Source: Aliarcobacter skirrowii CCUG 10374
GTDB lineage: Bacteria; Campylobacterota; Campylobacteria; Campylobacterales; Arcobacteraceae
Assembly (NCBI RefSeq): GCF_003544835.1
Contig: NZ_CP032099.1
Coordinates: 1,178,001-1,242,000, forward strand
Direction: 5' to 3'
DNA length: 64,000 nucleotides
The notes under the pieces were generated by a model. It saw only the letters and a list, made by a program, of their open reading frames with translations, was not told where the DNA came from and made no database searches. Below are positions 1 through 64,000 of the stretch, piece after piece (position 1 is the first letter of the stretch; each line of letters opens with the position of its first letter). Made by a program: the position numbers and the translations under genes.

Positions 1-1
1 A

Positions 2-328
2 AGAAAAGAGATAGCCCTACTTTTATCAATGGGGGCTAGTTCTAAAGAGATAAAATCAATATTTTTAAAGCTTGGAATTACTATTGGATTTGGTGGAATT
101 ATTTTAGGAATTATCTTAGGATTTATAGGTTATTTTTTATTAGATACTTTTGATATTGTATCACTTCCAGCAGATGTTTATGGAAGTGCAAAATTACCTT
201 TAGATTTAGCAATATCTGACTTCTTTTCAATTATAATTGGTGCAATGATTATTGTATTTTTATCATCTTACTATCCAGCTAGTCGTGCTACAAAAATCGA
301 TGTTATTGATGTTTTAAGAAATGAGTAG
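2..328 (+). CDS. FtsX/LolC-type ABC permease, C-terminal part (5' truncated)
   Basis: The frame is open from the first bases of the window, so only the last 108 residues are visible. Before the internal Met at 29 the frame already encodes RKEIALLLSMGAS, followed by KEIKSIFLKLG. This is the signature of the cytoplasmic loop of FtsX-domain permeases of the LolC/LolE and MacB kind. Two hydrophobic spans follow, then a C-terminus near PASRATKIDVIDVLRNE, also typical of the family. LolC/LolE work with the LolD ATPase in releasing lipoproteins from the inner membrane; MacB-like permeases export other substrates. The partner ATPase and the N-terminal half lie outside the window, so the exact subfamily is inferred. 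It converges on the AsmA-like gene. Confidence 0.85.
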   Translation, partial: RKEIALLLSMGASSKEIKSIFLKLGITIGFGGIILGIILGFIGYFLLDTFDIVSLPADVYGSAKLPLDLAISDFFSIIIGAMIIVFLSSYYPASRATKIDVIDVLRNE

Positions 329-344
329 AGATTAATCTCTACTC
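323..344. terminator. Bidirectional terminator hairpin shared by convergent genes
   Basis: A perfect 22-base palindrome (arms GAGTAGAGATT and its complement) contains the stop codon of the permease (326-328) and that of the opposing AsmA-like gene (339-341). It is followed by T-rich sequence on the plus strand and so can act in both directions. Confidence 0.7.
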
Positions 345-3266
345 ATCTTCTTTTTTCTCTTCATCTTTTTTCATTAAACTATTAAATATATCAAATGGTG
401 AATTAATAACTCTTTTAAAAATATTAACAGGAGCATTTACACTATCTTTTAAAAAGTTTGAGTCTATTTTTGGATCACTTAAATCGCCACTTAAATGTAT
501 TTTACTCTCAACTCTTTTATTATCTCCAAGAAGTATATAGTTTACAATAGGCAAAACATTTACAACATTTGAGTATGTTTTCATAAATATAAGATTTAAC
601 GATGAATCTATAGTGTGATTATCTAAAAATATTTTAGCATTACCTTCAAAATCCATTCCATTTCCAATAACATTAATATTCTTCAAATCTAAAATATTTG
701 TTTTATTACTATAAGAAAACTCTACTCTACCCTTTTGAATACTATAATTTCCAATATTATTTATATTTAAAGCTGATGGTATAGCAAATAAAGGGTTTAT
801 TAAAGCAGGAGAAGTTTGTACAAAAAATAGAATGTTATTTATCAAAGATAGATCTTTTATTAAACTATCTTTAACAAAAAGTTCACCTTTTAAATCTTGC
901 ATTGTTCCACTTGCAAACATATCAATACTACCATTTTGTAAAATTTTTTTATCTGAAAGTGCATTTATAAAGCTACTATTTGCATCATATAAAAAGATAT
1001 CCAAATAACCCTCTTTATCCTCACTATATGTAAATTTCATATCTTGATTTTCTAGATATATAAATTTTCTATTATCATCAACATTTAACTCATATTTTGT
1101 AGCTATAACTCTATTTTTATTATTTAAAATGAAAGTTGTATCTTCGCCACTTACAAATAACTTAATTCCAAGTTTACTATCGCTATCTTCTTCAATACTT
1201 TTATCTTTATTTGGCGTATTGTAAAAAATTTCATACTCTTTTGTAAAAATTGTATAGTTATTTTTATCAATATTAAGAAGTAAATCATCATTTATAGTTG
1301 AAATATCAACAACATCATCTTTATATCTACCTTTTATATCAAAATAATCTACCTCTTTTTTATTTTTGTGTAAAATAATAGGAAGTTTTGGAGTTGCAAC
1401 TAATGCATTAAATAATATGGATTCATCATCTTCAATCTTAACTTCTCCATTTTTTATATAAAATTTTTGTGAAAATATATCAAGAGTTGAGTTTTTTAAA
1501 TCTACTTTAATATTTTTTATTCCATCTTTTTTACCTTTTGAAGATCTATTTTCAACTACTACTTCATAACTGTCTAAATAAATAGATATATACTTATCAA
1601 TATTTAATTTTAGGCTCTCATCTATTGAAGAGATTTTTACACTATTATTTATAATATCTGCATAAACTTCCAATGAATCAACTTTTTTACCATCTTTTTT
1701 TAAAGGAAGTTCCAGTCCACTAATATTTGCCTCAAAATGTATTCTATTTTCATCGAAAATATTTATTAAAATATTTCCATCTTTTATAGAATTTGATTTT
1801 AAAATAGTTGAATAGTTGTAAAATTTTGATAAATCATCAATTTTGATATTTAATTTTTCATCATAATTTATATCTACACCAAGCTCTTTCAAAGATATCT
1901 CTATTTTATCTTTAAAATCCATTGAAATATCACTTTTTTTTGATTTTAAATCAATAATTGAATCATCTTTTACAGCCAAATATATTTTTCTAATATCAAC
2001 TTTACCAACAGCTTTTAAATTTTTTAAGTCAAAAATTAAATCTGTTTTTGCATCAACAATATCTTTATAGATAAATCTTGAATCTTTAATATACAATTTA
2101 TTATTATCTAAAATAACTTTTGAGTTATTAGTTTTAAACTCAAAAGTTCCAATAGCAATAGTTGAAGGGGTAAGATCAAAATTACCATTAACTCCTATTT
2201 GTTTTTCACTACTATATGGAATAGTTAAAAGTAGTTTTGCATCTGTTTTTCCACTTTTTTGAATAAGTGGTAAATTTATATGATAAGCACTTAAAATATC
2301 TAAAATTTCCATATCTAAAGAAGTTTTTGTCTCAATATTTATTAATACTTCACCTTTTTTACTATCTTCAATATTGTTTATTTGAACAAAACTATTTTTC
2401 AGCTCTTTACTCTTGTAAAAAGCATCAACTAATGAGATCTTTAAAAAACCATCTTCAAATTTTGCATCTAATCTTTTTGCTTTAATAGCATCTAAATCTT
2501 TATGAAACTTAATATTTGCATCAGTTATTGTAAGCAAACCTTCCAAAGAGCCAAGAATCATATTTTGATTATTTAAATCATACTCTCCATAAAATGAGTC
2601 TAATTTAAATTTTCCATCTATATTGTCATACAACCAAGAGTTAGCAACTTCAGGTAAATCTAAATATTTTCTTAGAAAGTGTAAATTACTAAACTCCTTA
2701 CTATTTATAAAGAATTTCATAAGTCCATCTTTAATTCCAAGATTTGATTCTAAAACCATATCTTTGAAATATATAAAACCATTATAGTTTAACTCTTTTT
2801 CAAAATAGTCAAGATTTGCTCTACCTTGAAAATTAACTTGATAATCTTTTAAGTATAGATTCTCAAGATCTAAAAAAATCTTACTTTTTGTACCACTTAT
2901 TTTTACTAAAACAGATAAAAATTTATTCTCTAAGTGAAGATTATTATTTTTAAAGAGTATTGAAAAATTATTATTATTTATAGATAAGTTTTTTATATCT
3001 ATCTCTTTAAACAGAGTTATAATTTTTGGAAGAATTGTTAAATCTTTTTTTGAAGCTTCAAAAGAGTCTTCTGCTTTACTTGAAATATACTTATATTCAA
3101 TATTATCAACTTTTAATATAAGCTTTTTATCTAACTTAATATAAAATTGCGAAATCTTAATACCAAAAAGTGAGAATGAGTTGATAAATATACCTGAAGA
3201 TAAAAGCATAAATGTTAAAAATATTGGAAAAATTAAAAGTAGAACTAATGCTTTTTTAAGACTCAT
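339..3266 (-). CDS. AsmA/YhdP-like envelope protein (DUF3971-like)
   Basis: A protein of about 975 residues with one N-terminal membrane anchor (hydrophobic residues about 8-35) and a long periplasmic region of repeating beta-strand segments rich in Ile, Asp, Lys and Asn. This matches the build of AsmA-like proteins such as YhdP and TamB, which form long grooves thought to carry phospholipid between the inner and outer membranes. The C-terminal part, with phrases such as GNGMDFEGNAKIFLDN and SGDLSDPKIDSNFL, is the recognisable AsmA-like C-terminal domain. An ATG at 3266 is preferred over the GTG two codons upstream; neither has a strong ribosome binding site. It is divergent from mltG with about 34 bases between the starts. 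Family assignment is good; substrate is inferred. Confidence 0.75.
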   Translation of the reverse strand: MSLKKALVLLLIFPIFLTFMLLSSGIFINSFSLFGIKISQFYIKLDKKLILKVDNIEYKYISSKAEDSFEASKKDLTILPKIITLFKEIDIKNLSINNNNFSILFKNNNLHLENKFLSVLVKISGTKSKIFLDLENLYLKDYQVNFQGRANLDYFEKELNYNGFIYFKDMVLESNLGIKDGLMKFFINSKEFSNLHFLRKYLDLPEVANSWLYDNIDGKFKLDSFYGEYDLNNQNMILGSLEGLLTITDANIKFHKDLDAIKAKRLDAKFEDGFLKISLVDAFYKSKELKNSFVQINNIEDSKKGEVLINIETKTSLDMEILDILSAYHINLPLIQKSGKTDAKLLLTIPYSSEKQIGVNGNFDLTPSTIAIGTFEFKTNNSKVILDNNKLYIKDSRFIYKDIVDAKTDLIFDLKNLKAVGKVDIRKIYLAVKDDSIIDLKSKKSDISMDFKDKIEISLKELGVDINYDEKLNIKIDDLSKFYNYSTILKSNSIKDGNILINIFDENRIHFEANISGLELPLKKDGKKVDSLEVYADIINNSVKISSIDESLKLNIDKYISIYLDSYEVVVENRSSKGKKDGIKNIKVDLKNSTLDIFSQKFYIKNGEVKIEDDESILFNALVATPKLPIILHKNKKEVDYFDIKGRYKDDVVDISTINDDLLLNIDKNNYTIFTKEYEIFYNTPNKDKSIEEDSDSKLGIKLFVSGEDTTFILNNKNRVIATKYELNVDDNRKFIYLENQDMKFTYSEDKEGYLDIFLYDANSSFINALSDKKILQNGSIDMFASGTMQDLKGELFVKDSLIKDLSLINNILFFVQTSPALINPLFAIPSALNINNIGNYSIQKGRVEFSYSNKTNILDLKNINVIGNGMDFEGNAKIFLDNHTIDSSLNLIFMKTYSNVVNVLPIVNYILLGDNKRVESKIHLSGDLSDPKIDSNFLKDSVNAPVNIFKRVINSPFDIFNSLMKKDEEKKEDE

Positions 3267-3300
3267 AAACACTGTAAATATTATCCTTATTGCTTTTATT

Positions 3301-4314
3301 ATGATACTTTATTATCTTACTATGCCAGTAGTTACATCGAAGGTTTTATATATTCCACAAGGCAGTACAAAGTCAATTATATCATACTTAAATAAAAATT
3401 CTTACGAACTAAATAAGATAGATGAGATAATATTAAGTCGTTTTGGTTATGTTCAAAGTGGCTGGATTGACCTAAAAGTTAATGAACTTACAAAAATGGA
3501 TTTTTTAATCAAACTTTTAAAATCTAAAGCTGCTTTAAAATCTATTACTTTAATACCTGGAGATACTTATTACTTTTTTATAAAAAAAATTGCTAGTGAA
3601 TTTAATCTAGATGAAAAAAAATTGTATGAAACATATAATAAATACGCATTTAGGTTAGATGGAAATATATTAGCAGAAACTTACTCTCTACCAATAGGAA
3701 TGAGTGAAGAGGAGATTATTTTATATCTTCTATTACATACCAATCAAAAATATGAAGAGTATTCAAATAAAATTTTTGGAACTTATGATAAAGAGCAGTG
3801 GTATAAATATGTAACTTTAGCATCAATTATTCAAAAAGAGGCTGCAACTATTAATGAAATGCCTATAGTTTCAAGTGTAATTTATAATAGATTAAAAAGA
3901 AAAATGCCACTTCAAATGGATGGAACTTTAAATTATGGTGAGTATTCAAACTCTATTGTAACTGCCATGAGAATAAAAGAGGATAATAGTTCATATAATA
4001 CTTATAAAAATAGAGGTATTCCTAAAAATCCAGTTTGTGCTGTAAGTTTAGATGCAATCAAAGCTGCAATATTTCCTGTAAAAAGCAACTATTTATATTT
4101 TGTAAGAGACAAGACAACTGGTTTACATAAATTTTCATCAACATATAGTGACCATAAAAGTAACATAAATTCAAATATTGGAGTTATAAAAAATTATTCA
4201 AAAATAAATGAAAATCCTACAGATATAGATAAAGAGGCTAGTGATATTATGAAAAATGATATAACTAAACAAAAAGTTCCATCTATAAAAGATCTCTTTA
4301 ATAATATAAATTAA
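3301..4314 (+). CDS. mltG: Endolytic murein transglycosylase MltG
   Basis: YceG/MltG-family lytic transglycosylase that cuts nascent glycan strands at the inner membrane. The N-terminus is a short membrane segment. The catalytic region carries ASIIQKEA with the expected Glu (near residue 179), then NRLKRKMPLQMDGTLNYG and YNTYKNRGIPKNPVC, all hallmark motifs. The ATG at 3301 gives about 337 residues but starts inside the hydrophobic stretch and lacks a clear ribosome binding site. The frame is open upstream to a TTG at 3181, which would overlap the divergent gene by about 90 bases, and an unusual start near 3265-3280 is possible. The family is certain; the start is not. Confidence 0.88.
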   Translation: MILYYLTMPVVTSKVLYIPQGSTKSIISYLNKNSYELNKIDEIILSRFGYVQSGWIDLKVNELTKMDFLIKLLKSKAALKSITLIPGDTYYFFIKKIASEFNLDEKKLYETYNKYAFRLDGNILAETYSLPIGMSEEEIILYLLLHTNQKYEEYSNKIFGTYDKEQWYKYVTLASIIQKEAATINEMPIVSSVIYNRLKRKMPLQMDGTLNYGEYSNSIVTAMRIKEDNSSYNTYKNRGIPKNPVCAVSLDAIKAAIFPVKSNYLYFVRDKTTGLHKFSSTYSDHKSNINSNIGVIKNYSKINENPTDIDKEASDIMKNDITKQKVPSIKDLFNNIN

Positions 4315-4320
4315 TATGTG

Positions 4321-4343
4321 AATATTTGAAACAATCAAATATT
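4321..4343 (+). terminator. Hairpin after mltG
   Basis: Arms AATATTTGA and TCAAATATT (9 bp, loop of 5) stand seven bases after the mltG stop. No strong T-run follows, so it could be a weak terminator or an RNA 3'-end stabiliser. Confidence 0.4.
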
Positions 4344-4422
4344 TGCATCTTCTTAAATATTCAATTTCAATAGTTTTAAACCAAACAAAGAGTACAATCC
4401 CAAAATATATTTTAAAAATTAG

Positions 4423-6624
<2,202 letters not shown>

Positions 6625-6630
6625 TTTTTT

Positions 6631-6656
6631 AATTCAAGAGAGTTTTCTCTTGAATT
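6631..6656 (+). terminator. Rho-independent terminator of icd
   Basis: Perfect 11-bp stem AATTCAAGAGA / TCTCTTGAATT with loop GTTT, six bases after the icd stop and followed by a T-rich tail. Confidence 0.85.
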
Positions 6657-6724
6657 ATTTTACTCTTAATCTCTTTTTTAAATATTTCTTGACAAAAATC
6701 AACAAATTTTAATTTTCTTTAATC

Positions 6725-6730
6725 TATAAT
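6725..6730 (+). promoter_or_regulatory. Candidate -10 box of the cytochrome c gene
   Basis: TATAAT stands 26 bases before the start codon, with AT-rich, T-run sequence upstream, as in epsilonproteobacterial sigma-70 promoters that lack a strict -35 box. A TTGACA at about 6689 is too far upstream (about 30 bases) to be its partner. Confidence 0.45.
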
Positions 6731-6756
6731 TTATTACTTCATAAAAAAGGGAAAAA

Positions 6757-7038
6757 ATGAAAAAAATAGTTATAGTTTCAACAATTCTAGCAGCAACATT
6801 TGCGCTTGCAAATCCTTATGCAAAATGTGCAGTATGTCATGGTGCAAATGGAGAAAAAGTAGCTCCAGGTGGAAAATCTAAAATCATTAAAGATATGACA
6901 AAAGAGGATTTTATAGCTGCTTTAAAAGGTTATCAAAATGGAACTTATGGTGGAACTCAAAAAGTTTTAATGGTTGGTCAAGTAAAAGATATGTCTGAAG
7001 CTACAATGAAAGAGATTGCAGACATAATTATAAAATAA
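6757..7038 (+). CDS. Periplasmic class I c-type cytochrome (cytochrome c-553-like)
   Basis: A 93-residue protein with a cleavable Sec signal (MKKIVIVSTILAATFALA) and a single haem-binding CAVCH at about residues 24-28. Met residues in the C-terminal half (VLMVGQ, KDMSEATMKEIADII) can supply the distal haem ligand. Size and layout match the small soluble cytochromes c-553 of Campylobacterota, which shuttle electrons in the periplasm between the bc1 complex and terminal oxidases or peroxidases. The ribosome binding site is AAAAAAGGG. It is a single-gene unit between the icd terminator and its own hairpin. The precise electron partners cannot be read from sequence. Confidence 0.9.
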   Translation: MKKIVIVSTILAATFALANPYAKCAVCHGANGEKVAPGGKSKIIKDMTKEDFIAALKGYQNGTYGGTQKVLMVGQVKDMSEATMKEIADIIIK

Positions 7039-7040
7039 TA

Positions 7041-7066
7041 AAAATAGCTAGTTATCTAGCTATTTT
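7041..7066. terminator. Bidirectional terminator, cytochrome c and convergent gene
   Basis: Perfect 11-bp stem AAAATAGCTAG / CTAGCTATTTT, loop TTAT, then TT. It lies just after the cytochrome stop. The opposing gene's stop codon (7056-7058) sits inside the right arm. Confidence 0.85.
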
Positions 7067-7454
7067 TTAATCCTATATATTTTAACTCTTCTAATAATTT
7101 TTTTAAATCTTCTCTCTCTTTTAACAAGTTTTTTATAATAATATCTTTGTCATCTTCAATATTTTCTATATTTTTTTGCTCCAAAATCTTTCCTAAATGA
7201 AATAAAAAAACATTATCATCTTTTTTATACTCTAGCTTATTACACTCAATTACAATTTGTGGCTTATCTTCACCTAAACTGTTTTGTAATAACAATTTTT
7301 TTATATCTTTTATTTCATAAAAAATTGCATCATCAATTATTTTTGGATTAAACAACTCTTTTTTCCAGTAAGTTGTTGCTGGTTTAACTACTGTTTTCTC
7401 TTTTTTTAAATATATTTTTTCAAATAAATCTTTATTTATAGATAACTTATACAA
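7056..7454 (-). CDS. Hypothetical protein, 132 residues
   Basis: Not recognised. The protein has no signal peptide or membrane segment. It has a basic N-terminal third (KKEKTVVKPATTYWKKELF), a central mixed segment with VIECNKLEY and FLFHLGKILEQ, and a charged helical C-terminus (LLKEREDLKKLLEELKYIG) that could form a coiled coil. Its stop lies within the shared terminator hairpin with the cytochrome gene, and coding composition resembles the neighbours. This supports a real, cytoplasmic gene of the core genome. The intergenic space at 7455-7531 separates it from the divergent NlpC/P60 gene. Confidence 0.65.
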   Translation of the reverse strand: MYKLSINKDLFEKIYLKKEKTVVKPATTYWKKELFNPKIIDDAIFYEIKDIKKLLLQNSLGEDKPQIVIECNKLEYKKDDNVFLFHLGKILEQKNIENIEDDKDIIIKNLLKEREDLKKLLEELKYIGLKNS

Positions 7455-7531
7455 AACCCACCTCTTTTTAAAAGCTCTATTATATTGAAATAACTTTATA
7501 AATGGTAAAATAAAATAAAAAAGGTAGTTTT

Positions 7532-8833
7532 ATGATTAAAAGTTTTTTTAGTAAAAGAGTGAAAATTTTATTAGTTTTTATTGCTTTAGCATCTATTCTA
7601 TTCTATATTTTTAGTGATAAAAAAGTGACTCAAACAATTTTTGAGCTTGAGGATATTGAACTTTTATCACTATCAAAAAAAGCAAAAAATAGTGCAATTG
7701 ATCAAGAAAAAGAGAGCAAAGAGTTTTTAAAAAAATATTTTTTAGTTTGGGAACAAGACAATATAAGTATCTCTAAAGAGGATGCTTTATGGGGATTTTC
7801 AATCAAAGATGTTACAAGATATTTAGAAAACTTCTCTAAAATAGACTCAGAATGGCTAGAAAAAGAGAAGATTAATTCAAATTTTGAAGAGTTTAATACT
7901 CTAAATAAAAAAGCAATAACAATAAAAAATACAAATATAAGAGTTTTTCCTACAATATCACCTATATTTAAAAATCCAGAAACTCTAGGAGAAGGTTTTC
8001 CATTTGATTATAATCAAAATTCACTTCTAAAAATAAACTCTCCATTAATGATTTCTCATCTTTCAAAAGACAGAGCTTGGGCTTTTATTGAATCAGGATT
8101 TGTTTATGGTTGGGTTAAAATAGATGATATTGCTTTTGTTGATGATAAATTTATAAATGAGTTTAAAAATGAAAACTATTTTATTACTATAAAAGAAGAT
8201 TTTGCAATTTACAATCCAAATTTTATTGAATATATAAAAGCTAGCACAATTTTTCCTAAAAAAGAGAATAGATATTTAATAGCAACAAAAGATAGATTTA
8301 TGAATGCAAGAATCGATTTTATAGATATAAAAGATGATTATATTAGCTCTTTTCCACTTGAATTTAATTTAGAAAATAGAGTAATAGTATTAAAAGAGTT
8401 TTTAAATGAGCCTTATGGTTGGGGTGGACTTTTTGCAAACAGGGATTGCTCTAGTTTCACTCAAGACTACTTTTCTATTTTTGGAAAATTAATTGCAAGA
8501 AACTCAAAGGCTCAAACTTCATTTGGAGAGTATATTGATTTGAGTGATAAATCAAACGAAGAGAAAAAAAGATTTATAAAAAATAGTGCAAAACCATTCT
8601 CAACTTTAGTATATCTTCAAGGGCATATAATGCTTTATATTGGAAATTTAGATAAAGAACCACTTTTAGTTCACAATATTTGGAGTATAAAACTAAAAGA
8701 TAAAGATAATAATGAAAAGAGACAAATAGTTGGAAAAACTGTAATATCTACTCTTGAAATTGGAAAAGAGCTAGAAGAGTATGATAGTGAAAACAGTGTT
8801 TTAAGTAGAGTTTTAGGAGTAACTATTTTTTAG
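7532..8833 (+). CDS. SH3-domain NlpC/P60 (C40) cell-wall peptidase
   Basis: A 433-residue exported peptidoglycan hydrolase. An N-terminal membrane/signal segment (residues about 9-28) is followed by an SH3-like region (INSPLMISHLSKDRAWAFIE near 168-187, then VYGWVKIDDI) and a C-terminal NlpC/P60 domain. Catalytic Cys is in NRDCSSFTQD (Cys306) after PYGWGG; catalytic His is in GHIMLYIG (about 366), followed by a polar third residue in LLVHN. Family members cut bonds in murein stem peptides. The protein resembles the SH3/NlpC lipoprotein-like hydrolases common in Campylobacterota, though no lipobox cysteine is present here. The start follows AAAAAAGGTAG. It converges on the FtsL-like gene. Confidence 0.88.
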   Translation: MIKSFFSKRVKILLVFIALASILFYIFSDKKVTQTIFELEDIELLSLSKKAKNSAIDQEKESKEFLKKYFLVWEQDNISISKEDALWGFSIKDVTRYLENFSKIDSEWLEKEKINSNFEEFNTLNKKAITIKNTNIRVFPTISPIFKNPETLGEGFPFDYNQNSLLKINSPLMISHLSKDRAWAFIESGFVYGWVKIDDIAFVDDKFINEFKNENYFITIKEDFAIYNPNFIEYIKASTIFPKKENRYLIATKDRFMNARIDFIDIKDDYISSFPLEFNLENRVIVLKEFLNEPYGWGGLFANRDCSSFTQDYFSIFGKLIARNSKAQTSFGEYIDLSDKSNEEKKRFIKNSAKPFSTLVYLQGHIMLYIGNLDKEPLLVHNIWSIKLKDKDNNEKRQIVGKTVISTLEIGKELEEYDSENSVLSRVLGVTIF

Positions 8834-8839
8834 TTACTC
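8817..8839. terminator. Bidirectional terminator hairpin
   Basis: 9-bp stem GAGTAACTA / TAGTTACTC with a T5 loop. The hydrolase stop (8831-8833) and the opposing stop (8834-8836) both lie in the right arm. Confidence 0.75.
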
Positions 8840-9088
8840 TTCGTCAAATAGAGGATTTACAATCATTGAATCAAGAACTTGATTTTTAAATTTTAACTCT
8901 TCTAGTTGCATACTTAAAAAGCTATTCTCCTCTTTTAATGCTACATAATGTGCATAAAGTCTATTTATATCCTTGCTTGTATAGTAGATATTATTTTTTA
9001 CATAAATTCTTGGAAAAAATATTAGTATTGATAAAAAAAATATCAAATATGCTATTTTTAAAGAGTTTTTACTATTTAAACTAATCAA
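8834..9088 (-). CDS. FtsL-like small membrane division protein (candidate)
   Basis: An 84-residue bitopic protein. A basic N-terminus is followed by a single membrane span (about residues 11-28, AYLIFFLSILIFF) and a periplasmic heptad-rich helix (INRLYAHYVALKEENSFLSMQLEELKFKNQVLDSM), i.e. the FtsL/FtsB/DivIC build. It overlaps the end of rsmH by 8 bases, which is exactly where ftsL sits in the dcw cluster of many bacteria. Sequence similarity among FtsL proteins is too low for certainty, and the call rests on topology plus position. If correct, it would act at the division septum with FtsB and FtsQ. Confidence 0.6.
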   Translation of the reverse strand: MISLNSKNSLKIAYLIFFLSILIFFPRIYVKNNIYYTSKDINRLYAHYVALKEENSFLSMQLEELKFKNQVLDSMIVNPLFDEE

Positions 9089-9986
9089 ATTTAAATATCC
9101 TTAATTTTGCACTTCTACTTCTAGGATTTTGTTTTATCTCTTCAAAGCTTGCAACAATTGGTTTTTTAGTTATTACTTTTCCTAAAGAGTTATTATTTCC
9201 ACATTCGCATCTAAATACTGCTGCTGGACAAATACAACTTTGACTCCATTTTTTAAAGTAATTTTTAACAACTCTATCTTCTAGTGAATGAAAAGATATG
9301 ATAGCAACTATACAATTTTTAAATTTTGCTTTTTCAATAGAGTCAAAAAGTCTTGTTAAAACACCAATCTCATCATTTACCTCAATTCTTATTGCCTGAA
9401 AAATAAGTGTTGCTGGATGAATTTTTCCTTTTGGAAGTTTTTTATAAAAAAATTCAGAAAGCTCTTTTGAACTATAATATGGTCTATTTGAAACAATCAA
9501 ATTAGCAATTTTTTTATACTCTTTAATCTCTCCATATTCTCTTAATATATTTTCCAATTGTAGTTGTGAATAACTATTTACAACAGTTGAAGCATCTAAA
9601 CTTTGAGATTGATTCATCCTCATATCAAGATTTTCAGAGTTAAAAGAGAAGCCTCTTTCAAGCTTATCTAACTGTAAAGAAGATACACCAATATCTGCTA
9701 AAACACCTTTTATTGGATACTCTTTAAAATTTGATATTACATTTTCAAAATTTGAAAAACTAAACTCAACTCTTTTTTCAAACTCTTTTAATCTTATTTT
9801 TGAAAATTCTAAAGCCTCTATATCTTGATCATTACAAATCAATTTAATATTGTCGTTTTGCTTTAATAATCCACTACTATGTCCTGCATAGCCTGTTGTA
9901 CAATCTATTATAAATCCATCATTTATAGTTTTAAAAGCATCCAAGACCTCATTATACAAAACTGGAATATGTGGAATTTCTTGCAA
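9081..9986 (-). CDS. rsmH: 16S rRNA (cytosine-1402-N4)-methyltransferase
   Basis: RsmH (MraW) uses SAM to methylate N4 of C1402 in the ribosomal P site. Visible motifs: the start PHIPVLYNEVLDAF, the SAM site IIDCTTGYAGHSSGLL, GVLADIGVSSLQLD, RGFSFN, and the C-terminal ISFHSLEDRVVKNYFK with CICP and CECG cysteines. A TTG at 9986 is preferred: it is preceded by AAAGGAT at good spacing, and the protein then begins QEIPHIPVLYN as in relatives. An in-frame ATG 12 codons upstream (10022) would overlap the divergent gene. This gives 301 residues. It is translationally coupled to the FtsL-like gene. Confidence 0.96.
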   Translation of the reverse strand: MQEIPHIPVLYNEVLDAFKTINDGFIIDCTTGYAGHSSGLLKQNDNIKLICNDQDIEALEFSKIRLKEFEKRVEFSFSNFENVISNFKEYPIKGVLADIGVSSLQLDKLERGFSFNSENLDMRMNQSQSLDASTVVNSYSQLQLENILREYGEIKEYKKIANLIVSNRPYYSSKELSEFFYKKLPKGKIHPATLIFQAIRIEVNDEIGVLTRLFDSIEKAKFKNCIVAIISFHSLEDRVVKNYFKKWSQSCICPAAVFRCECGNNNSLGKVITKKPIVASFEEIKQNPRSRSAKLRIFKFD

Positions 9987-10042
9987 TTTAATCCTTTTAT
10001 TAAAAATGGTGTATGATACCAAAAAATAATTTAAGGCATAAG

Positions 10043-10621
10043 ATGTTAAATCAAGATACTATAAAACTTCTATCAGAATTATCACTATCAATGTTTACAA
10101 AAAACTTTTTTGGGATATATCAAGGAGCAATATCTGCAAAATTAGATTTTGATCACTTTGTAATAAATTCGAAAGATGCAGTGTTTGATAACCTTGATGA
10201 AAAATCATTTTGTACTTTAAATATGAATAAAGTTGACTATAGGTGGAATATAGCAAGTCTTGATTCATATACTCACTCAACAATTTATACAAATATTCAT
10301 GAAGCAAAATATATTGCATTTGCAACTCCTATTTATACAACTGCTTATACATTGGTTCATGATAATATTGTTTTTGAAGATTATATTGGGAAAATGGTTT
10401 TTGGAGAACTTGGGATATACAATCCTGGAGATTTAAAAACATGGAGCAAAAGAAGTGCACTTGAAATAACAAAAGAGATAAAAAAAACAGAACATAATCT
10501 TTTAGTTATAAAAGGGATTGGGGTTTATATTTATGATAGAAATATTCATGAACTTGTTAAAAAGGTAGCTATACTAGAGAATTCTTGCAGACTTTTGAGT
10601 ATCAAAAGTAGCTTTAAGTAA
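10043..10621 (+). CDS. Class II aldolase/adducin-domain protein
   Basis: About 192 residues resembling the class II aldolase/adducin fold: an N-terminal helix pair (LLSELSLSMFTKNFFGIYQG), the segment NIASLDSYTHSTIYTNIHEAKYIAFATPIYTTAYT in the place of the substrate and metal region, and HNLLVIKGIGVYIYDRNIHE near the C-terminus where family members have a glycine-rich turn. The usual HxH zinc pair is not obvious, so catalysis is doubtful. Similar proteins occur throughout Campylobacter and Arcobacter. The ATG at 10043 has TTAAGG upstream and is preferred over the ATG at 10013. Substrate unknown. Confidence 0.65.
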   Translation: MLNQDTIKLLSELSLSMFTKNFFGIYQGAISAKLDFDHFVINSKDAVFDNLDEKSFCTLNMNKVDYRWNIASLDSYTHSTIYTNIHEAKYIAFATPIYTTAYTLVHDNIVFEDYIGKMVFGELGIYNPGDLKTWSKRSALEITKEIKKTEHNLLVIKGIGVYIYDRNIHELVKKVAILENSCRLLSIKSSFK

Positions 10622-10720
10622 TTTTTTATATAAAAACATCGAATTGATAATAATTTTAGGAAACTTAAAGTTTAAATAGAATAAAGTTTTAAAATTTTAA
10701 TTTATATGAGGAGTTACCCT

Positions 10721-10996
10721 ATGAACAAAGCTGAATTTATTGATGCAGTTGCTGCAAAAGCGGGATTATCTAAAAAAGATGCAAAAGGTGCAGTTGATGC
10801 AGTTTTAGAAACTATAACAGAAGCTTTAGTTAAAAAAGATTCTGTAAGCTTTATAGGATTTGGAACATTTGCTACAGCTGCAAGAGCTGCTAGAGTTGCA
10901 AAAGTTCCAGGAACAGACAAAACTGTAAATGTACCTGCAACAACTGTTGCTAAATTTAAAGTTGGAAAAGCTTTAAAAGAAGCAGTTGCAAAATAA
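10721..10996 (+). CDS. hup: HU family DNA-binding protein
   Basis: A 91-residue nucleoid protein. MNKAEFIDAVAAKAGLSKKD and the later GFGTFATAARAARVAKVPGT are the classical HU signatures, including the arm that inserts into the minor groove. HU bends and compacts DNA as a dimer. The ATG at 10721 follows GAGGAGTT. An ATG five codons earlier overlaps that ribosome binding site and is rejected. The gene is monocistronic and closed by a strong terminator. Ala- and Lys-rich composition differs from neighbours but is normal for HU. Confidence 0.97.
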   Translation: MNKAEFIDAVAAKAGLSKKDAKGAVDAVLETITEALVKKDSVSFIGFGTFATAARAARVAKVPGTDKTVNVPATTVAKFKVGKALKEAVAK

Positions 10997-11016
10997 GTTC
11001 GCTTATTTTATAGTGT

Positions 11017-11049
11017 AAAAGAGTTTATCTATTTTAGATAAACTCTTTT
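11017..11049 (+). terminator. Rho-independent terminator of the HU gene
   Basis: 14-bp perfect stem from AAAAGAGTTTATCT to its complement, loop ATTTT, ending in a T-run. It lies 20 bases after the stop. Confidence 0.92.
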
Positions 11050-11065
11050 TTAATTTTAAAACTAT

Positions 11066-11149
11066 GCCAGTGTGATGGAATGGTAGACTTGGAAGATTCA
11101 AAATCTTTTGCCGTAAGGCGTGTCGGTTCGAGTCCGACCACTGGTACCA
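11066..11149 (+). tRNA. tRNA-Leu (anticodon CAA)
   Basis: The sequence starts GCCAGTG and ends CACTGGTACCA, so CCA is encoded. D-arm AATGGTAGACTT, anticodon stem GAAGA/TCTTT with loop TTCAAAA (anticodon CAA, reading UUG), a long class II variable arm GCCGTAAGGC, and a T-arm with GGTTCGAGTCC are all present. It is 84 nt. It lies directly between the HU terminator and the stop codon of the convergent TIGR02757 gene, and appears intact with no integrated element. Confidence 0.96.
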
Positions 11150-11926
11150 CTAAAAAATCTTCTCTTGACCTAATCTATAAATTGCGAAATCATATTTTAT
11201 AGGATCATTTGCTTCAAACTCTTTTAATTTTTTTGTTATTTCTAAAGCTGATTTTAGATTATATGTCTTGTTTTTTAGAAGTCCTAATTTTTGTGAAACT
11301 TTAAAAGTATGAGTATCTAAAGGTAAAATCAAATCTTTTTTATCTACATTTTTCCAAAGCCCAAGATCTATATTATCATCTCTTACCATCCATCTAAGAT
11401 ACATATTCCATCTTTTATATGGAGAATTTGACTCTTTTATATTTCCATTTTTATCTCTTTTAAAACTATTTCCAACTAAAAAATCAAATCCAGCAGATGA
11501 GTAGTTTGACTGTTCTTTAATATTTTTTATAACAAAATCAATACCCTCTAAAACACTATTTTCATTTTTATAAGCTTTATAAAATAACTCTTCTAAATTA
11601 GTTTTATCTTTTAATCTTTTAAAAGTTTTAAATACAGCTATTACATCAGAGCTATTTTGAAATCTATAGTAGTGATTTTTTAACTCTTTTTCTATAATTT
11701 CATCACTTTTATCTAATAGTGAAAAATCTAAACTATCTAAAAATTTAACTATTAATCTTGCATTTCCATAAGCAAACAAAGCACAAAGCAAAATAGAATA
11801 GTGACATTTTTGTCTTTTTGCAACAATTAATGGATCTGGCTTTTCATAGCTTACTTCAAAAATATTATTTCTAGCATTAACTTCAATATCCAAAAGTTCT
11901 TTTAGCTCTTTATCTTTTTGTGTCAT
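11150..11926 (-). CDS. TIGR02757/DUF2400 family protein
   Basis: About 258 residues. Features of the TIGR02757 family are seen: ILLCALFAYGNARLIVKFLD, a helical middle, RWMVRDDNIDLGLW, LPLDTHTFKVSQKLGLL and a C-terminal DPIKYDFAIYRLGQ. The alpha-helical architecture with LDTHTFK recalls helix-hairpin-helix DNA glycosylases, and a DNA-repair role has been suggested on that basis, but function is not established. The ATG at 11926 follows GGAATTAAA and is preferred over the upstream in-frame start at 11962, which runs into the divergent promoter. The stop abuts the CCA end of tRNA-Leu. Confidence 0.8.
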   Translation of the reverse strand: MTQKDKELKELLDIEVNARNNIFEVSYEKPDPLIVAKRQKCHYSILLCALFAYGNARLIVKFLDSLDFSLLDKSDEIIEKELKNHYYRFQNSSDVIAVFKTFKRLKDKTNLEELFYKAYKNENSVLEGIDFVIKNIKEQSNYSSAGFDFLVGNSFKRDKNGNIKESNSPYKRWNMYLRWMVRDDNIDLGLWKNVDKKDLILPLDTHTFKVSQKLGLLKNKTYNLKSALEITKKLKEFEANDPIKYDFAIYRLGQEKIF

Positions 11927-11950
11927 TTTAATTCCAAAATCAGTTTTGGG

Positions 11951-11956
11951 TATAAT
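11951..11956 (+). promoter_or_regulatory. Candidate -10 box for the SDR gene
   Basis: TATAAT preceded by GGG, 24 bases before the ATG at 11981, in the short divergent spacer. Confidence 0.5.
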
Positions 11957-11980
11957 AGCCAAAATTTTATTAGGAATCTT

Positions 11981-12802
11981 ATGAAAAATATACTAATTAC
12001 AGGTTGTTCAAGTGGTATTGGACTTGAAACTGCACTATTTTTAAAAAACAACAATATAAAAGTTTATGCAAGTGCAAGAGATGAAAAAGATGTAGAGATT
12101 TTAAAAAATTTAGGTTTTAAAACTTTTAAGATTGATGTTACAAAAAAAGATGAAATAAGTTTTGCTTTAAATGAAATTTTAAAAGAGGATAAAAAACTTG
12201 ATTCTGTTTTTAATAATGCTGGTTTTGCAATTCCAGGGGCTATTGAAGATATAAAAACTGATGATTTAAAAGAGCTTTTTGATACAAACTTTTTTGGACT
12301 TCATGAGCTTACAACTCAAGCTATGAAGATATTTAGAACTCAAGGATATGGAAAAATTATTCAACACAGCTCAGTTTTGGGAATTATCTCTTTAAGATTT
12401 AGAGGAGCTTATAATGCTAGTAAATATGCAATTGAAGGATTATGTGATACTTTAAGATTAGAGACTTTAAATAGTAATATTTATATAAGCACAATAAATA
12501 CTGGACCCGTTACTTCAAAATTTAGAGAAAACTCTTTAAAAAATTTTAAAGAAAAAATTGATATAAAAAGTAGTTTCTGGAAAAACTCTTATAAGAGTGA
12601 ACTAAAAGCAAGACTTGAAAGTAGTGATGATAAAGGAGCTTTTACACTTCCACCAATAAGCGTTGCAAAAGTTGTTTTAAAAATTTTAAACTCTCCTAAT
12701 CCAAAACCAAGATACTATGTAACAAAAGCTACATATATATTAGGTTTTGCAAAAAGAGTTTTAAGTACATCTTGGCTTGATAAATTGCTTGTTAAAATTT
12801 AG
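11981..12802 (+). CDS. Short-chain dehydrogenase/reductase
   Basis: A 273-residue classical SDR with the NAD(P)-binding TGCSSGIGLETA at residues 7-18, the NNAG motif as FNNAGFAIPG, a catalytic Ser in IIQHSSVLGI and YNASKYAIEGL with the Tyr-x3-Lys pair. A C-terminal hydrophobic, basic tail resembles the SDR subgroup containing retinol- and 17-beta-type enzymes. The ATG at 11981 has AGGAATCTT in front; an upstream open frame from 11918 is rejected because it lies across the divergent promoter. The substrate is not predictable. It stands just before an accessory patch. Confidence 0.88.
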   Translation: MKNILITGCSSGIGLETALFLKNNNIKVYASARDEKDVEILKNLGFKTFKIDVTKKDEISFALNEILKEDKKLDSVFNNAGFAIPGAIEDIKTDDLKELFDTNFFGLHELTTQAMKIFRTQGYGKIIQHSSVLGIISLRFRGAYNASKYAIEGLCDTLRLETLNSNIYISTINTGPVTSKFRENSLKNFKEKIDIKSSFWKNSYKSELKARLESSDDKGAFTLPPISVAKVVLKILNSPNPKPRYYVTKATYILGFAKRVLSTSWLDKLLVKI

Positions 12803-12828
12803 TATTTTTAATAGTTATTTATTAAAAA

Positions 12829-12909
12829 TTATTTAGAAGGTGGATTATTTCCTCTACCTTTTCCTGATGGCTTACCTGTTGTACTCGGTGCATTTACTGG
12901 TCTTGACAT
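12829..12909 (-). CDS. Tiny Gly/Pro/Ser-rich basic protein (26 residues)
   Basis: ATG at 12909 follows AAAGGAAAAATT, a good ribosome binding site, and opens 26 codons: a basic, disordered peptide starting MSRPVNAPSTTGKPSGKGRG and ending NNPPSK. It begins 11 bases after the HicA-like stop and is therefore the third gene of a three-gene unit. Composition is close to that of the 49-residue protein at the other end of the unit (Asn, Gly, Ser, Lys, Pro). I do not know its function. The ribosome binding site, compact spacing and non-random composition argue that it is translated. Confidence 0.55.
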   Translation of the reverse strand: MSRPVNAPSTTGKPSGKGRGNNPPSK

Positions 12910-12920
12910 AATTTTTCCTT

Positions 12921-13154
12921 TTATAATAAATTAATTGAGTTTATAAACTCATATTTTGAAATACCAATATCTCTTAATATTCCACCTAACAATCCTAATT
13001 TAACCAGTTTCTTTTTATAAACAGGAATGGTAATAGATTTCATATTTTCGTGAACAAAAATTCTATGATTACCTTTTTGCCTGTCAAATCTATAACCTAT
13101 AGATTTGACAAACTTGATTAATTCCCTACCTGTTACATTAGATAAAGAAGCCAT
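12921..13154 (-). CDS. HicA-family toxin-like protein
   Basis: A 77-residue double-stranded-RNA-binding-fold protein of the HicA/YcfA type: VTGRELIKFVKSIGYRFDRQ, then KGNHRIFVHE containing the catalytic-type His, then SITIPVYKKKLVKLGLLGGIL ending in IGISKYEF. HicA toxins are translation-independent mRNA interferases normally silenced by a neighbouring HicB. No HicB is visible on either side. Instead the gene overlaps the stop of a 49-residue Asn/Gly-rich protein by one base (TAATG) and is followed 11 bases later by a 26-residue peptide. It could be a toxin with an atypical partner, or a domesticated HicA-fold RNA-binding protein. Confidence 0.85.
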   Translation of the reverse strand: MASLSNVTGRELIKFVKSIGYRFDRQKGNHRIFVHENMKSITIPVYKKKLVKLGLLGGILRDIGISKYEFINSINLL

Positions 13155-13303
13155 TATTTACCTTTTGAACCTTTAGTGTTGCTAGGGTTGTTCGGGTTCA
13201 TTTGAGCACCTCTATTTCCATGCACTTTTGCATTTGCACTGTTTGTACCACTTGTACCTTTGTTTGAATTTGCTTGATTTGATTTGTGATTATTATTTGA
13301 CAT
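13154..13303 (-). CDS. Small Asn/Gly/Ser-rich basic protein (49 residues)
   Basis: ATG at 13303 is preceded by AGGAGAATATT, a strong ribosome binding site. The 49 residues (MSNNNHKSNQANSNKGTSGT, ending SNTKGSKGK) are low-complexity, hydrophilic and basic, with two NPNNP/NRG-type motifs and no hydrophobic core, so the protein is probably disordered. Its stop overlaps the ATG of the HicA-like gene by one base (TAATG), implying translational coupling. No family was recognised with confidence. In position it replaces the antitoxin one would expect beside HicA. Confidence 0.7.
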   Translation of the reverse strand: MSNNNHKSNQANSNKGTSGTNSANAKVHGNRGAQMNPNNPSNTKGSKGK

Positions 13304-13379
13304 AATATTCTCCTAAAATAAATTCTGATAGCATTTCTCCATCAGTAAAGAAATTATTACATATCAATTGGGGACAAAA

Positions 13380-13715
13380 ATGGAGACAAAATCTAGAATC
13401 TCTAAAGAATTTATAAATTTATTTGAAAAATTTGAAAATGATATAAAATATTCAGAAAAACTTGACATAAATACCTTTTATGGATTTTCTAAATATTATT
13501 TAAAAAATAATCCATTTTCTGAAGAAAATAATACAAAAGATAATCCAACAAAAAATTTAGAGAGAAAGTTAAAAAGATGGAAAGAGAGATTATATAACAA
13601 TACTTTTCAAGAAAAAACTTTTAAAGAGTTACTTAAATATCATAAAAGTTTAAATGAAGATTATTGTTATCAGGAATTACTTCCTGATGAATATCCAAAA
13701 CATTGGTTTGACTAA
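13380..13715 (+). CDS. Hypothetical protein, 111 residues
   Basis: Not recognised. A hydrophilic, mostly helical protein (ISKEFINLFEKFENDIKY, later RKLKRWKERLYNN), rich in Lys, Glu and Asn, with an aromatic C-terminus (PDEYPKHWFD). The ATG at 13380 is chosen, with GGGGAC upstream; a TTG four codons earlier is in frame but contains that site. No signal or membrane segment. It sits in the accessory patch between the HicA unit and the zinc-ribbon gene, whose stop overlaps its own by 4 bases. Confidence 0.55.
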   Translation: METKSRISKEFINLFEKFENDIKYSEKLDINTFYGFSKYYLKNNPFSEENNTKDNPTKNLERKLKRWKERLYNNTFQEKTFKELLKYHKSLNEDYCYQELLPDEYPKHWFD

Positions 13716-14146
13716 TTTTTACAACTTTTATATTTATCCTTTAAAATATCAATAAGCCAAGATTCACCATATAATCTAGCTTTTTGAGCATCAACAATTC
13801 CTGCCATAGACTCAACTGCACAAGCACAATTATCTCTAACTATTTCAGTCTTACCATAGTAAAATGTACACCAACTCATCATTTTATATTCTGTTTTTAC
13901 AGAGGGTCTTTGAATATTTAAATAACTATCAGCAACTGCTCCTATTCCTGAACCTATTAAAAGTGTTGTTAACCCAGAAATAATATAAGATTTATATTTA
14001 TTTCCTACAAAACTTTTTTCACACTTTTTACATTTTATATCTTTTGATAATAAAATTTTATTCTCTTCTGAGCATTCATCACATATAATTATCATTGAAT
14101 TATCAATATTTTTATCTTCAACTTTGATATTATCTTTATGAAGCAT
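13712..14146 (-). CDS. Zinc-ribbon membrane protein, hypothetical
   Basis: 144 residues. The N-terminal cytoplasmic part holds a zinc ribbon formed by CDEC (about 23-26) and CKKC (about 38-41). A single hydrophobic span follows (about 54-72, IISGLTTLLIGSGIGAVA), then an outer domain with three or four cysteines (SWCTFYYGK, DNCACAVES, KSCKN) that could form disulphides. No known family identified. A zinc-ribbon-plus-anchor build is common in small stress or surveillance proteins but gives no function. It belongs to the same accessory patch as the HicA trio. Confidence 0.65.
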   Translation of the reverse strand: MLHKDNIKVEDKNIDNSMIIICDECSEENKILLSKDIKCKKCEKSFVGNKYKSYIISGLTTLLIGSGIGAVADSYLNIQRPSVKTEYKMMSWCTFYYGKTEIVRDNCACAVESMAGIVDAQKARLYGESWLIDILKDKYKSCKN

Positions 14147-14172
14147 TTTTCCCCTTTATAAAATTATCAAAA

Positions 14173-14973
14173 TTATTTTGCAATCTCTTTTTTATTTGCC
14201 ATATTTTGTAGATAATCACTTATTTGAATTAGACAAAAAGTTATAATAAATATCATAAATCCAGGGAAAAAACTAACCCACCAAGCAATATCTATTACAG
14301 TTTTTCCATCACTTAACAAACTTCCCCAGCTCATTTGTGGTGGATTAATTCCAAGTCCCAAAAAAGAAAGCCCTGATTCTGCTAAAATTGAACCAGCAAC
14401 TCCAAATGAAAAAGAGATTAAAAAAATAGGCGCTAAAAGTGGAGCAAAATATTTTAAGATAATTTTTGTTTTACTCACACTTGATACTTTTAGAATCTTT
14501 ATAAATGGTTTATTTGATAGTGCAAAACTCTCACTTCTTATCATTCTTGACATACCCATCCAACCCGTTATTGAAATAACAACAATTAAAATAAGAGTGT
14601 TTGCTTCAATATATGAAACTAATGCTAAAAGCAAAAAGAATGTTGGAAAAGTTAAAAATAGATCAATTATAATTGTAACTGCTTTATCAACATTTCCTTT
14701 AAAATAACCTGCAGTTATTCCAACAATAAGTCCTAAAAAAGATGAAAAACTAGCAGCTAAAAATCCAATAATCAGTGAAGTTTGACCACCTTGCAAAACC
14801 CTAGCAAAAACATCTCTTCCTAATCTATCTGTTCCCATTATATGTTCAAAGCTAGGAGCTAAAAGAATCTTTTGTGGATTTAACTCATAAGGTGAAACTG
14901 TATAAAAAATTGGCAAAATAAACATTGCCAAACTAACAGTTACCAACAAAATAAAGGCAAATCTAAACATCAA
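14173..14973 (-). CDS. Peptide/nickel-type ABC transporter permease (DppC/OppC/YejE class)
   Basis: A 266-residue membrane protein with six predicted spans. The N-terminal GTDRLGRDVFARVLQGGQTS is the DppC/OppC signature, and the cytoplasmic EAA-like loop is seen in ESGLSFLGLGINPPQMSWG near the C-terminus. Such permeases pair with a DppB-like subunit, an ATPase and a periplasmic binding protein to import oligopeptides or nickel chelates. None of these partners is adjacent in the window. The start overlaps the rsmD stop by 4 bases (ATGA), so it is cotranscribed with rsmD. Confidence 0.88.
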   Translation of the reverse strand: MMFRFAFILLVTVSLAMFILPIFYTVSPYELNPQKILLAPSFEHIMGTDRLGRDVFARVLQGGQTSLIIGFLAASFSSFLGLIVGITAGYFKGNVDKAVTIIIDLFLTFPTFFLLLALVSYIEANTLILIVVISITGWMGMSRMIRSESFALSNKPFIKILKVSSVSKTKIILKYFAPLLAPIFLISFSFGVAGSILAESGLSFLGLGINPPQMSWGSLLSDGKTVIDIAWWVSFFPGFMIFIITFCLIQISDYLQNMANKKEIAK

Positions 14974-15563
14974 ATAGTATAACTATAATAAGATAGTGAA
15001 CTTTTGCCAAATTTTCTAGTTTTTTCTAAACTAAATTTTCCTAGAATCTTTGGAACTTCAAGTTTTGACTCATGCTCAATTATGATTTTAAAAATATTAT
15101 CTGACTCTATATTTTCAATCATTCTAAAAGATTTATCATAAATATCATTCATTCCATCTCTATAGTCAAAAGGTGGATCAACATATAAAACTATCTCATC
15201 TTTAGAATTTTTTAAAAAGTCTAAAATTAAAGGTGTTTGAACAAAGGCATTTCCTTGGATTGTTTGACACTTTTCAATATCAACTTTTTTACAATTTTTT
15301 AATAAAATTGAGTAAGAGTTTTTATCAAGTTCTATAAAATAAGCTCTTTTTGCACCTCTACTAATAGCTTCAAGACCAATAGAACCACTTCCAGCGAATG
15401 ACTCTATAAATATTTTATCAATAATATCAAATTGCAAAACATTGAAAACTGACTCTTTTAAAACAGCTTTTGAACTTCTTGTAACATCAAGAGATGGTAA
15501 ATCTAAAATTTTTCCTTTGTAAGCACCTGCTATAATTTTTGTTGTTGGTTTTGCTTCTTTCAT
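14970..15563 (-). CDS. rsmD: 16S rRNA (guanine-966-N2)-methyltransferase
   Basis: 197 residues. KIIAGAYKGKILDLP and TRSSKAVLKESVFNVLQ are the RsmD N-terminal signatures. The SAM-binding motif is FIESFAGSGSIGLEAISRGA, and the catalytic motif is YVDPPFDY (a DPPF/Y tetrad typical of exocyclic amino methyltransferases). Length is normal. It is cotranscribed with the ABC permease downstream and with rny and the folate ligase upstream (18 bases from rny). Confidence 0.95.
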   Translation of the reverse strand: MKEAKPTTKIIAGAYKGKILDLPSLDVTRSSKAVLKESVFNVLQFDIIDKIFIESFAGSGSIGLEAISRGAKRAYFIELDKNSYSILLKNCKKVDIEKCQTIQGNAFVQTPLILDFLKNSKDEIVLYVDPPFDYRDGMNDIYDKSFRMIENIESDNIFKIIIEHESKLEVPKILGKFSLEKTRKFGKSSLSYYSYTI

Positions 15564-15581
15564 ATTTTTGCCTTTTATAGA

Positions 15582-17126
15582 TTATCTAGCGTAACTTTCA
15601 GCTCTTAACTCTCTTATTACATTTATTTTTATCTCACCTGGATATTGAACTTTCTCTTCAATCTCTTTTGCTATCTCAGTTGCCAATAAAACTGCCTCAT
15701 CATCATTTACAAGATTTGCATTTACTATAACTCGCACTTCTCGTCCAGCATTAATAGCATAAGCATTTGTAACACCAATTTTACTTGTAGTTATATTTTC
15801 AATCTCTTCAACTCGTTTTAAGAAGCTCTCTAAAACTTCTCTTCTTGCCCCTGGTCTTGCAGCACTTAAAGCATCAGCTGCACAAACAGCTGCACTTTCA
15901 ACATTTATTGGCTCTTCATGACCATGATGAGCATAAATTGCATTTATCACAGTTTCACACTCTCCATATCTTTTACAAATATCAGCACCTAAATCAACAT
16001 GACTTCCAGGAGCTTCATGAGTTAAAGCTTTTCCAATATCATGCATAAGTCCAGCTCTTCTTGCAAGTATTGCATCTCCACCCATTTGTGCAGCAATAAG
16101 ACCTGCTAAATGAGCAACTTCTAGTGTATGTGCAAGTGCATTTTGTCCATAACTTGCTCTATATCTTAATCTTCCAACAAGTTTGATAAGTTCAGGATGC
16201 ATAGATTTAATTCCAAGTTCCATAACAACATCTTCACCCTCTTTTTGAATATTTTTATCAAATTCAGCTTTTACTTTTTTGTAAATTTCTTCAATTCTTG
16301 CTGGTTGAATTCTTCCATCTTCAAGTAGCTCTTGAATTGTTCTTGTAGCAATGGCACGTCTGTATAGATTAAAAGATGAAACCGTAATTGTATTTGGAGT
16401 ATCATCTATAATAATATCAACACCTAAAAGCATCTCTAATGCTTTTATATTTCTACCCTCTTTTCCAATAATCTTTCCTTTTGTCTCTTCATCATTTAAA
16501 GGAATATTATTTATAAGTCTCTCTGCTGCAAACTCTCCTGCATATCTAGTAACTGCTTGAGACAAAATATTATTAATCTCCTGTTTTGAGTTTTGCTCAG
16601 CAAGTTTATATTTTTTTCTAAATATTGAAGATATTGTAGCTCGTGAATCCTCTTCAACTTTTTTTAACATCAACTCTTTTGCTTCACTTTTTGTAAGACC
16701 AGAACCATTTTCTAAGATCTTCATAGCTTCTAAAGTTTTTTGTTCATAAGCCTTTTTTTGCTCTTCTAAACCATCTTTTAGAGTTCTAATTTTTCTATTA
16801 TTCTCTTCAATCTGCTCTTTTTCTCTTTTTATAGCTTTTAATTCACTCTCTAAATGCTCATTTAAATCTTTCTCTTTTTTCTCTATTTTAAAGAGCATAT
16901 TCTCATACTCTTTTCTAGCATTTTTAAACTCTCTATCACACTCAAACTTTGCTTTTAGCTGAGCGTCTTTTAGTGCAACTTCAGCTTCATGCTCAATTAT
17001 TCTTGCTTTTGCTTTTGCTTGTTCAATAAATACTTCAAACTTTGCTTTATGTATTTTTCTAACAACAAAAACAGTAATTGCAGAACTTAAAAAAGCTACA
17101 ACTATTGCTAATATTATACTCTCCAT
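15582..17126 (-). CDS. rny: Ribonuclease Y
   Basis: A 514-residue membrane-anchored endoribonuclease that starts mRNA decay. An N-terminal span (about 1-22) is followed by a long charged coiled coil (about 30-170), a KH domain with GKIIGKEGRNIKALEMLLGV (about 215), and an HD domain with HTLEVAHLAGL and MHDIGKALTHE carrying the metal-binding His/Asp pair, then HHGHEEP. Domain order and length match the family exactly. It is the second gene of the folate ligase-rny-rsmD-permease operon. Confidence 0.97.
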   Translation of the reverse strand: MESIILAIVVAFLSSAITVFVVRKIHKAKFEVFIEQAKAKARIIEHEAEVALKDAQLKAKFECDREFKNARKEYENMLFKIEKKEKDLNEHLESELKAIKREKEQIEENNRKIRTLKDGLEEQKKAYEQKTLEAMKILENGSGLTKSEAKELMLKKVEEDSRATISSIFRKKYKLAEQNSKQEINNILSQAVTRYAGEFAAERLINNIPLNDEETKGKIIGKEGRNIKALEMLLGVDIIIDDTPNTITVSSFNLYRRAIATRTIQELLEDGRIQPARIEEIYKKVKAEFDKNIQKEGEDVVMELGIKSMHPELIKLVGRLRYRASYGQNALAHTLEVAHLAGLIAAQMGGDAILARRAGLMHDIGKALTHEAPGSHVDLGADICKRYGECETVINAIYAHHGHEEPINVESAAVCAADALSAARPGARREVLESFLKRVEEIENITTSKIGVTNAYAINAGREVRVIVNANLVNDDEAVLLATEIAKEIEEKVQYPGEIKINVIRELRAESYAR

Positions 17127-17132
17127 TTTAAC

Positions 17133-17669
17133 CTATCCCGTAATTATATAATCTGCTTTTATATCGTAATTATCACTTAAAATCTCTTCACTTTTACAAA
17201 GTACTAATTGAGTAAATATTATTGTAGGTTTATAATCTAATCTATCAAAAAATCTATCATACATCCCTTTTCCAAAACCGATTCTTTTATTAAGTTTATC
17301 AACACCAACTATTGGAACAACTGCCAAATCTATTTTTGGTGGTTTTATAAATGAATTGTTTGGCTCTTTTATGTTGAAGCTTTTTTTATTTAAAGGTAAC
17401 CTATACTTTACAATTTTAAAGCTATCTTCAAACATATAAGGTACATAAATATTTTTTCTATTCATTCTTAGCTCTTGAATTAAAGGCTTAATATCTACCT
17501 CTAAATCTAAAGGCAAATAGAGCATTATATTGTTTGCATTATATTTTTTGATAATTTTTTTTAAATTATTAACAACTAATTTACTTTTTGAGTACCTTGA
17601 ACTTTGCGCAATAGATTTTAATCTTTTTAAACACAACTTTCTAAAACTGCTCTTTTGATTTGTTATCAT
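17133..17669 (-). CDS. 5-formyltetrahydrofolate cyclo-ligase
   Basis: A 178-residue 5-FTHF cyclo-ligase (5,10-methenyl-THF synthetase, YgfA type), which uses ATP to rescue 5-formyl-THF. Motifs: MLYLPLDLEVDIKPLI, NIYVPYM, DLAVVPIVGVDKLNKRIGFG and GKGMYDRFFDR, the ATP/folate-binding signature. It is 6 bases upstream of rny in the same orientation, first in the operon. The intergenic 17670-17728 is divergent with the TlpA-like gene. Confidence 0.93.
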   Translation of the reverse strand: MITNQKSSFRKLCLKRLKSIAQSSRYSKSKLVVNNLKKIIKKYNANNIMLYLPLDLEVDIKPLIQELRMNRKNIYVPYMFEDSFKIVKYRLPLNKKSFNIKEPNNSFIKPPKIDLAVVPIVGVDKLNKRIGFGKGMYDRFFDRLDYKPTIIFTQLVLCKSEEILSDNYDIKADYIITG

Positions 17670-17728
17670 TTAAGCCTCTCTTAGGTAAAATCACTACCTA
17701 ATTAACAATTTTACCTAAAGGAATTGAA

Positions 17729-18268
17729 ATGAAGTTTAAAATTTTATCTATTTTTATAATTTTTATATCAATATTTTTTACAGCATGCGAGAATAAACCA
17801 AAAGAGGAGATAAAAAAAGTTGAAGAGTTTAAAAAATACTCTTTAAAAACTACAGATAACTCTACAATTAATATAACTCTAAAAGATAATAAAATTTTAT
17901 TAGAAAATAGTGACAATAAGATAGTTCTTTTAAACTTCTTTACTACATGGTGCCCAGCTTGTAAGGCTCAATTTTCAAATTTAGTAAAACTACAAGATAT
18001 ATTTCAAAATGATATAATTATAGTTGGAGTTTTGCTTGAAGATTTAAAATCAGATGAAGAGATTCTTCAATTTATTACAAAGTATGATATAAACCATCCT
18101 ATTACAAACTCTTCAAATGGAATTGAACTAGCAAAAGAGTTAGGTGGAATAAAAGCAATTCCAAAACTTTTTATTTTGGATAAAGAGGGTAATATATTTG
18201 AGACAATTACAGGGATATCTCCAACAGAGATGTTAGATATTAAAATTAAAAAATTATTAGAGAGATAA
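17729..18268 (+). CDS. TlpA-like thioredoxin-fold lipoprotein
   Basis: 179 residues. The signal ends in a lipobox (FTAC, Cys20), so the protein is membrane-anchored and periplasmic. A thioredoxin fold follows with the redox centre TTWCPACK (Cys75, Cys78) and the cis-Pro in GGIKAIPKLFILD. TlpA/ResA-like proteins reduce disulphides, often for cytochrome c maturation. The start has CCTAAAGGAATTG just upstream. The stop is one base from ftsY, suggesting translational coupling. Confidence 0.9.
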   Translation: MKFKILSIFIIFISIFFTACENKPKEEIKKVEEFKKYSLKTTDNSTINITLKDNKILLENSDNKIVLLNFFTTWCPACKAQFSNLVKLQDIFQNDIIIVGVLLEDLKSDEEILQFITKYDINHPITNSSNGIELAKELGGIKAIPKLFILDKEGNIFETITGISPTEMLDIKIKKLLER

Positions 18269-18269
18269 G

Positions 18270-19196
18270 ATGTTTGGATTTTTAAAAAAAGATAAAAATA
18301 GTTCCACTGAAGCTGAAAATAAAAACTTTTTATCTAAAGCTTTAGATAAAACTTTTTCATCTATAAAAACTATTGTTCCACAAAAAAAAGAGAAGATTAG
18401 TTTTGAAGATATTGAAGAGCTTTTAATAGAAGCTGATGTTGAGTATGAGATTATTGAAAAGGCTATGAATGGACTTCCTTCAATGATTTCAAGAAGAGAG
18501 TTAAGACATAGACTTGTAATGCTTTTTGAGCATAGTGTTGATGTTGATTTTACAAAATTTGAAAAACCTTTTGTAAGACTTATAATTGGAGTTAATGGAG
18601 CTGGTAAAACTACAACTATTGCTAAACTTGCTAATAGGCTTAAAAAAAGTGGGCAAAGTGTTATTTTAGGAGCTGGAGATACATTTAGAGCAGCTGCAAT
18701 TGAGCAATTAAGCTCTTGGGCAAACAGACTTGATATTCCAATAATCAAAACAAAACAAGGTCACGATTCAAGTGCTGTTGCATTTGATACAATAAATTCA
18801 GCAATCTCAAGAGATATTGATAATGTAATAATTGATACAGCAGGAAGACTTCAAACTCAAACAAATCTAAACAATGAGTTGAAAAAAATAGTTAGAATTT
18901 GTGAAAAAGCTTTGAATAATAAACCATTTTTAAAAATCATGATTCTTGATGGAACACAAGGAAACAGTGCAATAGCTCAAGCAAAAGCTTTTAATGAGAT
19001 GGTAAAAGTTGATGGGATTATTGTTACAAAACTTGATGGAACAGCAAAAGGTGGAGCACTTTTTTCAATATCAAATCAACTAGAACTTCCAATTTTTTAT
19101 ATAGGAATTGGAGAGAAAGAGGATGATTTAATTGAATTTAGTCCTGATTCATTTGTTGATAGTTTACTTGATGAGATATATTTAAAAGAAGAATAA
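18270..19196 (+). CDS. ftsY: Signal recognition particle receptor FtsY
   Basis: 308-residue SRP GTPase with an N domain and a G domain: GVNGAGKTTTIAKLA (P-loop, about 110-125), GAGDTFRAAAIEQL, DTAGRLQTQTNL, TKLDGTAKGGALFS and YIGIGEKEDDL. The short acidic/basic A region at the N-terminus is compact, as in Campylobacterota. It docks ribosome-SRP complexes at the SecYEG translocon. It is in an operon with the TlpA-like gene upstream and the TonB-like gene downstream. Confidence 0.97.
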   Translation: MFGFLKKDKNSSTEAENKNFLSKALDKTFSSIKTIVPQKKEKISFEDIEELLIEADVEYEIIEKAMNGLPSMISRRELRHRLVMLFEHSVDVDFTKFEKPFVRLIIGVNGAGKTTTIAKLANRLKKSGQSVILGAGDTFRAAAIEQLSSWANRLDIPIIKTKQGHDSSAVAFDTINSAISRDIDNVIIDTAGRLQTQTNLNNELKKIVRICEKALNNKPFLKIMILDGTQGNSAIAQAKAFNEMVKVDGIIVTKLDGTAKGGALFSISNQLELPIFYIGIGEKEDDLIEFSPDSFVDSLLDEIYLKEE

Positions 19197-19207
19197 GGGG
19201 GAAAGTT

Positions 19208-20092
19208 ATGAAAAAACAAAAAAGAGTTAAGGGGTTTTTTGAAGATTTACTACTAGTATCTTTAATTTTAGTAGTTATTTATGCAATCTATTTTTTTGTT
19301 TTTAAAGATAACAATGAAACAAAAGAGCCTGTTACAACTGCCGTTTCAAAAGAGAATAGATTTTTTAAAAATCTATATGAAGAGATAAAAGAGTCTTTAT
19401 TTACAGATATTCAAAGTCAAGAAAAAATTGAGCTAAGAAATATTCAAAATATACATAATATTGAAGAGTTAAATTCAAATAACAACTACCTAAACTACTC
19501 AAGAGAAAAAATATTATCAATTAGAAATGAAGATATATCAGCTAAAGAGAATTTAGAAAAGTTAGAAAAAGAGAGTTTAAGCGAAGAAGAGTTAAATCAA
19601 GAAGAATCTAATACTAATGATATTAACTCTTTAGAAGAGAAGAATATAACTCAAATATCAGAAGAAAAAGCTGAAGTTGTTGAAGAAACAAAGTTAAGTG
19701 AAAACACTCAAGAACAAAAGAGCAAAGAGAATGAGATATCTTTTAATATAACAGAAAATGAAGAACAAAAAAAAGTTCCTAAAAACTACAAAAGAGATGA
19801 AAATAGTATTGATGTAAAAAAATCAGGTGAACTATTTAATAACTTTAGAAGTAAAGTTTATGAAAATATCAAAAAGAATATCCCCTCTTCTGCTTTAGAA
19901 AAAGGTAAGCATGTAAATATTAGAGTAACTATCTTAAAAAATGGTGGATATGAGGAGTTAATCTTTGTAGATGGTAGTATCTATAACTACGACATGATAA
20001 AAGAGCAGATACAAAATGTTTTTCCTCTTGAAATTGATGAGAGTATAAAAGGAATTTTTCCAAGATACTATAGAATGAAAATCAACTTTTAA
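19208..20092 (+). CDS. Membrane-anchored protein with TonB/TolA-like C-terminal domain
   Basis: 294 residues. An N-terminal basic patch and one membrane span (about 13-32, LLLVSLILVVIYAIYFFVF) are followed by a long, highly charged, Glu-rich low-complexity linker (about 45-195). The compact C-terminal domain (about 205-294) contains SGELFNNFRSKVYENIKKN, then a strand-turn-strand segment NIRVTILKNGGYEELIFVDG and MIKEQIQNVFPLEIDE. This three-part layout and the C-terminal strand pattern resemble TonB/TolA energy-transducing proteins. Identity is low, so the role is inferred. It lies 11 bases after ftsY in the same operon. Confidence 0.6.
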   Translation: MKKQKRVKGFFEDLLLVSLILVVIYAIYFFVFKDNNETKEPVTTAVSKENRFFKNLYEEIKESLFTDIQSQEKIELRNIQNIHNIEELNSNNNYLNYSREKILSIRNEDISAKENLEKLEKESLSEEELNQEESNTNDINSLEEKNITQISEEKAEVVEETKLSENTQEQKSKENEISFNITENEEQKKVPKNYKRDENSIDVKKSGELFNNFRSKVYENIKKNIPSSALEKGKHVNIRVTILKNGGYEELIFVDGSIYNYDMIKEQIQNVFPLEIDESIKGIFPRYYRMKINF

Positions 20093-20099
20093 TAAGATT

Positions 20100-20660
20100 T
20101 TACTCTAAAAAACTCTCTATCTTTTGAAAATATTTATCTATATTTTCAAAAGAGTGATTACCACCCTCTTCTACTATCAAACTTGTATTTTTTAAAATAT
20201 TTTCTGCAATTTTATAATCCAAAACTTCATCACCACTTTGCAAAAGAGTAAATATATTTTTAGGATTTTTAAGCTCTTTAACTTCATAATCTTTTAAAGA
20301 GTTTATATGCTCTTTAGTAAATTCAAACTTTGAATCATCAAAATAGTTTTTTATATAGTTTGCACCTTCATAGCGACTTAAAGTATTTAGAGGTTTTATT
20401 GCTGGATTTATTAAAACAGCTTTTAAACTATACTTATTTGCTAAATATAGTGCATAATACCCACCCAAAGATGAACCAATTAAATGAACATTTTGATTTA
20501 ATTTTAAAAAAATCTCAATTATTTGCTCTAAATTATTAATTGCTAATTTTGGAATAGTAGGAAGTGAAGGATGTATTAAATCATCTTTAAAATACTCTTT
20601 AAACTCTAAAGCTTTTTTCCCAAAACCTGAACTTGAAAAACCATGAAGATATAAAATCAT
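20100..20660 (-). CDS. YqiA/YcfP-type alpha/beta hydrolase
   Basis: 186 residues. ILYLHGFSSSGFGKKA supplies the oxyanion region, the nucleophile elbow is LIGSSLGGYYALYLA with catalytic Ser, and the C-terminal part gives LQSGDEVLDYKIAE (Asp) and EEGGNHSFENID (His). Length and motifs match the YqiA/UPF0227 esterase group. Substrate unknown. It lies convergent to the TonB-like gene with an 8-base gap and divergent from radA. Confidence 0.85.
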   Translation of the reverse strand: MILYLHGFSSSGFGKKALEFKEYFKDDLIHPSLPTIPKLAINNLEQIIEIFLKLNQNVHLIGSSLGGYYALYLANKYSLKAVLINPAIKPLNTLSRYEGANYIKNYFDDSKFEFTKEHINSLKDYEVKELKNPKNIFTLLQSGDEVLDYKIAENILKNTSLIVEEGGNHSFENIDKYFQKIESFLE

Positions 20661-20774
20661 ATTAAACCTTAAAAAAATTTATAAATTGTACTAAGAATAA
20701 GATTACACTTTGCAATATTTTTACTTTTTTTAAAATATTTTCGATAGAATCACTCAAATTTTAAAAGGTTTTTT

Positions 20775-22124
20775 ATGGCAAAGAAAAAAAATACACTATT
20801 TGAGTGTCAACATTGTGGTGAACAATCTAGCAAATGGCTTGGAAAATGTCCAAATTGTGACTCATGGGATAGTTTTTTAGAACTCAATGCAGATCAACAA
20901 GAGGTCTTAAAGCAGACTATTAAAGTAAGCAGTGAAGCTTCAAAAGCAAGACCAATTACAGATATAAAACAAGATGATGTAGAAAGATTTTCATCTTTTA
21001 ACTATGAGTTTGATTTGGTTTTAGGAGGAGGAGTTGTTCCTGGAAGTTTAACACTTATTGGTGGAAGTCCAGGAGTTGGAAAATCAACACTTTTATTAAA
21101 AGTAGCTGGAAGTATTGCCAAAAGTGGTAAAAAAGTTTTATATGTATCAGGAGAAGAGAGTGCTGGACAGATAAAATTAAGAGCAAATAGACTTGATGCA
21201 AATAGTGAAAATCTATTTTTACTTAGCGAAATAAAACTTGAAGAGATTATGGATGAGTTACTAAGAGAAAACTATGAAGTATGCATAATTGACTCTATTC
21301 AAACAATATATTCAAGCCTTTTAAACTCAAGCCCTGGAAGTGTTTCACAGGTTCGAGAGATTACTTTTGAGCTTATGAGAAAAGCAAAAGAGTCAAATAT
21401 TGCTATGTTTATAATTGGACATATCACAAAAGATGGAAGTATTGCAGGACCTAGGGTTTTAGAGCATATGGTTGATACTGTTTTATATTTTGAAGGAGAA
21501 GCTAGCAGAGAGCTTAGGATGCTTCGAGGTTTTAAAAATAGATTTGGAAGTACAAGTGAAATTGGAATTTTTGAAATGACTGCTGAGGGACTTATAAGTG
21601 CTAAAGATATTGCTAGTAAATTTTTTGATAAAAATAAGAGCCAAAGTGGTTCAAGCTTAACAGTCTCTATGGAGGGAAGTCGTGCAATTATTCTTGAAGT
21701 TCAAGCACTTGTAACAGAGAGTACTTATCCAAATCCAAAAAGAAGTGCAACAGGATTTGATGCAAATAGACTTACTATGCTTTTGGCACTTTTAGAGAAA
21801 AAACTAGATTTACCACTAAACAACTATGATGTTTTTGTAAATATTAGTGGTGGAATAAAAATAAAAGAGAGCAGCGCTGATTTAGCTGTAATTGCTTCAA
21901 TTATTAGCTCATTTAGAAATCGACCTATTTCAAAAGAGTCTGTATTTATTGGAGAGGTTAGTTTAACAGGTGAGATAAAAGATGTTTACTCTTTGGATAT
22001 AAGACTAAAAGAGGCAAGTGCTCAAGGAATTAAAAAAGCTGTTGTTGCTCAAAAAATAAAACAAGATCTTGGTATAAAAGTGTTTGCAGTTGATGAAGTA
22101 TCTAAGATGATAGAGTTATTTTAA
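20775..22124 (+). CDS. radA: DNA repair protein RadA
   Basis: A 449-residue RecA-like ATPase that drives branch migration in recombination. It has an N-terminal C4 zinc finger (CQHCG ... CPNCD, residues 10-28), Walker A GGSPGVGKSTLL (about 95-106), Walker B VCIIDSIQTIY, the RadA-specific KNRFG and a C-terminal Lon-protease-like domain without the protease dyad. Length is normal. A solo gene with ribosome binding site AAAAGG. Its stop codon starts the shared hairpin at 22124. Confidence 0.97.
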   Translation: MAKKKNTLFECQHCGEQSSKWLGKCPNCDSWDSFLELNADQQEVLKQTIKVSSEASKARPITDIKQDDVERFSSFNYEFDLVLGGGVVPGSLTLIGGSPGVGKSTLLLKVAGSIAKSGKKVLYVSGEESAGQIKLRANRLDANSENLFLLSEIKLEEIMDELLRENYEVCIIDSIQTIYSSLLNSSPGSVSQVREITFELMRKAKESNIAMFIIGHITKDGSIAGPRVLEHMVDTVLYFEGEASRELRMLRGFKNRFGSTSEIGIFEMTAEGLISAKDIASKFFDKNKSQSGSSLTVSMEGSRAIILEVQALVTESTYPNPKRSATGFDANRLTMLLALLEKKLDLPLNNYDVFVNISGGIKIKESSADLAVIASIISSFRNRPISKESVFIGEVSLTGEIKDVYSLDIRLKEASAQGIKKAVVAQKIKQDLGIKVFAVDEVSKMIELF

Positions 22125-22148
22125 CTAGCGACTCTATTTGTCGCTAGT
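22124..22148. terminator. Bidirectional terminator, radA and DUF475 gene
   Basis: 9-bp perfect stem ACTAGCGAC / GTCGCTAGT, loop TCTATTT. The DUF475 stop (22134-22136) is in the loop. Confidence 0.8.
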
Positions 22149-23225
22149 ACTATTTTCATTGTCTAAAATAAACTGTTTATTTTTATAAATTGAGTGTATA
22201 AATGCTAAAGATATTGGAACTATTGCAAAAGTTGTAATTAGCATTGGTGGTAGATGATAAAAAATCTGTATCAACATAGATAAAGATAGAAGTCCAATTG
22301 ACCACATAGCTCCATGTTCTAAATAGATATATTTAGCAACAACCTCTTTTTCTACCATATAAATTGTAAGGCTTCTTACAGCCATCGCTCCAACTCCAAG
22401 TCCAAGCATAATAATTACAACATTTTGAGTAATAGCAAAAGCCCCTAAAACACCATCAAGTGAAAAGCTCATATCTATCATCTCTAGATACATAAATGAT
22501 ATAAATCCACCACTTAACTCTGTAACTTTAGTGTCACTATTTTTATGATTTCCACTTTTTAACTCTATAAAACCCTTTAAAAGTTCAAGCAAATAAAAAG
22601 CAATAACACCTACAATCATTGGAACTAAAATCTCTAATTTATTTATAGTTACCAACTTATCTCCCATAACAACTTCATTTGGAGCTATATAGGTAATTGC
22701 TAACATTAAAAACATAACAAACAAAGCTTTAATATCACCTACTTTTGATAACTTAACAGCAATATTTTCAATATATTTAATCCAATGAACATCTTTATTC
22801 TCATCAAAAATAAACTTTAAAAATAGCATTAAAAGGAACATTCCACCAAAAGACATAATTATATGATGAGAGCTTTGAATTATTTTTTCATACTCACTTG
22901 GATTATTAATTGCTAAATTAAAAGAGTCAAGAAGTCCCATTGAAGTTGAGAAATATACAATTAAAATAGGAAATACAAATCTAACACCAAAAACAGCAAT
23001 AATCATACCCCAAATAAGAAATCTTTTTCTCCAAACAACTGCCATTGTTGCTAAAATTGTTGCATTTACAACTGCATTATCAAAAGATAGACTAAGCTCC
23101 AAAACTGATAAAATAGTACCTTGATAAAGTGCAAAAAAACCACCATACAAATACAATAATACAGAAGCTACAAACCAAACTGCAAAAAGACCATAAAAAT
23201 ATGAAATTATAGGTTTTTGTTTCAA
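22134..23225 (-). CDS. DUF475 / TerC-like integral membrane protein
   Basis: A 363-residue polytopic membrane protein with 9-10 hydrophobic spans. LSVLELSLSFDNAVVNATIL near the N-terminus and YLEMIDMSFSLDGVLGAFAI in the second half are the paired acidic intramembrane motifs of the TerC/DUF475 superfamily. Relatives are linked to tellurite resistance and metal-ion (Mn, Ca) export. The exact ion is not known. It is monocistronic and ends in the hairpin shared with radA. Confidence 0.88.
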   Translation of the reverse strand: MKQKPIISYFYGLFAVWFVASVLLYLYGGFFALYQGTILSVLELSLSFDNAVVNATILATMAVVWRKRFLIWGMIIAVFGVRFVFPILIVYFSTSMGLLDSFNLAINNPSEYEKIIQSSHHIIMSFGGMFLLMLFLKFIFDENKDVHWIKYIENIAVKLSKVGDIKALFVMFLMLAITYIAPNEVVMGDKLVTINKLEILVPMIVGVIAFYLLELLKGFIELKSGNHKNSDTKVTELSGGFISFMYLEMIDMSFSLDGVLGAFAITQNVVIIMLGLGVGAMAVRSLTIYMVEKEVVAKYIYLEHGAMWSIGLLSLSMLIQIFYHLPPMLITTFAIVPISLAFIHSIYKNKQFILDNENSTSDK

Positions 23226-23274
23226 ACTTATTCCTTAAAATTTTTTTGTGATTGTATCGAAAAAAGAATCTATT

Positions 23275-24540
23275 TTAGATTATCTCTGAACCATTTTTTA
23301 CAATATCAACTCCAAATTTCTCTCTTAAAATCTGCAGTTTATTAGTTAATTTCTCTTTTTTTAAATCATCTTCATACTCAAAAAGATTATATGTATGACT
23401 ATTTTGTTTTGCAAAATTAAATACAGTTATATAAAGTTGTACAACTCTATAATTTCTATGTATATCTGCTTTTAAAAATAGATCTTGCATATAGTTTTTA
23501 AAATCAAATTCATTAAAAATTGTATTTGTATTTAATTGTGATTTTGATTTTGTATTGTACTCATATCTTATTTGCAACTGATATGACAAAGGATTATAAC
23601 CCTCTTTATTTACAATAAAACTAAGATACCTGCTTAAAATCATAACTCTTCTTTTAAGTTCATCTCTACTTAAAATTGGATCAAAACTTCTTCCAATTCC
23701 AAGAGATTTTCTCTCTTTATTTATTGTTAAACTATTATCTCTAATTCCACAAACTCTATTGTATGTATCAACTCCAACTTTACCCCAAGAGTAAAAAAGA
23801 GTTCTGTTTTTTCTAATATCTCCTAAAGTTTTAATGTTATAGCCAGATAGTTTTTCAACAAAAGATTTTCCAATACCTGTAAATTTTGATATTTCAATAT
23901 CTTTTGTGAAACTCTCTATATCGTTTTGTTTTAAAACTTTAACTCCATTTGGTTTTGCAAAATCTGTCATAAGTTTTGATAGATATTTTGTTGGTGCAAC
24001 TCCAATAGAGACTGGAAGTTCCAACTCTTTTTCAATTTTTTCTTTTAATTTTTTGGCAAAATAAAAAGCCTCATCTTCTTCTATATATCCACTTAAATCT
24101 CCAAAAAACTCATCTATTGAAAATTGTTCAATCAGTGGTATTTCAAGCTCTAAAAGATTTTTTAAATTATTTGATAAATTATCATATAACTCAAAATTTG
24201 GTTTTATCATTTTTAATTTTGGACAAAATCTTAATGCCTCATTTACACTCATGGCAGTTTTTACTCCATAAGCTCTTGCTTCATAAGATGCAGTTGTTAT
24301 AATTCCTCTAATTTTTCCATTTTCATCTACAAAATAGTCTCTATCTTCAACACTTGAACTATCTAAAATTTTACTTGAAAAACTAGCACGGTTTGTTGCA
24401 ACTTTTCTATGAACCTTTTTATTTGAAAAAATATCAACATTACTCTTTCCTCCAACAGCAACTGGAATGTTTAGCAAAGTTTTATCAATAGTTCTATGAG
24501 CAGAGACAAAGTAGCAATCTAAATCAAGGTGAATAAACAT
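23275..24540 (-). CDS. dinB: Y-family DNA polymerase (DinB/Pol IV-like)
   Basis: A 421-residue translesion polymerase. Catalytic carboxylates are in HLDLDCYFVS (residues 4-13) and FSIDEFFGDLSGY (about 150). TASYEARAYGV is the conserved nucleotide-binding part of the palm, PTKYLSKLMTDFAKPNG follows, and the thumb helix-hairpin-helix is FTGIGKSFVEKLS. Compared with canonical DinB there is an insertion of roughly 35-40 residues between PVAVGGKS and IITTASYEA. The C-terminal little finger is present, but no clear beta-clamp motif can be assigned. No LexA box is recognised upstream. Confidence 0.88.
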   Translation of the reverse strand: MFIHLDLDCYFVSAHRTIDKTLLNIPVAVGGKSNVDIFSNKKVHRKVATNRASFSSKILDSSSVEDRDYFVDENGKIRGIITTASYEARAYGVKTAMSVNEALRFCPKLKMIKPNFELYDNLSNNLKNLLELEIPLIEQFSIDEFFGDLSGYIEEDEAFYFAKKLKEKIEKELELPVSIGVAPTKYLSKLMTDFAKPNGVKVLKQNDIESFTKDIEISKFTGIGKSFVEKLSGYNIKTLGDIRKNRTLFYSWGKVGVDTYNRVCGIRDNSLTINKERKSLGIGRSFDPILSRDELKRRVMILSRYLSFIVNKEGYNPLSYQLQIRYEYNTKSKSQLNTNTIFNEFDFKNYMQDLFLKADIHRNYRVVQLYITVFNFAKQNSHTYNLFEYEDDLKKEKLTNKLQILREKFGVDIVKNGSEII

Positions 24541-24670
24541 GGTGAAATTTTACTATATTATGTATAAATAGAACTATTTAGAGAAATTTATAAAATTTAC
24601 TCATTAATTAATATAAAATTAACACCTCTTTGCAATACTTCACAAAATTTATTTCAAAAAGGGAAAATTT

Positions 24671-26629
24671 ATGAAAAAGATTATTACTTTATCTTTTGGT
24701 TTAGCTGCAATTTTAAGTGCTAATGAAGCTGTTAAATTAGAGCAGGTAAATATTGTTGAAAAATCAAACTCAAAACTTATAAAAAATATAAATAGTGAAG
24801 AGTTAAAAAGTGCTGATTTAGCTGAAGCTTTAATGAAAAACTCTGCAAATATATCAATTGTAAGAAGAAATGGTATTGCAAATGATATTATATTAAGAGG
24901 GCAAAAAAAAGATAATATTAATATCTTAATTGATGGTGCTAAAATATATGGTGCTTGTCCAAATAGAATGGATCCACCAACTTCTCATGTAGTTACAAAT
25001 AATATTAAAAGTGTAAAGATTATTGAAGGACCTTATGATGTTGAGAATTTTGGAACTTTAAGTGGTCTTGTAAAAGTTGAAACAAAAGATCCAAAAGAGG
25101 GATTTCATGGTGAATTGAACTTAAATGCTGGAAGTTTTAACTATAAAAAAGCAAGTGCAACAATTGAAGGTGGAAATGATAAAGTTAAAGCTTTAATCTC
25201 AGCTTCAACTGAAAAAAGTGATCCATATAAAGATGGAAATGGTGATAACTTTTTAGAACAACAAAGAAAAAGAGGAGTTCCTCTTGCAACTCAATATAAA
25301 AGTGATGATATAGATGCATTTGAAAAAGATAGTTTTTTGTCAAAACTACAATTTAATATAACAGATAATCAAGATTTAAAAGTTTCATATAGTGCAAATA
25401 GAAGTGATGGTATTTTGTATCCAGCTGGACCTATGGATGCAGATTATGATGATAGCGATATATATACTTTTGGATATACAATAAGAGAGTTAGGAAAATT
25501 TTCTAAAGAGTTAAATTTAGACTATTACTACTCAAAAGTAGATCACCCTATGAGTGGAAAATTAAGAAATGGAAATGGAACTTCATATATGACAAACCAC
25601 TTAAAAACTTCAGTTTGGGGAGCAACAGTTAAAAACTCTTTAGAAATTAGTGATAGTTTAATTACTCTTGGTCTTGATACAAGTGTTAGAAACTGGAGAG
25701 GTCAAATGCACTCTACAAATATAGCTACAGGTGTAGTTACTCCAAATGCTACAATGAATAGGATGTATGATACAGATACTACAAATAAAGCAATTTTTAC
25801 AAAGGTTGAAAAATCTATTGGAAATTTAGATATTGAAGCTGGTTTAAGATATGACTACACAGATATAGAGACTCAAAGACCAAATGTAGATGATAAAAAA
25901 TATATAGGAATAAATGGATATCTGTTTACAGCATATAATTTTGATGAGAAAAATAAGGTTTTTGCAGGTATTGGAAAATCTTCTAGAGTTCCAGATGCAA
26001 GAGAGTTATATCAACAAACAACTTCATCAAATCCAAACTTAGAACAAACAAAAAACTATGAGGTAGATTTAGGATTTGAGAAAACTATTGGAAACTTTAA
26101 TATTAAACCAAGAGTATTTTACTCTGAGTTAAAAGATTATATCTATAATAGTTCAAAATTTGAAAATATAGATGCAAAAATTTATGGAGCAGATTTAAGT
26201 GGATATTACTATTTTACAGATGATTTATCACTTGATTTTGCACTTGCATATTTAAAAGGGAAAAAAGATGGTAACTATATAGATAAAGATTTAGCAGAAA
26301 TTCCACCACTTAAAGCAAATTTTGCTTTAAACTATGAGTATAAAAAAGCAAAATTTAAAGCTGAAGTAATTGCTGTTGATAGATGGGATAGTTATGATTC
26401 AAGCGCAAAAGAGCAGGAAATTGCTGGATATGCACTTATGAATTTAAAATATTCTCAAGAGTTATTTAAAAACTTTGAATTAACTTTAGGAGTTGATAAT
26501 CTATTTGACAAAGTTTATAACTCAACAAATACTTATCAAGATATTAGATATGTAACTGTTGGAGGAGATCAAATTTTATTTAATGACCCAGGAAGATATG
26601 GTTATATAAATTTAAAATATAGCTTCTAA
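24671..26629 (+). CDS. TonB-dependent outer-membrane copper receptor, OprC/NosA-like
   Basis: 652 residues. A signal peptide (1-17) and plug domain (about 20-125) precede a 22-strand-type barrel ending in Phe (INLKYSF). The plug contains YGACPNRMDPPTSHV: the Cys96-x3-Met100 pair and MDPP match the CxxxM copper site and signature of the OprC/NosA copper-receptor group, and this distinguishes it from siderophore receptors. A barrel Met cluster (STNIATGVVTPNATMNRMYD) could add ligands. The gene has ribosome binding site AAAAAGGG and about 130 bases of AT-rich leader. It converges on a two-component system. Copper specificity is an inference from the motif. Confidence 0.82.
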   Translation: MKKIITLSFGLAAILSANEAVKLEQVNIVEKSNSKLIKNINSEELKSADLAEALMKNSANISIVRRNGIANDIILRGQKKDNINILIDGAKIYGACPNRMDPPTSHVVTNNIKSVKIIEGPYDVENFGTLSGLVKVETKDPKEGFHGELNLNAGSFNYKKASATIEGGNDKVKALISASTEKSDPYKDGNGDNFLEQQRKRGVPLATQYKSDDIDAFEKDSFLSKLQFNITDNQDLKVSYSANRSDGILYPAGPMDADYDDSDIYTFGYTIRELGKFSKELNLDYYYSKVDHPMSGKLRNGNGTSYMTNHLKTSVWGATVKNSLEISDSLITLGLDTSVRNWRGQMHSTNIATGVVTPNATMNRMYDTDTTNKAIFTKVEKSIGNLDIEAGLRYDYTDIETQRPNVDDKKYIGINGYLFTAYNFDEKNKVFAGIGKSSRVPDARELYQQTTSSNPNLEQTKNYEVDLGFEKTIGNFNIKPRVFYSELKDYIYNSSKFENIDAKIYGADLSGYYYFTDDLSLDFALAYLKGKKDGNYIDKDLAEIPPLKANFALNYEYKKAKFKAEVIAVDRWDSYDSSAKEQEIAGYALMNLKYSQELFKNFELTLGVDNLFDKVYNSTNTYQDIRYVTVGGDQILFNDPGRYGYINLKYSF

Positions 26630-26635
26630 TATTTT

Positions 26636-26660
26636 AAACAAGCCAATTTTAGGCTTGTTT
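26636..26660. terminator. Bidirectional terminator, copper receptor and kinase
   Basis: 9-bp stem AAACAAGCC / GGCTTGTTT with loop AATTTTA. The kinase stop codon (26649-26651) is in the loop. T- and A-runs flank both sides. Confidence 0.85.
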
Positions 26661-27518
26661 AACTATGTTTTTAAGATTTAAACTTATTTTTACACCATCT
26701 TCAATATTGTTTATATTTATAGCAACTCTATTTCTATCACAATACTCTTTTACAACTGCAAGTCCAATTCCATGACCAATATTTGAAGAGTCTTCTTGAA
26801 AAAATCTATCAAAAACTAGCATCAGATTTTTTGCATCAATTTTTTCACCTTTGTTAAAAATAGATAAAATATTTTCATTTAATTCAATTTTTATATATGG
26901 ATTCTTTTTATCATTATATTTAATTGCATTTGATATAAGATTATCTAAAACTATTAAAAAACCCTTATAATCGCTATATAAACTAATATCTTTTAAGTTT
27001 AAATCTATCTTTGTATCTTTTTTTATATCTTCAAATTTATCTAAGGTTTTATTTATAGATTCAAGCAGATAAAACTCCTCTTTATCTATATTTTCAAGAA
27101 CTTTTTGAAACTCATACTCCATATTTTTGTAAAGTTCAAACAAACTCTCATTTGCTTTTTCAATTCTCTCTACTCTTTGAAGCGTTTTTTCATCGCTTAT
27201 ACTTTTTTTTAGTAATTGAGTATTTATTTTAATAGTTGAAGTTGGAATATTTAACTCATGAAGAGTATTTTTTATACTATTTTTCAAACTCTCATCACTT
27301 GTTAAAAGTGATTTTAAAATCTTTTTTGAAAATATTAAAAATAAAATTGAACCTAAAAGTGATAAAAAAATGATAAAAACAATACTATTTTGTAAAAAAT
27401 CAAACCTAACAGTTAAAAAAGAGTTTAAAAATAGTATTAAAAGAAGTAAAAAAAATATCAATACAAAATTTGATAGATGAAAAAAGAGTCTTTTAAAGTT
27501 CAAATTTATATCCAACAC
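26649..27518 (-). CDS. Sensor histidine kinase
   Basis: 289 residues with two N-terminal membrane spans (about 10-34 and 43-63) and almost no periplasmic loop, so sensing is likely in the membrane or by a partner. The H box is TLHELNIPTS (His87), N box LISNAIKYND, and G boxes FDRFFQEDSSNIGHGIGLAVV. The start overlaps the response-regulator stop by 26 bases. It forms a two-component system with that gene and faces the copper receptor, which makes a metal or envelope cue plausible but unproven. Confidence 0.9.
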   Translation of the reverse strand: MLDINLNFKRLFFHLSNFVLIFFLLLLILFLNSFLTVRFDFLQNSIVFIIFLSLLGSILFLIFSKKILKSLLTSDESLKNSIKNTLHELNIPTSTIKINTQLLKKSISDEKTLQRVERIEKANESLFELYKNMEYEFQKVLENIDKEEFYLLESINKTLDKFEDIKKDTKIDLNLKDISLYSDYKGFLIVLDNLISNAIKYNDKKNPYIKIELNENILSIFNKGEKIDAKNLMLVFDRFFQEDSSNIGHGIGLAVVKEYCDRNRVAININNIEDGVKISLNLKNIVKQA

Positions 27519-28158
27519 CTTTTATATTTTTTATCACATCATCTTTTGTTTCAAAAATATTTTTAATCTGATTTATATAGACTCTTACAGCACCTTCACT
27601 GTGAGTCTGCTCTTTGCTATAAAGTCTTGAAAAAATCATCTCTTTTGTAACAATTTTGTTTCTATTTTCAATAAAAAGCTCAAGTAGTTCTAAAACTTTT
27701 GAAGGAAGATTTAAATCTTCATTATCTTTATAGACTCTTTTATCCTCTTGATTAAAATATAGATTATCTTCTAAAATAACTTTTGAAAAACCTTTGTTTT
27801 CTCTTCTTAAAATAGCTCTTAATCTTAAATTTAACTCATCTAAATCAACAGGTTTTTTTATATAATCATCACATCCAGATATAAAACCACTTTTTAAAGT
27901 ATCTTTATCTTTATATGAAGTTAAAAAAATACAAGGGGTGTTGTCATTGCTTTGTCTTAACATCTTTAAAGTTTCAAGTCCATTTAGTTTTGGAACATTT
28001 ATATCAAACAAATATAGGTCATAATTTTTTGAGTATGTATATGAAAATACCTCTTCTGAATCTTTTGCAATATCAACTTCAAAATTTTCACAATTTAAAA
28101 AATCCTCAATACTAGATGCAAATAAAGAGTCATCTTCCAAAATCAAAATATTATACAT
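27493..28158 (-). CDS. OmpR/PhoB-family response regulator
   Basis: 221 residues. The receiver domain has the acidic pair EDD (8-10), phospho-acceptor Asp52 (LYLFDINVPKLNG) and Lys in DDYIKKPVD. The C-terminal winged helix carries NKIVTKEMIFSRLYSKEQ and GAVRVYINQIKNIFE ending in NIKGVGYKFE. It is translated just before, and overlapping with, the histidine kinase gene, and two bases downstream of the small membrane protein gene; all three form one operon. Confidence 0.93.
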   Translation of the reverse strand: MYNILILEDDSLFASSIEDFLNCENFEVDIAKDSEEVFSYTYSKNYDLYLFDINVPKLNGLETLKMLRQSNDNTPCIFLTSYKDKDTLKSGFISGCDDYIKKPVDLDELNLRLRAILRRENKGFSKVILEDNLYFNQEDKRVYKDNEDLNLPSKVLELLELFIENRNKIVTKEMIFSRLYSKEQTHSEGAVRVYINQIKNIFETKDDVIKNIKGVGYKFEL

Positions 28159-28160
28159 AA

Positions 28161-28526
28161 CTATCTTTTCTTATCTTTAGTTTTTTGTCTTGCAAGTTTT
28201 TTATACTTATTTTGTATCTGTTTTCTATCTTTTATCTCTTGTTTTATATCGTACTCATCGGCACTTTTTAATCCACTTCTTTTCTCAACAGGTATTTTCC
28301 CTTTTAGTTTTGGATTTAATCTAAAAAACTCATCCAAATCAATCTCAAAAATATCACCTTTGTTGTGTAGTTCTGCTTTTTTAGGATAGCTTATAATATA
28401 ACACTCTTCAAAATTTTTATTAATTTTTCCACCATAAGATAAGATAGAGAAAACATTATATTTTTTAATTATAAAAATCATAAAAAATATTAAAAAAATA
28501 TATATTGAAATATCAACTGAACTCAT
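28161..28526 (-). CDS. Small membrane-anchored protein, hypothetical
   Basis: About 121 residues. One N-terminal span (IYIFLIFFMIFIIKKY) is followed by a charged cytoplasmic tail ending in a strongly basic segment (NKYKKLARQKTKDKKR). The central DEFFRLNPKLKGKIP is a recognisable conserved-looking block, but I cannot name the family. The ATG at 28526 is chosen because GGATAAAG precedes it; an earlier in-frame ATG at 28565 lacks one. It is the first gene of the two-component operon and might tune the kinase, but this is only context. Confidence 0.65.
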   Translation of the reverse strand: MSSVDISIYIFLIFFMIFIIKKYNVFSILSYGGKINKNFEECYIISYPKKAELHNKGDIFEIDLDEFFRLNPKLKGKIPVEKRSGLKSADEYDIKQEIKDRKQIQNKYKKLARQKTKDKKR

Positions 28527-28634
28527 CTTTATCCACTCTTTTAATTTTAGTTTAAATAGTATCAAAAAACTGCTTATTAATTAATTTTTGGCTACAATCC
28601 GCTTTATTTTTAAATATTCTTCAGGGGGGCTTGA

Positions 28635-30398
28635 TTGGTAAAAAATATCTCTATGAGTTTAGGGTTTTTACTTCTTGGTTATGTAGTAATCACTTATGAA
28701 AACTTTACTGTACTTTTAAGTGGAATTGCCATTTTTATTATTGGTATGTTCTTTATGCAAGATGGTTTCAAACAACTATCAGGAGGTCTTTTAGAAAGAC
28801 TTCTACAAAAGTTTACTTATAATAGTTTTTATGCAATTGCAACTGGTCTTGTGGCAACTTCTATAGTTCAAAGTTCAACAATAACAACACTTCTTACAAT
28901 ATCTTTTGTGGGAGCTGAATTAATTACTTTAGTTCAAGGAATTGGAGTAATATTTGGTTCAAACCTTGGAAGTACAACAACAGCTTGGATAGTTTCAAGT
29001 TTGGGAGTTGATGTTAAAATCTCAGCTTATGCATTTCCTATGCTTGTATTTGGTGTAATTTTAAGATTTTTTAAAACAAACTCATTTAAAGGAACTGGAA
29101 ATGTTCTTTTAGGACTTGGTTTTATCTTCTTAGGAATTGCATATATGAAAGATGGATTTGATGTAATTAAAGATCAAATTGATTTAGCAAGCTATGCAAT
29201 GGATGGTTATGCTGGGATTTTATTATATATTTTAATAGGTCTTTTTGTAACAATTGTTATTCAATCAAGTGCAGCAACTTTGGCAATTGTTATTACAGCT
29301 TTAAATGCAGATAGTATTTCATATATAAATGCTTTATCTTTGGCAATTGGAGCAAATCTTGGTACAGTTTTAACAGCAGTTGTAGCATCTTTTACTTCCA
29401 CTCAAGATGCAAAAAGAGTAGCTGGTTCGCATGTTATTTTTAACTTTGTAACAGCTTCTATTATTACTATTTTTATCTACCAATTTAAAGATTTTGTTGA
29501 TTTAATTGCTCCATATTTTGGAATTAGTGATAACAACTATGGAATGAAACTTGCACTATTTCACACTCTATTTAGTTTAGTTGGTATTTTAGTTTTATCT
29601 CCTTTTATACCTTCTATAGCAAGATTTTTAGAGAGAATTCTTCCTCAAAAAGTTTCATCTGCTTCAAAACCAAAATTCTTAACTCCTATTGTTTTAGAAA
29701 GTCCAGATGCTGCTTTAGTATCTATAAAAAAAGAGATAATAAATCTTTATGAAAATTGTCAAAAAGCAATGCTTCACGCACTTAGTCTTCATACGACTGG
29801 ACTTAATAAAGAGACTTTAGCAGTTCAACTAAACAAAGAGTTTACAGTAATTGATACAAATATCGATGAAATTTATCAAACAAATTTAAAATCTTTATAT
29901 AGTGAAATTATAAAATACTCATCACTTGCTCAAACAAATATGTTTGATTTTCAACAAAAAGAGGCTGGAGAGCTCAAAAGAGCTGCTTCTTTAATTGTTG
30001 AAGTTTTAAAAGATACAAGAGATATTCAAAAAAATGTAAACTTCTATTTAAAAAGTAGAAATAGCTTTATTAAAGAGGAGTATAATATCTTAAGAAAAGA
30101 GCTTGCAGAGATTTTAATAGATATTGATACTCTTAAATCTTTGGAAGATGATGCAGAGCAACTAACTCAATTTGAGTTTATAAAATCTGAATTAGCACAA
30201 AATGATTTAGCAAGTAGCGAAGAGATTGATGCACTAATTAGAGAAGATAAAATCAAATCAACAATGGCAACTTCATATATGAATGATAGTGCAACTGGTT
30301 ATGCTATTCAGAAAAAACTTGTTGAAGTTGCTAGTATTTTATTTTTAAATAGTGAACTTATCAAAAAAATTAGTGAGGTGAAAAATGAAACTAAGTAA
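28635..30398 (+). CDS. Na/Pi cotransporter (NptA/PhoU-domain type)
   Basis: 587 residues. The N-terminal half is membrane-embedded with the two inverted QSS repeats of the Na/Pi symporter family (TSIVQSSTITTLLT and VIQSSAATLAIVIT), each followed by a GANLG/GSNLG motif. The C-terminal third (about 370-587) is a cytoplasmic PhoU-like helical domain. It probably imports phosphate with sodium. The start is a TTG at 28635, with a GGGGGG run upstream; an ATG six codons later is possible. The 3' end overlaps the small coiled-coil gene by 14 bases. Confidence 0.9.
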   Translation: MVKNISMSLGFLLLGYVVITYENFTVLLSGIAIFIIGMFFMQDGFKQLSGGLLERLLQKFTYNSFYAIATGLVATSIVQSSTITTLLTISFVGAELITLVQGIGVIFGSNLGSTTTAWIVSSLGVDVKISAYAFPMLVFGVILRFFKTNSFKGTGNVLLGLGFIFLGIAYMKDGFDVIKDQIDLASYAMDGYAGILLYILIGLFVTIVIQSSAATLAIVITALNADSISYINALSLAIGANLGTVLTAVVASFTSTQDAKRVAGSHVIFNFVTASIITIFIYQFKDFVDLIAPYFGISDNNYGMKLALFHTLFSLVGILVLSPFIPSIARFLERILPQKVSSASKPKFLTPIVLESPDAALVSIKKEIINLYENCQKAMLHALSLHTTGLNKETLAVQLNKEFTVIDTNIDEIYQTNLKSLYSEIIKYSSLAQTNMFDFQQKEAGELKRAASLIVEVLKDTRDIQKNVNFYLKSRNSFIKEEYNILRKELAEILIDIDTLKSLEDDAEQLTQFEFIKSELAQNDLASSEEIDALIREDKIKSTMATSYMNDSATGYAIQKKLVEVASILFLNSELIKKISEVKNETK

Positions 30399-30651
30399 AG
30401 TTGTAGATAAGGTAAAAAAGTATCTTAAAAAAGATATATTAAAAAACTCTCATGAAGAGAAAATAAGTGAGATTCTTGAAAATCTACAATTAAGAAAAGA
30501 GAAGATAAAACTTGAAATAAGTGAACTTAAAGATTATGATTTAAAAAAGAGTATAGAGCTTGAGAAGAAACTAAAAGCTATTAATATTCTTATTAAAAAG
30601 AGTGAATCTTTAATATCTAAATCATCAAAAAAGAGTGAAACTCTATCTTAA
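30385..30651 (+). CDS. Small coiled-coil protein, hypothetical
   Basis: 88 residues, about half Lys, Glu and Leu. An N-terminal amphipathic helix (VVDKVKKYLKKDIL) is followed by heptad-like ENLQLRKEKIKLEISELKD. No membrane span and no known family. The ATG lies within the end of the Na/Pi transporter gene (14-base overlap, with GAGGTG as ribosome binding site), so it is cotranslated with it and may act with the PhoU-like domain. Its stop lies next to the shared hairpin with brnQ. Confidence 0.65.
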   Translation: MKLSKVVDKVKKYLKKDILKNSHEEKISEILENLQLRKEKIKLEISELKDYDLKKSIELEKKLKAINILIKKSESLISKSSKKSETLS

Positions 30652-30662
30652 GAGTTTCGCTT
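30633..30662. terminator. Bidirectional terminator, coiled-coil gene and brnQ
   Basis: 12-base arms GAGTGAAACTCT and AGAGTTTCGCTT pair with two G-T pairs around loop ATCTTA and are followed by T5. The stops of both genes lie inside. Confidence 0.75.
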
Positions 30663-31940
30663 TTTATCTTTCACAAAATATCCTACAAATAAAAATATAG
30701 TTGCTGGAATAATCCAAGCTAATCCTTCATTATAAAATGGTATTTCTTGCATAAACTCAAATTTAAAATATGAGTTTGAAATAAGTTCAAAAATAGAGTA
30801 AAAAATAGTTGCAAAGCTTGTAAATTTATATATATTTTGATTTGTAATATATTTATCAAAAAAAGTTAAAAAAACCAAAACAATAACTGCTGGATATACT
30901 ATAAATAAAATTGGTGCAGCAAAATTTATAATATTTTCTAAACCAAAATTTGTAATAAATATTGCAAATAAAGATGTTAAAACAACCAACTGTTTATAGC
31001 TAAACTTACCATTACTTATTTTTGAAAAATACTCAGCAGTAACACTAACAAGTGCAGCTCCTGTTGTAAAACAAGCTAAAAATACAACAAATGCTAAAAC
31101 AATTGATGCATTGCTTCCAAAAAGATTATATATGATTAAATTAAGTAGTTTTACTTTTTCAATATCAGATCCATATAAAGAGCTTGTAGTTGCTCCTAAA
31201 TATGCTAAACCAAAATATACAAGCATAATTCCAAAAGCAGCCAAGATTGAAGCATTTGAAACAACTTTAAATGTTGTTTTATTATCACTATAACCTTTTG
31301 ATTTTAAAAGCTTAACAACAATAATTCCAAAAGCTAAAGCTGCCAACATATCAAGTGTTTGATAACCTAAAATCAATCCATCAAAAAATATAGTATCATT
31401 TTTATCATTTTCTACAATATCTCCTAAAGGTGTAATTACCCCTTTTATAATAAGAATAAGCAAAGATATAAATAGCAATGGAGATAAAACCTTCCCCAAA
31501 ATCTCTATCATACTACTTGGTTTTAATGTAAAAAACAGAATAAGCCCAAAATAAAAAATTGAAGTTATTATCGAATTTAGACTACTATCTCCAAAATATG
31601 GAATTATAAGCATCTCATAAGTAACAGCTCCTGTTCTTGGTAGTGCAATCAATGGTCCTATGCACAATATTACTATTGCCATTAAAATCTTACCATTTAT
31701 TTTTCCAAGTTTTGAAGTAAGATTATCAACATTTCCACCTGCTTTTAATAAAGCAAACATAGCAATAGTAGCAAATCCAATATCAGCTAAAAAGTATGCA
31801 AAAAATGATATTTTCCAATCACTTGCACTAATTAATCCTAAGTATGGAGGAAAAATAACATTTCCAGCTCCAAAGTACATAGAAAATATTGCAAATCCTA
31901 GAATTAAACTATCTTTATAAACACTATTTTGCTTCATCAT
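30648..31940 (-). CDS. brnQ: Branched-chain amino acid carrier (BrnQ, LIVCS family)
   Basis: A 430-residue, 12-span sodium-coupled importer of leucine, isoleucine and valine. Characteristic segments: FAIFSMYFGAGNVIFPPYLG at the N-terminus, GPLIALPRTGAVTYEM, and FTTGAALVSVTAEYF in the middle. Length and topology fit. The gene starts two bases after the trmL stop and is the last of a purU-trmL-brnQ run; an ATG one codon later is an equally possible start. Confidence 0.94.
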   Translation of the reverse strand: MMKQNSVYKDSLILGFAIFSMYFGAGNVIFPPYLGLISASDWKISFFAYFLADIGFATIAMFALLKAGGNVDNLTSKLGKINGKILMAIVILCIGPLIALPRTGAVTYEMLIIPYFGDSSLNSIITSIFYFGLILFFTLKPSSMIEILGKVLSPLLFISLLILIIKGVITPLGDIVENDKNDTIFFDGLILGYQTLDMLAALAFGIIVVKLLKSKGYSDNKTTFKVVSNASILAAFGIMLVYFGLAYLGATTSSLYGSDIEKVKLLNLIIYNLFGSNASIVLAFVVFLACFTTGAALVSVTAEYFSKISNGKFSYKQLVVLTSLFAIFITNFGLENIINFAAPILFIVYPAVIVLVFLTFFDKYITNQNIYKFTSFATIFYSIFELISNSYFKFEFMQEIPFYNEGLAWIIPATIFLFVGYFVKDKKRNS

Positions 31941-31942
31941 AT

Positions 31943-32413
31943 TTAACTTATCTCAAAAAAGTTGTAATTTTGTCTTAGAGCTTCATAAGTTATTATTGAT
32001 ACACTATTTGCAAGATTTAAGCTTCTTGCCCTATTTGTCATTGGAATTGTAACCAAACTATTTTCTGCTTTTTTTAATATCTCTTCTGGAAGTCCAGCAT
32101 CCTCTCTTCCAAAATAGAAATAATCCCCTACTTCAAATTTTTCCTCAAAGTATAATCTCTTTGTCTTTGTTGTTGCTAAAAAGTGTCTTGATGAGAGAGG
32201 GTTTTTTTGCCAAAAATCATCAATATTTTCATACTCAAAAACATCCAAATCAAACCAATAATCAAGCCCTGCTCGTCTTAGCTCTTTTTCTGTAATATCT
32301 TTAAACCCATAAGGTTTTATTAGATGTAGTTTACAATTTAAAGCAAAGGCTAATCTTCCAATAGTTCCAACATTTCCAGGAATTCTTGGCTCATGAAGTA
32401 CAATATTGAACAT
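31943..32413 (-). CDS. trmL: tRNA (cytidine/uridine-34-2'-O)-methyltransferase
   Basis: A 156-residue SPOUT methyltransferase. NIVLHEPRIPGNVGTIGRLA opens the protein; the knot motifs are YFYFGREDAGLPEEIL and IPMTNRARSLNLANSVSIITYEALRQ, typical of TrmL (YibK), which methylates wobble position 34 of two tRNA-Leu species. Its first base overlaps the last base of the purU stop. Length is standard. Confidence 0.94.
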   Translation of the reverse strand: MFNIVLHEPRIPGNVGTIGRLAFALNCKLHLIKPYGFKDITEKELRRAGLDYWFDLDVFEYENIDDFWQKNPLSSRHFLATTKTKRLYFEEKFEVGDYFYFGREDAGLPEEILKKAENSLVTIPMTNRARSLNLANSVSIITYEALRQNYNFFEIS

Positions 32414-33255
32414 TATAAAATCACCGTTTTATTTTTAAATACAAAAACTCTATCCTCTAAAAGAAGTTCAAAGGCATTTGAAAGTACTACTTTTTCAACA
32501 TCTCTTCCAGCATTTCTCATATCTTCCCAAGAGTAAGTGTGATCTACTCTTACAACATCTTGATAAATAATTGGTCCCTCATCTAAATCATTTGTTACAA
32601 AGTGAGCTGTTGCACCAATAATTTTAACTCCTCTATCAAAGGCTTGTTTATATGGATTTGCACCTATAAATGCTGGTAAAAATGAGTGGTGGATATTTAA
32701 AACTTTACCTTTGTACTTTTCAACAAAATTTGGTGTTAAAATTCTCATATATTTTGCTAAAACTATAAGTTCTGGATTAAACTCATCTATTTTTGCTTTT
32801 AAAAGCTCTTCGTGCTGCTCTTTTGATAGATTATCTGCACTAATACAGAAAAATGGAATATCAAACTTCTCAACTAAATTTCTTAAATCTTCATGATTTG
32901 CAATTACAGCTTTTATATTTGCATTTAACTCATTTGATATATATTTTATAAGTAAATCACCTAAAACATGAGCCTCTTTTGTAGCTAGTAATACAACATC
33001 TTTTTTTGTTCTTTTATTTAAAGTTATTTGAGAACCTTGCGGTAAAACCTCTTTTAACTCTTTTAATAAAATATTTGAAGATACATTACCAGATATTAAA
33101 CTTCTCATAAAGAAATTTTTTGTTTGGGGATCTACATATTCAGCATTTGTATCAATATTTAAATTATTTGCAAAAAGAACTTTTGAGATATTATAAATAA
33201 GTCCTTTTGCATCATTTGTTGCAATTTTTAATATATATTGTTCCATATTTTCCAT
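32413..33255 (-). CDS. purU: Formyltetrahydrofolate deformylase
   Basis: 280 residues. An N-terminal ACT domain (YILKIATNDAKGLIYNISKV) is joined to a formyltransferase-type catalytic domain with LNIHHSFLPAFIGANPYKQA (catalytic His) and GATAHFVTNDLDEGPIIYQD. It hydrolyses 10-formyl-THF to THF and formate, which balances one-carbon pools. The short residue count at the N-terminus before the ACT domain is normal. It lies one base after the malic enzyme stop. Confidence 0.95.
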   Translation of the reverse strand: MENMEQYILKIATNDAKGLIYNISKVLFANNLNIDTNAEYVDPQTKNFFMRSLISGNVSSNILLKELKEVLPQGSQITLNKRTKKDVVLLATKEAHVLGDLLIKYISNELNANIKAVIANHEDLRNLVEKFDIPFFCISADNLSKEQHEELLKAKIDEFNPELIVLAKYMRILTPNFVEKYKGKVLNIHHSFLPAFIGANPYKQAFDRGVKIIGATAHFVTNDLDEGPIIYQDVVRVDHTYSWEDMRNAGRDVEKVVLSNAFELLLEDRVFVFKNKTVIL

Positions 33256-33256
33256 A

Positions 33257-34510
33257 CTATTTTAAATTTTCAAGCTCTTTTTTATAGCTTTCTACATCAA
33301 ATTTTTTAACTCTTGTAATTCCTAAATTAAAGGCTTCAAGAGCAACAGCTGATGATACTTCAATAAGTAATCTTTTATCAAAAGGAGTTGGAATAATATA
33401 ATCTTTTCCAAAACTCAAATCTCCAAAAATAGCTCTTACTTCATCTATTATTGGCTCTTTTGCTAAATTTGATATAGCTTTTGCTGCAGCTATTTTCATA
33501 CTCATTGTAATCTTCATAGCTTGAACATCCAAAGCACCTCTAAAGATAAATGGAAATCCTAATACATTATTTACTTGATTTGCAAAATCAGATCTTCCAG
33601 TTGCAGTTATTGCTTTTGGTTTTACACTTTTTACATCATCTGGAAATAGTTCAGGAGTTGGATTTGCAAGAGTAAATACAATTGGTTCATCACACATAAG
33701 CTCTATATGTTTTAGAGTAAAAGTTTTTGGTCTTGACAACCCTAAAACCATATCAGCATCTCTAAAAGCATCTTCCATAGTCTCATAATCGCTTATAAAC
33801 TCTTTTTTATATTGATTTAAATCATCTCTTGTCTCATTTAAAACACCTTTTGAATCACACATAATTAAATTTGTAATTCCAAGCTCTTTATACATTTTTG
33901 AACAAGCAATTGCAGCAGCACCTGCTCCAACAACTACTACTTTTAAATCTTCAACTCTTTTATTTAAAATTTCACAAGCATTTAAAAGTGCTGCACTTGT
34001 AATAATTGCCGTTCCGTGTTGATCATCATGCATAACAGGAATATCAAGCTCTTCAATGAGTCTCTCTTCAATAGCAAAACACTCAGGTGCTTTTATATCT
34101 TCAAGATTAATTCCACCAAAAGTTGGACTAATTGCTTTTACAACATCACAAAATCTATCAATATCATCTTCATCTACTTCAATATCAAAAGAGTCAACTT
34201 TTGCAAACTCTTTAAACAATACAGCCTTTCCTTCCATAACAGGTTTTGATGCAAGTGCTCCTATATTTCCAAGTCCTAAAACAGCAGTTCCATTTGAAAT
34301 AACAGCTACAAGATTTCTTTTTGTTGTATATAAAAAAGCATCTTGAGGATTACTTTTTATCTCTTCACAAGCATAAGCAACTCCAGGAGTATATGCAAGA
34401 CTTAAATCATCTCTATTCTTAAAGCTCTTTGTTGTGTAAACACCAATTTTTCCAGCTTTATCATTTTTATGATAATCAAGAGCCAACTCTTTTGTAACTT
34501 TAAAACTCAT
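33257..34510 (-). CDS. maeB: Malic enzyme (NAD(P)-dependent, short form)
   Basis: 417 residues. The malic-enzyme N domain shows SLAYTPGVAYACEEI and GTAVLGLGNIGALASKPVMEG, with metal ligands in the block CFAIEERLIEELDIPVMHDD followed by QHGTAI. The NAD(P) fold has VVVGAGAAAIACSKMY. It decarboxylates malate to pyruvate. The C-terminal phosphotransacetylase-like half of long MaeB proteins is absent, as in many bacterial short forms. It heads the maeB-purU-trmL-brnQ run. Confidence 0.93.
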   Translation of the reverse strand: MSFKVTKELALDYHKNDKAGKIGVYTTKSFKNRDDLSLAYTPGVAYACEEIKSNPQDAFLYTTKRNLVAVISNGTAVLGLGNIGALASKPVMEGKAVLFKEFAKVDSFDIEVDEDDIDRFCDVVKAISPTFGGINLEDIKAPECFAIEERLIEELDIPVMHDDQHGTAIITSAALLNACEILNKRVEDLKVVVVGAGAAAIACSKMYKELGITNLIMCDSKGVLNETRDDLNQYKKEFISDYETMEDAFRDADMVLGLSRPKTFTLKHIELMCDEPIVFTLANPTPELFPDDVKSVKPKAITATGRSDFANQVNNVLGFPFIFRGALDVQAMKITMSMKIAAAKAISNLAKEPIIDEVRAIFGDLSFGKDYIIPTPFDKRLLIEVSSAVALEAFNLGITRVKKFDVESYKKELENLK

Positions 34511-34574
34511 ATTTCTCCCCTAATTGGTTTTTAATAAGCAAGGATAGTATCAAAAAATAGCTTAATAGTGCCGT

Positions 34575-35243
34575 TTATTCAATCATTATAACAGCAGCAA
34601 ATCTTCCACATTTTTTATCTTCTCTATATGAAAAATAGTCAAAGCCACCACACTTTGTACAAATATCTGATACTTTTATATCTTCAACTCCTAAAGAGTT
34701 TAGTTGAGCTTTGTTTATTCCTTGTAAATCTATATTTCTTTCATTTACAAACTCCTCTCCAAAAGATTTTTCAACAATTTTTGCCATCTCAGCACTTACT
34801 TCATAACAACACTTTTGAATAGATGGACCTAAAATTGCTTTAATATCTTTTTGGTTTGAGTTAAATTTTTCAATAAAAAGTTTGGCTGTTTTTTTTGCTA
34901 TTTGCATAAATGTTGAGTTTCTTCCTGCATGAATAGCTGCAATTACACCTTTTTTTTCATCAAAAACTATTATTGGAATACAATCTGCAACCATTACCAT
35001 AAGTGGAAGATTTTTTTTATTTGTAATAATTGCATCACAACTATCAATTAATTTTGGACTTTTTTCATCTACAATTACAATATTATCACTATGTATTTGA
35101 TTCATATATACTAAATTTTCATTTTTATATGAGTATTTTTTTGCTAAATTTTCTCTATTTTTTTCTACATTTTTTATATCATCATCAACATGAAATGCTA
35201 AGTTTCCATCACTTTTATTACTAAAAAAATATCTTATGCTCAT
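34575..35243 (-). CDS. pgeF: Peptidoglycan editing factor PgeF (laccase-domain, YfiH type)
   Basis: 222 residues. The active-site motifs are YMNQIHSDNIVIVDE, ADCIPIIVFDEKKGVIAAIHAGR and LGPSIQKCCYEVS, which bind zinc or copper via His and Cys. Members remove wrongly incorporated L-Ser from the peptidoglycan stem, or act as purine nucleoside phosphorylase-like enzymes. The C-terminal TKCGGFDYFSYREDKKCGRF is typical. Divergent from the methyltransferase-aroE operon. Confidence 0.93.
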   Translation of the reverse strand: MSIRYFFSNKSDGNLAFHVDDDIKNVEKNRENLAKKYSYKNENLVYMNQIHSDNIVIVDEKSPKLIDSCDAIITNKKNLPLMVMVADCIPIIVFDEKKGVIAAIHAGRNSTFMQIAKKTAKLFIEKFNSNQKDIKAILGPSIQKCCYEVSAEMAKIVEKSFGEEFVNERNIDLQGINKAQLNSLGVEDIKVSDICTKCGGFDYFSYREDKKCGRFAAVIMIE

Positions 35244-35268
35244 TTTGCTCTCTTAATTCACTTTTAGT

Positions 35269-35274
35269 TATAAT
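35269..35274 (+). promoter_or_regulatory. Candidate -10 box for the methyltransferase-aroE operon
   Basis: TATAAT preceded by TTAGT, about 30 bases before the TTG start at 35304, in the divergent spacer with pgeF. Confidence 0.5.
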
Positions 35275-35303
35275 CTTGCCTAAAATTAGTTTAAGGATAA
35301 GAT

Positions 35304-35918
35304 TTGAGCAAATTTGATGATAGAGCTAAAGATTGGGATAAAAAGCAAACAACACTTGATAGAACAGAAGCTTGTATAGAAAATATTAGAAAAAATGTAG
35401 ATTTAAAAAATGTAAAAAATATTTTAGAGTATGGTTGTGGAACTGGTCTTGTATCCTTTGCTTTAAAAAATAACTCAAATAAAGTTATTGGATTTGATAA
35501 TTCAATTGGAATGGTAGAAGAGTTTAATAATAAAGCAAAAGAGAGAGCCTTGGATAATATAAAAGCATTTAAACACGACATAGAAAACGACTCTATTGAA
35601 GAAAATAGTTTTGATTTAATAGTAACTTCAATGTCACTTCACCATATAAAAAATTTAGATATATTTTTTGAAAAAGCATCTAAAGCTTTAAGAAATGGTG
35701 GAACTCTTTGTATAAATGATTTAGAGAAAGAGGATGGAACTTTTCATAAAAAATATAATAACGAAGGTGTTTATCACTTTGGATTTTCAAAAGAAGAGTT
35801 AGAAACTATATGTTCAAAGCTTGGTTTTTCTAATTTTATTTATGAGAGAGTTTTTGTTTTCAAAAGAGATTATGGAGATTTTCCACTATTTAATTTCTAC
35901 GCTAAAAAGGTAAACTAA
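35304..35918 (+). CDS. Class I SAM-dependent methyltransferase
   Basis: A 204-residue protein beginning at TTG with AAGGATAAGA in front. Motif I is ILEYGCGTGLVSFAL, and the acidic strand 2 end is KVIGFDNSIGMVEEF. FDLIVTSMSLHHIKNLDIFF is the methyltransferase-11 type post-II region. The N-terminal RAKDWDKKQTTLDRTE resembles small-molecule methyltransferases of Campylobacterota. Substrate unknown. The stop overlaps the aroE start by one base. Confidence 0.85.
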   Translation: MSKFDDRAKDWDKKQTTLDRTEACIENIRKNVDLKNVKNILEYGCGTGLVSFALKNNSNKVIGFDNSIGMVEEFNNKAKERALDNIKAFKHDIENDSIEENSFDLIVTSMSLHHIKNLDIFFEKASKALRNGGTLCINDLEKEDGTFHKKYNNEGVYHFGFSKEELETICSKLGFSNFIYERVFVFKRDYGDFPLFNFYAKKVN

Positions 35919-36709
35919 TGAAAAAATTTTGTATATTTGGAAATCCTGTTATTCACTCTAAATCGCCTCAAATGCAAAATACTGGTTTTAAGCACTTAAA
36001 TTTTGATGCAAACTATGAGAAGTTTTTGCTTGAAGATGGACAAAAAATAAAAGAGGAGTTTATAAAAAATGGTTTTAGTGGAGCAAATATAACTGTTCCT
36101 CATAAAGAGTTTGCATACAAAATGGCAGATGAAGTTATTGGAATAGCAAAAAAAATAGAGGCTGCAAATACTTATATTTTAGAAGATAGTAAAGTTTTAG
36201 CATACAATACTGATGCACCTGGATTTTTAAAATCTATAGAGGAGTTTAAAGATGTTAAAAAAGTTTTACTTTTAGGAGCTGGTGGAACTTCTAAAGCAAT
36301 ATCTCTGGCTTTACAAGATAAAAACTACGATGTTACAGTTTTAAATAGAAGTGCAAATAAACTAGATTTTTTTAAAAACAATAGTATAAAAGCCTACTCT
36401 TTTGATGATTTTAAAATTGAAAAATTTGACTTAGTTGTAAACTCAACAAGTGCAGGTTTAAAAGATGATTTGCTTCCAGCTCCTAAAGAGATTTTAGAAG
36501 ATGTTTTAAAATCAAGCTCTTATGCAGTTGATTGTATCTATGGAAAAGAGACACCTTTTTTAAATTTAGCCAAAAGTTTAGGAAATGTTATTAAAGATGG
36601 TGAGGATATGCTACTGTTTCAAGGGGTTTTGGCTTTTGAACTATTTACAAAAACTAAGGCAAATGAATCATTAGTTGAAGCAATGAGAAAAGGTTTAAAA
36701 GGCTTATAG
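35918..36709 (+). CDS. aroE: Shikimate dehydrogenase (NADP+)
   Basis: 263 residues. IFGNPVIHSKSPQMQNTGF and FSGANITVPHKEFAYKMADE are the shikimate-binding signatures, with the catalytic Lys in VPHKE. VLLLGAGGTSKAISLAL binds NADP, and LNRSANK supplies the phosphate-binding Arg. It reduces 3-dehydroshikimate in aromatic amino acid synthesis. Translationally coupled to the methyltransferase gene by TAATG. Confidence 0.96.
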   Translation: MKKFCIFGNPVIHSKSPQMQNTGFKHLNFDANYEKFLLEDGQKIKEEFIKNGFSGANITVPHKEFAYKMADEVIGIAKKIEAANTYILEDSKVLAYNTDAPGFLKSIEEFKDVKKVLLLGAGGTSKAISLALQDKNYDVTVLNRSANKLDFFKNNSIKAYSFDDFKIEKFDLVVNSTSAGLKDDLLPAPKEILEDVLKSSSYAVDCIYGKETPFLNLAKSLGNVIKDGEDMLLFQGVLAFELFTKTKANESLVEAMRKGLKGL

Positions 36710-36716
36710 TTTGTGT

Positions 36717-36722
36717 TATAAT
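36717..36722 (+). promoter_or_regulatory. Extended -10 box next to a start codon
   Basis: TGTTATAAT ends six bases before the ATG at 36728. If used, initiation would fall at or near the A of the ATG, giving a leaderless or nearly leaderless mRNA for the FliK-like gene. No ribosome binding site is visible between. Confidence 0.4.
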
Positions 36723-36727
36723 CAAAG

Positions 36728-37681
36728 ATGTTAATTTCAAATCAATCAAACTTAAATATACTTTTATCAAACAACCAAGCACTGCTAAATAAGATTTTAG
36801 ATAGTAGTTTAGACAGTGAGCTAAAATCTATTTTAACAAATCAAAATAGTGGTGCTGATGTTTTAAAAATTATAAAAGAGCTATTTTTGGCACTAAAAGA
36901 TGGTTCTAAATCTGAAATGAATTTAGAAAATTTATTAAAAAATTTAAATTTTTCAAAAGAGCTTGGAACTCTATCTTCAAATATCTCTACACTTTTACAA
37001 AATCTACAAAGTGATGAGAGCTTATCAAATTTAAAAACACCTTTGGAAAATTTTCTAAAAAACTTTCAAAACATAGATGATCTAAATTTAAAAGAGCAGA
37101 TAAAAAATAGTGGTGTTTTTTTGGAAAACAAACTTTTAAATAGTTCAAAGTATAATTTTGATGATGATTTTAAAGCAAATTTACTAAAGCTTCAAGAGGT
37201 TTTAACAACTAAAAGCGATGCAAAATCTATTGAGAATTTAAAAATTATAAACAATCTTTTAGCTCAAGTTGAACTAAATCAGCTTGGAAGCTTAGCTTCA
37301 AACTCAAATTTTGTTTTTATTCCATTTTTTTGGGATATGCTTGAAGATGGTTTTATTCAGATGAAACAAAAAGAGAAAGAGAAGTTTTTTTGTCAGATTA
37401 ATCTAAATCTAAAAGATTTTGGAAAAGTTGATTTGATGCTATTTTTATATGATAAAAATAAGCTTGATTTGACAATTTATGCACAAAGAGAGTATTTTAA
37501 AGTTGCTATTAAAGAGAATTTACAAACACTAAAAAAAGCTTTGAATAGTGTAGAGTTAATAGCTGTAAATGTAAAACTTCTTGATATGAAAGATGATAAA
37601 AAAGAGGATAATTTAGAGCAAAAGTATCAAAATTTTTATGAAGAGAGTATATTTTCAAATAGTATTGATATAAAGGCATAA
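36728..37681 (+). CDS. FliK-like hook-length-control-domain protein
   Basis: 317 residues: an Asn/Leu/Ser-rich helical N-terminal two thirds and a C-terminal beta domain with QINLNLKDFGKVDLMLFLYD and LDLTIYAQREYFKVAIKENL, the FliK-C type pattern (alternating strands and LG.V-like motif). It is followed two bases later by an FlhB-C-like gene, the same arrangement as ylqG-ylqH in Bacillus. Direct identity to FliK is low. It might modulate type III flagellar export, or be a non-flagellar paralogue. Confidence 0.6.
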   Translation: MLISNQSNLNILLSNNQALLNKILDSSLDSELKSILTNQNSGADVLKIIKELFLALKDGSKSEMNLENLLKNLNFSKELGTLSSNISTLLQNLQSDESLSNLKTPLENFLKNFQNIDDLNLKEQIKNSGVFLENKLLNSSKYNFDDDFKANLLKLQEVLTTKSDAKSIENLKIINNLLAQVELNQLGSLASNSNFVFIPFFWDMLEDGFIQMKQKEKEKFFCQINLNLKDFGKVDLMLFLYDKNKLDLTIYAQREYFKVAIKENLQTLKKALNSVELIAVNVKLLDMKDDKKEDNLEQKYQNFYEESIFSNSIDIKA

Positions 37682-37683
37682 AA

Positions 37684-37965
37684 TTGCAAGATAATCAAAA
37701 AATTAAAAAAGCCGTTGCCTTAGAGTATGAACAAGGGGTAAATAGTGCTCCAAAAGTTACAGCAAAAGCAAAGGGTGAAGGTGCAAAAAATATAATAAAA
37801 GTTGCGCAAGAGAACAATATTCCTATAAAAAAAGATGAGGATTTGGTTGAACTTTTAAGTCAAATTGATATAGACAAAGAGATTCCAGCTTCTATGTACA
37901 AAGCTGTTGCTGAAATTTTTGCATTTATATATGATTTATCAAATAAAAATAAGGATAAAAGATGA
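37684..37965 (+). CDS. FhlB-like (FlhB C-terminal domain) protein
   Basis: 93 residues beginning at TTG. KKAVALEYEQGVNSAPKVTA matches the cytoplasmic domain of FlhB/YscU export switches; the NPTH autocleavage motif is absent, with SAPK at that region, followed by IIKVAQENNIPIKKDEDL and the conserved C-terminal IPASMYKAVAEIFAFIYDL. Such stand-alone FlhB-C proteins (FhlB/YlqH) occur with flagellar genes in Campylobacter and others and can partly replace the C-domain of FlhB. It is coupled to the FliK-like gene before it and overlaps the next gene by 4 bases (ATGA). Confidence 0.82.
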   Translation: MQDNQKIKKAVALEYEQGVNSAPKVTAKAKGEGAKNIIKVAQENNIPIKKDEDLVELLSQIDIDKEIPASMYKAVAEIFAFIYDLSNKNKDKR

Positions 37966-38909
37966 TTTTAAAAAAGATTTTAATAGAGGATCAAAAAGAG
38001 TTATATAGGCACAAAAACTATCTTTTAAGCCTTGGATTAAAGTTTGATAGCGTAAATAAAATATACTCAAATAGTGAAGAGCTGGATTTTAATATTGAGT
38101 TTGAATTAGTAGAGTTTTTAAATAATAATAGTTTTGTTTATAAATTTATTGAAGAGAAAATTGTAGATTTTAAAAAACAAATTAGTGCAAAATATGAATC
38201 TTTTCAAATTGATGATAAAAATATATTTATTCAAGAGAGAAAAACAAATCAAAAACTCTATCTTATAAATATAGAGAAAAATAGATTAGCAATAATTGAT
38301 TTGAAAAAAGCTATTTTAAAAACTTATAAACTCTCAAAAGATAGTTTAGAAAGTAGCTCATCTTTGGCTATTTTAACTTTAGAAACACTAGCAAGTAACC
38401 AAGAAGATTTTGCTGAACTTTTCTCTATTTTTGCAATTTTACAAAATCAAAGTAGCGAAGAACTTCTATATTTAGACAAACTTAAAAAGTTTAAATATTT
38501 TTGTATTGCAAAAATTAAAGAGAAACAACAAGATATGTTTTTGTGCAACTGCGTAACTGGATTTTTCCCTGAAACTAAATTTTATATAAAAGGAAATAGA
38601 GTCTTTTCAGATTATACAAACTACTTTTTAACTTATGAACAAGAGATTAAAATATGGAAATATCTATATGAAAATAAAAAATTAGTAGGAGTTTTTAAAG
38701 AACCAACTTTAAATGAGCTATTTATTGGAAGAAAAATTTATACAATTGATGAGTATGGAAACAAAGTTAAAAGATTAATAAAATTTGCAAAAGAGATAGA
38801 AAAAGATAAAATTGAGATTACTTTAAGTGATGGAATTCATTCAAAAAAGTTAGCAAACTTATTTTTTAAAGATGATTTATTAAAAAGAGTTATTGAGGCT
38901 AGAGATTAG
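37962..38909 (+). CDS. Hypothetical protein in the FliK-like/FhlB operon
   Basis: 315 residues with no signal or membrane segment. Features: LKKILIEDQKELYRHKNYLL at the start, VNKIYSNSEELDFNIEFELV, a core with FLCNCVTGFFPETKFYIKGN, and a basic C-terminus. I cannot assign a family. The ATGA overlap with the FhlB-like gene suggests coupled translation and perhaps a related function in export or envelope assembly. It converges on the helicase gene across an 8-base gap. Confidence 0.6.
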   Translation: MILKKILIEDQKELYRHKNYLLSLGLKFDSVNKIYSNSEELDFNIEFELVEFLNNNSFVYKFIEEKIVDFKKQISAKYESFQIDDKNIFIQERKTNQKLYLINIEKNRLAIIDLKKAILKTYKLSKDSLESSSSLAILTLETLASNQEDFAELFSIFAILQNQSSEELLYLDKLKKFKYFCIAKIKEKQQDMFLCNCVTGFFPETKFYIKGNRVFSDYTNYFLTYEQEIKIWKYLYENKKLVGVFKEPTLNELFIGRKIYTIDEYGNKVKRLIKFAKEIEKDKIEITLSDGIHSKKLANLFFKDDLLKRVIEARD

Positions 38910-38917
38910 CCTATAAC

Positions 38918-41900
38918 TTAAAAACTTCTTTCTAAAACTATTTTACAAAGAGGGTGTTTAACTCTCTTTTTATTCTCTTTATCATACCAAAGCACCATAT
39001 ACTCAAGTAAACAAGATTTTAGTTTATACCCATTATCAAATTTTTCAGATATGAGTTTATTAAATTTTTTTGAAAAAACTGCAATAATTTTATTATTGTA
39101 CGTTAAACAATATTCACTATTTTTTTTACCAATCTCTAATTCTACTTGTGCAAACAGATTGTCTACTTTAGAATATTTTGTAAAATCATACCCAAGTTTT
39201 ATATCAGATAGTGACATAATATGAGTAAATCTTTTACTACTATTTATATACTCTTTATCATCATAAATATAATTTACAAAATCTTTTACTTCATCTCTTG
39301 TTTTTTCTGTTTTTAATATATTTAATTCACTTTTTGCTCTGGTCATTCCTACATATAAAACCCTTTTATCTAAATCAATATTTTTAAAACCATTTGCTAT
39401 TAAATATACCTTATCAAACTCTAAGCCTTTTGATTTATGAATTGTGGATACTATAATATTTCTTTTAAATTTTAAAAAATCCTCTAGTTTTAACTCTTCT
39501 AAATATGCTATCCATGAACCAATATTATAATCTTCTGCAAAATCGTTTAAAAATCTATCAACAATCTGAAAAACTAATCCTAAATTATTAGAGTTGCTAA
39601 ACCTCTGTTTTAATATATTTAAACTTTTTTCAAAATGAAGCTCTTTAAAACTAAATTTATCTTCTAAAAATGTTTGTAGTACCTCATCAAAAAACACAAT
39701 TTCTTCAATATTTTTTAGTTTAAATTTATCTCTATCTATTATATATCTTGCTTCTATATTATTCTCTTGAAAAAGAGAATAAATATTAATTACATCTTCA
39801 TTTGTTTTGGCTAATACTGCAATAGTTTGATTTTTATCTTCTAATTTAATCATATTTAACAAAGGAAGTTCTAAATTAGTAGTTTTAAATCTAAATAGAT
39901 TAACTAAGCCTTTATCTTTACTATGAGCATATAATTGATTAATTTTATATCTATTTGATATTTGTGTTGAAAAACTATTTGTATATTTAACTATATTTTG
40001 TTTACTTCTAAAATTACATAAAAGTTCATACTGTTTATATGATGTATCATCTTCTATATCTCTAAATTCTTCTTTAAATTTATCTATAAACTCTACTTTT
40101 GAACCATTAAACTCCATTATACATTGATCATCATCTCCAACTGCTATTACTTTCATATCATCATTTGATTTATAAATAGCCTTTATAAATTCAAAACTCT
40201 CTTCATTTATATCTTGATATTCATCTAATACTAATACAGCAATATGAGGAAGTAATATTTTTCCTTCATTTATACTTTTAGTAGCCTCTTTGATTGACTC
40301 TTTTAATATCTCTTCGCTTCCATTTACAACTCTAGCTATCAATTTTAAAGCATAAGAGTGAAATGTCTGTATCTCTACTTCATAAGATAACATTCCCATA
40401 AGTTCATATAATCTTGATTTAAACTCCAACTTAGCTGTTTTAGAAAATGTTAACATCATAAACTGTTCTGGTTTTATATCTTCTGTTAAAATTAAAGAGG
40501 CTATTTTATGCACTAATACTTTTGTCTTACCACTTCCTGGACCAGCTAAAATCATCATTGCTTTTGTAGTCGTATCTTGGATAATAAGTTTTTGATTACT
40601 CTGCATCTGTTCAAAAATTTTATTATATCTTTTTTGTGTTATTGGTTTAGATATCTTCTCTTTTAATAACTTATATTTATCTTTAAAAAGTTCATAAGAG
40701 AGAGTAAAATAGTCTGTTAAAAATTGTTTTGCTTTATAGCTATCATCTTTTAATCTTTTTGCATATTCACCCATAATATGAATAGACTCTATTTTTGTTT
40801 GATAGTATAAATCTAATCTATTTTTATACTCATTAATTGTATATTTTCTTTTTGTTTGAGTTTTTTGCTCTTTTTTTATCTCCATTGGAGAGTAGTTTAT
40901 AAATCTTCCTCTTAAAAGCTTTATTACTTCTAAATGATGAAGATATAAAAGTGTTTTATCTATCTCTTCAATTTTATATTGATTATTTAAAACATCTTTT
41001 AACTCTTGTAAAGAGAAAAATATCTCATTTTTATTTTTTTCAAACTCTATACTTTTATAAAAATATTTTAAAATATCATCTGAAATTTTATGATACTTAT
41101 TTATTTTCAAATATATACCTTCTTTGTTTAAAAATTCAAAATGCCATAGATCTTGCTCTCTATTTAATCTTTTAAATATAAAATGTGATTTATCTACCCA
41201 AGTTTTAATAATAGATTTAATTAGAGGTGTACTATTATTATCTATTTTATTATTTACAAATAAAAGCTCATTTAAATCTCTAATTAATACTCTATTACTA
41301 AATAAAGAGTCTAAATGTTGAAATATTAGTAACTCTATCTCTTTTATATTTTTAAATATCTGTAAACTATTTTTAAATATCTCTAAACTTAAATCTTTAC
41401 TCTCACCCAATAATCCAAACTCTTTTAATCGATTAATTGCTACTATTAATGTTGTTTTATCATAACCTAAAAGATATGCAAGTTCATCAACTTGAACAGC
41501 CTCAGGTTTTCCTCTACCCAATATATTTTGCATAACTAAAATTAGCTTCTGTTTATCATCTTCACTATAATTTGACTTCTCTAGCTTATCATGTAATTTT
41601 TCCATACTCTTTGAAGCAATAGAATCTGCAAAAAAACTTGTTTTATTTCTTCCTCTATTTATATAACCTTCTCTTTCTAACTCAAGTAAAACTGTTTTTA
41701 CTTTTGTTCTATAGTCCTCTTTATTATCTTCAACATCCCAACCAGCTTCTTTAGCTAATTCAAATGAAGTTTTATATAAAACTTCACCTTTTGATTTTTT
41801 TATTACCATAAAAATTGAGTTTATTTCACTTGCAGTTAATTTAGTTCTAGTTAATGTAGAAAAGTGTTTATCTAAATCATTTTCATCAAATAGTATTGGA

Positions 41901-43693
41901 CAAGTTGCATTTAATTTTTCATCTCTTGCACCTCTTCCAGCCTCTTGTGAATAGTTTTCAAGACTATCTGAAATTTCATAATGAATTACATTTGTAATAT
42001 TTGGCTTATCTACACCCATACCAAAAGCTGTTGTTGCTACAATCACATCTATTTCATTATCTATGTACTCTTTTAAAATTTTCATTTTTTCTTGAGAATC
42101 TATTTTAGAGTGAAATGATTTTACAACTTTACCTGTATCAATTGCTAATTTTTTTGCAGTATCATCACATTTTGAAGTAGATGTAGGAATATATACCAAA
42201 GTTGAACCATTATGTGATTTGATTAAATTAAGTAACTCATTATATTTATTCTCACTATTTGTAGAAATTGATTTATATTGAAGATTTTTTCTCTCTGGAA
42301 CAGCTAAATATTTTGATAGTTCAATATTTAATCCAGTGTAGAAATAATCTTCAATATCTTTTATTACACTAGGTTTTGCAGTTGCAGTAAAACAAGATAT
42401 TGGAATATTTTTTTGATAAGGCTTCTCTTTTAATAAATCCTTTATAAATTCACATATATAGTAATAATCTTGTCTAAAATCATTTCCCCAAGTAGATAAA
42501 CAGTGTGCTTCATCTATTACAAATCTCTCTATTAATCTATTTTTTAGAATTTTAAATATAGTATTTGATCTTAATGACTCTGGAGCAATATACAAAATAT
42601 CTGCTTCACCATTAATAACTTTTTCAACTGCTTCATTTCTTTCCAAAGGACTCATAAAACCACTTATTGCCACAGCTTTATAGTTTGCAACTTTTTGCTG
42701 AAAAGATTTTATATGATCTTCAATCAAAGCTTGCAAAGGAGAAATTACAACTGTTAAACTTTTATATGCACCAGACTTTATAACAGCTGGAAGCCAAAAA
42801 CAAAATGTTTTACCTCCACCTGTTGGCAAAATTGCCAAGAATGATTCATTATTTAAAGAAGCTTCAATAATCTGTTTTTGTGAAACTGATTGACTATCTA
42901 ATAAATTTGCATTTAATCTAGGAAATTCTCTAAAACTAGATATTCCAAATATCTCTTTTGAGTAATCCAAAAGTCTATTTATAGAGTTTTTGCTTGAATA
43001 ACATAATTTTTTTTGTATCTCAACAATATTTGGATATGAAAATAAAATTTTTGGTGGATGAGATTTTATCTCAATATATGGTGTAATTAAAGCAATAATG
43101 TAAGCTAACTCAAATTTATTATTAGTAAGTAACTCTTTTAAGTATTCAAAATCAACAATCGTTTTAGAATGTTCTTCTCTTATTAATAAGAATAATCTAT
43201 CTGAATCTATAAGGTCTAAACTATTATCAATTTGTATATACTCAAAAAAACCTTTGAAATATAAATTATCATGCAAAAGAGAAAAAAATATATTTTTTGT
43301 ATTATTTGGAAGTGTATGAAATCTCTCTAATATTTTATTAAATAGTATAGTAGTGATTTTAGAATCTTCTACTGGATTATTTTCAAAATTATCTTCACTC
43401 TTATAATCTTTAGGTAAGCTATGTAATGTTTTTTCACTAAAAAACAACAAAGATAGTGGTAAAGTATCTATAATATTATAAAAATTTTCTAAATTATTTA
43501 ATGTTGTATTTTTTAATAGTTGTAAATCATAATCTATAAAGTTGTGTCCAGCTATAAAATTTGATTTTGTAGCAGATAAAAAATCAATAACTTCTTTAAG
43601 TGATGAAGTTTTTAATTCTAAATCTTTAAACACAAGACCCATTTCTCGTATTTTTTTACTATTTATATCAGCCTCAATATCAAAAAAAATCAT
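38918..43693 (-). CDS. Exonuclease-RecQ-UvrD fusion helicase
   Basis: A 1591-residue three-part protein. Residues 1-115 resemble a DEDDh exonuclease (DIEAD 5-9; HNFIDYDLQLL about 50-60; NPVED about 106-110 where a His is expected but Asn is present). Residues 285-700 are a RecQ helicase: AILPTGGGKT (287-296), DEAHC (about 393), TAFGMGVDKP, YSQEAGRGAR, with a zinc or winged-helix region after. From about 1040 is a UvrD/Rep helicase: LAGPGSGKTKVL, VLDEYQDINEESFEF, VGDDDQCIMEFNG, STIHKSKGLEFDKVY, LYVGMTRAKSEL. The C-terminus is unassigned. Such RecQ-UvrD fusions occur in scattered bacteria and may act in recombination or defence. It lies just outside the tRNA fragment. Confidence 0.85.
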   Translation of the reverse strand: MIFFDIEADINSKKIREMGLVFKDLELKTSSLKEVIDFLSATKSNFIAGHNFIDYDLQLLKNTTLNNLENFYNIIDTLPLSLLFFSEKTLHSLPKDYKSEDNFENNPVEDSKITTILFNKILERFHTLPNNTKNIFFSLLHDNLYFKGFFEYIQIDNSLDLIDSDRLFLLIREEHSKTIVDFEYLKELLTNNKFELAYIIALITPYIEIKSHPPKILFSYPNIVEIQKKLCYSSKNSINRLLDYSKEIFGISSFREFPRLNANLLDSQSVSQKQIIEASLNNESFLAILPTGGGKTFCFWLPAVIKSGAYKSLTVVISPLQALIEDHIKSFQQKVANYKAVAISGFMSPLERNEAVEKVINGEADILYIAPESLRSNTIFKILKNRLIERFVIDEAHCLSTWGNDFRQDYYYICEFIKDLLKEKPYQKNIPISCFTATAKPSVIKDIEDYFYTGLNIELSKYLAVPERKNLQYKSISTNSENKYNELLNLIKSHNGSTLVYIPTSTSKCDDTAKKLAIDTGKVVKSFHSKIDSQEKMKILKEYIDNEIDVIVATTAFGMGVDKPNITNVIHYEISDSLENYSQEAGRGARDEKLNATCPILFDENDLDKHFSTLTRTKLTASEINSIFMVIKKSKGEVLYKTSFELAKEAGWDVEDNKEDYRTKVKTVLLELEREGYINRGRNKTSFFADSIASKSMEKLHDKLEKSNYSEDDKQKLILVMQNILGRGKPEAVQVDELAYLLGYDKTTLIVAINRLKEFGLLGESKDLSLEIFKNSLQIFKNIKEIELLIFQHLDSLFSNRVLIRDLNELLFVNNKIDNNSTPLIKSIIKTWVDKSHFIFKRLNREQDLWHFEFLNKEGIYLKINKYHKISDDILKYFYKSIEFEKNKNEIFFSLQELKDVLNNQYKIEEIDKTLLYLHHLEVIKLLRGRFINYSPMEIKKEQKTQTKRKYTINEYKNRLDLYYQTKIESIHIMGEYAKRLKDDSYKAKQFLTDYFTLSYELFKDKYKLLKEKISKPITQKRYNKIFEQMQSNQKLIIQDTTTKAMMILAGPGSGKTKVLVHKIASLILTEDIKPEQFMMLTFSKTAKLEFKSRLYELMGMLSYEVEIQTFHSYALKLIARVVNGSEEILKESIKEATKSINEGKILLPHIAVLVLDEYQDINEESFEFIKAIYKSNDDMKVIAVGDDDQCIMEFNGSKVEFIDKFKEEFRDIEDDTSYKQYELLCNFRSKQNIVKYTNSFSTQISNRYKINQLYAHSKDKGLVNLFRFKTTNLELPLLNMIKLEDKNQTIAVLAKTNEDVINIYSLFQENNIEARYIIDRDKFKLKNIEEIVFFDEVLQTFLEDKFSFKELHFEKSLNILKQRFSNSNNLGLVFQIVDRFLNDFAEDYNIGSWIAYLEELKLEDFLKFKRNIIVSTIHKSKGLEFDKVYLIANGFKNIDLDKRVLYVGMTRAKSELNILKTEKTRDEVKDFVNYIYDDKEYINSSKRFTHIMSLSDIKLGYDFTKYSKVDNLFAQVELEIGKKNSEYCLTYNNKIIAVFSKKFNKLISEKFDNGYKLKSCLLEYMVLWYDKENKKRVKHPLCKIVLERSF

Positions 43694-43895
43694 AATTTTT
43701 CCAATTTAATTATTTATGAAATTTTGTCTTTTAAGGAGAATAAATATAATAAATTTTAATAAAGTATAAAACTTTTACCCCTTAACCGTTTTATCAAAAT
43801 TAATTTACGATTATTATACTTTAATTTACTTTATTATAGATTTTATGTAATCTTATTTTGTGAAATATAATTAATATTGTTTAAAAGTTTTATGA

Positions 43896-43938
43896 TGGCG
43901 ACCCCAGCATGATTCGAACACGCGTCATTAGGAGGAAA
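43896..43938 (-). repeat. 3' tRNA fragment: candidate attachment site of the island
   Basis: On the minus strand the end is a perfect T-arm (GCGTG, loop TTCGAAT, CATGC), then TGGGGTC, G and CCA, i.e. T-stem, 3' acceptor strand, discriminator and CCA of a tRNA. Before it stands CTCCTAATGAC, which cannot complete an anticodon arm, and no D-arm or 5' acceptor follows upstream. It is therefore a displaced 3' end, as left by tyrosine recombinases that integrate in tRNA genes. The remaining sequence from 43694 to 44079 holds only AT-rich spacer, with short repeats of ATATTTAC near 44040 that could be recombinase arm sites. Confidence 0.7.
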
Positions 43939-44079
43939 TCTTTATGTCTTATATATTCATTTATTTACAATTTTAAATACATAGTCCTATTTATAAGAGT
44001 TTTAAGTTTTTATATATTAGTATTCACTCTATATATTTACAAATATTTACACTAATATTTGACACCTAAAAGGACACCA

Positions 44080-45162
44080 TTGGCAATACCAAAAACTACA
44101 AAAACAATTTATCCAGGAATAAGATTTTATCAAGATAGTATTAAAGGTAAAGTATTTGTTGCTACTTTTACAATCAATAGCAAGAAGTATAGAAAAATTA
44201 TTGGCTATGAGAATGATGAATTTAAAACAAATGCAAAAATTGCATTTTTAAAAAAAGAAGAGTTAAAAAATGATATTTTAAATAACAACTATATAAAAAA
44301 AGATTTAACTTTTAAAGAGCTATTTAAAATATATATAGAACATTTAGAAAATTCTAAATCAGTATCTAGTAGAACAATTTTAACAAAACAAAGCAATTAT
44401 AAAACTCATTTTAAACCTGTGTTTGATAATTTATATATTAATAATATACAAGCTTTTCAGATTCAAAATTTAGCTAATACTTTATTAAAATCAAAAGCTC
44501 CAAAAACTGTTGATAATTTATTAGCTGACCTATCTGCTATTTTTAAATATGCCATGAAAAATAAATATATAACTAATAATCCAGTTTTATTAGTAGATAA
44601 ACCAAAATATGACAATTTAAGAGATTATCCATTAAACATAGATGAATCAAAAAGATTATTTAGAGCTATTATAGATTTTAAAGAACCATTATACAAAGAG
44701 ATATTTACATTTTTACTTCATGGTAGAAGAAAAGATGAAGTTCTTAGTTTAACTTGGGATATGATTGATTTAGAGAAAAGAGTTTATTACATTGGATTTG
44801 AGATTAACAAAGCTAAAAAAAATATGAGTTATGAGATTACAGATGAACTGTATGAAATTTTATCAAATAAAGAAGATAAAACTGGTTATGTTTTTAAATC
44901 TTTAGTAACTGGAGATAAAGTTAAAAATCTAAGATGGGCTTGGAAAAGAATATTGGAAGCTGCTGAAATTACAAAACCTATAAGAATACATGATTTAAGA
45001 CATTTAATTGGTGAAATATCATTAAATGAAACAGATAATAGTATGGAAGTAGTTGCTGCTATTTTAGGACATAGTTCTACTCGCCCTACTCGTAGATATG
45101 CAAAAGTTCAACAAAAAGTAGCAGCTCAAGGATTGAAAAAAGTTTTTGATACTTTGAAGTAA
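44080..45162 (+). CDS. Tyrosine recombinase (phage-type integrase)
   Basis: 360 residues from a TTG at 44080, preceded by AAAGGACACCA (a TTG 7 codons earlier is in frame but lacks this). An N-terminal arm-binding region, a SAM-like core-binding domain (LTFKELFKIYIEHLENSKSV) and a catalytic domain are in order. Catalytic residues are seen: Arg in LHGRRKDEVLSL (about 215), HDLRH (about 303), GHSST and Tyr in TRRYAKV (about 340). It directs integration and excision at the adjacent tRNA fragment. Being next to the fragment and reading inwards is typical of islands in tRNA genes. Confidence 0.93.
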   Translation: MAIPKTTKTIYPGIRFYQDSIKGKVFVATFTINSKKYRKIIGYENDEFKTNAKIAFLKKEELKNDILNNNYIKKDLTFKELFKIYIEHLENSKSVSSRTILTKQSNYKTHFKPVFDNLYINNIQAFQIQNLANTLLKSKAPKTVDNLLADLSAIFKYAMKNKYITNNPVLLVDKPKYDNLRDYPLNIDESKRLFRAIIDFKEPLYKEIFTFLLHGRRKDEVLSLTWDMIDLEKRVYYIGFEINKAKKNMSYEITDELYEILSNKEDKTGYVFKSLVTGDKVKNLRWAWKRILEAAEITKPIRIHDLRHLIGEISLNETDNSMEVVAAILGHSSTRPTRRYAKVQQKVAAQGLKKVFDTLK

Positions 45163-45223
45163 AATTCTATTAACTATAAATGATAAAATAATAGCAATTA
45201 GTATAATATATTTTCATTTTTAC

Positions 45224-45237
45224 ATATCAATTGATAT
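45224..45237. promoter_or_regulatory. 14-bp perfect palindrome upstream of the 84-residue gene
   Basis: ATATCAATTGATAT, 40 bases before the ATG at 45278, with a half-related TATCAATTATAAT just after. It looks like an operator of a dimeric repressor. The DNA from 45163 to 45277 contains nothing else recognised. Confidence 0.4.
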
Positions 45238-45277
45238 AATAGTATCAATTATAATAAATATTTAAGGAATTTAATAT

Positions 45278-45532
45278 ATGAGTATTAATAAATATAATCC
45301 AATGTTGTTATCTACTATTAATAGTTCTATTGGTGATAAAAAATTACATTTTACAGTTGAAAAACTTCTAAGCTTATTTAATAAAGAATATAATGCATTT
45401 ACAGAACTAGAAAAATATGCCATTGAAATTATTCAAACGGAAGCAACAATCCAGGAAATAAATAATTTCAAAAAAAATTTTAAGATAAATTCTGAAAATA
45501 TTGATTATTTATTATCGTGCCAACCTTACTAG
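45278..45532 (+). CDS. Hypothetical small protein (84 residues)
   Basis: A soluble, mostly helical protein, no signal, no known family. Segments include LHFTVEKLLSLFNKEYNAF and EKYAIEIIQTEATIQEI. The ribosome binding site is AAGGAATTTAAT. It lies between the integrase and the convergent HNH gene, within the element, so a regulatory or accessory role is possible. Composition resembles other island genes. Confidence 0.5.
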   Translation: MSINKYNPMLLSTINSSIGDKKLHFTVEKLLSLFNKEYNAFTELEKYAIEIIQTEATIQEINNFKKNFKINSENIDYLLSCQPY

Positions 45533-45543
45533 AAGTTAAAAAT

Positions 45544-46824
45544 TTAATATTTGCGTATAATTTCTTTATATAGATTAATCGCTTCTAATTTAACATATAA
45601 ATTATTTGATAAAAACTTTACATATATTTCTTCTTTTAAAAATAATTCCATTGTTAATGTATTTTTATAGTAATTAAATACTATATCTTTTGCATATTTA
45701 AAAAATATTTCTTCAATATCTTTATATTTAATAATATAATTCATATCAAAAAATACAATTTGTTTATTAATACAAAAAAGTTCTTCATTTATTTTTCCTA
45801 ATTTACAACATTTATCATATTCCAATTTATTTTTAAAATGATATAAAAATTTAACTTCTTCTTTTCCTGAAATACTTTTAAATAATTGAAATATATCTAG
45901 TTTTTCATAATTTTTTTTATTTAAATTATTAAATAAAAAAAATATGTTATTATGAAAATAAAACCTATCAGTTAATTTAACAGCTATTGTAAAAAGTTTA
46001 TATAATGATACAATACAAACCATTCCTATATTAGGAATACAATTTAATACTAAAATATGTCTTTCCTTATTTAAATCCACTATGTCTTCAAACATTTTCA
46101 TCAAATCTTTACTTAAGATACCATCTCCTATAAAAAATTTATCAATTTTTTCATAGTCAATTTTATGTCCTTTGCATATATTGTATAAATTTCTTGATAT
46201 TTCTACAGCTATTTCATCACTAAAATAATCTTTAATTGTATCTACTGCAAACTCATAAGCAATTTTTAGTAAAGCAATTTTAAAGTCTATAGTATTAAAA
46301 GTTCTTTCCATTTTAATTAAAGGTTGAAAACTTATAATTTCATTTGTTTGTTCAGCTAATATTTTATCAATATCAAACCCAATATTTTTTCTTTTTTTAA
46401 TATCAGATAGTATTTTTTTTAGTTTATTCTTATCTGCATAATCTAGTTGTATTTTAATATTTGTTCCATTTGAAATATCTTCTGTACATACCTTTGGAAT
46501 TAGATATGTATTCAGTTTACCTTCAGAATTTAGATTTATTCTAACCTTTGTATCCTCATGATCCATTAGTATATGAGTACCTTCAAATGGATTTGGTATA
46601 TTACCCTTTTTACCTCTTATTTTTAATTCATATCTTAATAAATCAGCTAAATAATGATTTACTAACTTGTTATCTACATTATTACCTAATCCTGAATTAC
46701 ATTCTTTGCAAACAGAAAAAATGTGATAATACCCACCTATAGAATCTGGTATTACATGTTCATCTGAAAACTTATTGCCATTTTTAAATTCATTTTCATC
46801 TATTCTACATATTATACATTTCAT
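45544..46824 (-). CDS. HNH endonuclease-domain protein
   Basis: 426 residues. The N-terminus is an HNH module of the HNH_5 type: CIICRIDENEF, DEHVIPDSIGGYYHI with the catalytic His, and CKECNSGLGNNVD. The remaining 350 residues are helical (FKIALLKIAYEFAVDTIKDY, and more), with no clear family. Stand-alone HNH proteins of this size on mobile elements often act in defence against phage or plasmids, but some are homing-type. It lies directly beside the integrase operon, convergent with the 84-residue gene. Confidence 0.7.
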   Translation of the reverse strand: MKCIICRIDENEFKNGNKFSDEHVIPDSIGGYYHIFSVCKECNSGLGNNVDNKLVNHYLADLLRYELKIRGKKGNIPNPFEGTHILMDHEDTKVRINLNSEGKLNTYLIPKVCTEDISNGTNIKIQLDYADKNKLKKILSDIKKRKNIGFDIDKILAEQTNEIISFQPLIKMERTFNTIDFKIALLKIAYEFAVDTIKDYFSDEIAVEISRNLYNICKGHKIDYEKIDKFFIGDGILSKDLMKMFEDIVDLNKERHILVLNCIPNIGMVCIVSLYKLFTIAVKLTDRFYFHNNIFFLFNNLNKKNYEKLDIFQLFKSISGKEEVKFLYHFKNKLEYDKCCKLGKINEELFCINKQIVFFDMNYIIKYKDIEEIFFKYAKDIVFNYYKNTLTMELFLKEEIYVKFLSNNLYVKLEAINLYKEIIRKY

Positions 46825-47013
46825 TTATTCTCATTATTTATTTCTATTATTTATAATAACTAAAATAATACAATTTAATATTATAAAATCATATTTATTT
46901 TAAAATTAAAATGTAGCTGTTACTTTTATATGAAACTTTGTAATTGTAACTCTGTATTTGTAGCAAAAAGATTTTTCTAGCTATCTTCATATAATGCTTT
47001 CGACTGCTAAGTG

Positions 47014-47151
47014 GTATAAATTTTTTATACCTCCCCATATTTTTTATTTATTTCACCCAGTATAAATTTTTTATACCACCTAGTATAATTTATTTATTTT
47101 GACTAGTATAAATTTTTTATACCACCCAATATAAAATTTTTATACTTCTTT
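47014..47151. repeat. Six tandem 23-bp iteron-like repeats
   Basis: Exactly contiguous 23-base units start at 47014, 47037, 47060, 47083, 47106 and 47129. Units 1, 3 and 5 share GTATAAATTTTTTATACC, then a 5-base C-rich tail (ACCTA, ACCCA, TCCCC). Units 2, 4 and 6 are diverged copies of the same pattern. Each good copy has inverted arms GTATAAA and TTTATAC with a T3 gap. They lie 59 bases before the 135-residue gene, in a 385-base gap (46825-47209) that otherwise shows only AT-rich DNA. They suit an iteron origin or a cooperative operator array. Confidence 0.8.
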
Positions 47152-47209
47152 TTTTAATTTCCAAATTCTTCTAATATTCCGTTTATATAGTACGATATAA
47201 AGGGAATAT

Positions 47210-47617
47210 ATGAAGAAAAATAAATCTAAAGAAAATCCAAATAACTATGTATTAGTAGTGGGACTAGAGGAATACAATATTAATTACAATATTGGAATAG
47301 CTAAAATAAAAGAAATTGCTAAAGAAGTTGGAATTGATAATTTTAAAGCAGAAAAAAAACAACTTTATTTTTATAAAGTTTTTGAAGAATTTAAAGACAA
47401 ATTTCAAACAAAATTTATTTCGGTGGAAGAATATGAAAAAACTTACAAAACAGAACTTATGCAAGAGATATATTCTGTACCTTCAATTTATTTTGTAATA
47501 AATCATAAAGTAAATTTTTCTTTTATCAATTGCCACACTGAGAATTTACTAAGAAAAGAATGTAATTACTTTGCTTCAAAAATATTAAAAGATAGTTATA
47601 GATATGCAAAAAGATAA
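47210..47617 (+). CDS. Hypothetical protein downstream of the iteron array
   Basis: 135 residues, no signal or membrane segment, not recognised. Features: a basic start (MKKNKSKENPNNYVLVVG), KIKEIAKEVGIDNFKAE and a C-terminal CNYFASKILKDSYRYAKR. The ribosome binding site AAAGGG is at 47200. The stop overlaps the SprT-like gene by 14 bases. Being the first gene after the repeats, it is the natural candidate for a protein that binds or is controlled by them, but no helix-turn-helix can be asserted. Confidence 0.55.
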   Translation: MKKNKSKENPNNYVLVVGLEEYNINYNIGIAKIKEIAKEVGIDNFKAEKKQLYFYKVFEEFKDKFQTKFISVEEYEKTYKTELMQEIYSVPSIYFVINHKVNFSFINCHTENLLRKECNYFASKILKDSYRYAKR

Positions 47618-48380
47618 ATCTACAACTTTAGAATATTATGAATACTTTCAAGAGATATATAATATTTTTAATAAAGAACTTTTTTCAAATGAGCTTCCAA
47701 ATTGTATTATTACTATCACAAGGCAAAAAAGAGTAATGGGATATTTTAGTCCAAATAGATGGATTAATAGTAAAGGTAAACAAAATCACGAATTAGCATT
47801 AAATCCTTCATATTTCTCAAGCTCTAACTTTATAGAAATATTTCAAACAATTGTTCATGAAATGGTTCATCTTTGGCAATATGAATTTGGTACTCCTTCA
47901 CAAAGAAGTTATCACAATAAAGAGTGGGCTGACAAAATGGAAAGCTTAGGATTAGTTCCTAGTTCAACTGGAGTTCCTGGTGGAAAAAAAACTGGTCAAA
48001 AGATGAATGATTATCCTCTAAAAAATGGAATATTTGAAAAAGTATGTATTGATATTTTTAAACAAGGACTATTTTTAAAGTGGTTTGATAGATATTCAAA
48101 TAAATCTACTTTTATAATAAATGATGAAGAGCTTGATGAAGAAGATATAAAAGAGATGATTGATACGAACAATGAAGAAGAGATATTAACATCTTTATAT
48201 ACAACTATTGGAGATATCGTAAAGGATACTTTACATATTGAAGAAGTTGCCCTGGAAGAGAGTAAAAATAAAAGTAAATATTGTTGCGAATGTGGTTGTA
48301 GTGTTTGGGGTAAAAAGAATTTAGATATTACTTGTAATTTGTGTGGAAGTGATTTTGAGTATATTGAAAATATTAATTAA
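47604..48380 (+). CDS. SprT-like zinc metalloprotease
   Basis: 258 residues. The zinc site IVHEMVHLWQYEF (HExxH) is followed by a third His region YHNKEWADKMESLGL, as in SprT/Spartan-type proteases. GYFSPNRW lies before the site as usual. The C-terminus has a zinc ribbon with CCECGCSVW and CNLCGSDFEY. Eukaryotic Spartan digests DNA-protein crosslinks; bacterial SprT proteins in mobile elements are thought to do something similar but are not well characterised. It overlaps the 135-residue gene and is followed by the palindrome region. Confidence 0.85.
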   Translation: MQKDKSTTLEYYEYFQEIYNIFNKELFSNELPNCIITITRQKRVMGYFSPNRWINSKGKQNHELALNPSYFSSSNFIEIFQTIVHEMVHLWQYEFGTPSQRSYHNKEWADKMESLGLVPSSTGVPGGKKTGQKMNDYPLKNGIFEKVCIDIFKQGLFLKWFDRYSNKSTFIINDEELDEEDIKEMIDTNNEEEILTSLYTTIGDIVKDTLHIEEVALEESKNKSKYCCECGCSVWGKKNLDITCNLCGSDFEYIENIN

Positions 48381-48470
48381 TGTTTATAAATGTTTTTAAG
48401 TATTAATTAATATTAAATAAAGTAATATTTTAACAAGTATTAATTAATATTAATAAATGCTAATTAATAC
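48371..48470. promoter_or_regulatory. Cluster of TATTAATTAATA palindromes before the par-like operon
   Basis: Perfect 12-bp palindrome TATTAATTAATA at 48401-48412 and 48438-48449, both within an identical 19-base stretch starting AAGTATTAATTAATATTAA, plus near copies at 48371 and 48460. The sites overlap or follow the SprT stop and precede the ribosome binding site of the 47-residue gene. A third perfect copy is at 49612 upstream of the RHH gene. Confidence 0.65.
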
Positions 48471-48494
48471 TAAATAATATTAAAAGGAGTAAAT

Positions 48495-48638
48495 ATGAAA
48501 TTTGGGAAATATGTATTTGAAAGTTTAGAAGAGTTCCAACAAGTTCAAAATTTGGCGATGGCGAACAATGTTAGAACTATGAAAGAATTTACAGAATTCT
48601 TAAGAGCAAACTATAGCCAAAAATTGATTAAAAATTAA
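48495..48638 (+). CDS. Small protein (47 residues), par-like operon
   Basis: ATG preceded by AAAAGGAGTAAAT. The sequence opens MKFGKYVFESLEEFQQVQNL and continues with NNVRTMKEFTEFLRAN; helical, amphipathic, no transmembrane part. It is not recognised. The strong ribosome binding site, and the spacing to the next gene (12 bases), support expression in an operon with the 55-residue protein and the ParA-like ATPase. Confidence 0.6.
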   Translation: MKFGKYVFESLEEFQQVQNLAMANNVRTMKEFTEFLRANYSQKLIKN

Positions 48639-48650
48639 AAGGAGAAATAA

Positions 48651-48818
48651 ATGGATTTTAAAAAATTTACATTTAGAGTTAGCTTTAAATTGCCGTATTC
48701 ACATATCATTTCAATTACTACAATTGAAGCGAATGAAATTGATGAAGCAAGAGCAAAATGTTTTAAGAAATTTTCAAATAGAACAATAAATAAAATTGAA
48801 GTTCTAAAAATAGATTAA
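48651..48818 (+). CDS. Small protein (55 residues), par-like operon
   Basis: ATG preceded by AAAAGGAGAAATAA. The sequence opens MDFKKFTFRVSFKLPYSHII and then ITTIEANEIDEARAKCFKKF: a strand-strand-helix pattern, soluble. No family recognised. It lies 9 bases before the ParA-like start, whose ribosome binding site (AAGGAGC) overlaps its stop, so cotranslation is likely. Confidence 0.6.
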   Translation: MDFKKFTFRVSFKLPYSHIISITTIEANEIDEARAKCFKKFSNRTINKIEVLKID

Positions 48819-48827
48819 GGAGCTAAA

Positions 48828-49481
48828 ATGAAACTAATTACACTAGCAAATTTAAGAAGTGGTGGTAAAAGTTCTATTGCAAGACTTTTAGCAGAGAAGT
48901 TAAATTCAACTATTTTGAATTTTGATAAAAAAAGAGATAGCGAAGCATATAATGCTATCTCAACTATTAATATTCCAGAAAATAAAACTATACAAAGAGA
49001 AGAAAATAGTTTAATTTTAAGAGATAGTAAGACTGAGCAAACAATTACGACAAAATCTGATTACTTGATTTGTGATTTGGGTGGTTATTTTGATGAGAGA
49101 TTACTTGATCTAAAAAGTGATTTTTATATCATTCCATCTTTTGATGATTATGAGAGTATTAGTGAGAGTATGAGAACAGCTCATCTAATATTAAAGAGTA
49201 ATATTAAAGCTAAGATAATATTTGTTTTAAATGGTGCATTTATAACAGATAAAAATATAAAAGAAGAGAAGATAAAAGAGTTTAATGAGCATATTGAAGT
49301 AAATGGATTTATTAGATTTCCTCTTTTATATCTTCCAAAAACAAATTTAATGAGAAGATTAGTTGATGAAGCTGCAAAACAAAAAGAGTTGAAAAATAAG
49401 TTTGAGCAAGAGATTAAATATATTAATATAGATAAGTTCCTGGAAGAACTGATTTGTAATTTTAGAAATGAGCAAATATGA
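48828..49481 (+). CDS. ParA/MinD-like P-loop ATPase (deviant Walker A)
   Basis: 217 residues. KLITLANLRSGGKSSIARLLAEKL aligns to the ParA P-loop but reads LRSGGKSS instead of KGGVGKTT, keeping the GK-S/T core. ICDLGGYFDERL is the Walker B region, and the C-terminal half is a typical short ParA. It would position or segregate DNA, or act as a conjugation accessory. Its stop overlaps a 32-residue membrane peptide (ATGA), and an RHH gene follows, i.e. a ParA plus ParG-like arrangement. Confidence 0.75.
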   Translation: MKLITLANLRSGGKSSIARLLAEKLNSTILNFDKKRDSEAYNAISTINIPENKTIQREENSLILRDSKTEQTITTKSDYLICDLGGYFDERLLDLKSDFYIIPSFDDYESISESMRTAHLILKSNIKAKIIFVLNGAFITDKNIKEEKIKEFNEHIEVNGFIRFPLLYLPKTNLMRRLVDEAAKQKELKNKFEQEIKYINIDKFLEELICNFRNEQI

Positions 49482-49576
49482 AAAATGAATATATTGCTAT
49501 ATCTACTATAATATTTTTAAATTTTTGTATTAGCTGCTTTTTTGTATATCTATTTTTTAAAAAAAATATAGATTAA
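49478..49576 (+). CDS. Single-span membrane peptide (32 residues)
   Basis: ATG overlaps the ParA-like stop as ATGA. The peptide is one hydrophobic helix (IAISTIIFLNFCISCFFVYL) with a basic C-terminal cap (KKN). Coupled start but no independent ribosome binding site. Function unknown. It may be expressed at low level through reinitiation. Confidence 0.35.
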   Translation: MKNEYIAISTIIFLNFCISCFFVYLFFKKNID

Positions 49577-49611
49577 GTTAGTATTTAATAATATTATATA
49601 GTATAATTAAA

Positions 49612-49623
49612 TATTAATTAATA
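49612..49623. promoter_or_regulatory. Third TATTAATTAATA palindrome, before the RHH gene
   Basis: A perfect copy of the same 12-bp palindrome, just before the ribosome binding site AAAGGAG of the RHH gene. With the copies at 48401 and 48438 it suggests one DNA-binding protein, probably the RHH protein, controls both. Confidence 0.55.
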
Positions 49624-49636
49624 TAAAGGAGTTAAA

Positions 49637-49894
49637 TTGGCAAAGAGAAATATTGAACCAGTTAAAATAGATGATTTAAATATATCTATTGAAACAAAAG
49701 AGCTAGAAGAATCTAGTTCTAAAGGAAGACCAAAAAAGTTTACAAAGAAGTTAAATACTCCAGTTAATATTTATCTTTCACAAGGTCAGTTAGCTGCAAT
49801 AGATGAAAAGATAAAAGAGATTGGTTTTTCTGTAAGACAAGATTATTTTAGGAAGCTTTTAAGAGCTGATATTCCTAATTTTGATGAATTGTAA
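49637..49894 (+). CDS. Ribbon-helix-helix DNA-binding protein (ParG/CopG-like)
   Basis: 85 residues from a TTG with AAAGGAG upstream. A flexible N-terminal tail (1-38, with KGRPKKFTKK as a basic patch) is followed by NTPVNIYLSQGQLAAIDEKI and GFSVRQDYFRKLLRADI, the beta-strand and two helices of an RHH fold. Partner of the ParA-like ATPase by position, and the likely ligand of the palindromes at 48401, 48438 and 49612. A partition or autoregulatory role is inferred. Confidence 0.72.
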   Translation: MAKRNIEPVKIDDLNISIETKELEESSSKGRPKKFTKKLNTPVNIYLSQGQLAAIDEKIKEIGFSVRQDYFRKLLRADIPNFDEL

Positions 49895-49926
49895 GAGATA
49901 TTAAATAAATACATAGAGGAGCAAAA

Positions 49927-50463
49927 ATGAAAAAACAAATACTTAGTGCAACTATTTTAGCATTAATTTTATTAGGTTGTAGTGATCCAAAAGCAGCTAC
50001 TAAAGAGAATTTTGAACCAGTTATTAATAAGTATTTATCTGAAAATAAGGATATTTTTTCTTGTTCATATTTAGGGAATAATTTTCCTTTTGTAGATAAT
50101 ACTGGTCTAAGAAAAAAACATTTACAAAAATATGTAGATTTAGGCTTAATTACAGAAGAAACTGAAGTAAAAATGCATAAAGGTGCTTTTATGGGGCAAG
50201 ACATAAAAGTTGAAATCAATACATATGATTTAACAGAACTTGGAAAAGAGCATTATAAAAATGAACAATTTTGTTTTGGTGAGCCTAAGGTTAAACAAAT
50301 TATTGGATTTACTGAACCAGTTGATTTTGTGGGACAAAAAGTTACTGAAGTTGATTATGAATTAAAACTTGAAAACTTACCAAATTGGTATAAAATAGAT
50401 ACAACAAAAAATAAAAAAATTGTTTTAAAGCTTTCTGATGATGGTTGGGTAATTTTAAAATAG
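49927..50463 (+). CDS. Lipoprotein, hypothetical
   Basis: 178 residues. The signal peptide ends in a lipobox LILLGCSD (Cys18). The mature domain has two more Cys (IFSCSYLGN, EQFCFGEP) that may pair, and beta-rich segments (KVEINTYDLTELGKEHY, YELKLENLPNWYKID). No family name given. Position after the RHH gene and before the unknown 317-residue gene suggests element-encoded surface or entry-exclusion functions, but there is no direct evidence. Confidence 0.65.
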   Translation: MKKQILSATILALILLGCSDPKAATKENFEPVINKYLSENKDIFSCSYLGNNFPFVDNTGLRKKHLQKYVDLGLITEETEVKMHKGAFMGQDIKVEINTYDLTELGKEHYKNEQFCFGEPKVKQIIGFTEPVDFVGQKVTEVDYELKLENLPNWYKIDTTKNKKIVLKLSDDGWVILK

Positions 50464-50494
50464 TCCAATTATTAAGCAGAATAGGAAGATTAGA

Positions 50495-51448
50495 ATGAAA
50501 TTATCAAAAATAAAATATGGAATAAAAATTTTAATTGATGAAAAAAAAATTAAAAATAATAAGTTAAAATATATTTCAGAACAACTTGATAACCTTGCAA
50601 AAAGTTTACAAATGTTAAAAGTTGATAAATATTACTATGCTTGTTTAATGGACTTAGATTATATTAAATTTATTAATGGGCTAGAAAAAAATAACTGGTT
50701 TGGTCTAAACTTTGAATATATTAAAATAGAAAATATATTAAAAATATCTTTACAAGAATTTTATAAAGATGAATATCGTAATGACTTGAGAGTTATTTTA
50801 GAAAATTGGATAAGTAATGGAGAAAAACCATTTATTATTAAAGAAAATAAAGAAATCCCAATAATTATTGAAGCTTATAATGAAATATTTAATTTAGAAA
50901 ACTTAAGAGTGATATTTTCTAATTTTTTAATAGATGATATTAAATTACCATTCAAAGAAGGAATAATTAAATTAATAAATGAAGATAATAACTTTATTGA
51001 AATTTATTTTCATGAAATCAATAACATATTAACTTTTTCAAGCAAAAGTTTTTTAAAAGATGTTTTGCTTGATATATCCTCTAAAGAAAGAATTGGTGAT
51101 ATATTAGTAAGACAAAACATTGATAATGTATCTTATGAAACTATATTAAATTGTTTTTCAATTTTTCAATATATAATAAGGTTTCATAATAATGAAGATA
51201 AAATAGAAGAGATTAAACAGTTAAATTTACTTAAAATTAAAAAAGAAATAAGAGGATTTAACTGTACTTTCATTGTTAGAGGACACTGGAGAAATTATAA
51301 TAGTGAATTAATATGGATTAACCCTTTTTTTAAAGGAAAAGGTAAAATCAAATCAAAAATTCATAAAATACAAAAAGATTTAATCAATAAAGATACTCTA
51401 AAAGCTATGCAAGAAGCTAAAGAGTTTAAGGGTAATCAATCCTTTTAG
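50495..51448 (+). CDS. Hypothetical protein with RGHWR...WI.PF.KG motif
   Basis: 317 residues, Lys- and Ile-rich, no signal or membrane span. The C-terminal part contains CTFIVRGHWRNYN and ELIWINPFFKGKGK: an RGHWR-WI-P-KG motif that I recall from other unclassified mobile-element proteins. The N-terminal 250 residues are helical without known domains. Its ribosome binding site is ATAGGAAG. Last plus-strand gene before the inverted-repeat cluster and the convergent relaxase. Confidence 0.55.
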   Translation: MKLSKIKYGIKILIDEKKIKNNKLKYISEQLDNLAKSLQMLKVDKYYYACLMDLDYIKFINGLEKNNWFGLNFEYIKIENILKISLQEFYKDEYRNDLRVILENWISNGEKPFIIKENKEIPIIIEAYNEIFNLENLRVIFSNFLIDDIKLPFKEGIIKLINEDNNFIEIYFHEINNILTFSSKSFLKDVLLDISSKERIGDILVRQNIDNVSYETILNCFSIFQYIIRFHNNEDKIEEIKQLNLLKIKKEIRGFNCTFIVRGHWRNYNSELIWINPFFKGKGKIKSKIHKIQKDLINKDTLKAMQEAKEFKGNQSF

Positions 51449-51517
51449 AGTTACTTGCTTTACAAACATATAGTGGTATTTTTTAACTGCCAAAGGAGGA
51501 ATTAATTCAAAGTAACC

Positions 51518-51655
51518 CCAAAAGGGGCAAGGCTTAGTAAGCCTTGATTATTATTATAAAAAATAGTATAATTACAATGAAAATAATTCGAGACAAATAT
51601 CTCACCTCTTTTCGAGAGGTAGAATTTTTGCCAGAGGTTGCAGCCTTTGGCAAAA
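51518..51655. other. Cluster of inverted repeats, candidate oriT or terminators
   Basis: Within the 267-base gap (51449-51715) there are four hairpins: CCCC/GGGG (51518-51529), CAAGGCTTA/TAAGCCTTG with a single central G (51530-51548), ACCTCT/AGAGGT (51604-51620), and TTTTGCCAGAGG/CCTTTGGCAAAA (51626-51655, one G-T). Alternative pairing AACCTC with GAGGTT exists around the last. An orphan ribosome-binding-like AAAGGAGG at 51494 has no start codon. The gap lies just past the end of the relaxase gene. Confidence 0.5.
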
Positions 51656-51715
51656 CCTCACAAAAAATTATATCCAAATCCAATTTATTTTAGAAAAACA
51701 AAATTTATTAAAACT

Positions 51716-54700
51716 CTATGTCAATTCTATTCCTTTAGATAGAACTTTATCAATCTTTTTAAGCTGCTCTTTTATCACAACAGAGCTTTTTGCTCTATCA
51801 AATATTCCAAGTTCTTTATTAATCACTTTTAAGCTTTTTTCTAATGTATATTTGTAGTTTTCCAATGTAGTATTTAAACTTTTTTTATCTTCTTTTAATT
51901 CATTTTTTAAAAATACTTTTTTAAATTCTTCATAGTCAATATTAAAATTGTTTTGTTTTTTACACTCCTTTACATAGGCATCATCAAGTTTTTTGGGATT
52001 ATCACTAAAGTTTTTTAAACCTTCATTGATATATTTATTTTCAAATTCAACATCTTTGTTTTTTTGAATCAATAAAGAATTATCAAGTATAACTTCTGCA
52101 TCTTTTGATAGTTTTGCTATGTTTTCTATAAAATCTTTTTTTAGATTTTTTAATATTTTTTTATGATCAATCTTTTCAATAATAGATACTTTACTTTTAT
52201 CAACTTCATCAAAAGATTTTTCAATAGCATTTGCTTGAGATAATAAACTTGTTAATCCAGCTTGAGCTTGTAGCATCTTACTACTTGTAGATTTAACTGT
52301 AAAATATCCTATCTCACTATTTTCTAAAGCTTTTAAATGTTTTAAGTTATATAGATTTAAGTCATCCTCTTTTATAAGATTTAAATCTTTTTCTTTAAAA
52401 AAATCACTTTTTTCAAGTGTAAAAGCTTTTATATTTTTAATATTATTAGTTATATTGATTTCTTGTTCACCAGGTATGATAAGTTTAAAATCTTTTTTAT
52501 AGATATTATTCTTCTCAAAATCTACAAAATCAATTTTTACAGTTTTATCACTTATTTGCGTATCTTTAAAATTTTTAAATTTCTCTGGAATCATTCCATA
52601 TTTTGATAATCTTCCAGTTGTAATATTACCTTTTTCAAATGATTTAGTTAATTCATTTTTTGCAAGTTCTGGAAATTTTTTTAATAATTCATTAAATTCT
52701 TTTAGCAGCTCTATATTGTTTTTTAAATCTATTTTTTTATTTGTAAAATCATCTTTTGATATATTTTTAAATTGTGTAGGTTTTATTCCTATTAGTTCTA
52801 GCTTTTCAAAGCTAATCTCTTGTTTATTTATGGCTTCAGTTAATATATTTTTTGAAAAATCTGGAAATGATTTTGTAAATTCTTCAAACTCTTTTTTCAT
52901 ATCTTGAGAGCTAGAAAAATCAAAAACTTTATATGAAATCTCTTTTGTATATTTTTCTAAATTATTTGTATCTACTCCTAAAAACTTTGCATCATTTATA
53001 GATAGATTTGGATTTGTTTTATTTATATACCTTTTAATCTCTTCTAATTTTTGTAGTATTTTATCATCTTGTGTTAATTTCTCTTTTTCATTTATTTTTT
53101 GTCTAAATTTTTCTGCGTTTTTCTCAATTGTTATAGCTTTATTAAAATCAAATATTTCACCTGGTGCAATTTCAATATCTTTTTTATCTTCTACTTCAAA
53201 ATCAATTTCCACTTTATCAAATGGATGTTCAAATTTAACTGTCTCTATATCTATTTTTTTTGTATTTGATATTGGTAACTCTTCACCAAATTCAGAAGAT
53301 ATAATATATTCTTTATCTCTAAGCTCTATTTCAAAATCAATTTTGTTTTTTATAATATCCATTTCATCAAAGTTTTGTGAATGTATATCTATAGCATTTT
53401 CATAATATGATTTTAAAGCCAATCTATCAAACTCATCTAAAGAGTTTAATAATTTATTTGCACTTACAAATTGTCCCGTATCTAATAGATGTTTAATATT
53501 ATTGAAGTTCTCTAATTTTTCTTTATTTTCATTAAATTCTATTTTAAATTCATCGCAAAGCTTCTCAAAATTATCAAGAGACTTAAAATATGATTCAAGT
53601 TCATGTTCATTTTCTGGCATCTCTTTTTGTAAAGCATACTCTGTTTTTAATTTATCTATATAAATATTTACAAACTCTTTTTGATAGTCTTTATTTTGAA
53701 CTTCAATAATCAATTTAAGAGATTCTAAATCATAGCTTTCTCTATTCTCTCCTAATTTTTCCCAAAGAGAAATATTTACCTCTCTTGGTGAAATATTTAA
53801 AATTTCTCCATAAGCTTTTACTGTAATAGAGCTATCAACTTTATATAAGTTTTGTAATTCATCAAAGCTATTTAGATCTTTATTTTCTATAGCTTTTTGT
53901 GAAGCTGTTGAATATTTATCAAAATATTTATCATCTTTAAGATTTTGAATATCTAAACTTTTTAATTTTATTATCTCTTGTTTATAATCAATATCTATAT
54001 TTTTAGATAATTTTTCTAAATCTAACTTTTCTAAATCAATATTTTCAATTACAAATATAGATCCATCTTCTTTTTTTAGTTCAAACTTTTCAAGTTTTGG
54101 AAGATTTGAAGTATTTATTCCTAAAAATTGTGCATCTTTTATACTTAAAGATGGGAAATCACTCTCCAATCTTTTTTTGATATTTAATAGCTTTTCTTGT
54201 TGTTTATAGCAATGTGTAGCTGAAATATGATTATTTGTAAGCTCAATATCTACAGCTTGAATTAAGCTATCAATACCTTTTGAAATAGCTAATGCTTTTT
54301 TTGATTTATTTAAATATTCATTAATACCATTTTCTTTAAATTCAATATCTTTTAAATTTATATTTAATAGGTCAATATTTTCAACTATAGAGCTTTTTTC
54401 TATCTCTTCTACTACAAACTCTTTTTTTGTACTTAAATCACTAGCTAAAATTTTCTCTTTATATTTAATCTCTTTTTCATATGTTATAAGATTTGTTGTA
54501 TCTATTCCTAAATATTTAGCATTTTTTACACTTAATGATGGAAAATCTGAAATAAGTTTTTCTTGAATTTTAGTAATTCTTTTTTGTAAAAAATTGTATT
54601 GGTTTTCTGATATATTCTTTTTTTGTTTATCTAATTGTTTTGTAATATTTATTAAAGTTTTCGATATCTTATTTGCTTTTTGTCTAAGAATTATTTCATC

Positions 54701-56062
54701 TTTTAATTTACTATTATCCTGGTTTAAATTTATATTTTTTAAATCCAATGATTTTAAATCTACCATTTCTATTTCATAGCTTTTATCAACTTCTTCATAA
54801 ATATCTTTAGAAGCTTTTATATCGCTAACTAATACTTTTTCTTTATGTGATATTTTTTTAGTAAAGGTTATAAGATTTGATGTGTCTATTCCTAAAAACT
54901 CTGCATCTTTTACACTCAAAGATGGAAAATCACTCTCAAGTTTTTCTTTAATTTTTATTAGTTTCTCTTCAATTTTTAAACCAGCTTCTTTTTTTACAGA
55001 TTGATATGATTCTATATTTCTTTCTAAAAGTTCAACTAAAGTCAAATTTCTTTTTTGATACTGTTCTACTTTATCAAGAGTCTTATCTTTAAAATTTTGA
55101 ACCATCTGTTTAAGTTGCTCTGCTTCTTGATTTTTTCTTGCTAAATCTAGAGCTTTCATAAGCTCTCTATGTTCAATATTTAATTTTGTTTTTTCAGATA
55201 TAGATATTCTAGATTTTTTAATTTGCTCTTTTACTCTCATAAGTTCCATCTGCAAATAAGCAGAATATTGTCTTATATTTTTATCTTCAAACTTCCAATC
55301 TTTTTCTTGAAGTTTTGCTTGATACCACTCTATTTTTTCTTTTATTCCTTTATAGTTTTTATCTTTATCTCCAAAAAGTCTTTTTCTAATATCTTCAAGA
55401 TGTTTATTTGGATCATCTTTTCTTAGTGTTACAACTTGCTCTAAACCATTTTTTTGCATCTCTATTGCAAATTGTTCTCTAAGATGTTCTAAATCGTTTG
55501 GATTCAATTCTAGTTTTCTATTTTTCCAAACTCCTTTTTTAATTTCCATCATTATAGGTCTATTTTTTATTACTACATGAATGTGAGGATGTTGCGTATC
55601 TATATGAGCTACAAATGTATAGCTAAAACCTTTATCAAAGAATTCTCTTCTTAAAAACTCTCTAGCTACATTTTCTAATATCTCTTTGTTTTTTTCATTT
55701 GGTTCTATGTCTGCTGATAACATCATATGAGTGCTATCTCTATTTTTTCTTTTTGAATCTTCATTTATCTCATCAAAATCTTCTGCCCACTCATTTACAA
55801 GTCCAGCAATAGCATCTTTGCCTTTTATTTTTAAACCATTTTCATCTTCTAGCTCTAATTCATTCTCTTTTCCAGCTCTTGCAATATATTCTAAAGTATT
55901 TCTTGTTTCTTTTGCACCTTCTCTATATCCAATAATTTTAACAACAGATTGTGGATTTTTTGAGATTAAGGCTTTTACATAATTGTAATTGTTATATCTT
56001 AGAGTAGGTAGATCTTTTTCTTCTTTTGCTCTCCACCTGTGCTTATCAATTTCTTCAATCAT
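51716..56062 (-). CDS. Giant MOBP-like relaxase with internal repeats
   Basis: 1448 residues. The N-terminal 250 residues are a VirD2/MobA-type relaxase: YNYVKALISKNPQSVVKIIG, KETRNTLEYIARAG, and the metal-binding HIDTQHPHIHVVIKNRP (about 150-170, three His). The rest is highly charged and helical, including a module found four times with DFPSLSVKDAEFLGIDTSNL-like cores (about residues 385, 515, 650 and 1030). No primase, helicase or ATPase motif is visible. Much longer than usual MOBP proteins. It would nick oriT and lead the strand to the recipient. No strong ribosome binding site; a 12-bp hairpin lies 21 bases upstream. Confidence 0.85.
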   Translation of the reverse strand: MIEEIDKHRWRAKEEKDLPTLRYNNYNYVKALISKNPQSVVKIIGYREGAKETRNTLEYIARAGKENELELEDENGLKIKGKDAIAGLVNEWAEDFDEINEDSKRKNRDSTHMMLSADIEPNEKNKEILENVAREFLRREFFDKGFSYTFVAHIDTQHPHIHVVIKNRPIMMEIKKGVWKNRKLELNPNDLEHLREQFAIEMQKNGLEQVVTLRKDDPNKHLEDIRKRLFGDKDKNYKGIKEKIEWYQAKLQEKDWKFEDKNIRQYSAYLQMELMRVKEQIKKSRISISEKTKLNIEHRELMKALDLARKNQEAEQLKQMVQNFKDKTLDKVEQYQKRNLTLVELLERNIESYQSVKKEAGLKIEEKLIKIKEKLESDFPSLSVKDAEFLGIDTSNLITFTKKISHKEKVLVSDIKASKDIYEEVDKSYEIEMVDLKSLDLKNINLNQDNSKLKDEIILRQKANKISKTLINITKQLDKQKKNISENQYNFLQKRITKIQEKLISDFPSLSVKNAKYLGIDTTNLITYEKEIKYKEKILASDLSTKKEFVVEEIEKSSIVENIDLLNINLKDIEFKENGINEYLNKSKKALAISKGIDSLIQAVDIELTNNHISATHCYKQQEKLLNIKKRLESDFPSLSIKDAQFLGINTSNLPKLEKFELKKEDGSIFVIENIDLEKLDLEKLSKNIDIDYKQEIIKLKSLDIQNLKDDKYFDKYSTASQKAIENKDLNSFDELQNLYKVDSSITVKAYGEILNISPREVNISLWEKLGENRESYDLESLKLIIEVQNKDYQKEFVNIYIDKLKTEYALQKEMPENEHELESYFKSLDNFEKLCDEFKIEFNENKEKLENFNNIKHLLDTGQFVSANKLLNSLDEFDRLALKSYYENAIDIHSQNFDEMDIIKNKIDFEIELRDKEYIISSEFGEELPISNTKKIDIETVKFEHPFDKVEIDFEVEDKKDIEIAPGEIFDFNKAITIEKNAEKFRQKINEKEKLTQDDKILQKLEEIKRYINKTNPNLSINDAKFLGVDTNNLEKYTKEISYKVFDFSSSQDMKKEFEEFTKSFPDFSKNILTEAINKQEISFEKLELIGIKPTQFKNISKDDFTNKKIDLKNNIELLKEFNELLKKFPELAKNELTKSFEKGNITTGRLSKYGMIPEKFKNFKDTQISDKTVKIDFVDFEKNNIYKKDFKLIIPGEQEINITNNIKNIKAFTLEKSDFFKEKDLNLIKEDDLNLYNLKHLKALENSEIGYFTVKSTSSKMLQAQAGLTSLLSQANAIEKSFDEVDKSKVSIIEKIDHKKILKNLKKDFIENIAKLSKDAEVILDNSLLIQKNKDVEFENKYINEGLKNFSDNPKKLDDAYVKECKKQNNFNIDYEEFKKVFLKNELKEDKKSLNTTLENYKYTLEKSLKVINKELGIFDRAKSSVVIKEQLKKIDKVLSKGIELT

Positions 56063-56082
56063 TTTTGGAATCTTTATAAAGT

Positions 56083-56116
56083 AAAATAGCTTGACAAATT
56101 AATATCAAGCTATTTT
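56083..56116. other. 12-bp inverted repeat upstream of the relaxase gene
   Basis: Perfect arms AAAATAGCTTGA / TCAAGCTATTTT, loop of 10. It stands 21 bases before the relaxase start in a 313-base gap (56063-56375), which also holds a smaller hairpin AAGCC/GGCTT (56179-56196) and a TGTCTTTAT direct repeat near 56204. A possible oriT core or relaxase operator. Confidence 0.5.
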
Positions 56117-56375
56117 AAGAAAGCCTTGCCAAGCTCTATAAGTTTATATGATTTGAATAAGAATGTAAATAAAAGAAAAAGCCATAAAAAAGGCTTAAAA
56201 AGTGTCTTTATTGTCTTTATTTGTAGTTATTTTATGTATTTATAGTTATTGTTTTTATTTAGCTTAAAAAACAAATTAAGAAATATAAAATATGTATATT
56301 ATTTTTTATTTCAATTCAGCAAAATCGCAGCTTGGGAATAGTAAAATTCACAAAAATATGAAAAAGGTATAATAA

Positions 56376-57467
56376 TTGGATTTTAAAATATTTTCTACAT
56401 TTACAGGTGCTGGTGGTTTAGACATAGGATTTCATGGAGATTTTGATTTTTTAGGTAAATATTTTCCAAAATTACCATTTACTACAGAGTATGCACTTGA
56501 ATATAATAAAGATGCTATTAATTCATTAGATAAAAATAAAAAATATTTTAAAAATACAAAATTACTACATAAAGATATTACTGAAAATATAGAGAAAGAA
56601 ATTCTAAAGTATAAACCTAATGAATATGATATTTTTTTAGGAGGTTTTCCTTGCGTTACATTCTCTGTTGTTGGAAAACAAGAAGGAATAAAAAATGACA
56701 AAGATGGACAACTTTATGAAAGCTTTGCAAAATATGTAGAGCGATTACAACCAAAAGTTTTTATCGCTGAAAATGTAAAAGGAATATTATCAGCAAATAA
56801 AGGTGAAGCAGTAAAAATTATTAAAAAAAGATTTGAATTAGATGGATATAAATTAAAAATATTTTTAGTAAACTTCGCAGATTTTGGTGTTCCACAACTA
56901 AGAGAAAGAGTACTTTTTATTGGTATTAGAAATGATATAAAAACTGAATTTATTCCACCTGAATTTACACATAAAAATAATCATATTACTTCAAAAGAAG
57001 CTTTTAAAAATTTACCTAAAAATTGTGTCCATACTCAACATTTAAAAGTAAGTGAAAAGGTAGTAGAAAGATTAAAACTTATTCCTCAAGGAAAAAACTT
57101 TAAAGCTGTAGAAAATACTCCATATGCTGTAAAAGGTTTAATGTCAAATATTTATAGAAGATTACATGAAGATGAACCGGCATATACTGTTATTGCATCT
57201 GGTGGTGGTGGAACATGGGGATATCATTTTAAAGAAAATCGTCCTTTAACAAATAGGGAAAGAGCTAGATTACAAAGTTTTCCAGATGATTATAATTTTC
57301 AAGGAAGTACAACAGAAGTTAGAAGACAAATAGGAAATGCTGTTCCTCCAGTAGGTATTTATCCATTTGCACAAAGAATTACAAGCTTACTAAAAGGTGA
57401 AACTCCTCAATACAATCCAAACAATTGTATTAAAGAGTATGATGTAGAGTTAAAAAAGTTTATTTAA
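56376..57467 (+). CDS. DNA (cytosine-5) methyltransferase
   Basis: 363 residues from a TTG with AAAAAGG upstream. Motifs in order: I FSTFTGAGGLDIGF, IV FLGGFPCVTFSVVG (catalytic Cys, with Val where Gln is usual), VI IAENVKG, VIII PQLRERVLFIGI, IX LTNRERARLQSFPDDY and X RQIGNAVPPVG. The target-recognition segment (about 220-280) is small. It is the modification half of a restriction-modification system whose restriction candidates are on the opposite strand. Its 3' end overlaps the last gene of that operon by 18 bases. Confidence 0.93.
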   Translation: MDFKIFSTFTGAGGLDIGFHGDFDFLGKYFPKLPFTTEYALEYNKDAINSLDKNKKYFKNTKLLHKDITENIEKEILKYKPNEYDIFLGGFPCVTFSVVGKQEGIKNDKDGQLYESFAKYVERLQPKVFIAENVKGILSANKGEAVKIIKKRFELDGYKLKIFLVNFADFGVPQLRERVLFIGIRNDIKTEFIPPEFTHKNNHITSKEAFKNLPKNCVHTQHLKVSEKVVERLKLIPQGKNFKAVENTPYAVKGLMSNIYRRLHEDEPAYTVIASGGGGTWGYHFKENRPLTNRERARLQSFPDDYNFQGSTTEVRRQIGNAVPPVGIYPFAQRITSLLKGETPQYNPNNCIKEYDVELKKFI

Positions 57468-58211
57468 GCTTTTTACTAACTCAAAAAAATCTTTTAATTT
57501 TCCTGTTTCTTCATAGTAATTTTCTGCATCCATAGTAGTTTTACCATTTAATATTGCTCCCTTAGGAATTATTTGTTCATTTTTGATTATATTTACAAAA
57601 TCATTATGTGTAATATACCCTGGTATATCATAGCTCCATTTGTACTCATTTATAATATTAAACAATCTTTCTTTATCAACTTCATTACTATATAACAATC
57701 CATTTTGTTTCATAACTGATTCAATATCTTCAGCAATCCTAACTAGGATAATATAATCATAATGGCTTGTTTCTGTTTTTTTTAAATTAGGTATATATTG
57801 AGCATTTGTATCCCAATCTTTAGTTTCTAGCAGAAGAAGATTTCCATAAAACTTTGTTGATTTAATTGAAAAAATTGTTTCACCTAAAGACAAATCAAAA
57901 TCATCCCACTTCCCCAATCCATAAACATTAAAATCTGGTTGAGATAGTTGAAAGAAAGCTTCTTTATTTAGACTAAAAAACTCATTATAAATTGCTAGTT
58001 CAGCGAGTTTTCCTTGAAATGTATTTGTAAAAATTTGTCCATTTTTTCTTTTAAGTTCACCACCACTTCTATGAACTCTATGTTCACCTTGTCCATAACT
58101 CATCTCATAGGCAAAATCAAATACTTTTTGTACTGTATTTTCTTTAAAAGTTCTAATTTCTTTATAAGCTTTTTTATTAGTTACTGTAAACTCATTATTT
58201 TCAATTTTCAT
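57450..58211 (-). CDS. PD-(D/E)XK-like restriction endonuclease
   Basis: 253 residues from an ATG at 58211 with AAGGATA upstream (an in-frame start 13 codons earlier lies inside the previous gene). Features fit a type II endonuclease: SYGQGEHRVHRSGG, then FQGKLAELAIYNEF (Glu of the fold), KWDDFDLSLGETIFSIKSTK where DxxDL ... SIKSTK fits the D-(D/E)xK-like site, followed by LLLETKDWD. Family not named. Last gene of the operon, next to the methyltransferase. Confidence 0.65.
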   Translation of the reverse strand: MKIENNEFTVTNKKAYKEIRTFKENTVQKVFDFAYEMSYGQGEHRVHRSGGELKRKNGQIFTNTFQGKLAELAIYNEFFSLNKEAFFQLSQPDFNVYGLGKWDDFDLSLGETIFSIKSTKFYGNLLLLETKDWDTNAQYIPNLKKTETSHYDYIILVRIAEDIESVMKQNGLLYSNEVDKERLFNIINEYKWSYDIPGYITHNDFVNIIKNEQIIPKGAILNGKTTMDAENYYEETGKLKDFFELVKSLNKLF

Positions 58212-59337
58212 GGGTATCCTTAAATTCTTCAAATTTACCTGTAGAAGCAAAATCTATCTTATATTTAGTATCTGATATTTTAAATACTATAACTGAATCT
58301 ATCCCTATCATATCAAGATATTTTCTATCTACTAAAGTTCCAACTGGTACTTTAAGTACATCTCTTAAAACCCATTTACCTAAAGCTTTATTTGGATTTG
58401 ACATAAGACCTTTTTGTCCAGATTGACACATTTTTGCATTTAATATTTGTCCATCTGGTAATTCTAATTCAAATTTATCATAATTGTTATCAGGGAAAAA
58501 TCCTTCAAACTTTTTATGTATCCATGCAGGAACTGGAATATATAATTCATCTTGGTTTCTATCTCGTCCACCTGCATTCCATTGATTTACACCACTTGCA
58601 ACTCCTGGTTCTAAATCTTTTGAACTTGGAGCATATAAAGGTAAATAGATAAAAGGATAAGTACTTACTTCTTTTAAAATAGATGATTGTGAAACACTTA
58701 AATTTGCTAATACTTCAAATGGATTTTCTAAAATATCTACTTTTATATCTTCTAAGCTATCTTTACAAATAAATCTTTTATATAGAGTGCTTTTTGAAAG
58801 ATTAAAAGAGTACTCATTTATCCCATCTTCAAATTGAATTGTATTTTTATTTCTAACAATCTTTTTAATGCCATCTATTTGAACTTTGTCCATAGGAAAT
58901 TCATATATAGATATTAAATTATCACTTCTAGTTAAACAATGATATATTAAACTATCAACTCCATATCCTTCTAAACAGATATCTAATCTTTTATTTCTAG
59001 CTTGAGAAATAAAATCTATTATTTCCCTATCTGATTTATTTGCATATTCATTTCTAATCGCATTAAATTCTGCAACTTTTTGAAATGTTTTTCCATTTCC
59101 ATGAAGAAAAGTTTTTAATCCAAATCCAATATTTTTTTTCTTTGCATCTATTGAAATATCAGATCTAGATAAATTTTCTGCTTCAAATCCTAAGCAAAAT
59201 ATATTTTCAGCAGCACGATAGTACAAATAAGGTGCTAAACTATCTGAAAATAGTCTTGATAAAGAGCCTGTTAGTTTCAAATATTCTATATATTTAGCTT
59301 TTAATTCTTCATCTTCAATATTATAAAACAAAATCAT
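58201..59337 (-). CDS. NgoFVII-like B3-domain restriction protein
   Basis: About 378 residues. The C-terminal region (GVNQWNAGGRDRNQDELYIP, then PAWIHKKFEGFFPDNNYD, KALGKWVLRDVLKVPVG) resembles the B3-type DNA-recognition domain at the end of NgoFVII-family restriction enzymes. The N-terminal part is helical-mixed (TFQKVAEFNAIRNEYANKSD, ICLEGYGVDSLIYHCL) without the PLD HKD motif, so it may recognise DNA while the next gene cuts. An ATG at 59337 is chosen; a TTG two codons later has better ribosome spacing. Overlaps the endonuclease gene by 11 bases. Confidence 0.55.
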   Translation of the reverse strand: MILFYNIEDEELKAKYIEYLKLTGSLSRLFSDSLAPYLYYRAAENIFCLGFEAENLSRSDISIDAKKKNIGFGLKTFLHGNGKTFQKVAEFNAIRNEYANKSDREIIDFISQARNKRLDICLEGYGVDSLIYHCLTRSDNLISIYEFPMDKVQIDGIKKIVRNKNTIQFEDGINEYSFNLSKSTLYKRFICKDSLEDIKVDILENPFEVLANLSVSQSSILKEVSTYPFIYLPLYAPSSKDLEPGVASGVNQWNAGGRDRNQDELYIPVPAWIHKKFEGFFPDNNYDKFELELPDGQILNAKMCQSGQKGLMSNPNKALGKWVLRDVLKVPVGTLVDRKYLDMIGIDSVIVFKISDTKYKIDFASTGKFEEFKDTHEN

Positions 59338-59341
59338 CCTT

Positions 59342-61813
59342 TTAAAATGGAGATACCATTTCTGCAAATTTAATTAAAATAATGTAATGCTCTCTATTTA
59401 TTTTTTCAGTTGAAAATTCATCTAATGGTATAAATATTTCAAAATCCATATTATTTTTATAATGTTCTTTAAACTTATTTAATTTATCTTCATTTTGACT
59501 CATTACAACAAATTCAACAAGCATTTTAGGATGAAACTTTTCATATTTACTATCATCTAAAATCTCCAAAATTAAAGATTTAAAAATCAAATATCTATGA
59601 ATAAACATATTTATTTTTCTTGGTGTTAATAACCCTACTTTTTTTAATATTTCTTTGATATATTGTACTTCTTCACCTTTTAATACTAAAGATTCTATAT
59701 TTAATTGATTATTAACAAATAAAGGTCTTACATTTCCATCGTTTGATTGGATAATTACAGGAGGAACTCCATCAGAGCCAATTTCGCCAATAATATCTCC
59801 TGATATTTCTGCATCAATATTTAAATCATTTTCAATTAAAGGTTCTTCTATTTCAGGTATTGATTCATCATCTTCATCTAATTTATAATTTAATTTATCT
59901 GTATAAATATCAACTAATTCATCAATATCACTATTATTAAGTTGATTTAGTTTTATCCCCATTAAAAAGAATTTTTCTATATATTCTCTAGTTCCAATAT
60001 TAGTAGGTAATTTTTTATTTAAATATTTATGTTCTATAGCTTTTTCTAATATTCTTTCATCTACTGCTGTTACTACTAATAATCTTGAATTAATTTCTTC
60101 ATTATCAAGAACTAGTTTAAGACCATCAATAATATCTATTAGTATATTTTCATTACATCTATCTAAATCATCAATAAACAAAACTAATTTTTCTTTTTTT
60201 TCATCTATATATGCTTGAAGTAATAAACTTAGTTCTTTTTCTATCTCACTTTGAAAACCCAAATAATTTGAATAATCATTAGTTTTTCCATACATATCCA
60301 TAATATTCTTTGCTGTATGACGAGATATCATATAAAATGAGTATGATTTATACATATAAATCATACCCACTATACCGATAGAACCTATTAACCAACTAAG
60401 AAAGTTTAACTTTTGATCAAAAGGTATAAAAAAAATCCATATCGCAGCCATTAATATAAACATAGAAGAAAATACTAGTTTAGTAGCACCTAACCTTTTA
60501 ATATTTAATGCTAAAATTTTATAGTTTCGTTCTATATTGATAGAAGTAATTATTTTATATAACCATTGTATTCTTTTAGATTTTTCTGCCAATTTACCTT
60601 GATAATTAAGTATTTTTTTTATGAAACTATTATCTAAATATTTTATATCTTTTTCTAAATAACTTTCTAATATTTTTTGATATAAATATGCCCATGTAGC
60701 TTCTTGTCTCTGATATTTCCAAGGTTGAAATTTACAAAAATAGAACTTTTTTTCTTCATTATTTGTATTTAAAATATACTCTTTAACTTTATCAAAGAAA
60801 TATGTTTTTCCTCTTCCCCACATACCAAATATTCCAATAAGAGTTGTTGTATGCTTAGAATTATAATTTATTAAATATTTAGCAAATACTTTAGCAATAC
60901 TAATTACATTTAGTGCAGGTGGTAAAGTATCAATAAGTGATTTATAATTTTCCGTAGCTATTGATTGATACTCATCTTTTACCCAAGGAAATAAGCTAAA
61001 TAATATATTGTTAGATATTTTTGTTATTTCTGCTGAAGCTAACATAATAGATTTTGCTTGTTCAATTGTAATTCCACTTATAGCTTGATTTTGTTCACCT
61101 TTTGTACTAGGACCAACATTTGGTACATCAAACAAATTTTCATATTTAGAAAATATTTTTCTTGTTAATACTTTATTAAAGAAATAAATAAATTGAACAT
61201 CTATTGTATATGACTTATTTATTTTATTATATGGTACTTTTACAACTTTAGCTACCCCATATAAACCTTGAACATAATCAAATTTTATTTTTCCTTTATC
61301 TCCACCAGCAACTATAAATATTAAATTATCTTTTTCCACATCATTAGATAATTGAGTTAAGCCTTCAATCTGAAAAATATCATCTGTATTTTTATGTTCA
61401 AAAAAATTTACTAATTCTTTTATCCATTTTTCTTTGCTTGTTTTAATTGTAAAAAATTTTAATTGTGTAATATAATCTTTATAATTTATAAATCTTACGG
61501 TTATACTTTTAAAAAATTCTTTTGCTTTGTCTATATTTATTATATTATTAATGTCTTCATCATATGCTATCTCATATCTTACTTTATTAAATCCTGGATA
61601 AACTGATATATAATATTTATTGCCATCTAAATCTAGAAAACTTTCAAATCCTTCTGTACTACTGTAAGCATTTTCAGGATTTAGAAGTATTTCTTCATCT
61701 GGAGAATGAACATGTACACTGCATAAGACAGTATTATTATACTCAACGACTAAATAACCATCATTTGGAATAGCATCAATAGTGTCTTCTAAAAAAAAAT
61801 CTTCTTCTTCCAA
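59342..61813 (-). CDS. KAP-family P-loop NTPase with EVE/McrB-like N-terminal region
   Basis: 823 residues from a TTG with AGGGGGGAT upstream. Residues 1-160 are unassigned beta-rich. Residues about 165-258 (VQGLYGVAKVVKVPYNK, then VGPSTKGEQNQAISGITIEQ) resemble an EVE/McrB-N base-reading module. KAP NTPase: Walker A IFGMWGRGKTYF (about 330), two membrane spans inserted (about 430-475), Walker B LVLFIDDLDRCNENIL (about 547). KAP NTPases are membrane-associated STAND-like ATPases frequent in defence islands. It sits in an operon with a restriction system. The EVE call is from pattern only. Confidence 0.75.
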   Translation of the reverse strand: MEEEDFFLEDTIDAIPNDGYLVVEYNNTVLCSVHVHSPDEEILLNPENAYSSTEGFESFLDLDGNKYYISVYPGFNKVRYEIAYDEDINNIINIDKAKEFFKSITVRFINYKDYITQLKFFTIKTSKEKWIKELVNFFEHKNTDDIFQIEGLTQLSNDVEKDNLIFIVAGGDKGKIKFDYVQGLYGVAKVVKVPYNKINKSYTIDVQFIYFFNKVLTRKIFSKYENLFDVPNVGPSTKGEQNQAISGITIEQAKSIMLASAEITKISNNILFSLFPWVKDEYQSIATENYKSLIDTLPPALNVISIAKVFAKYLINYNSKHTTTLIGIFGMWGRGKTYFFDKVKEYILNTNNEEKKFYFCKFQPWKYQRQEATWAYLYQKILESYLEKDIKYLDNSFIKKILNYQGKLAEKSKRIQWLYKIITSINIERNYKILALNIKRLGATKLVFSSMFILMAAIWIFFIPFDQKLNFLSWLIGSIGIVGMIYMYKSYSFYMISRHTAKNIMDMYGKTNDYSNYLGFQSEIEKELSLLLQAYIDEKKEKLVLFIDDLDRCNENILIDIIDGLKLVLDNEEINSRLLVVTAVDERILEKAIEHKYLNKKLPTNIGTREYIEKFFLMGIKLNQLNNSDIDELVDIYTDKLNYKLDEDDESIPEIEEPLIENDLNIDAEISGDIIGEIGSDGVPPVIIQSNDGNVRPLFVNNQLNIESLVLKGEEVQYIKEILKKVGLLTPRKINMFIHRYLIFKSLILEILDDSKYEKFHPKMLVEFVVMSQNEDKLNKFKEHYKNNMDFEIFIPLDEFSTEKINREHYIILIKFAEMVSPF

Positions 61814-61829
61814 AATCCCCCCTACTAAA

Positions 61830-62345
61830 TTAATTTTTTCTCTTTTTTTCCATTTCTTCTACTTCTTCATTAGCAATAAATTCACCTTTAAAATATATTC
61901 CTTCTGGTTCAATTATAGTTGTATTTTTACTTTGTTTTATTTTTTCTAAATGTTTTTGATGAGAATCATCTGATGATACATTATTATGATATTCTCTTAT
62001 TGCTTGTCTTAGTTGTTCATTCATCTCTTCATCAGTTGAAATATTTCCATCTTGGTCATATATTTTACCAATAGATTCATTTGATTGATTTTTTTCAACA
62101 ACTTTTAGCTCTCCATTCTTTTCAATTTCTTCTTTTGCTCTTTTTCTATATTCATTATTTGAATGATTATTTATAATCCAAAGAAGATAATCATTTGGTA
62201 CTTCACTCCATTTTTTACCTTTATATTTCCCAAAATTTATGTGAGTCATAAGATATTTATTATTCCAAGAGATAATTTTTAAAATAACAGCTAAGATAAT
62301 TATAATAGGTACTATAACTTTCAAATATTCAATTATTGATTCCAT
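61830..62345 (-). CDS. Membrane-anchored DUF3820-like protein
   Basis: 171 residues: one N-terminal span (IIEYLKVIVPIIIILAVILK), then NFGKYKGKKWSEVPNDYLLW with the GKY.G..W..VP.DYLLW pattern of the DUF3820 (putative QSregVF) module, then a hydrophilic Glu/Asn-rich tail with EGIYFKGEFIANEEVEEM. The DUF3820 motif occurs beside nucleases and in defence proteins, but no function is fixed. It is 16 bases upstream of the KAP NTPase gene in the operon. Confidence 0.7.
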   Translation of the reverse strand: MESIIEYLKVIVPIIIILAVILKIISWNNKYLMTHINFGKYKGKKWSEVPNDYLLWIINNHSNNEYRKRAKEEIEKNGELKVVEKNQSNESIGKIYDQDGNISTDEEMNEQLRQAIREYHNNVSSDDSHQKHLEKIKQSKNTTIIEPEGIYFKGEFIANEEVEEMEKKRKN

Positions 62346-62358
62346 AATAAGTTTCTCA

Positions 62359-62952
62359 CTAATTTAACTTTATAGCCATACCCTGCATATATACAACAGA
62401 CTTATGAACTGTTTCAACTTTTGAATCTTTAACACCAACTACATGAGAAGTTGAGCTTGAGCTTGATGATAAACTTATTATTCCATCTGCTTTCAAACTA
62501 AAAGCAACTTTGATTAAATTATACTTTGCATTTTCATAATTTACTCCAGAAACTTCTATCAATCTTATTGATTGATAATCTACATTTTCAGGAACGAAAT
62601 TTAATATTGCTAACTCTTTATTATATATATTTAGCATCTTATCTTCTAAGTATTCATTATAAGCTTTTCTACTTCTTTTTCCTATTGAAGTTACGAATAA
62701 ATATAGATATATTAAATATCCTATAATCAAAGCACCAAATAATAGATTATATTCTGTAAAATATATTGCAACAACTATCCCAAGATAGACAAGATTATAT
62801 ATAGGATTAAATCCTAATAAAAAACTATTTTTAAAAGCATAATAAGTGTTATTTATCAATACACTATTTCTTATCTCTTTTGTGTCAATTTTCTTAAGAT
62901 TATGCTTCTTTCTATTGTTTTGTATAATCTCTTTTTCATTTAAGTTTTCCAT
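62359..62952 (-). CDS. Membrane protein with YbjQ/DUF74-like C-terminus
   Basis: 197 residues. Two closely spaced spans (about 54-68 and 72-89) and a C-terminal domain (YNLIKVAFSLKADGIISLSS, then SVVYMQGMAIKL) that resembles the YbjQ-like metal-binding fold at its strand-helix and G-AI-L end. A run of Ser (SSSSSSTS) precedes. The ribosome binding site is AAGGAGAAAAT. Part of the operon between the TOPRIM-like and DUF3820-like genes. Confidence 0.6.
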   Translation of the reverse strand: MENLNEKEIIQNNRKKHNLKKIDTKEIRNSVLINNTYYAFKNSFLLGFNPIYNLVYLGIVVAIYFTEYNLLFGALIIGYLIYLYLFVTSIGKRSRKAYNEYLEDKMLNIYNKELAILNFVPENVDYQSIRLIEVSGVNYENAKYNLIKVAFSLKADGIISLSSSSSSTSHVVGVKDSKVETVHKSVVYMQGMAIKLN

Positions 62953-62972
62953 ATTTTCTCCTTGTATTTATT

Positions 62973-63980
62973 TTATATTGCTCTTAAAGTTTGAGGTACT
63001 AAAACATGAGATGAGATATATTTACCTAAATCATTACAATAATCACTAATGAAACTATCATTATCTATAAAATTTATAAGTTTGTTACTATCAAAACTAA
63101 TAAAATCTTTTAGTATTTTTTTAGAAAAACCTTCTAATAAAATTCCTTCTTTATAAAATTTTTCTTTTTCAATAATAGGACAAAAGTAATCTTTTAAATA
63201 TGGTTTACAAATTATTTGATTATTTGTTTCATCAAATCTTGCTTTACAACTTATTCCATCCTTAAAATCAAAGTATTTTCTAAAAGAAGTGTTTTTTTGC
63301 ATAATTTGATCAATTTTAAAAAATATATGAGTTTTATCAGAATATTTTTCTAAATAAAAATCTCTAGGTAAACAATTTTCTAATTCTAATACTTGTAATA
63401 TATAATATCCTATTTTATAATTTAAATTATTTTGTTTTTTATACTTTTTATCTATGTCAACAACTGCTTGTGCTGTATCTCCATATTTAGTTTGAGAAGG
63501 ATACCTTTTATCACTATCTAACAAACATAAACAAAAACTATCTCCTTCTGTATAAATATTTTCGTACTCTTGATTTATAGTATTACCTCCTCCTCCTCTT
63601 TTAGTGTAGATGATTTTAAATGAATTTAAATTATTTTTTGATTGATAATATTTTACAAATATTTCATAAATAGGTATATCATCACTATTTTCTCCTAAAA
63701 GAATTGTTTTTTGAATTGAAGATGTATCTAAAAATTTACAATATAAAATATTTCTATATTCGATTCCATCTTCTATATAAAGTTTCTCTTCATTTTCAAC
63801 AATATTTATTATTAAATTAAAAAATAATTTAATATTTATTAAATTATTTGGTTTAGCATGATATTTGTAATGTAACAATAATTTTTTAGTATGTTCTGAA
63901 ATATCATCATCATTTAGTAATTCATTTACTTTCTTAGGTGCTATACAAATAATATGTTTAGATTCATTGTATGCAATCAT
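62973..63980 (-). CDS. Uncharacterised TOPRIM-like protein (5' end possibly outside window)
   Basis: 335 residues visible. IIYTKRGGGGNTINQEYENI and FCLCLLDSDKRYPSQTKYGD with the DSD pair, then YYILQVLELENCLPRDFYL, make the layout Glu/Gly-rich turn, D-x-D, LELEN of a TOPRIM-like catalytic core. Proteins of this kind recur in defence islands but this one is not named. The ATG at 63980 has no ribosome binding site and the frame stays open to the window edge, so the true start may be further upstream. Confidence 0.55.
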   Translation of the reverse strand: MIAYNESKHIICIAPKKVNELLNDDDISEHTKKLLLHYKYHAKPNNLINIKLFFNLIINIVENEEKLYIEDGIEYRNILYCKFLDTSSIQKTILLGENSDDIPIYEIFVKYYQSKNNLNSFKIIYTKRGGGGNTINQEYENIYTEGDSFCLCLLDSDKRYPSQTKYGDTAQAVVDIDKKYKKQNNLNYKIGYYILQVLELENCLPRDFYLEKYSDKTHIFFKIDQIMQKNTSFRKYFDFKDGISCKARFDETNNQIICKPYLKDYFCPIIEKEKFYKEGILLEGFSKKILKDFISFDSNKLINFIDNDSFISDYCNDLGKYISSHVLVPQTLRAI

Positions 63981-64000
63981 TATGTTGTCAAAAAATTTAT

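Follow-up and report, generated by a model that had tools for sequence, protein, structure and literature searches.

A candidate plasmid-like replication origin in an ICE family of Campylobacterota

The six-unit, 23-bp repeat array analyzed here is probably, judging from comparison of related elements, the set of semi-palindromic iterons of a plasmid-like replication origin (oriV) that belongs to an ICE family of Campylobacterota. The array looks like a docking site for the element's own candidate initiator, rep365, and this suggests that the excised element could copy itself like a plasmid. Whether and how an ICE replicates autonomously is usually worked out for one element at a time; here a whole family is given a proposed origin and initiator. 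Searches of open-licence full texts found no such system in Campylobacterota and no paper on this ICE family. A cis module and a trans protein that diverge together would be ready material for specificity swaps, and the module of array and adjoining block can serve as a marker for finding more elements.

The array and the ICE that carries it

The array sits in a complete ICE, 42.7 kb long and flanked by 46-bp tRNA-Glu repeats; the Arcobacteraceae genome around it is a single contig of 1.97 Mb. The window, by which we mean the whole 64-kb stretch of DNA that was analyzed, ends in the middle of the ICE, and the remainder is given in extended coordinates (Table 1); attR, at extended coordinate 86607, lies outside the window and adjoins an intact tRNA-Glu. 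The element was assigned as an ICE by its att repeats in tRNA-Glu, its integrase, its relaxase and VirB4/B10/B11/VirD4-like genes common to its relatives, the T4SS genes being named from sequence features and from the gene order common to these relatives. Its contents also include an HNH gene, SprT-like, ParA-like and ribbon-helix-helix (RHH) genes, cargo and an SSB gene, and one operon encodes an excisionase-like 69-aa protein (TIGR01764, HTH_17; Xis69), a 148-aa protein (h148) and rep365.

Table 1. Features of the array and of its ICE, in window positions unless marked as extended.
Feature	Position	Strand	Remark
Six-unit 23-bp array	47012..47149	.	proposed semi-palindromic iterons; intergenic
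Array unit starts	47012, 47035, 47058, 47081, 47104, 47127		
Unit 1	47014..47030	.	full palindrome GTATAAATTTTTTATAC
Unit 3	47060..47076	.	full palindrome
Unit 5	47106..47122	.	full palindrome
Unit 6	47129..47145	.	near-full palindrome ATATAAAATTTTTATAC, one base changed
Conserved block adjoining array	46883..47011	-	CTACAWAYACADAGTNNYAATW...AGTAM on - strand; beside array in related elements
Very A+T-rich stretch past block	46810..46910	.	80-bp windows 0.90-0.93 A+T
attL	43895..43940	-	46-bp copy of tRNA-Glu 3' end, identical to attR
Tyrosine integrase	44059..45162	+	PF00589, 4e-17
135-aa gene	47210..47617	+	between array and SprT gene in window's copy only
SprT-like metallopeptidase gene	47604..48380	+	directly downstream of array in G015, G026
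ParA-like NTPase	48828..49481	+	50% to ParA-like proteins of G079/G082; no Pfam match above cut-off
RHH (NikA-like) protein	49637..49894	+	disfavoured rival binder
MobA/VirD2-type relaxase of ICE	51716..56062	-	PF03432, 4.8e-11
rep365	70.6 kb (extended)		365-aa Rep candidate in xis operon; beyond window

The sequence-only reading had described six contiguous 23-bp units in perfect register, and this was confirmed beyond all shuffles, the null being 500 dinucleotide shuffles of 46.5-48.0 kb. At lag 46 the best 80-bp stretch, at 47014, has 65 matches against a shuffle maximum of 46, and at lag 23 over 100 bp there are 70 against 52. The same reading had given both 7-bp arms to every unit and had the strong and degenerate copies alternate, which holds in part. 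Units 1, 3 and 5 share GTATAAATTTTTTATAC with the arms GTATAAA/TTTATAC and unit 6, which carries ATATAAAATTTTTATAC instead, nearly has both, but units 2 and 4 are degenerate with at most one recognisable arm each; the strict alternation runs through units 1-5 and stops at unit 6. Because of the two degenerate units, the repeat is stronger at 46 bp than at 23 bp (TRF scores 172 vs 124). A span of 140 bp holds three exact 7-3-7 palindromes, for an expectation of ~0.04. As in an iteron origin, the array is made of several direct repeats in helical phase in non-coding DNA, and an outer, C-rich linker appears to be part of the half-site (GGNNKTAWWW by eye).

The conserved block is ~100 bp long and lies on the array side away from the SprT gene. 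Past it, the A+T content of the rich stretch is at or above the element's 99th percentile (0.90), and this stretch is a possible unwinding region, its richness being unequal among the relatives. No DnaA boxes beside the iterons were obvious by eye across the members. The block pattern gave four matches in 397 genomes of the phylum, all within the window's family, and no match in viral contigs; in genome_contigs it matched two Aliarcobacter MAGs and two unrelated contigs (Capnocytophaga and Endomicrobia), and the last two matches were taken as chance. Comparison of the relatives shows that the array and the adjoining block accompany the ICE family as one cis module.

The cis module in related elements

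That the repeats are an iteron-like array of an integrated element, as the sequence-only reading had it, is favoured by comparison with relatives: related elements were checked for the repeats and have them. Twelve genomes have the array and block, in most cases at a distance of 100-200 bp from the tRNA, and the block is present in 11 of the 73 family genomes with an att flank examined, among them all six genomes that have rep365. In G015 the same array is found at 93% DNA identity and in G026 two array units are kept. Diverged half-sites with the same ~23-bp spacing and alternation, together with the block, occur in G010 (twice), G016, G032, G078, G079 and G082; the array is shorter in G022 and reduced to one unit in G029. 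Two or more array classes exist inside one genus with the same layout. Of the five elements that were scanned whole, four have the class palindrome nowhere outside the array, and the fifth, G010, has one extra distant copy with one mismatch. Aliarcobacter butzleri plasmids with an SprT gene (L024, L025) have no array, and among the PLSDB plasmids neither the array (distant blastn) nor rep365 (tblastn) was found. Unrelated ParA-RHH cassettes are seen at the same place beside the array (L112 863-1996, L018 3692-4861, L106 812-1711), as if partition modules were swapped there among elements.

In G010 the ICE is found twice in one chromosome, over 42,023 bp and with no substitutions (L026/L067/L068 vs L027/L113/L114), once in tRNA-Glu and once where leuB begins, at a secondary site with GGATTTCC-like sequence. 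These two copies are compatible with a circle that persisted or was copied, but re-entry by transfer would account for them too. In the same genome several tRNA-Glu end fragments lie in a row (~1230029, 1272070, 1319555 and 1333136), which suggests that several elements have integrated in tandem at a single attachment site. In many genomes of the family tRNA-Glu is a hotspot.

The neighbouring 135-residue gene had been put forward as the possible binder of the repeats. It was rejected because two close relatives (G015 and G026) retain the array with the SprT gene directly after it and no such gene at that spot; no convincing homologue of the protein was found among 104 family genomes. The gene is an orphan inserted between the array and the SprT gene, and it opens with codons similar to those with which the SprT gene begins.

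rep365 as the candidate initiator

The earlier statement that the visible element has no Rep protein stands within the window, where none was seen because the window ends in mid-element, but the same ICE has a Rep candidate, rep365, ~23 kb from the array. Intact elements share Int, Xis69, h148 and rep365. It was found that six of the 104 family genomes have rep365, and all six have the array and block; in three of them (G016, G079 and G082) rep365 led to the module, which was predicted and then found. A wider search gave a rep365 homologue in G414, from another family, whose ICE lies in tRNA-Met and repeats the layout of tRNA, arm repeats, an alternating ~23-bp palindromic array (GTAACTACACAGTTAC) and the block; this block match is weak alone (E 0.024) and is supported by its position, by the array and by similarity seen by eye. 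The array prediction from rep365 was correct in all four new genomes. Conversely, five genomes with array or block have no detectable rep365, of which at least two (G015 and G026) are decayed, and weak partial rep365 matches occur in G484 and G498.

In a Pfam scan rep365 matched HTH_36 with E 0.0024, below gathering, and DUF5997 with 0.0088; no named initiator family was above the cut-off, RepA_N (PF06970) did not match, and there was no NCBIfam match. A PDB sequence search with rep365 gave nothing relevant. The AlphaFold2 model of the protein has a mean pLDDT of 78 and a pTM of 0.42. Its N-domain is best matched by DnaD, with Z 8.4, a value near 8 being one that can also reflect a common arrangement; other rows among the top 15 are Geobacillus DnaB (6.9), RctB (6.0) and the plasmid initiator/Rep-DNA structures 4pt7 (5.6) and 5kbj (5.5). 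Foldseek alone was uninformative (E > 0.4). Based on this model, we infer that rep365 may be a DnaD/RepA_N-like winged-helix initiator.

The more alike two elements are in the recognition helix of rep365, the more alike are their half-sites (rho 0.67, Mantel p 0.0135, n=7; p 0.022 in the six-element set), whereas the C-terminal part of rep365 shows no such correlation. For Xis69, h148, Int, the CI-like repressor and ParA no correlation with the array that differs from chance was found, the tests of Int, CI and ParA covering four to five elements. Among the ICE proteins tested, rep365 alone thus seems to diverge in step with the repeats, and given the small numbers, the hand-aligned half-sites, the several tests and the near-copies G079 and G082, this co-divergence is supporting evidence and not proof.

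Alternative functions and the proposed mechanism

One alternative, rather unlikely in our view, is that the array is an accessory recombination site, where an excisionase or other factor would bind and shape the att region for integrase-mediated excision. An Xis-like gene does belong to the conserved core and, in every relative examined outside the window's close group, the module starts at most ~200 bp from the tRNA, past integrase arm-like repeats (GGTGTC, GGTGATAC and GGTCATAC); in the second G010 copy and, at a contig end, in G016 a tRNA fragment takes the place of the tRNA. However, the array of the window's ICE, like that of its close relatives, is ~3 kb from attL, beyond the integrase, while the arm-like repeats stay at the ends, and neither Int (rho -0.62) nor Xis69 (rho 0.17) tracks the array.

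It is unlikely that the array is instead a centromere (parS) for the ParA-RHH pair, even though every intact member carries this pair and, in G032, G016, G079 and G082, it ends right beside the block and array. The RHH protein is disfavoured as the cognate binder: the window and G010 have different arrays although their RHH proteins are 84% identical and, in the other direction, unrelated RHH proteins go with a shared array class in the pair G032/G079 and again in the pair G010/G016. By this double dissociation the site does not follow RHH, and ParA fails likewise. Moreover, the window's ParA and RHH genes have upstream repeats of their own: a second A+T-rich set of TATTAATTAATA type lies at 48369-48483, upstream of small ORFs and the ParA-like gene, and at 49576-49632, upstream of the RHH gene. 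An array similar to these repeats is seen in G010 (L026 19776-19900), and they are likely the operator or centromere of the ParA-RHH pair.

A cooperative operator or promoter of an SprT-led operon, or a leading-region regulatory element, would fit the window group and G010, where the array is just upstream of the SprT-like gene. This reading is very doubtful, as in G032, G016, G079 and G082 the ParA-RHH genes point towards the module and no SprT gene follows it, and each element has the palindrome at essentially a single place. Chance repeats or a site for a host regulator only are hardly credible and already largely excluded: weak palindromes are common because the window is roughly 70-80% A+T (4.7 chance palindrome matches are expected at 3 mismatches), but the array is far beyond shuffles and conserved in relatives, and two or more array classes of one layout within a genus fit a conserved host binder poorly.

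The preferred reading, that of an origin served by rep365, can be compared with known systems. In RepA_N origins (pSK41, pTZ2162 and the Vibrio PLE RepA; PMC5703833, PMC7145576) the iterons are, like the array, direct repeats of semi-palindromic build, and their inverted repeats are described as converging on a poly-A or A/T tract (PMC7145576). RepA_N initiators have a DnaD-like winged-helix N-domain, which rep365 may also have, and Vibrio PLE, too, is an integrating element; the HTH_36-containing initiator of the staphylococcal pPR9 drives autonomous replication (PMC5703833). Unlike these systems, rep365 has no Pfam RepA_N match, and the array is found close to the attachment site and not by the rep gene, with full sites and half-sites alternating at 23-bp intervals beside a conserved block. 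Among integrative elements SGI1, which replicates after excision and has its own initiator and iterons close to xis, sets a precedent for such an origin, yet its iterons are four GC-rich 17-bp direct repeats, its initiator is of RepA_C type and it needs an IncC helper, whereas the ICE here has its own T4SS (PMC7433901). SXT/R391 and ICEBs1 are ICEs that replicate after excision, reportedly from oriT with the relaxase in R391 and with a single-strand origin in ICEBs1, neither of them with an iteron array and its own initiator (PMC4489591, PMC4595007).

A mechanism that fits the proposed origin would begin with relief of a repressor, after which Xis and rep365 would be made together and the ICE would excise. 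Dimers of rep365 would fill the full palindromes on successive turns and then, cooperatively, the half-sites of the degenerate units; the neighbouring A+T-rich DNA would melt, the host replisome would be loaded and the circle would replicate after excision. With excision and replication switched on together, we propose that the circle would be maintained and copied in the course of transfer. The integrated element has, in most members, the array at one end and initiator, xis and int at the other, and in G010 and G032 (B- and C-type) excision would bring rep, xis, int, attP and array to within ~3-5 kb of one another. A more speculative possibility is an undescribed Campylobacterota type of initiator and origin, in which integration parts the replicon and only excision reunites these components (~3-7 kb), such that firing is linked to excision. 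In the window's ICE rep365 and the array stay ~23 kb apart, so contiguity would not be required.

Other parts of the ICE may be described briefly. A candidate IncP-like nic site, TATCCTGC, lies at extended 86227 with five 21-bp direct repeats, between a MobC-like gene and attR. Candidate oriT regions at this place, in which 21-bp direct repeats come after the IncP-like nic motif TATCCTG[CT], were seen at G000 extended 86227-86392 (L015 3227-3392), L017 14270-14432 and L060 7428-7590. The cargo from 56376 to 64000, and on to extended 68556, contains by sequence reading AAA/SMC-like ATPases and a KAP-like NTPase along with a gene resembling C5 methyltransferases, and this block looks like a restriction or defence island.
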